This document shows, one piece after another, positions 1 through 22,855 of a stretch of 22,855 nucleotides of DNA; the stretch's first letter is position 1, and each line of letters starts with the position of its first letter. The translations under genes were made by a program, and so were the position numbers. Origin of the DNA: a virus; IMG/VR virus record IMGVR_UViG_3300043398_000032, positions 1 through 22,855 of that record; one strand, written 5' to 3'. A model generated the notes under the pieces. It was not told the DNA's origin, ran no database searches, and saw only the letters and a program-made list of their open reading frames with translations.

Positions 1-208
1 AAAAAGCATAGCGTACTACAAAAAGCATAGCGTACTACAAAAAGCATAGCGTACTACAAAAAGCATAGCATGCTACAAAAAGCATAGCATGCTACAAAAA
101 GCATAGCATGCTACAAAAAGCATAGCATGCTACAAAAAGCATAGCATGCTACAAAAGCATAGCATGCTACAAAAAACATAGCATGCTACAAAAAACATAG
201 CATGCTAC
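1..208. repeat. 19-bp tandem repeat array, 11 units
   Basis: Eleven head-to-tail copies of a 19-bp unit. Units 1-3 read AAAAAGCATAGCGTACTAC; units 4-11 have ATG in place of GTA, which makes the 10-bp palindrome TAGCATGCTA. The copy at 153-170 lacks one A, the last two have AAAAAACATAG, and a decayed copy follows to about 227. There are no spacers, so it is not a CRISPR array. The array is cut by the window start and probably continues upstream. Iteron-like repeats next to the terminase genes could be protein-binding sites for replication or packaging, but the sequence does not decide this. Confidence 0.95.
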
Positions 209-244
209 AAAAAGTATAGTTTGCCTAGACTTATATAGTCGCAT

Positions 245-272
245 GCTTATATACTTATATACGTATATAAGC
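245..272. repeat. AT-rich perfect palindrome between the repeat arrays
   Basis: CTTATATACGTATATAAG at 254-271 is a perfect 18-bp palindrome. A second arm, GCTTATATAC at 245-254, can instead pair with GTATAAGC-type sequence GTATATAAGC at 263-272 around an 8-nt loop. It is easily melted DNA and could be a dimer-protein operator or part of an origin or packaging site. No function is proven. Confidence 0.85.
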
Positions 273-337
273 AGGGCCGGATATTAGACTATGCTTATAT
301 ATGAATATATCCCACCAACCCACACGTAAATTTTTAG

Positions 338-463
338 GTAAATTTTCCAAAACCTTTTTATACGCAGAGCTATAACGCACGTAAATTTTCCAAAACCTTT
401 TTATACGCAGAGCTACAACGCACGTAAATTTTCCAAAACCTTTTTATACGCAGAGCTATAACG
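338..463. repeat. 43-bp tandem repeat, three copies, with DnaA-box-like 9-mers
   Basis: Three contiguous copies at 338-380, 381-423 and 424-463, the last three bases short. The only visible difference is one T-to-C change in copy 2. Each carries TTATACGCA (358-366, 401-409, 444-452), one base off the DnaA-box consensus TTATNCACA, at exact 43-bp spacing, about four helical turns. Each also carries GTAAATTTTCC at its start. The set resembles iterons or an origin; a terminase recognition site is the main alternative because the small terminase gene begins 140 bp downstream. Confidence 0.9.
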
Positions 464-526
464 AATCTACAGAATCTACAAAATCTATTAAATCAGCAAA
501 ATCTGCTACAATCAGCATAATCAGCT
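464..526. repeat. AT-rich 9-bp degenerate tandem array
   Basis: AATCTACAG, AATCTACAA, AATCTATTA, AATCAGCAA and AATCTGCTA follow one another at 464, 473, 482, 491 and 500. After a one-base slip, AATCAGCA and AATCAGCT follow at 510 and 519. The common core is AATCWRC. AT-rich short direct repeats directly beside the DnaA-box-like repeats are what a DNA-unwinding element would look like, but the match is only by layout. Confidence 0.75.
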
Positions 527-569
527 AAAAATTTTTAGTCTTGACGCCCCCCAACCCACGTGCTATAAT
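527..569 (+). promoter_or_regulatory. Sigma-70 promoter P1 for the terminase genes
   Basis: AAAAATTTTT (527-536) precedes the -35 TTGACG (541-546). A 17-bp spacer leads to the -10 TATAAT (564-569), which carries the extended -10 bases TGC. Transcription should begin near 576, leaving a leader of about 28 nt before the terS start. The segment ACGTGCTATAAT is identical in the promoter at 4494. Confidence 0.9.
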
Positions 570-603
570 TGCCCAAGTGCCCAAATTTTTATAGGATGCA
601 TAA

Positions 604-1092
604 ATGCAAGAGATAGCACAATTACCGCCTACTCAGCTACCTGCTGAGTATATCCAGATAAGCCCCGAAGCTCTAGAAATAGCTAATTGTTATCTCCAGT
701 GTCAAGATGTTAGAGAAGTAGCCGAAAATCTAGAAGTAGGTGTAGATCTCGTAGTACAAATTCTAGCTCGTCGCGAAGTTAAAGCGTACATAGATCATGT
801 ATTTCTAGATACTGGATTTAACAATAGAATTAAGATGCGTTCCGCAATGGATGCTATCGTTAAGAAGAAGTTCCAGGAAATGGAAGAAGCTCAAATAGGG
901 TCCACCAAAGATATTATAGAAATCCTAGCTTTATCCCATAAAATGACAATGGACCAGTTAGATAGACAGATTCAGCTGGAAAAGCTTAGGGTCGAGAAGA
1001 ATACTCCACATAGTCAGGTTAATGTCCAGATCAATGATAGTGGAGCCAGTAATTATGATAAGCTTCTCTCTAGATTGATGGAGCGTAATTAA
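604..1092 (+). CDS. terS: Terminase small subunit
   Basis: A 162-residue protein in the first position of a packaging operon. TerS oligomers recognise the packaging site and recruit and regulate the large subunit. Residues about 25-60 form a helix-turn-helix-like segment (YLQCQDVREVAENL then VQILARREVKAYI), and residues about 80-135 are helical and charged, suited to oligomerisation. Start choice: AGGAT at 593-597 lies 6 nt before ATG 604. The stop codon shares its last A with the large-subunit ATG (TAATG at 1090-1094), so the two are translationally coupled. The call rests on size, the HTH and its position directly before an unmistakable TerL. The repeat-rich DNA immediately upstream is a natural place for its binding site. 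Confidence 0.8.
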   Translation: MQEIAQLPPTQLPAEYIQISPEALEIANCYLQCQDVREVAENLEVGVDLVVQILARREVKAYIDHVFLDTGFNNRIKMRSAMDAIVKKKFQEMEEAQIGSTKDIIEILALSHKMTMDQLDRQIQLEKLRVEKNTPHSQVNVQINDSGASNYDKLLSRLMERN

Positions 1093-2426
1093 TGCTTAAG
1101 ATATCTAGAGATTACGTTAATAAAGACTTTATTCAAGAGTTTCCAGTTGCAGATAGGTTTGTTAAACTACCTGTAGATAGCTACTTGAAATTATTACCAT
1201 CCAAAGACCCTGATACGGGCCAGGTGTGTACAGTCTATGATACTATTAATAGACCCCAAATCGCGCTAATCAACGCAATTAATGATCCTCGTCATAGGTT
1301 CGTTTGTGCAGCACTGTCACGGCGACTAGGTAAGACATATATTGCTAACATTATAGGCCAACTTATTACTCTAGAACCTGGTTCAAATGTACTAATTATA
1401 TCGCCTAACTATAATCTTAGTTCTATTTCGTTTGAACTGCAGCGTACTTTAATCCGTACATTTGATTTAGAAATAGCACGAGATAACTTGAAAGATCGTA
1501 TTATTGAACTATCTAATGGTTCTACTATACGCATGGGTTCTCTGTCAACTGTAGACTCCTGTGTAGGCAGATCCTATAGATTGATTCTATTTGATGAGGC
1601 TGCCCTAGGTAATGGTAAAGAAGCTTTTAACGTTGCTTTACGGCCTACGCTAGATACTGCTAATTCAAAGGCTGTATTTATTTCAACACCTCGTGGACGT
1701 GCAAACTGGTTTTCAGAGTTTTTTGACCGCGGATTTAGTTCAGAGTTTCCTGAGTGGTGCTCCATACAAGCAACATACCACGAGAATCCTAGAATGAAGG
1801 AAAAGGACGTTGAAGAAGCTAAACGCTCTATGAGTGCACAAGAATTTGATCAAGAGTACCTTGCATCCTTTAGCGTATTTGAGGGTCAGATATACCAGTT
1901 GAATCCTTTAGACATTGTTGATTTTACTGTCTGTGATAGACAGGAAGCATTTGCTGGGTTAGACCCTGGGTATAAAGACCCTACTGCTTTCGTAGTAATT
2001 GTATACGATATTGGGGCTGACGTATTCTGGATTGTGGACGAGTATTTAGAGAATCAAGCTACTACAGCTGCACATGCAGCGCGTATCAAAGAGCTAAACG
2101 CTAAATGGGGTGTAGATATTGTTTTTATCGACTCTGCTGCAGCTCAGTTTTCTGCTGACTTAGCTTATGAGCATGATATTGCTACGTCTAAAAGTAAGAA
2201 AGATGTACTACCTGGTATTGCTTACGTACAGAACTTATTGCACCAGCGCCGCATACGTGTAGCGCCTCATTGTAAGCATGTTTTAGATATGTTTGACCAG
2301 TATAGGTGGGACCCTGGTACATCTAATAAAGCCAGAGCTACTCTTAATACTGAGAAGCCTTTGCACGATGCTTACTCACACATGGCTGATGCTATACGGT
2401 ACGCTCTTTATACTTATACAGTATAA
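1092..2426 (+). CDS. terL: Terminase large subunit (packaging ATPase and nuclease)
   Basis: A 444-residue TerL of normal length that would pump DNA through the portal and cut concatemers. The N-terminal ATPase has a Walker A-like SRRLGKT at residues 76-82, Walker B LILFDEA at 164-170 and the coupling motif ISTPRG at 197-202. The C-terminal RNase H-like nuclease shows three metal-binding acidic positions: D291 in GLDPG, D347 in FIDSA and D433 in SHMADAIRY. All expected motifs are present and in order. The start overlaps the terS stop by one base. Its last 13 bp overlap the convergent GIY-YIG gene, and both proteins end in YTV encoded by the same small palindrome. A plus-strand terminator lies 72 bp past the stop. 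Confidence 0.95.
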   Translation: MLKISRDYVNKDFIQEFPVADRFVKLPVDSYLKLLPSKDPDTGQVCTVYDTINRPQIALINAINDPRHRFVCAALSRRLGKTYIANIIGQLITLEPGSNVLIISPNYNLSSISFELQRTLIRTFDLEIARDNLKDRIIELSNGSTIRMGSLSTVDSCVGRSYRLILFDEAALGNGKEAFNVALRPTLDTANSKAVFISTPRGRANWFSEFFDRGFSSEFPEWCSIQATYHENPRMKEKDVEEAKRSMSAQEFDQEYLASFSVFEGQIYQLNPLDIVDFTVCDRQEAFAGLDPGYKDPTAFVVIVYDIGADVFWIVDEYLENQATTAAHAARIKELNAKWGVDIVFIDSAAAQFSADLAYEHDIATSKSKKDVLPGIAYVQNLLHQRRIRVAPHCKHVLDMFDQYRWDPGTSNKARATLNTEKPLHDAYSHMADAIRYALYTYTV

Positions 2427-2986
2427 AACATCTTTCTCCACCACGGAAGTTTGGTAAAATGATCTACAGTCTTTTCTAGCTTTAAGGTTTTCGCTTCAAG
2501 CCCCTGCACGTACTCTTGTAGTTCGACAGGGGCTTTTTCTTTGGCTACTTGTAAAATGCGCTCTGAGAATGTATTCTTTTCTGCTTTAAGTTTATCAAGT
2601 TGAATATCTGAGACGTATATCTTAGCTTTAAGGCTAGCTACTTTATTAATAATTGCTGGAACGGAACTGTTCAATAGCTCAGGAGTTAACTGGTCTTTTA
2701 CCTCTCTTAATGCATCTTTATACGTATTAGGTACAACCGTATTTAATTCAGGAGAAAGTGCATCAATGTATAGTGCCTCCATCCAATCGAGATGGTTCGG
2801 GTGACAATCTGCTAGTACATAAAAAGAAGGTAAGCCGTAATAATCATATTCTTGCTGAATAAGCTTAGTATGTTTACCTGTTTGCATCTTTTTAATATGC
2901 TGCTCTCTACGTGCCGACATATCTACAGCTTGCCCGATATATCTTTTGCCTGAATCGAATTTGTATAAATAAATGCCTGAGTTCAT
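2414..2986 (-). CDS. GIY-YIG homing endonuclease
   Basis: A 190-residue protein with a clear N-terminal GIY-YIG nuclease domain: GIY at residues 4-6, KRYIG at 14-18, the arginine-rich SARREQH at 25-30, and a candidate metal-binding glutamate E70 in WMEALYIDALSPELN. Residues about 105-175 are lysine/glutamate-rich helix likely to be coiled coil, and the C-terminus is LPWWRKMFYTV. I see no recognised DNA-binding module such as NUMOD, so specificity may come from the helical tail. The start overlaps the stop of the upstream minus-strand gene as ATGA (2983-2986). It has no good ribosome binding site of its own, so it depends on translational coupling. Its 3' end overlaps terL by 13 bp. It could be a mobility nuclease or could restrict competing phages. 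Confidence 0.88.
   Translation of the reverse strand: MNSGIYLYKFDSGKRYIGQAVDMSARREQHIKKMQTGKHTKLIQQEYDYYGLPSFYVLADCHPNHLDWMEALYIDALSPELNTVVPNTYKDALREVKDQLTPELLNSSVPAIINKVASLKAKIYVSDIQLDKLKAEKNTFSERILQVAKEKAPVELQEYVQGLEAKTLKLEKTVDHFTKLPWWRKMFYTV
2498..2538 (+). terminator. Rho-independent terminator after terL, inside the antisense GIY-YIG gene
   Basis: AAGCCCCTG (2498-2506) pairs with CAGGGGCTT (2527-2535) as a 9-bp GC-rich stem with a 20-nt loop, ending in TTTTT (2534-2538). Read on the plus strand it ends the terminase transcript. The same bases encode the segment around VELQEYVQG of the minus-strand endonuclease. The loop is long, which lowers the score somewhat. Confidence 0.7.
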
Positions 2987-4398
2987 TTTAGTACGTACAC
3001 CAAGTTGCCTGCATCATAGGTTTTAATATATCCTGCGAGATTCATAATTTCTGCCTCTGATAATTCGTCGTTATAAAATTTTGGAAACATTGTTTTTAGT
3101 TTTGCTTTCTGACATTGGTACCTACTTAAGTACCTTCCGCTTTTACTATAAGAATAGCCTGGTGGGCTAGTGTGGCTCAGTGTAAAGCCTAACTTTATAT
3201 ATAGATTACCGTCTGAGAACCTACGGTCAGCGTATGTTACTATGTCTTTACGCCCAAATGCTTTCAACAGTTTAGATGCGCCGCCAACAACTGTGGTACC
3301 TAATAAGGAACAATACCTAACTAGCTCGTACTCATGGTTAACTGTAAACCTAGGCGTAGAAAACGTCATAACTGCAACAAGCTCATCCTTTAGAAATAGC
3401 CCGTAGTTATATTTCGATGCCGACCCAGCGCCTTGAAGATGGTTAGTTTCTAGGAACTCTCTAGGGAACGGAATTTCTCTAAGTGTCGTATTACGCGCGT
3501 AAATCTTTCTAGACTGCCCTAGTTGTTGTTTAATACGACTTTCTACGATCTCACGTTTGGTCATCCAGTACTTTTCATCTATATGTAACAATCTGAAGCC
3601 GAAGGCTTCAACCTTGTTGGTCTTATCAATATGGTACGTACTCTCCACCTTAGCGTCGCTGTGCCAGTATGAGCCATTATACTCAATTGCTAACCCTCGA
3701 TCTGGTAAAACTATATCTAACTCTTTGCCGTCTAAGATACTTCTATCATTAAACTCAATCCATTCACCTTGGCAGTTAGCTAGTATAAAATCTCTAAGTT
3801 CCCTTTCCTGATTACTAGTTTTAGGTGCGCAGGTAGAGCAGCGGTACATACGCTTATGTACAACATTACTGTACCAAATAACTGTTGTATGCCCACAACG
3901 GCTATCTTCAACTATAAATGGGGTACTCGTATCTACATATTCCTTTATCGTTAAATATTCCGGTAGTTTAGATTGCACGTCATTTACACTCAAGGATGGT
4001 TTTTTAGGCACGCAGTCATTACAGGTACGGTCCCTTTCTCTGGTTAATACATTTGTAGCAATTGATTTCCATACACTATTATGCTTAAGACATTTCAGTG
4101 TTACGTAATTACTGGCACCAGTATATTCGTCAATAATCTCAATATTTGGAGCTAGTGCCTTAACTTCTTCTTTGAACTTGCCGGCTGTTTTCTTTTTTAT
4201 TACTTTGTAGATGCCATTAATTAACTCAGTTTCCTTACCTGCGCATACCGGACACTTTTTGCCAGTACCTTTATGGTTTAGGTTACTAGGAAGTACTTCC
4301 CACGTATGGTCTTTAATGCACGAAACCTGCACGGATACTTTTGCAGAGGTATATTGGCCAGTTAGCACAATATCACTATCTTCAGGTATTTTTAACAT
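2983..4398 (-). CDS. Vsr/EDxHD-like homing endonuclease with zinc-binding repeats and Hef-like C-terminal domain
   Basis: A 471-residue protein in three parts. Residues 1-190 hold three treble-clef-like zinc units: C27/H31 with C49-x2-C52, C103/H106 with C126-x2-C129, and C168/H170 with C187-x2-C190. Residues about 195-290 match the Vsr-like (EDxHD, I-Bth0305I type) nuclease core: NQERELRDFI, KELDIVLPD with D228, AIEYNGSYWHSD with E239 and H246, and FRLLHIDE. Residues about 300-471 match a domain I know from Hef-like homing proteins of T4-type phages, with LKDELVAVMTF, YELVRYCS, VVGGASKLLKAF and YADRRFSDGNLYIKLGF. The zinc units probably bind DNA. The start has a strong AAAGGAA on the minus strand at 4403-4409, and the gene has its own promoter. 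Family recognition is from memory of motifs. Confidence 0.85.
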   Translation of the reverse strand: MLKIPEDSDIVLTGQYTSAKVSVQVSCIKDHTWEVLPSNLNHKGTGKKCPVCAGKETELINGIYKVIKKKTAGKFKEEVKALAPNIEIIDEYTGASNYVTLKCLKHNSVWKSIATNVLTRERDRTCNDCVPKKPSLSVNDVQSKLPEYLTIKEYVDTSTPFIVEDSRCGHTTVIWYSNVVHKRMYRCSTCAPKTSNQERELRDFILANCQGEWIEFNDRSILDGKELDIVLPDRGLAIEYNGSYWHSDAKVESTYHIDKTNKVEAFGFRLLHIDEKYWMTKREIVESRIKQQLGQSRKIYARNTTLREIPFPREFLETNHLQGAGSASKYNYGLFLKDELVAVMTFSTPRFTVNHEYELVRYCSLLGTTVVGGASKLLKAFGRKDIVTYADRRFSDGNLYIKLGFTLSHTSPPGYSYSKSGRYLSRYQCQKAKLKTMFPKFYNDELSEAEIMNLAGYIKTYDAGNLVYVLK

Positions 4399-4429
4399 CT
4401 ATTCCTTTCCATTTTGTGATGTTGCTTAT

Positions 4430-4468
4430 ATTATGCCAGATGAGGTTAAGGACGTCAAGTATAAATTT
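4430..4468 (-). promoter_or_regulatory. Minus-strand promoter of the endonuclease cassette
   Basis: On the minus strand AAAATTTAT is followed by the -35 TTGACG (plus-strand 4453-4458), a 17-bp spacer and the -10 CATAAT (plus-strand 4430-4435). The endonuclease start lies about 30 nt downstream. Its -35 lies about 35 bp from the -35 of the divergent promoter at 4494, so the two may compete for RNA polymerase or share a regulator. Confidence 0.8.
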
Positions 4469-4482
4469 TAACAATACCATTT

Positions 4483-4522
4483 AAAATTTTGTATTGACGC
4501 GAGAATGCCTACGTGCTATAAT
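4483..4522 (+). promoter_or_regulatory. Sigma-70 promoter P2 for the HNH-portal-capsid operon
   Basis: AAAATTTT (4483-4490) is followed by TTGACG (4494-4499), a 17-bp spacer and TATAAT (4517-4522) with the extended -10 bases TGC. The expected transcription start is near 4529. The last 12 bp, ACGTGCTATAAT, equal those of P1, suggesting one common promoter design. The operon needs this promoter because the convergent cassette and the terminator at 2498 separate it from terL. Confidence 0.9.
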
Positions 4523-4541
4523 ACTACCATAACCAAATAAT

Positions 4542-4561
4542 ACCTAAAAACTTAGGTTTTT
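4542..4561 (+). terminator. Attenuator-like hairpin in the HNH gene leader
   Basis: ACCTAA (4542-4547) pairs with TTAGGT (4552-4557) across an AAAC loop, followed by TTTT. It begins only about 13 nt after the predicted transcription start and before the first gene. The stem is short and AU-rich, so it may cause pausing or partial termination rather than full stop. Confidence 0.4.
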
Positions 4562-4576
4562 CTTATATCTTCAAGC

Positions 4577-5008
4577 ATGGCTATAAATACTAATAAACGA
4601 CTAGCTATTAAATGGGTCAGAGACTTAGCTAAATCCGCATATGAAAAGAAGAACTCATGCTATATTTGTGGAACTGAGCATGAATTAGAACTGCATCATT
4701 TTCATAGTCTTACATTAATGTTTGATAAATGGGCCAGGCAGCATTCATATGACATTACAACAGATGAAGGCGTACTAGCTGTTAGAGAGCAGTTTATTGA
4801 TGAGCATACTGTAGAGTTATATGATAAAGTAAGAACCTTGTGTAATAGACACCATGTTTTGCTACATAAAATATACGGTAAAGCACCTGCACTAGGTACT
4901 GAAGCTGCTCAAGAACGTTGGGTAGAGATTCAAAAATCCAAGCACGAAACCGGAGAATCTAAGATACCTGATACATCGCAGGGTTCCTTCTTTAGTGCAT
5001 TTATATAA
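4577..5008 (+). CDS. HNH endonuclease
   Basis: A 143-residue protein with an HNH/treble-clef signature: C28-x2-C31 (CYICG), ELELHHFH with H40, H41 and H43, then LCNRHHVLLH with C89, N90, H92, H93 and H97. The C-terminal 30 residues look flexible and end in SFFSAFI. HNH proteins encoded beside terminase and portal genes, HK97 gp74 being the known case, assist terminase in cutting DNA, which fits its place at the head of the portal operon. The alternative is a third homing endonuclease belonging to the neighbouring cassette. The start has no clear Shine-Dalgarno sequence, unlike its neighbours, so translation may be low. The portal gene starts 8 bp after its stop. Confidence 0.8.
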   Translation: MAINTNKRLAIKWVRDLAKSAYEKKNSCYICGTEHELELHHFHSLTLMFDKWARQHSYDITTDEGVLAVREQFIDEHTVELYDKVRTLCNRHHVLLHKIYGKAPALGTEAAQERWVEIQKSKHETGESKIPDTSQGSFFSAFI

Positions 5009-5016
5009 GGACTGCT

Positions 5017-6189
5017 ATGGGTTGGTTCGATAACATCGTACAAAAATTAAATCCAGCACAAAAGGTTATTGCCGAAAATGCTGGTGGGTCTGCTGATACT
5101 ACCTCAATTATTACACATCAAACCGCATTTTCAAAAATAGAAGCACTAAACAGATCAGTAAATATGCTTGTTCGTGCTGCAGCTAGTTTGGATTATGACG
5201 TAAAAGACAAAGTAGTTGATGGTGTAAAAGGGGACATGCGTCAAAAAACACTGGTAAAGCTACTTAATTTTAGGCCTAATCCATACCAGTCTGCGCAAGA
5301 TTTGCGTTTAGCAATGTTTACAGACTTTGTACTAGAAGGCAACTGCTTTCTTTACTTCGATGGTGCTTTTTTATATCATCTACCTGCCAAGAATGTAGAT
5401 ATTATACCCGATTCAGTTACTTTTGTATCTGGATATAAGTATGACGGCAGAACTACTTTTAAAGCAGATGAAATACTGCACTTTAAAGACTTATCTTCTA
5501 GCTCAATATACCGAGGTGATAGTCGCCTGCATAGTTGTACAGATTCTATTAATACGCTGTATAAAATGCAAGAGTTTCAAAAGTCATTCTTCGAAAATGG
5601 GGCCGTACCCGGCCTAATCTTTACTACTGAAAATACTTTAGGGCCTGCTGCTAAAGAGAAAACCATTCAACAATGGGTTCAGCGTTATAGTCCCAAAAAC
5701 GGCGGTAAGCGCCCAATGATTGTAGATAGTGGACTAAAACCATACCCTCTTGGCCAGAGTAACTTTAAAGACTTAGACTTCGACGTATCTATCTCTAGAC
5801 ACAATATTAAAATTCTTAATGCTGTAGGTGTTCCAGAAGTACTATTTAGTGGAGGCAATAATGCCAATATTTCCCCTAATTTACGGTTATTTTATCTGGA
5901 AACAGTCCTTCCCGTTGTTAGAAGTTTCGTATCCGCAGTGGAGCGATACTTTGGATACGACGTTGAGCCTATTACAACAAGTGTATCTGCCTTACAGCCA
6001 GAGCTTAAAGAACTTTCAGGCTATCTAACTTCTTTAGTTAACGGAGGTGTAATAACCCCCAATGAAGCTAGAGTAGAAATTAGGTACGAAAAGCTTGAAG
6101 GACATGACGAAATACGCGTACCTGCCAATATCGCAGGTTCCGCCATAAACCCTAATCTAGGCGGGGCACCAGAAAAGCCTAAACCATAA
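5017..6189 (+). CDS. Portal protein (HK97 family)
   Basis: A 390-residue protein matching the HK97-type portal family, which forms the dodecameric ring at the head vertex, nucleates head assembly and passes DNA. Features seen: an N-terminal helix region with TAFSKIEALNRSVNMLVRAA, the core LLNFRPNPYQSAQDLR, EGNCFLYFDG, the wing/stem region with EILHFKDLSSSS and YRGDSRLHSC, then FFENGAVPGLIF and the C-terminal crown helices VLPVVRSFVSAVERYFGYDVEP. Length is within the usual 380-450 range. AAGGA at 5007-5011, overlapping the HNH stop, sets the start. The position between terminase/HNH and protease/capsid genes is canonical. Residues after about 365 are proline-rich and probably disordered. Confidence 0.93.
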   Translation: MGWFDNIVQKLNPAQKVIAENAGGSADTTSIITHQTAFSKIEALNRSVNMLVRAAASLDYDVKDKVVDGVKGDMRQKTLVKLLNFRPNPYQSAQDLRLAMFTDFVLEGNCFLYFDGAFLYHLPAKNVDIIPDSVTFVSGYKYDGRTTFKADEILHFKDLSSSSIYRGDSRLHSCTDSINTLYKMQEFQKSFFENGAVPGLIFTTENTLGPAAKEKTIQQWVQRYSPKNGGKRPMIVDSGLKPYPLGQSNFKDLDFDVSISRHNIKILNAVGVPEVLFSGGNNANISPNLRLFYLETVLPVVRSFVSAVERYFGYDVEPITTSVSALQPELKELSGYLTSLVNGGVITPNEARVEIRYEKLEGHDEIRVPANIAGSAINPNLGGAPEKPKP

Positions 6190-6197
6190 GGAATAGT

Positions 6198-8117
6198 ATG
6201 TTAGATAAGTCAAAAATCTTATATCTAGATACTGTTTTTTCTAAAGAGCTTGCCACCGATGCAGAAGGCAACATTGAATCAATCATTGTTGAAGGATATG
6301 CAAGTACTAATGATATTGACCGAGCAGGTGATGTAGTTAGTGCCACGGTATGGGAGAAGGGTCTAGAGAACTATCTTAAAAACCCAATTATCTTAGCTTA
6401 TCATGACTATCATCAACCTGTTGGTCGGATGCTGGAACATAAAGTAGATAAAAAAGGTCTTTGGATTAAAGCACGTATCTCCTCAGCTGCTGAGGATGTT
6501 TACAACCTAGTAAAAGACAGTGTTATGACTGCGTTTAGTATTGGATTCCGTATCATAGATGCAGAATATAATCAAGCCGCAGAGGTCTTTTTAATCAAGG
6601 AAATTGAATTACATGAAATTTCAGTAGTTCCAGTACCTTGCAATCAAAACACATTGTTTAGTTTATCCAAGGCTTTTGATAGCGCCGAGGATTTTAATTC
6701 TTATAAACTGCTATTCGCACCAAAAGACAAGACAGCTAAAGAGCTGACGGCTCCCGCGAGTGGTGAAAGCAACCCAAAAAAGGAATGGAAAATGACTCCA
6801 GAAGAAATCCAGGCTCAAATTGAAGCCGCAGCTGTAAAAGCAGCAACCTCCGCCGTAGCCGCCGTTGAAGCTGCTCGTGTTAAAGCAGAAGCTGATGCTG
6901 CTGCAAAAGCCAAAGCCGACGCAGAATTTGATGCACGTATCAAAGCTGCTGTTCAAGTTGGCGAGAGCGGTGCTGAAAAGCTCGCAAAAGAACTAGAAAG
7001 CCGCATTGCTGGTCAGCAAAAATCTATTGATGATCTAATGAGCTCTCTAAAAGAGAAATCGGCAGAAATCGAAGCAATGCAAAAGAGCAAAATGTCTTTT
7101 GCTAACGGTTCTAGCGATGCCATCTCTTATGCTGAAAAAGAAGCAGCAGTTATGCTGAGTAAAATGTCCGGTAAGTCTATAGAGGCTACTAAACTAGGTC
7201 GCGCTCTAGTAGAGAAAATCGGCCCTCACCAGCCTGCTAGCGGTACCTGGGAACAAGAAGTAAGCAACCAAATGGAAGCTGAAGTTCGTCGTAAGCTAGT
7301 TGTATCACCTATTCTGCGTCAAGTTGCTATGCAGACTAACGTTATGACTATGCCTTTGAATCCTGAAGCAGGTTATGGCACATGGGTTACTAATGCACAA
7401 TTCGGTACTACCGCTAGCTCTGGTGCAACCCAAACCCATCAGTTATCCGAAATTACTCTGAATTGCTATAAATTAGCCACGCGCGAATATATGCAGTACG
7501 AAGAAGAAGAAGACTCTTTGATTGTATTGATGCCTATTGTTCGTGATGCAATGCTGCGTCGCGTAGCTAAGTCTGTTGACAAGGCTATGTTGTTGGGTGC
7601 TGGTGCTGGTGCAGATCCTGTTAAAGGTCTAGCTATTTACGACGCCTCTTCTGCTGTTACTTCTGCTGTTGCAAACAAGGCAACCGTTGCTAACATGATT
7701 GCACTGCGTCGTGACCTGGGTGCCTGGGGCCTAGACCCTTCAGAAGTTACTTTCGTTGTATCTACTGACATTTACTACGACCTACTAGAAGACGCAAGCT
7801 TCCAGACTGTTGATAAGATTGGTGATAAAGCCACTCTGTTGACAGGTCAAATTGGTTCTATTGCTAACAGCCCTGTGCTGGTAAGCGCCGAGATGCCTTC
7901 CAAGGCTGCTGGTACTGTCACTGGTACTAACAACATTGGTGCTATCGCTCTTAATACTCGCAACTTCATCGTTGGTAATCAACGTGGTCTGCGTATTGAT
8001 ACGCAAGAGTTGGTTGAGTCTCAACAGAAAGTACTGGTTGCCTCCCTGCGCACTGGTATGACACAGTTGACTACTAACCTGGGTGGTGCAGTTTCCACCT
8101 TCCGTTGGATAGCTTAA
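6198..8117 (+). CDS. Prohead protease-scaffold-major capsid protein fusion (HK97 type)
   Basis: A 639-residue single reading frame joins three head functions usually split between two or three genes. Residues 1-160 are an HK97-type prohead protease: AYHDYHQPVGR with candidate catalytic H69 or H72, MTAFSIGF with S114, and IELHEISVVPVPC. Residues 200-297 are alanine- and lysine-rich coiled coil, equivalent to the HK97 delta/scaffold region. Residues about 350-639 are the HK97-fold capsid protein, with EVRRKLVVSPILRQ, YEEEEDSLIVLMP and MLLGAGAGADPVKGL. Codons shift to CGT and CTG in the capsid part. AAGGA at 6188-6192 overlaps the portal stop. An internal start at 6792 could make scaffold-capsid without protease, and an A_AAA_AAG heptamer lies just before it. 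Self-cleavage is expected but no cleavage site can be assigned. Confidence 0.93.
   Translation: MLDKSKILYLDTVFSKELATDAEGNIESIIVEGYASTNDIDRAGDVVSATVWEKGLENYLKNPIILAYHDYHQPVGRMLEHKVDKKGLWIKARISSAAEDVYNLVKDSVMTAFSIGFRIIDAEYNQAAEVFLIKEIELHEISVVPVPCNQNTLFSLSKAFDSAEDFNSYKLLFAPKDKTAKELTAPASGESNPKKEWKMTPEEIQAQIEAAAVKAATSAVAAVEAARVKAEADAAAKAKADAEFDARIKAAVQVGESGAEKLAKELESRIAGQQKSIDDLMSSLKEKSAEIEAMQKSKMSFANGSSDAISYAEKEAAVMLSKMSGKSIEATKLGRALVEKIGPHQPASGTWEQEVSNQMEAEVRRKLVVSPILRQVAMQTNVMTMPLNPEAGYGTWVTNAQFGTTASSGATQTHQLSEITLNCYKLATREYMQYEEEEDSLIVLMPIVRDAMLRRVAKSVDKAMLLGAGAGADPVKGLAIYDASSAVTSAVANKATVANMIALRRDLGAWGLDPSEVTFVVSTDIYYDLLEDASFQTVDKIGDKATLLTGQIGSIANSPVLVSAEMPSKAAGTVTGTNNIGAIALNTRNFIVGNQRGLRIDTQELVESQQKVLVASLRTGMTQLTTNLGGAVSTFRWIA
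6776..6794 (+). promoter_or_regulatory. Candidate internal ribosome binding site and slippery heptamer in the capsid fusion gene
   Basis: In-frame ATG at 6792 (M199) is preceded by AAAGGAA (6779-6785), a Shine-Dalgarno match 6 nt away. It sits exactly at the protease-scaffold junction, giving a 441-residue scaffold-capsid protein. The overlapping heptamer A_AAA_AAG (6776-6782) is in the correct zero frame for -1 slippage. A -1 shift would reach a TGA at 6821-6823 and give a protease-only product of about 208 residues. Confidence 0.5.
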
Positions 8118-8125
8118 TCTAACTA

Positions 8126-8148
8126 AACAGGGCTTCGGCCCTGTTTTT
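8126..8148 (+). terminator. Terminator after the capsid gene
   Basis: ACAGGGC (8127-8133) pairs with GCCCTGT (8138-8144) around a stable TTCG tetraloop, extended by one A-T pair and followed by TTTT. It begins 8 bp after the capsid stop. Partial termination would let capsid exceed the downstream connector and neck proteins. Its 3' arm is shared with the hairpin at 8143-8181. Confidence 0.85.
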
Positions 8149-8181
8149 ATAAACATATTTTATTAGTGTGTTTATAAAAAC
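8143..8181 (+). repeat. Perfect 13-bp inverted repeat overlapping the capsid terminator
   Basis: GTTTTTATAAACA (8143-8155) is the exact reverse complement of TGTTTATAAAAAC (8169-8181), with a 13-nt loop. The left arm reuses the last bases and T-run of the terminator at 8126-8148, so the two structures compete. The right arm ends just before the AAAGGA of the connector gene. Confidence 0.8.
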
Positions 8182-8192
8182 AAAGGACAATC

Positions 8193-8753
8193 ATGGCAGA
8201 TAACTTAGTAACTAAATCAGAGTACAAGGCATATGCTGCGCTCACTACACCGAATCACGATACAGAAATAGATTCTCTAGTACCTAAAGTATCTGCTTTT
8301 GTTAAAACATACTGTAATACTACTTTCGTAGACTACTTACGTAACCCTAAGGTGGATCTATTTAATGGTGGTACCGACTCTCTTATATTAACAGAAGGTC
8401 CGGTCCAAGAAATCTTATCTGTAGAGGGAAGCATAGACTATGGACAAACGTACACTAATCTAGTAGAATTTACAGATTGGGTATCTGATAACTATTTAAT
8501 ATTACCTGTAGTGTCGTTTCCATATCGCCTAAAGGGGTATAAAGTAACGTACTTTGCTGGGTATACAACTATCCCCCAGGATTTAAAGTTGGCTATTTTT
8601 GATTTGATTACGTACTATCGCAAAAACGATGGTGCCGTACACTCCAATAAAGCACCCGGAACCAATAGCGTTCAAATTGAGTACATTAGCAATACTACTC
8701 TACCGGCTCATATACGTAGAGTTCTAGACTTATATAAGTTGGATTATGTATGA
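8193..8753 (+). CDS. Head-tail connector protein (HK97 gp6-like)
   Basis: A 186-residue protein resembling the gp6/gp15-type adaptors that form the ring under the portal. Seen: an N-terminal helix TKSEYKAYAALTTPNHDTEIDSLV followed by SAFVKTYCNTTF, a central beta segment with RLKGYKVTYFAGYTTIPQDLKLAIFDLITYYR, and a C-terminal LPAHIRRVLDLYK. The phrase GYxxIPxDLKxAxxDLxxYY is the hallmark I rely on. The AAAGGA at 8182-8187 sets the start, 75 bp after the capsid stop. Its stop overlaps the next gene's start as ATGA (8750-8753), so the neck genes are translationally coupled. Confidence 0.85.
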   Translation: MADNLVTKSEYKAYAALTTPNHDTEIDSLVPKVSAFVKTYCNTTFVDYLRNPKVDLFNGGTDSLILTEGPVQEILSVEGSIDYGQTYTNLVEFTDWVSDNYLILPVVSFPYRLKGYKVTYFAGYTTIPQDLKLAIFDLITYYRKNDGAVHSNKAPGTNSVQIEYISNTTLPAHIRRVLDLYKLDYV

Positions 8754-9994
8754 CAATATGGGACGACCTACAGACTTTAGTTAATAAGAAATCTAAAGAG
8801 TATAGAGTTTCTAGTGATGCTAACGTACACTGTATGGATGTAGGCATTGCTGCGCTAAAGGCTTCTGATCCTAAAATTACATTTGCTCAAAAAGAAAAAA
8901 TACATAGGCTATTTCGTAAAGAGTTCTTTCTTTCTAACTCTTTAGAGGATGCAGTAGCCCATGCTAGAAACAGAGGTAACATTGATCTGTGCCTCTTCGT
9001 TGAGGACCCGAAGTGGGGCGACTTTATTGTAGGCCCTAGCTATGGTACTCTACGTAAGCGGACCAGCCTGGCCCTAAAGGAGGCCAAACCGGTCACTCCT
9101 TTTACTGGCGTAGATGAAGACGGTAACACAGTCACCAATATCGGCCATCTATCGCTACGCGATAATCGGGCCGCAACTACTCCACTTGAGTCCAAAGTTA
9201 CAGCAATTTACGATCTAGTATCTCATATACCTATTGTTAGTACTGTAGTCAATAGAAAACTTGAGGCATTGCAAAAAACTCACAAAGTCGATACAGTGTA
9301 CCAATATAATAGAAAATCCTTCGATACTAACTCCTTTCTAGGGGTTCTTGGAGAAGGCACAATATTAGTTACCTTACAGACTGCAGCTAAAAATGCTGAG
9401 TTAGCTAAGCTAGAAGCTAAAATTGAAAGAGAGTTAAAAGACTATCTAAGTAGTGAGAAGTTGCAGAAAAAGTTACTTACTCAAAAAGGCTCAAACTCTA
9501 TAGTAGAGGACATTATAGGTCTTATAGCTGCGAAAATGGTTGGTAAGAGTTTTATTCCTGGAAGTAAACATTCTACAAAACCTACAAAAACAGCAACCAC
9601 TGAACTAGCTGGAAAAAGTAGTGTAAGCGTATCTAGACCAGTGTTACGTTCCCCAAAGGGCAAGTTCTTTAGTCTTACTAGTTTACAATCTTTATTAAAT
9701 GCTAACTTAGTACAAAAAGTAAAAGAGAATATGGGTTCTGGTAATAGGCGGGATATTCTTAATTTAAGAACAGGGCGTCTAGCAGAATCGGCTAAGGTAG
9801 AGAGATTGTCAGTTAGTAGAGATGGTAATATAACTGCATTTTATAGTTACATGAAAAACCCATATGCTACATTCTCCACAGGTGGTGCACAGTCTAGCCC
9901 CTCTAGCCGTGACCCTAAGCTGCTAATATCTAAGTCAATTCGTGAGATATCTACTCCGCAAGTGGCTAATCGTTTAAGGGCTGTATTGATATGA
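8750..9994 (+). CDS. Putative neck / tail completion protein
   Basis: A 414-residue protein of no family I can name with certainty. It is coupled by ATGA overlaps to the connector before it and the tail terminator after it, the place of head completion (neck) proteins in siphoviruses. Residues 1-130 are soluble and mixed alpha/beta; about 200-245 are lysine/glutamate-rich helix (NAELAKLEAKIERELKDYL); about 265-310 are Ser/Thr/Lys-rich and probably flexible; 330-414 look like a small tail-completion domain with LNLRTGRLAES and YMKNPYATF. It is much longer than usual neck proteins (100-200 residues), which suggests a fusion of an extra N-terminal domain to a completion domain. No nuclease or protease motif is visible. 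Confidence 0.6.
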   Translation: MTIWDDLQTLVNKKSKEYRVSSDANVHCMDVGIAALKASDPKITFAQKEKIHRLFRKEFFLSNSLEDAVAHARNRGNIDLCLFVEDPKWGDFIVGPSYGTLRKRTSLALKEAKPVTPFTGVDEDGNTVTNIGHLSLRDNRAATTPLESKVTAIYDLVSHIPIVSTVVNRKLEALQKTHKVDTVYQYNRKSFDTNSFLGVLGEGTILVTLQTAAKNAELAKLEAKIERELKDYLSSEKLQKKLLTQKGSNSIVEDIIGLIAAKMVGKSFIPGSKHSTKPTKTATTELAGKSSVSVSRPVLRSPKGKFFSLTSLQSLLNANLVQKVKENMGSGNRRDILNLRTGRLAESAKVERLSVSRDGNITAFYSYMKNPYATFSTGGAQSSPSSRDPKLLISKSIREISTPQVANRLRAVLI

Positions 9995-10437
9995 GTAGAA
10001 GATCAAGCATAGTTAAAGCACTTGCAGAAAAATTCAATACCTTACTAGACGGTTCAGCACCGTACAACTTTAACCTGTACAGCAAGGCTGAGCCAAAGCT
10101 AAAGTTCTGGGATGAATGTTTAGAGTTTCCAGCAGTATTTGTAACACCTGGAAGTGAGCAGCGCGAGTATCATCCTTCTGGGTTTACTTGGGGTCATCTA
10201 GGTGTATGTCTAAAGGTATACGTTAAAAGCGACTCTGCACAAGAGGACTTAGAGGTACTATTAGAAACCTTAGAGAGATTAATTGACGATAATAGAGTAC
10301 TAGTGTATGATGTAGCTAATAACTATGATACCACAGAAATACTTATTGAGTCCATTACAACAGACGAGGGACTGTTACACCCTTACGGTGTCGGCGAGAT
10401 TAATCTTCTTGTACGCTACCAAATCATGAAACCGTGA
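9991..10437 (+). CDS. Tail terminator protein
   Basis: A 148-residue protein with the pattern of gpU-like tail terminators: helix RRSSIVKALAEKFNTLL, a beta strand with LEFPAVFVTPGSEQ, LGVCLKVYVKSDSAQEDLEVLLETLERLI, and a final GVGEINLLVRYQI. Such proteins cap the tail tube when it reaches tape-measure length and dock the head. It starts in an ATGA overlap with the preceding gene and precedes the major tail protein, the usual location. Its stop TGA lies inside the GTGACC arm of the structured intergenic region that follows. The call is by size, secondary-structure pattern and position. Confidence 0.72.
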   Translation: MSRRSSIVKALAEKFNTLLDGSAPYNFNLYSKAEPKLKFWDECLEFPAVFVTPGSEQREYHPSGFTWGHLGVCLKVYVKSDSAQEDLEVLLETLERLIDDNRVLVYDVANNYDTTEILIESITTDEGLLHPYGVGEINLLVRYQIMKP

Positions 10438-10496
10438 CCTAATTAAACCGCAACAGATAATTGTCTAGTTAAATTTTAGCGGGTCACCTAATTAAA
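10434..10496 (+). promoter_or_regulatory. Structured leader before the major tail protein gene
   Basis: GTGACCTAATTAAA (10434-10447) is repeated with one change as GTCACCTAATTAAA (10483-10496). That change turns the pair into inverted arms too: GTGACC (10434-10439) against GGTCAC (10482-10487). CCGC (10448-10451) can also pair with GCGG (10479-10482). An AGATAATTGTCT near-palindrome lies at 10455-10466. No T-run follows and no good promoter is visible, so it may shape translation or mRNA stability of the abundant tail protein. Confidence 0.55.
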
Positions 10497-10506
10497 AGGA
10501 ACAAGT

Positions 10507-11646
10507 ATGTCATTTAATCTAATACGTAATAGCCGTGTTTTCTTCACGACTAACGTAGACACCCTCGGTATCGTACAGACTACTGGTCTGACCCCTACCA
10601 ATACTTTTGAAATTCAAGTACTAGACGGTTTTAGCTTCAGCCAAAATACTTCTAGCGAAACTGTAACCATTAATGAAGCCGGAGCTGCTCCTATCCGTGG
10701 CCAGCGTAGTTTTAATACTGCACTTGACCCCGTAGACTTCTCTATGTCCACGTACCTACGCCCACGCGTTGATACTACGACTATTACGGCTGAAGAGTGT
10801 GTACTATGGAATGCGCTTGGTGGCGTCGATGCAATCGGTGGAACCAACCCAGCATGGACTGACGGTAGTACTACTGGCCCCGTAGCTGCTCAGCTTGATT
10901 TTGCTGGCTCTAATGCTCACCAACTACAGAAATTCGGTTTGATTGTTATCGTAGATAGCAGCTGCTACCTTATTGATAACGCCGCCCTAGATACTGCTAC
11001 TCTTGACTTCGGTATCGACGCAATCGGTATGGTTGCTTGGGCTGGTAAGGGTACAGCAATGCGCCAGTTGGCTGGTGTAACTGCTACTGAAGGTGCAACA
11101 GTTACATTCGGTTCCGGCCTGACAGGTACCGGCAAAGGTAAGGTTACTACCGCACGTTACATTACTAATAAGTTATCTACTCTAGCTCTAGAAGCTAATA
11201 TTAGTGGTGGCGGTACAGCATACACGATCGCTATTACAGGTGGTAGCATTACTATCTCCAACAACCTTACGTACTTGACACCTGCTAACCTAGGTACTGT
11301 AAATCAGCCTATCGGTTACTTCACAGGTACGCGTTCTATCACTGGTTCAGTTACAGCTTACCTGCGTACTGGTGCCGGCTTATCCGCTAGCTTGTTATCT
11401 GATATGCTAGCTGCAGCTGCTTCTTCATCAGAAACCAAGTATAAAATGGTAGTTGCAATGGGTGGTTCTACAAACGCTAACCGTGTTGACTTGGTAATGA
11501 ATGGTGCTATGCTTACTATTCCTACCTTGACAACTGAGCAAGTTGTATCTACTACAATCAATTTCACAGCTCAACCATATACCGGTTCGAACTACGATTT
11601 GACTGCAACCAACGAATTGGTAGTAAAGTATTACGCTACTGCCTAA
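10507..11646 (+). CDS. Major tail tube protein
   Basis: A 379-residue protein resembling the long major tail proteins of T5-type siphoviruses (pb6-like), which stack as rings around the tape measure. Residues 1-120 contain FNLIRNSRVFFTTNV, INEAGAAPIRGQRSFNTALDPVDFSMSTYLRP and ITAEECVLWNALGG, a pattern I associate with that family. Residues about 225-379 are beta-rich and Thr/Gly-rich. It uses CGT, CTG and GGT codons more than its neighbours, in keeping with high expression, and has AAAAGGAA before ATG 10507. Two successive terminators follow. The tube fold is inferred from position between tail terminator and chaperones. Confidence 0.85.
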   Translation: MSFNLIRNSRVFFTTNVDTLGIVQTTGLTPTNTFEIQVLDGFSFSQNTSSETVTINEAGAAPIRGQRSFNTALDPVDFSMSTYLRPRVDTTTITAEECVLWNALGGVDAIGGTNPAWTDGSTTGPVAAQLDFAGSNAHQLQKFGLIVIVDSSCYLIDNAALDTATLDFGIDAIGMVAWAGKGTAMRQLAGVTATEGATVTFGSGLTGTGKGKVTTARYITNKLSTLALEANISGGGTAYTIAITGGSITISNNLTYLTPANLGTVNQPIGYFTGTRSITGSVTAYLRTGAGLSASLLSDMLAAAASSSETKYKMVVAMGGSTNANRVDLVMNGAMLTIPTLTTEQVVSTTINFTAQPYTGSNYDLTATNELVVKYYATA

Positions 11647-11651
11647 AGATT

Positions 11652-11673
11652 ATAACACCTAAGTGTTATTTTT
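11652..11673 (+). terminator. First terminator after the major tail protein gene
   Basis: ATAACAC (11652-11658) pairs with GTGTTAT (11663-11669) over a 4-nt loop CTAA, followed by TTTT. The stem is AT-rich and alone would be weak. Confidence 0.6.
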
Positions 11674-11675
11674 AC

Positions 11676-11707
11676 AGACACCGGGTTGATCTCCGGTGTC
11701 TCTTTTT
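11676..11707 (+). terminator. Second, stronger terminator after the major tail protein gene
   Basis: AGACACCGG (11676-11684) pairs with CCGGTGTCT (11693-11701), a 9-bp stem with an 8-nt loop, followed by CTTTTT. It lies two bases after the first terminator. Together they would strongly reduce transcription into the chaperone genes, which are needed in small amounts. Confidence 0.88.
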
Positions 11708-11735
11708 CTTGTTATATAAAAATTAAAGGACATAT

Positions 11736-12140
11736 ATGGCCTCCATTAAAAACCTGCTGGTTCCTAGCAAAGAAATCTCCGTTGAATATCCCGGTCTGCC
11801 TGGCTTTGAGATTTCCATTTCTTTCCTGAGTCGTGAAACTCTGCAAAACATCCGTAAAAAAGCCACTAAGACTAGCTTTTCTCGTGGTAAAACTGTAGAA
11901 GAATTGAACGATGACCTATTCCTTAAGCTTTATGTTGAAGCTAGTATTAAGGGCTGGAAAGGTTTGACGCTCGCATATCTTGAGCAGCTTGCCCCCGTTG
12001 ACTTAGGTGACTCCGATTTGTCGGAAGAAGTAAAATACTCTGCCGAAGAAGCTCTAGACCTAATGAAGGCTAGCTCATCTTTTGACAGCTTTATTAGCGA
12101 GCAGGTAACAGACCTGGGAAACTTTTCGAAGAGCAAATAA
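11736..12140 (+). CDS. Tail assembly chaperone (lambda gpG-like)
   Basis: A 134-residue acidic-to-neutral protein just upstream of the tape measure gene, the place of lambda gene G, and smaller than its partner product made by frameshifting. It would coat the tape measure protein and help recruit tail tube subunits. Its sequence, from ASIKNLLVPSKEISVEY to SFISEQVTDLGNFSKSK, has beta then helical character. AAAGGA at 11725-11730 sets the start. A GGGAAAC slippery heptamer at 12116-12122, six codons before its stop, allows ribosomes to enter the -1 frame and make a 258-residue GT-type fusion. The function is inferred from position and this conserved frameshift layout. Confidence 0.85.
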   Translation: MASIKNLLVPSKEISVEYPGLPGFEISISFLSRETLQNIRKKATKTSFSRGKTVEELNDDLFLKLYVEASIKGWKGLTLAYLEQLAPVDLGDSDLSEEVKYSAEEALDLMKASSSFDSFISEQVTDLGNFSKSK

Positions 12141-12145
12141 GCTCT
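12116..12145 (+). promoter_or_regulatory. Programmed -1 frameshift site with downstream hairpin
   Basis: G_GGA_AAC (12116-12122) is in the zero frame of the upstream chaperone, as X_XXY_YYZ requires. Seven nucleotides later AGAGC (12130-12134) pairs with GCTCT (12141-12145) around a 6-nt loop that contains the zero-frame stop. The -1 frame is open from 12098 to 12511. Lambda uses GGGAAAG at the equivalent place. Confidence 0.85.
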
Positions 12146-12511
12146 ATAAAGGAAAAGATAAAGCAGTACTTCGATAACTCGGATGTAGGTATGACACGCG
12201 AGCACTATTTTGAAATGTGCGAGATGCTAGGCTCTACGCCAATCGAATCTGAAATCCCTCTAGAATTGGGGGATTTTCCTAGTTTTGTACAGTCCGTATT
12301 TCAGATATACTTTATGCTACGCGATATTTGGGAACCAATGTCAGGAGCATACATGGGTAAAGACCTATCTTGTATTTTTGATTTCTTCGGGTTGTACGAC
12401 TTTGAAAAAGAAGAACAACTGCTAGCCCTTACATTACTGCAACATATGGACCACTTTAGGTCTAAGCTAATAGCAAGTAAAAAACCCGTAACAAAGCCTC
12501 CTGCTAAGTAA
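12122..12511 (+). CDS. Tail assembly chaperone, -1 frame T domain (gpGT-like fusion with 11736)
   Basis: This half is read mainly as the C-terminal part of a frameshift fusion: 129 residues from 11736 through codon 12120-12122, then 129 residues here, 258 in total. An ATG exists at 12191, but the frame is open and protein-like before it (LFEEQISSIKEKIK, then QYFDNSDVG), and no Shine-Dalgarno sequence precedes that ATG (GATGTAGGT only). So the frameshift reading is preferred. The domain contains TREHYFEMCEMLG, LELGDFPSFVQSVFQIYFMLRDIWEPMSG and LLALTLLQHMDHFRSKL, and ends in a basic, proline-containing tail. In lambda the T part binds tube subunits while the G part binds the tape measure. Its stop is inside the terminator at 12496. 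Confidence 0.85.
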   Translation, partial: LFEEQISSIKEKIKQYFDNSDVGMTREHYFEMCEMLGSTPIESEIPLELGDFPSFVQSVFQIYFMLRDIWEPMSGAYMGKDLSCIFDFFGLYDFEKEEQLLALTLLQHMDHFRSKLIASKKPVTKPPAK

Positions 12512-12528
12512 TAGCCGGAGGCTTTTTT
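12496..12528 (+). terminator. Terminator overlapping the chaperone stop codon
   Basis: GCCTCC (12496-12501) pairs with GGAGGC (12517-12522) and is followed by TTTTTT (12523-12528). The loop contains the stop codon of the GT reading frame, so a terminating ribosome would cover the 5' arm. Translation of GT may therefore influence termination. A new promoter begins within 25 bp. Confidence 0.82.
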
Positions 12529-12534
12529 ATTGGT

Positions 12535-12577
12535 AAAAATTTTTTGATTTGACAGGTAATACCCTATGTGTTATAAT
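12535..12577 (+). promoter_or_regulatory. Sigma-70 promoter P3 for the tape measure and tail-tip genes
   Basis: AAAAATTTTTT (12535-12545) is followed by TTGACA (12549-12554), a 17-bp spacer and TATAAT (12572-12577) with extended -10 TGT. The bases before the -10 (ATGTGTTATAAT) match P1 and P2 (ACGTGCTATAAT) at 10 of 12 positions. Transcription should start near 12584, about 50 nt before the tape measure ATG. Confidence 0.9.
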
Positions 12578-12611
12578 TGGTGGATCAAAAAAGTTACGTA
12601 TAAATTTTATA

Positions 12612-12634
12612 TGCACTAAGTGCAGGAGGTATTA
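12612..12634 (+). promoter_or_regulatory. Hairpin abutting the tape measure ribosome binding site
   Basis: TGCAC (12612-12616) pairs with GTGCA (12620-12624) with a TAA loop. The last paired A is the first base of the strong Shine-Dalgarno AGGAGGT (12624-12630), and ATG follows at 12634. The hairpin may stand the binding site clear of other structure, or slightly mask it. Confidence 0.5.
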
Positions 12635-15600
12635 TGGCTACTAGCGTAATAGCATCAAAAGTTAAAGTAACCGTTGAGACTCAAGGATTAGATACTGCTG
12701 TTCAGCAGTCTGAGAAGTTTCACGATAACTTAGTAAAAGGTAGTGCTGCTATTGCCTCTGCTTTTAAAAATACAGCTAAATCAGTAAGTAGCGTAGCAGC
12801 AGCTCTAAGCGAGGAAGTACCAGTATCCGCAAGAGCTAGAAAAGGTAGTAAAAAGAATACTACAGCAGACGAGTCAGATGATTATGGTGTATCACGAAGT
12901 CTGCGCCCTGGAGGCACTGGTGCCTCAGCCCGCGACTTTGCGAAGGAAGCTAGCGGTCTTGGTGGTTTAGTACGCTTGTACGCGACATACGCAGCTAACG
13001 TATTCGCAGTTGGTGCTGCTTACCGTGCGTTATCTAATGCCATGGATACTAGCAATATGGTTAGAGGCCTAGATCAGCTAGGTGCTGCATCTGGTATGGC
13101 TCTTGGTTCTTTAAGTCAGCAACTTGTTAAAGTTACCGATGGGGCTATCTCAATGCGGGAAGCCATGGAATCAGTAGCTAAGGCTAGTTCTAGTGGTATG
13201 TCTGCTAATAATATCCTTAGAATGGGTAAAATTGCTAAGCAAGCATCCCAAGCTCTAGGTGTAGACGTGTCCGATGCGGTAAATCGCTTAACACGGGGTA
13301 TTACAAAGCTAGAGCCCGAACTATTAGACGAATTGGGTATATTTACTAGAGTAGATAGTGCTGTAAAAGACTATGCAAAGTCAGTAGGTAAATCTACTTT
13401 AGCCATTACGGACTTTGAGAAACGCGCCGCATTCGCCAATGCCGTACTAGCTGAAGGCGAGAAAAAGTTTGGCGAAATTGATATGGAAACTAACCCATAC
13501 ACCAAACTACTTGCTAGTGTAAAAGACTTAGGGCAGAAGGGTTTAGAAATAATTAACAAAGTACTTAGCCCTCTAGTTAAGTTCCTATCAGAAAGCCCCA
13601 GTGCACTAGCTGTAGCGATTGGTGCTGTAGGTCTGGCTTTGGTTAAGCAAGCCCTACCTGCTTTCGGCCAGGTAAAACAGGCTCTGCAAGCGCAAGCAGA
13701 AATGTCTAAAGAACTGGCAATATCTAGAGTTGCAGATGCTAAAAAAGCAGCAGATGCCATTTCTCAAATTAATGCCGAGGCTATGGAACGTAGAACGACT
13801 CAGGCTGAAGAACACATTGGTGTACTGGATAAATTGAATAAAGCTAGGATTAAAGCAAGTCCTGCTCTTTCCAATCTAATGTCTACCGACCTTGTAGAAA
13901 CTGACCGCGCAGATATTGACAAAAAAATAGCGGATGCAAAAACAGAACGTATACGTCTTAGAAAAGCACTAGACTTTGAAATTAATAATAAGGGTGCCTG
14001 GTCAGACGAGTCTCGTATTATACAGCTAAGAGAAGAAATTCAGTTAAATAAAGACGTAGTTCAGGCAGCTCGCAATACATTTGATATGCATAAGAAGTGG
14101 GCTTCTGAAGACGAACGCATAGCGAAACAAACACTAACGCTTAAAGCTACAATGCGCTTAGCAGAACGTGCTGAACACGAAGCTCTTAAGCAAAGCATAG
14201 TATCTAATGCCGTATATAATAGCGGATTAATTGGCACTAGAGATGCTATAGGTTTAATGCGCGAAGAAATGGCTAAATCTGGTAAACAGTTTACTGCACT
14301 AGAAACTGTGTCCATGACTGCAAAGGCGTCTATGTTGGGGTTTGCTACCTCTGTAATGACTATAGCTTCAGCATTCGGTAACTTCCTTGGAGTTATTGGT
14401 TTAGTCGTAACAGCTTTCGGTATTCTAGATTCTCTACTATCTTCCGCCTCCGCTAATAAGGCTTTAGCAGAGTACTCCGAGTCGCTTGATCGTACAGAGA
14501 AAGCTGCAGATAACGTAGTAAAGACTATTGATCGTATGGCTAGGGTAAGCAAATACTCTACACAAGCACTCCAGGCACAGACTAACGCTACGTTAGAGGT
14601 AGTAGATAGCCTACATGAACTAGCAGTTAATGGGGCTAAGGCATACGAGGAAGTTAATAAACCAGGTTGGAATAACTTAACAAATCTATTTAAGTCTATA
14701 TTTAATAAAGATGTACGTTCTACATTTGGTAAAAACTTGTCAGACACCATAGTTACCTCAGTTGGGCAGTTATCAAAAGGCCCGGTAGCTACTAAGCTTA
14801 AAGAAGATATTGCCTCAATACTAGAACTTAAAAATCTAGATAACCTTGATTTATTTAGAGATAAAGTAGCAGCACTAGGTCTTGAGTCGGAAAAGATAAA
14901 ACTTATAGAAAAAGCATTCAAAGATAGCCATATGGCTGCAGGGATTGCTTCTGGTAAAGCTACGGATTTTGCCGAATCTTTGAAGAAAACTAAAGAGTCA
15001 TACCAGGAAGTAGGTAAGTCTTTTGAAAATAAAGACCCACTAACAAAATTTGCAACCGATTCTATAGGTAGCCTAGCTAAACTATCCGATATTTTAAAAG
15101 GCCCAATCCAGGAAAGTATATCTAGTTTAGCTACTACTTTAAATGATTTAAGCAGTGTTCCATTATTTGGCGGAGAAAAAAGCCGTGAATTAGCTGGATT
15201 TGCTGATGAAATGGCCGGCATCCAAAAGTCTGTGCAGGCAAATGTAACCGAACTTGATAGCTTAGAGAAAAAGCTAACTGCTGTACAGTCTAAGCTTAAA
15301 GCTGCTAAGGCGGACTCCGCAGCAAATACCGGCTTAGGTGGTAGAGCTTATGGTGCTTCTAGGTTTTCACCGGATGAGGAAAGTCCACTGGTATCGGAAG
15401 AAGCTAAGTTGCTAAGTGCTATTAAAGCAGCTAAAGCTACTGAAGCTAGTCTATTTGCGCAAGCTACTGGTATCTCAGTTAAAGTTGCAAGTAATATCAA
15501 TGAAGGTATGGCCAAAGGCGTAGACTTTGTAGCACTTAAATTAGAGTCTGCGCTCGCAAAAGGTTCTACCTCATTGTTACAGAAATTATACGCTGCATCA

Positions 15601-18600
15601 GATATTATTCCAGAACTTGCTGCTAAGCAATATGATTTAAAAATCCAAGAATTAGCACAGGAGCAAACGTACCTGCAGGCTCAGCTATCTTTAATCAAAG
15701 AAATGCGTATGAATAATGCGCTATTAGCTGTGGCTAACGCTGAGAAAGCTGTTGAAGCTCCTAATCGCACACCAGAGGCCAGAGAAAAAGCGTTACGCGA
15801 TTTATCAGAGGCTAATAAGTATAAGGAAAACCTAGATAAAGTATTTAAAGACCCTAGTAATGCCTTACGCGGTATTTCAGAAGAACTAAGGGCAGGTACT
15901 TCTGGTGTATCACAAGAACAGGTGAAGAACCTAACCGAAGTTGCCAATCAAATATCTGGTATCAATGTTAGTATGGCCGGTGTTTCTAGGCAAATACAAG
16001 ATATTAAAGTACTGGAAAAGCCACTAGATCTTCTTAATAGTACCTTTAAAAATATCGAATCTAACGTTATCACAACTCAACGTGACGCACTAGATTTAAA
16101 AGATAAACAGCTTAAATTAGATAAAGAGTCCGGTCGCTATAGCGAGATGGAACTATTTACTAAAGACCTAGCTTTACAAAAAGAAAAGTCAGAACTACAG
16201 TATGCCCAAGAAGCCTTAGCTGCCAGAAAAGAGGACTTGAAGACTCAACTAATAGTTGAGGGTCTACGCTCTACAGCTAAGAAAGGGTCTGCTGGCGACG
16301 TGCAACGTGCGGATGCTACAGCTCTAGAAATTGAAGGTAAGCGCCTATTCCAATCTAAACTAGATACTGCATCTAAAAAAGAAGCAGCAGATGCTCTTGC
16401 AAGACAATCTGCACTACAACTTGAACTGTATAATCAAGAAGGTCGTAGACTAACCCAGGCTCGTCTCATTGAGGATATCTACCAAGCTACTGAGGCTTCC
16501 ACCTATACTTATGTGGATGCACTAAATGACGTTAACGCTACGCGCATAACGCGCGAGCGTGAAATAGGTAGGCTAACTGATGAACAAGCCGCTAGACTTC
16601 TGTCTGATCTTGATCGCGAAAAAGCTGGTAGGGAATATATACTGTCTTTACGCGAGAAAGAACGTGCATTTATACGTGCACAGGAAGACTTAGACCGCAG
16701 ATTCGAGGCACCGAATGCTACTGCAGACGAGCGCGCCCGTATAGTAGCAGAAGGTGAGGCTAGAACTATAGCGTATAATGAAGAAGTAAAAAACATCAAT
16801 AATATACACAAGCTAAAGCTGCTAAAGATTGACGAAGCTCTTAACTATGAAATCAATGCACGTAAGCGTGAGATGGAAAAAACCATAGTAGAAGCACTAG
16901 TAACCGGCATGACCAAAGGTGGAAAAGAGGGGGCCCGTGTAGTAAGAGAATATCTTGCAAACGAGTTCCGTAGAGTTCTTACTATTCGTGTACAGGCAGA
17001 ACTTAGCAAAACCAAGGTTACTGATCTTGCTAATATTGGTGCTAATCTTGCAGGTAGTGTGCTGGGTGGCTTCAAAACGTACTCGCTAGGCAGTGGCCTA
17101 TCTGGTGGTCTTATGGATGCTGGTGCCGAACTGTTTAATGCCGGATTCCAAGACTTTGGAAACACTTTATTAGATGCAGGTAGTGCCCTTGGCGATTTCT
17201 CTGGAATGTTAGATACCGCAGGTACGGGTCTATCTGTGCTAGGTACAGCTATGCGTGGTGACTATGGTGCGGCTATTGGTGAAGGCTTAGGACTATTTCT
17301 AGGTGGGGGAAATCCTATAGCAGGTATGGTTGGTAAATTCCTCGGTTCTATGTTAGGTCTTACCGATGATTCTGGCACTTTACATACCGGTGGGGCTGCA
17401 TCTTATAGTGCAACCCAAGGTACTAGAACTGGGCGTTCAGTAATGAACGAATTAGACTTCGGTGTAGAGGTTAATGAATCAGCTCAGCAAGCCGCAGCAG
17501 GTCTAGCCCAGGGGCTAGTATCGCTGTTAGATAGTACGGCTGTTACATTTGGCAAAGAAGCAGGTTACTACGCAGCTACAGGTTTTGCAGACGATACGTC
17601 TAAAGATGGAGCATGGGGTGCATTAAGTATCAAGCTCGGCGAGAAGATGATCTTAGACTGGGGTAAAGGTGCAGATAAGTGGCCTGGTCGTGAGTTTGCA
17701 GATGGTGCTGAAGGTCAAAAAGAGTATTTAAATGCTATAGCTGTAGATACTAAGAAAGTACTTATGGATATGGATTTGCCTACCTGGGCAGATAATATTC
17801 TTAATGCGATCGGCGACTCACCAACTATCGAAATGCTCCAAGCAGCCATGAACCAGATATCTAAGCTAAATACGGTATTTGATACCTTTAGCGAAGCACT
17901 AGGCTGGTCTAGAGAATCGTTAGAAAAACTACTTGGACCTCTTGGCGGTGTGGATTCTGCCATTACTAAACTTGGCTTTTACTACGAGAACTTCTTTACT
18001 GATACTGAAAAGTTAAGTAGGGCTACAGAAAAGCTTGATGATAAGTTTGAAAAAATGGGCAAAGCTGTACCTAAGACTACGGAAGGTTTCCGCAGTCTGG
18101 TAGATGCGGCCCAGGCAGCAGGAGACGGGGCTTTAGTTAATAGTTTATTGGAAGTAGCTCCAGCATTTGTGCAAGTTACCAAAGCTATTAAAGAAGCTGC
18201 AGAAGCCGCCAGAGAAGCCGCTAGACTTATGAATGCCGCTTGGGCGGATGTGCTTGAAACCAGAGGAGTTGACTCTAGTAATTTCGCAGCACAGGCAGAC
18301 ATAAACGCAGCTTGGAAGCAATACCAAGAAACAGATAAATACGCACAAACAAGTCCAACTAACTTCAAGACCATAACGTTTGACGACTTTACTAAGAACT
18401 ATACTACTGAACAGCAGCAGTTAATCGCGCGTATCTTAAAAGGGTACGATACTCTTAATAAGTCATTGCTAAAAAATGCAGAGGCGGCCCTATCTACTTT
18501 GAAGAAATCTTTAGACGCACAAAAAGAAGTGTACAAAGAACAGTTAACAGTACAAGAAGGCTTAGTTACTAAGCTTAAAGGTATATTTGACTCGTTACAA

Positions 18601-19671
18601 GTACATATAGATGAGTTATACAGAAATGTAGTATCTACCTCCAATTTATCAATTATTGAAGGTAATAGATTAATTGATTCAGTAATCTCCACAAGAGTGC
18701 TCCCTGAATCTGATACCTTAATGAAAGCAGTAGAAGCTGCTAAATCAGGTACAGTTGATACAAATTATTCGTCACGATTCGATGCAGAAAGAGACAGACT
18801 TATCTTAGCAGGTAAGTTAACAGATATTCAAAGTATCGCCAAAACAGAGCTCACTGCTGCCGAACTACAGGTAAAGTACCTGAAAGACCAGATTGACCTG
18901 CTAGATAGGATATATCTGGAAAACGAACTCGCAGTGCAGACACTACAAGGTATTAACGAAAGCGTGCTGTCTGTGACAGATGCAGTCAATGCACTTAAAC
19001 AGGCAATGCTGGATGCGAAAGCACCGACAACGCCTACTACTAGTACAGCGGCTACAGGTGCTGGTTTTGTTATCGGAGGTACTAGTCCCGGAGCTAGTTT
19101 TGGACCTGGAGCCTCTACTAACCCAACAGATAACTATGCACCGGGACAGCGCGGCATCGGAGGTAACTACTTAGCCGAACACTATATGGGTAGCTATGGT
19201 AGTGTATTCAATGAAGTAGATAGTACTAAACAATCTCAATTAGAGGGTGTAGCTGCTATATTACAACCTTTTGATGGTACCGGCGACGTATACGGAGCTG
19301 CGATGGCTGTAAAAGAAGCTGGTGGTACTATGACGGACATTGCTTCGGTAATGGGGTATAGCTATCTAGACGTTTTTAATGCGTTAACTGAAGCAGGTGT
19401 GCCGCGCTTTGCAACTGGTGGTGATCACTTCGGGGGTGTACGCTTGGTAGGTGAAGAAGGCCCAGAGCTTGAATTTACCGGCCCTAGTCGGATACTTAAT
19501 AATAGACAAACTATGGATATGTTCCAAAATAATACAGGAGAGGAGATGCAGAAGATGAGGGAGGAGTTTACAAAGCTTACAGAAGCTCAACTTAAGCAAT
19601 CTCAAGAAATCTCTAGATTATTTAAGCGCTGGGACAGCGACGGGCTACCAAGTACCCGTGTGGAGGTTTAA
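12634..19671 (+). CDS. Tape measure protein
   Basis: At 2345 residues this is by far the largest protein here and has the tape measure pattern: long helical, Ala/Lys/Glu-rich coiled coil with a few hydrophobic segments. Hydrophobic stretches lie at about 108-133, 325-345 and 565-605 (with FGNFLGVIGLVVTAFGILDSLL), and a Gly-rich hydrophobic region at about 1470-1570. Residues about 1080-1430 are almost continuous charged helix. The C-terminus has the motif FATGGDHFGGVRLVGEEGPE at about 2257-2276, then FTGPSRILNNRQ, which I know from many tape measure proteins. Such proteins set tail length and are injected with DNA. At the often quoted 0.15 nm per residue the tail would be near 350 nm. No lysozyme or peptidase domain was recognised. 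AGGAGGT at 12624 sets the start. Confidence 0.95.
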   Translation: MATSVIASKVKVTVETQGLDTAVQQSEKFHDNLVKGSAAIASAFKNTAKSVSSVAAALSEEVPVSARARKGSKKNTTADESDDYGVSRSLRPGGTGASARDFAKEASGLGGLVRLYATYAANVFAVGAAYRALSNAMDTSNMVRGLDQLGAASGMALGSLSQQLVKVTDGAISMREAMESVAKASSSGMSANNILRMGKIAKQASQALGVDVSDAVNRLTRGITKLEPELLDELGIFTRVDSAVKDYAKSVGKSTLAITDFEKRAAFANAVLAEGEKKFGEIDMETNPYTKLLASVKDLGQKGLEIINKVLSPLVKFLSESPSALAVAIGAVGLALVKQALPAFGQVKQALQAQAEMSKELAISRVADAKKAADAISQINAEAMERRTTQAEEHIGVLDKLNKARIKASPALSNLMSTDLVETDRADIDKKIADAKTERIRLRKALDFEINNKGAWSDESRIIQLREEIQLNKDVVQAARNTFDMHKKWASEDERIAKQTLTLKATMRLAERAEHEALKQSIVSNAVYNSGLIGTRDAIGLMREEMAKSGKQFTALETVSMTAKASMLGFATSVMTIASAFGNFLGVIGLVVTAFGILDSLLSSASANKALAEYSESLDRTEKAADNVVKTIDRMARVSKYSTQALQAQTNATLEVVDSLHELAVNGAKAYEEVNKPGWNNLTNLFKSIFNKDVRSTFGKNLSDTIVTSVGQLSKGPVATKLKEDIASILELKNLDNLDLFRDKVAALGLESEKIKLIEKAFKDSHMAAGIASGKATDFAESLKKTKESYQEVGKSFENKDPLTKFATDSIGSLAKLSDILKGPIQESISSLATTLNDLSSVPLFGGEKSRELAGFADEMAGIQKSVQANVTELDSLEKKLTAVQSKLKAAKADSAANTGLGGRAYGASRFSPDEESPLVSEEAKLLSAIKAAKATEASLFAQATGISVKVASNINEGMAKGVDFVALKLESALAKGSTSLLQKLYAASDIIPELAAKQYDLKIQELAQEQTYLQAQLSLIKEMRMNNALLAVANAEKAVEAPNRTPEAREKALRDLSEANKYKENLDKVFKDPSNALRGISEELRAGTSGVSQEQVKNLTEVANQISGINVSMAGVSRQIQDIKVLEKPLDLLNSTFKNIESNVITTQRDALDLKDKQLKLDKESGRYSEMELFTKDLALQKEKSELQYAQEALAARKEDLKTQLIVEGLRSTAKKGSAGDVQRADATALEIEGKRLFQSKLDTASKKEAADALARQSALQLELYNQEGRRLTQARLIEDIYQATEASTYTYVDALNDVNATRITREREIGRLTDEQAARLLSDLDREKAGREYILSLREKERAFIRAQEDLDRRFEAPNATADERARIVAEGEARTIAYNEEVKNINNIHKLKLLKIDEALNYEINARKREMEKTIVEALVTGMTKGGKEGARVVREYLANEFRRVLTIRVQAELSKTKVTDLANIGANLAGSVLGGFKTYSLGSGLSGGLMDAGAELFNAGFQDFGNTLLDAGSALGDFSGMLDTAGTGLSVLGTAMRGDYGAAIGEGLGLFLGGGNPIAGMVGKFLGSMLGLTDDSGTLHTGGAASYSATQGTRTGRSVMNELDFGVEVNESAQQAAAGLAQGLVSLLDSTAVTFGKEAGYYAATGFADDTSKDGAWGALSIKLGEKMILDWGKGADKWPGREFADGAEGQKEYLNAIAVDTKKVLMDMDLPTWADNILNAIGDSPTIEMLQAAMNQISKLNTVFDTFSEALGWSRESLEKLLGPLGGVDSAITKLGFYYENFFTDTEKLSRATEKLDDKFEKMGKAVPKTTEGFRSLVDAAQAAGDGALVNSLLEVAPAFVQVTKAIKEAAEAAREAARLMNAAWADVLETRGVDSSNFAAQADINAAWKQYQETDKYAQTSPTNFKTITFDDFTKNYTTEQQQLIARILKGYDTLNKSLLKNAEAALSTLKKSLDAQKEVYKEQLTVQEGLVTKLKGIFDSLQVHIDELYRNVVSTSNLSIIEGNRLIDSVISTRVLPESDTLMKAVEAAKSGTVDTNYSSRFDAERDRLILAGKLTDIQSIAKTELTAAELQVKYLKDQIDLLDRIYLENELAVQTLQGINESVLSVTDAVNALKQAMLDAKAPTTPTTSTAATGAGFVIGGTSPGASFGPGASTNPTDNYAPGQRGIGGNYLAEHYMGSYGSVFNEVDSTKQSQLEGVAAILQPFDGTGDVYGAAMAVKEAGGTMTDIASVMGYSYLDVFNALTEAGVPRFATGGDHFGGVRLVGEEGPELEFTGPSRILNNRQTMDMFQNNTGEEMQKMREEFTKLTEAQLKQSQEISRLFKRWDSDGLPSTRVEV

Positions 19672-19673
19672 TT

Positions 19674-21260
19674 ATGCCTTTAGAGTTTGTTAAACCTATA
19701 ACAGTAAATTCAGGTACGTTTACTAGAGCAGGTACTGCAAGATACATGGACTCGTCCGGTATCTTGCAGGTTGCAGGAAATGACGTACTTAGAGTTAATA
19801 ATAGATATAGAGGCGGTACTCCCGCTTTTATTATCGACAGCCCTTTGTTTGAATCCGCAGCTTCTACAAATTTATTATTATACTCGGAGCAGTTTGACAA
19901 TGCTGCCTGGGTTAAAACATTTGCAAGTATATCTGCAAATACTCAAACATCGCCAGATAATACAGTAATTGCCGATACTTTGACTGCATCAGCAGTAAAT
20001 GGAAGTATACAACAAAGTATTAGTAAGGCAGCCTCTGCCTTACTATATACTTTTTCTGTGTACGTAAAGTCAGGTACATCCGAGTCTATAGTACTTAGTA
20101 TGTCTGACGGTACGTTCTCGGCTGAAGCTACGTTTAATATTACTACAGGCGCAATGTCGGGTAGTAGTACCGGTACGTGGACTAACCCTATTCCTAGCAT
20201 TTCTAGGCTAGGTAATTTATGGTACAGGGTATCTATTACTAGTACTAGCTCTGCTGGAACTTCTTTAGTACCTAGCGTACGTATACCAACAAGTAGTCAG
20301 ACTTTATTTTTATGGGGTGCACAATTAGAACAAGGCAGGCTTAGCAGCTATATTACTACTAATGGTACTACTGCTACTAGGGCAGCTGATGTTTTAGTAG
20401 GAACCTACGCAAGTAATGTGCCCGAAAATGATTATGCTGAGTGGAATGCCGGTACTACGTATTCTACCCTTGGTACTAGGGTAATTCTATTAAGTACCCA
20501 TAAGATTTATGAAAATGTAAACGTAACTGGTAATACAAATAAAAGCCCCGACACTAACCCCACTTATTGGTTAGAGGTGAGTGCTACTAATAAATGGAAG
20601 ATGTTTGATAGCGTTATAAGCACCAATACATCAAATAGTGGTAGTGTTAGTTTTGTGCTAAAACCGGGCACTGTAATTAACTCACTAAGTTTATTAGAGC
20701 TGTCTGCTACAGAAGTTACGTTAAAGATGTATACAGCCGCAGACGGCTTCGTATACTCAAAAACTATTAGCACCTTAGGTAATATTCCAGACCCTAACTG
20801 GTACGACTATTTCTTTGCTACAGCAATACCTAAAAATCAAGCTGTATTTAATGATCTGCCCGCTTTTGGTAACGCAGAATTCCACATTACTGTAGTAGGC
20901 TCTACAGCCTCTGTAGGGCTTTGCGTAGCTGGTTATAAAACACTAGTTGGATATGCAATTGAGTATGGGACCTCTATCGGTATTCAAGACTATAGTAGAC
21001 GTGAGCGTAATGACTTTGGAGAAATTATATTTGTACAGCGTGCGTATAGTAAACGTGTAAACTATAAGATGAAAATACCGGACAGGTCTATTGACTCTGT
21101 ACAGAGACTATTCGCATCTATTAGATCGACACCAGTTTTATGGATCGGTAGCGAGTATTACGATTCTACCATCGTGTACGGATTCTACAAAGATTTTAAC
21201 ATGACTTTATCTAATCCAATTGCAAGTGATTGTATACTGGAAGTAGATGGCTTAATTTAA
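19674..21260 (+). CDS. Distal tail / hub protein with carbohydrate-binding-like modules
   Basis: A 528-residue protein directly after the tape measure, the slot of distal tail (Dit-like) proteins. Residues about 60-240 match the jelly-roll-like module often found in phage fibres and hubs: NLLLYSEQFDNAAW, YTFSVYVKSG, LWYRVSIT, FLWGAQLEQGRLSSYI and TRAAD. Residues about 250-312 resemble a small aromatic carbohydrate-binding module with YAEWNAGTTYSTLGTRVI, YWLEVSATNKWKMFD. Residues about 313-528 are beta-rich, with FGEIIFVQRAYSKRVNYKM, STPVLWIGSEYYD and VYGFYKDF, and probably form the tail-bound platform. GGAGGT at 19662-19667 overlaps the tape measure end, with 2 bp between the genes. It likely connects the tube to the fibres and may touch host glycans. 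The assignment is by position and modules. Confidence 0.65.
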   Translation: MPLEFVKPITVNSGTFTRAGTARYMDSSGILQVAGNDVLRVNNRYRGGTPAFIIDSPLFESAASTNLLLYSEQFDNAAWVKTFASISANTQTSPDNTVIADTLTASAVNGSIQQSISKAASALLYTFSVYVKSGTSESIVLSMSDGTFSAEATFNITTGAMSGSSTGTWTNPIPSISRLGNLWYRVSITSTSSAGTSLVPSVRIPTSSQTLFLWGAQLEQGRLSSYITTNGTTATRAADVLVGTYASNVPENDYAEWNAGTTYSTLGTRVILLSTHKIYENVNVTGNTNKSPDTNPTYWLEVSATNKWKMFDSVISTNTSNSGSVSFVLKPGTVINSLSLLELSATEVTLKMYTAADGFVYSKTISTLGNIPDPNWYDYFFATAIPKNQAVFNDLPAFGNAEFHITVVGSTASVGLCVAGYKTLVGYAIEYGTSIGIQDYSRRERNDFGEIIFVQRAYSKRVNYKMKIPDRSIDSVQRLFASIRSTPVLWIGSEYYDSTIVYGFYKDFNMTLSNPIASDCILEVDGLI

Positions 21261-21271
21261 AGGAGGCATAT

Positions 21272-21943
21272 ATGCCAGTAAGTGCATTGCCAGATGTGCC
21301 CAATAGGGCCACAGACACTACAGAGCAGTTTGTTACCAAAGCAGACAACTTCCTAGGTGCTCTACCCGTATTTAGAACGGAATTAAATACACTTCAGACT
21401 GAAGTTAATTCTTCTGAAGCTGTATCTATTGCAAAGGCTGCAGATGCTACGGCACAGGCACTTGCGGCAACTAATGCCAAAAACGATGCGGAAGCAGCAG
21501 CAGTAGCTGCTGCTGCTGTATCAGGAGCAACCGAATGGGTTAGTGGTACGTATGCTACGGGAGCAGTCGTATGGAGTCCTACAAATGGACAAAATTATAG
21601 ACGTAAAGCCCCCGGCGGTACTAGCACAACAGACCCAGTTAGTGACGGGGCCAACTGGTTTAGTCTGGTTAGCTTACAAGGGCTACCTATTTACCGTATT
21701 ACTGCTAATACGACAGCCGTAGCCGGCAGACACTACCTGATAGCGGCCAGTTTGGTATTAACACTACCAGCGTCGCCAGCACCCAACGATAGAATAGGCT
21801 TTACGGATGTTAGCTTAACGCGTACAGCTACAGTGGACCCTGCTGGTGGTAAAATTCGTAACATTGCAGAAATTATGACACTTAACTCAAACTACGCGGA
21901 AGCGGTACTTGTGGCTAGTGGTAACGTAGAAGGATGGATTTAA
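21272..21943 (+). CDS. Small tail fibre / fibre-linker protein
   Basis: A 223-residue protein. The start is ATG 21272, because AAAGGAGG (21259-21266) precedes it; the in-frame ATG at 21230 lies inside the previous gene without such a site. Residues 1-40 hold the motif ALPDVPNRATDTTEQFVTKA then FLGALPVFRTELNTL, which I have seen at the N-terminus of many phage fibre proteins. Residues 40-85 are alanine-rich coiled coil suited to trimerisation. Residues about 89-131 form a small aromatic carbohydrate-binding-like module (WVSGTYATGAVVWSPTNG, NYRRKAPG, DGANWFSL). The C-terminal 90 residues are beta-rich and end in a domain common to short fibre proteins. It probably links the hub to the Asp-box protein that begins 1 bp after its stop. 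Confidence 0.7.
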   Translation: MPVSALPDVPNRATDTTEQFVTKADNFLGALPVFRTELNTLQTEVNSSEAVSIAKAADATAQALAATNAKNDAEAAAVAAAAVSGATEWVSGTYATGAVVWSPTNGQNYRRKAPGGTSTTDPVSDGANWFSLVSLQGLPIYRITANTTAVAGRHYLIAASLVLTLPASPAPNDRIGFTDVSLTRTATVDPAGGKIRNIAEIMTLNSNYAEAVLVASGNVEGWI

Positions 21944-21944
21944 T

Positions 21945-22855
21945 ATGAGTCAATTTTCGACTTTATTTGGTGGTGGCGGTGGTGGCGGGGCTATAGGTAG
22001 TTATGTTGCGGGTAATATTACTGGTAATAGCGACTATCTACTTTTGGATGGTTCGGTAAAATTAAAAGCAGACTACCCGATGCTAGATACGTCTACTATG
22101 GCATCATTTGAGGGTAGTACTTTAACTACTGGACCAGTATTGGGTAGTACTAGCTCTTATAGTGTAATCTGGTGTGGTAATACTACCTGGTATGCCATAC
22201 CTTATACAGCTGGAACTTCTACAGCATATAAGTCTACTGATAACGGCAACACCTGGAATACTTGCGCATTGCCAGGTGCAGGTAATACTGGTGTAGTGAA
22301 TTTTGTAAATAATACGTTCTTTTATTTGCCAAATGTGGGTAGTACTACTCAAACTAGCACTATATATACGTCTACCGACGGAAATACTTGGACCGCACGT
22401 AATATTAATTATAACAATACTGCAGGTGCTGTCGGGTATATAAATGGTAGATATGTTATTATGCCAACCTATAATCAGTCCGGTGTTTTTTATGCAATGT
22501 GGAGCACAGATCTAAGTACGTGGACTCATTCAAATGGGTATACTCCAGGTGCTACAGCTTCTACTTATTATTACGCCTCAACATACCATAAACGTGCAGT
22601 GCAGTCTAAACGTTCTGGTATTGTAATTGGTGTCGTCGGTGGTGTGGGGACCAATATATATACGCTAGATGGCTTAACTTTGGCCTCACACCTTTTAGCT
22701 TTTAATAATATATCCAACACACCTAGTGTTGGATATATTAATACGGCGGCCACAGAAACTTTAGAAGGAAATCTTCGGATGGCCTCGTATTTAGTAACAG
22801 GTCTCGGGGGTGGTACCCCTACCACATATTTAGATACGCATCCGTCTTTGGGTAC
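21945..22855 (+). CDS. Asp-box (BNR-like) tail fibre or receptor-binding protein, 3' partial
   Basis: An open frame of 303 codons from ATG 21945 that runs off the window end without a stop. AAGGAT at 21929 serves as ribosome binding site and the previous stop is one base upstream. The N-terminus is MSQFSTLF followed by seven glycines, then DYLLLDGSVKLKADYPMLD, a motif shared with tail-collar type fibre proteins. After that come Asp-box-like repeats: YKSTDNGNTW at 95-104, YTSTDGNTWT at 141-150, WSTDLSTWT at 186-194 and a decayed YTLDGLTLA at 239-247. Spacing is about 45-53 residues, as for blades of a beta-propeller. Proteins of this kind bind or cleave surface glycans, so host recognition is likely, but no catalytic residues can be named. 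A perfect 15-bp inverted repeat lies in the gene at 22706-22740. Confidence 0.8.
   Translation, partial: MSQFSTLFGGGGGGGAIGSYVAGNITGNSDYLLLDGSVKLKADYPMLDTSTMASFEGSTLTTGPVLGSTSSYSVIWCGNTTWYAIPYTAGTSTAYKSTDNGNTWNTCALPGAGNTGVVNFVNNTFFYLPNVGSTTQTSTIYTSTDGNTWTARNINYNNTAGAVGYINGRYVIMPTYNQSGVFYAMWSTDLSTWTHSNGYTPGATASTYYYASTYHKRAVQSKRSGIVIGVVGGVGTNIYTLDGLTLASHLLAFNNISNTPSVGYINTAATETLEGNLRMASYLVTGLGGGTPTTYLDTHPSLG
22706..22740. repeat. Perfect 15-bp inverted repeat inside the fibre gene
   Basis: TAATATATCCAACAC (22706-22720) and GTGTTGGATATATTA (22726-22740) are exact reverse complements with a 5-nt loop ACCTA. The hairpin encodes residues about 254-266 (NNISNTPSVGYIN). No T-run follows on either strand, so it is not a simple terminator. 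Confidence 0.9.

Follow-up and report, generated by a model that had tools for sequence, protein, structure and literature searches.

Predicted programmed -1 frameshifting in the tail chaperone genes of a distant T5 relative, and a probable change of shift direction around a single phenylalanine codon

In phage lambda, the tail assembly chaperones G and G-T are reportedly produced by a -1 ribosomal frameshift between two genes (work attributed to Levin in 1993 and to Xu, Hendrix and Duda in 2004). The locus described here lies in a 22,855-nt stretch of a metagenomic viral contig (the window) and shares the lambda layout: two overlapping genes just 5' of the tape measure gene, the second in the -1 frame relative to the first, a canonical slippery heptamer, and a short zero-frame tail past the site. 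It differs from lambda in having a heptamer that ends in C rather than G and a G and T of the T5/PHROG_313 type. In the passages of the relevant papers used here, GGGAAAC is given at the G/T junction of Caulobacter phage Colossus (PMC3556154), Burkholderia phage KL1 (PMC3483164), and the haloarchaeal virus HCTV-1 (PMC5009743). These three share the heptamer and the gene pair with the window, so the final C is no novelty, but they belong to other phage groups, and the same passages describe neither a conservation series nor a swap of sites. The T5-like (Demerecviridae) pair T5.143/T5.142 has homologous G (30 to 39% identity) and T, the same gene order, and the same hinge Phe codon as the window, but there T lies in the +1 frame with a TTT_CGN motif. 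The features of the window locus are as follows.

11736 to 12140, plus strand: gene G, tail assembly chaperone, 134 aa, the zero-frame product
12116 to 12122, plus strand: slippery heptamer G_GGA_AAC, from direct reading and conservation in relatives
12122 to 12511, plus strand: T part after the predicted -1 shift (129 aa), in a frame that opens at 12098
12123 to 12125, plus strand: hinge Phe codon TTT (F130 of G), the center of all three site types
12130 to 12145, plus strand: 5-bp hairpin AGAGC-AAATAA-GCTCT, present, not conserved, probably incidental
12191 to 12193, plus strand: first ATG in the T frame, probably not a genuine start
12634 to 19671, plus strand: putative tape measure protein, 2345 aa, directly after G-T; expected client of G/GT

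The window phage is distantly related to the T5-like phages. Identity between its terminase and those of Vibrio T5-like phages reaches 49%, and its genes run in the order terminase, portal, protease-capsid, connectors, tail terminator, major tail protein, G, T, and a 2345-aa ORF. A blastn search of the window against phage records returned no match, and protein searches were therefore used; neither a host nor a prophage was found in genome contigs. Homologs of G are present in 889 phage records, many of them T5-like, mostly at 30 to 39% identity. Both proteins belong to tail assembly chaperone families: G matches PHROG_313 (E = 1.5e-18) and, below threshold, Pfam Phage_TAC_5 (E = 1.8e-4), and the T part matches PHROG_3914 (E = 3.2e-14). 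PHROG_313 is a single 258-position profile; G matches its first half and T of T5-like phages matches positions 170 to 258, indicating that the family contains fused proteins. AlphaFold gave a T model (pLDDT 90) similar to tape measure chaperones in BFVD (E values down to 3e-8) and a G model of only moderate confidence (pLDDT 77). Sequence and fold searches of the PDB gave nothing significant, with no confident fold match for the G or T model.

The 2345-aa ORF has no Pfam match and is named tape measure from its length and its place in the gene order. It is about twice as long as the tape measure protein of T5-like phiR2-01 (1226 aa, 185-nm tail); by the rule of 1.5 Å per residue, it would correspond to a tail of roughly 350 nm. 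Between T and this gene, at 12549 to 12577, is a sequence that matches the sigma-70 consensus perfectly (TTGACA-17-TATAAT, the second hexamer preceded by TG), with a possible terminator just upstream of it (GCCTCC...GGAGGC followed by six T, about 12496 to 12528); the tape measure gene may be transcribed separately. Elsewhere in the window, the prohead protease and major capsid protein form one 639-aa ORF (6198 to 8117; Pfam S78 at residues 21 to 155 and Phage_capsid at 355 to 610), whereas T5-like Shivani has two genes. Two opposite-strand genes (2414 to 4398, minus) and a small gene with an HNH-like Cys/His pattern (4577 to 5008, plus) lie between terminase and portal. By eye, they resemble GIY-YIG- and HNH-like homing endonucleases, with Pfam matches that are below threshold or absent.

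The 3' end of G reads ...GAC CTG GGA AAC TTT TCG AAG AGC AAA TAA. In it, G12116 precedes the zero-frame codons GGA (12117 to 12119) and AAC (12120 to 12122), forming a canonical X_XXY_YYZ heptamer in the G frame near the end of the gene, with T in the -1 frame; the overlapping ORFs lie between the major tail protein gene (10507 to 11646) and the 2345-aa ORF. All coordinates and counts of the original prediction held on direct reading, as did its remark that the final C places tRNA-Asn rather than tRNA-Lys in the A site. The C may also alter the G:GT ratio, as that prediction proposed. A review gives A_AAC as less shift-prone than A_AAG in Escherichia coli (PMC5009743), which counts against the frameshift explanation insofar as the window's host behaves alike. 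GGGAAAC occurs once on the two strands of the window (1.4 expected), which by itself is unremarkable.

We consider that this locus is a lambda-type G/G-T tail chaperone pair expressed via programmed -1 ribosomal frameshifting, with a probability of roughly 0.93. The majority of ribosomes would produce only G (134 aa). In a minority, tRNA-Gly on GGA and tRNA-Asn on AAC would slip one base back to GGG AAA, and these ribosomes would continue through T. A -1 slip after AAC gives ...VTDLGN/LFEEQISSIK..., that is, 129 + 129 = 258 aa, and the peptide that crosses the hinge of the predicted fusion would be ...VTDLGNLFEEQISSIK. We infer both the shifting itself and its efficiency from sequence. By analogy with lambda, G may coat the tape measure protein and the T part may recruit the major tail protein.

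Relatives were gathered from viral contigs with several queries. Among 265 complete loci including the window, T was in the -1 frame in 251 and in the +1 frame in 14, and GGGAAAC was present in 231 of the 251 -1 loci. De-duplication at 95% nucleotide identity over ~360 nt left 128 -1 members, with the exact heptamer kept in 119 of them, a count that represents neither 119 independent events nor a probability, since these relatives share ancestry. Identity to the window falls as low as about 64% within its clade. GGA and AAC were each found at the site in 119 of the 128 members, always preceded by an NNG Leu codon (TTG or CTG), against baselines in the same genes of 21% for GGA, 33% for AAC, and 14.5% for TTG plus CTG; Leu-Gly-Asn would be coded NNG GGA AAC in 1.0% of cases. 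Other conserved residues vary in codon. Conservation of the site thus exceeds what the amino acids require.

The members that lack GGGAAAC still have T in the -1 frame, and all but one carry A_AAT_TTT one codon downstream, with GAA, GCA, or TCA as the codon before AAT TTT. The remaining one (L054) has G_AAT_TTT, a poor heptamer, which counts against the frameshift explanation. In the tree described below, some of the members without GGGAAAC branch within the clade that has it, and another five make up a deeper clade. The original prediction had held that loss of the heptamer from relatives with both genes kept would speak against it; what is seen instead is a swap to another -1 site with the same T frame.

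The T frame itself is open from CGA at 12098, just after TAG at 12095 to 12097, to TAA at 12509 to 12511. In the 128 members, the 23 codons past the hinge contain no stop in the T frame, whereas the remaining two frames have 285 and 276. From the G stop to the T ATG, the T frame is under purifying selection, with a pN/pS of 0.53 against 1.23 for each of the other frames (44 members). Gln5 of the T part, which precedes any ATG, is invariant in 31 aligned members, and in the AlphaFold model residues T2 to T21, located before the ATG, form one helix. The Shine-Dalgarno sequence of the ATG at 12191 is weak and badly spaced (-4.2 kcal/mol in the window; median of 0.2 over relatives), whereas that of the tape measure start is strong (-10.9 kcal/mol). 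Taken together, the open frame, selection, Gln5, the helix, and the poor Shine-Dalgarno sequence suggest that T is reached through G. These results agree with the earlier claims that the -1 frame reads as protein before the ATG and that a simple gene call at 12191 would drop 23 T codons; along with the conserved heptamer, they strongly support the 258-aa fusion.

Other explanations fit these data less well. If T were a separate gene started at 12191, by internal initiation or by reinitiation after the G stop, no fusion would be made; the first T-frame ATG does fall at T codon 23 in 75 of the 128 relatives, and most T5-like records are annotated as two genes. However, the position of the first ATG moves among relatives from T codon 11 to 42, or there is none, its Shine-Dalgarno sequence is weak or absent next to the strong one of the tape measure gene, and selection and the open frame extend upstream of it. 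In T5-like records, too, T is annotated with ATG, GTG, and TTG starts at positions between -9 and +48 codons relative to the hinge. A separate start also leaves the heptamer without explanation, and we regard this reading as very improbable. Less probable still is that the heptamer is kept for its protein product, Leu-Gly-Asn-Phe, with any shift incidental. Leu127, Asn129, and Phe130 are indeed invariant in the 31-member alignment, yet it is the synonymous bases that are fixed, with GGA and AAC in all 119 site-keeping members, whereas the conserved Asn N50 is coded AAT in 105 and AAC in 12 (a subset chosen by GGGAAAC). Moreover, where the site has moved to A_AAT_TTT, the third base of the Leu codon and the Gly are mostly released. 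Finally, the window is a single metagenomic contig, in which an assembly error or one-base mutation could change the frame; this is negligible as an explanation, with the same -1 offset shared by 251 complete loci, the window among them, from many assemblies. A programmed -1 shift at GGGAAAC therefore remains the preferred reading.

Candidate stimulators fared differently. The original prediction had described a 5-bp hairpin 7 nt downstream of the heptamer, and it is present as described (arms AGAGC, 12130 to 12134, and GCTCT, 12141 to 12145). As a stimulator it was rejected, since its pairs are not conserved: of the 119 GGGAAAC members, the window among them, one has all five. No excess structure was detected downstream of the site (mean z of -0.2 to -0.4) or upstream of it, RNAalifold found no structure in the relatives, and Rfam gave no match over the G-T region. 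On hairpin conservation, RNAalifold, and z, then, the locus does not belong with structure-stimulated -1 sites. An upstream inverted repeat noticed by eye (CAGGT/ACCTG) was also discarded, being broken in relatives by eye and lying in a 5' region without excess structure. Given that no conserved RNA structure was found, the level of shifting is probably set chiefly by the heptamer itself.

The original prediction, whose core -1 shift stands, missed a different arrangement in the T5-like relatives. In every T5-like record where T could be placed, its offset was +1; the host genera were Escherichia, Salmonella, Klebsiella, Pectobacterium, Pantoea, Serratia, Enterobacter, Providencia, Proteus, and Vibrio. 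All 24 +1 records (two of them viral contigs, with T5 represented by BF23, APCEc03, and Shivani) end G at TTT CGT or TTT CGA, with a variable codon before, and no T-frame stop occurs in 24 × 27 codons past the hinge. Most T starts annotated in these phages lack a Shine-Dalgarno sequence, and their positions spread from codon 9 before the hinge to codon 48 past it. The window, with TTT TCG and T in -1, falls outside this class. From sequence comparison, T5-like phages appear to shift +1 at the hinge. The site seems to be largely unrecognized: we found no paper in the open-access literature naming a UUU_CGN site for the T5-like G-T pair, and T5 and Sugarland, the latter described as "similar to T5," are said to have no predicted frameshift signal (PMC6256483), whereas Spivey (L272), of the same species as Sugarland, has ACT TTT CGT with T in +1. 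The fusion was evidently suspected earlier in the Shivani record, where G-T is a two-piece join of 832 nt encoding 277 aa; the DNA there is also ACT TTT CGT.

The same T frame is reached by +1 and by -2 shifting. Phage Mu uses a -2 frameshift, and the length of the Shivani join (832 nt, 277 aa) implies that two bases are re-read. We nevertheless consider -2 unlikely and infer +1, since re-pairing of tRNA-Phe from UUU to UUC needs exactly the bases that are fixed (TTT CGN in 24/24), while the pre-hinge bases needed for -2 vary (ACT, TCC, ACC, TCA, ACG, AAC, CAC, TTG). In addition, the T5-like site, though not that of the window, has a core identical to that (UUU_CGU) of the influenza A PA-X site UCC_UUU_CGU, which has been shown to be +1 (PMC3498833), and Pectobacterium phages My1 and DU_PP_V carry exactly TCC TTT CGT. 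The PA-X genes are unrelated to those of T5-like phages and are read by another type of ribosome.

Some further observations concern these relatives. The Vibrio T5-like phages (L087, L088, L089, L274, L277, and L278) have an extra gene of ~250 aa between T and the tape measure gene that is absent from the window and from the enterobacterial T5-like phages examined. In Aeromonas phages Akh-2 (L269) and AhSzq-1 (L270), whose hinge is TTT CGA with T in +1, in-frame TAG codons interrupt otherwise intact G and T genes, and the same is seen in a terminase gene (L280, on the contig of L009). Reading TAG as sense restores long frames, which suggests TAG recoding in Shenzhenvirus and in the nearest relative of the window. 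No tRNA gene was found in the scanned stretches of L009 and L280. The 16 predicted genes of the window (604 to 21943) end in 12 TAA, 4 TGA, and 0 TAG codons, compatible with either chance or TAG avoidance.

All site types meet at one codon. F130 is aligned and invariant across all clades and is TTT in 126 of 128 -1 members and 24 of 24 +1 records. The context is CTG GGA AAC TTT TCG in the window, TTA GAA AAT TTT ACA in the L253 group, GAC AAC TTT CGA in pVp-1, and GAC ACT TTT CGT in the T5 type; window and pVp-1 differ by one T at the run. G_GGA_AAC would thus act immediately 5' of the Phe codon (-1, window clade), A_AAT_TTT would include it (-1, deeper clade and some window-clade members), and TTT_CGN would begin at it (+1, T5-like phages). 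In a maximum-likelihood tree of 69 fusion proteins, hinge columns included, +1 versus -1 required one change of direction (support 100/99), and all site types required four changes. Midpoint rooting, one option for the root, would make +1 the older state. Two +1 sequences on long branches (L267 and L268) are themselves unsurely placed, and the mixed all-clade alignment was too divergent to serve as a scan seed. These data make it likely that, between the T5-like phages and their sister clade from metagenomes, one orthologous gene pair switched shift direction, with +1 at UUU_CGN in the former and -1 at A_AAU_UUU or G_GGA_AAC in the latter. With all three sites on one invariant Phe, a one-base change in length beside the hinge could flip the direction and keep the fusion.

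For the window, these results correct the gene call and supply a GGGAAAC site with a very deep conservation series. Taken alone, it is a new member of a well-known kind; greater interest attaches to the switch of direction within the family and to the likely +1 site of T5-like phages. Published annotation mostly misses this apparent +1 shift, and most T5-like records examined apparently start T at the wrong position. A standard laboratory group reported without the signal is suggested to have one. Shifts of -1 and +1 are generally regarded as distinct mechanisms; here homologous genes seem to have crossed between them around one codon, the need for two forms of the chaperone being retained.
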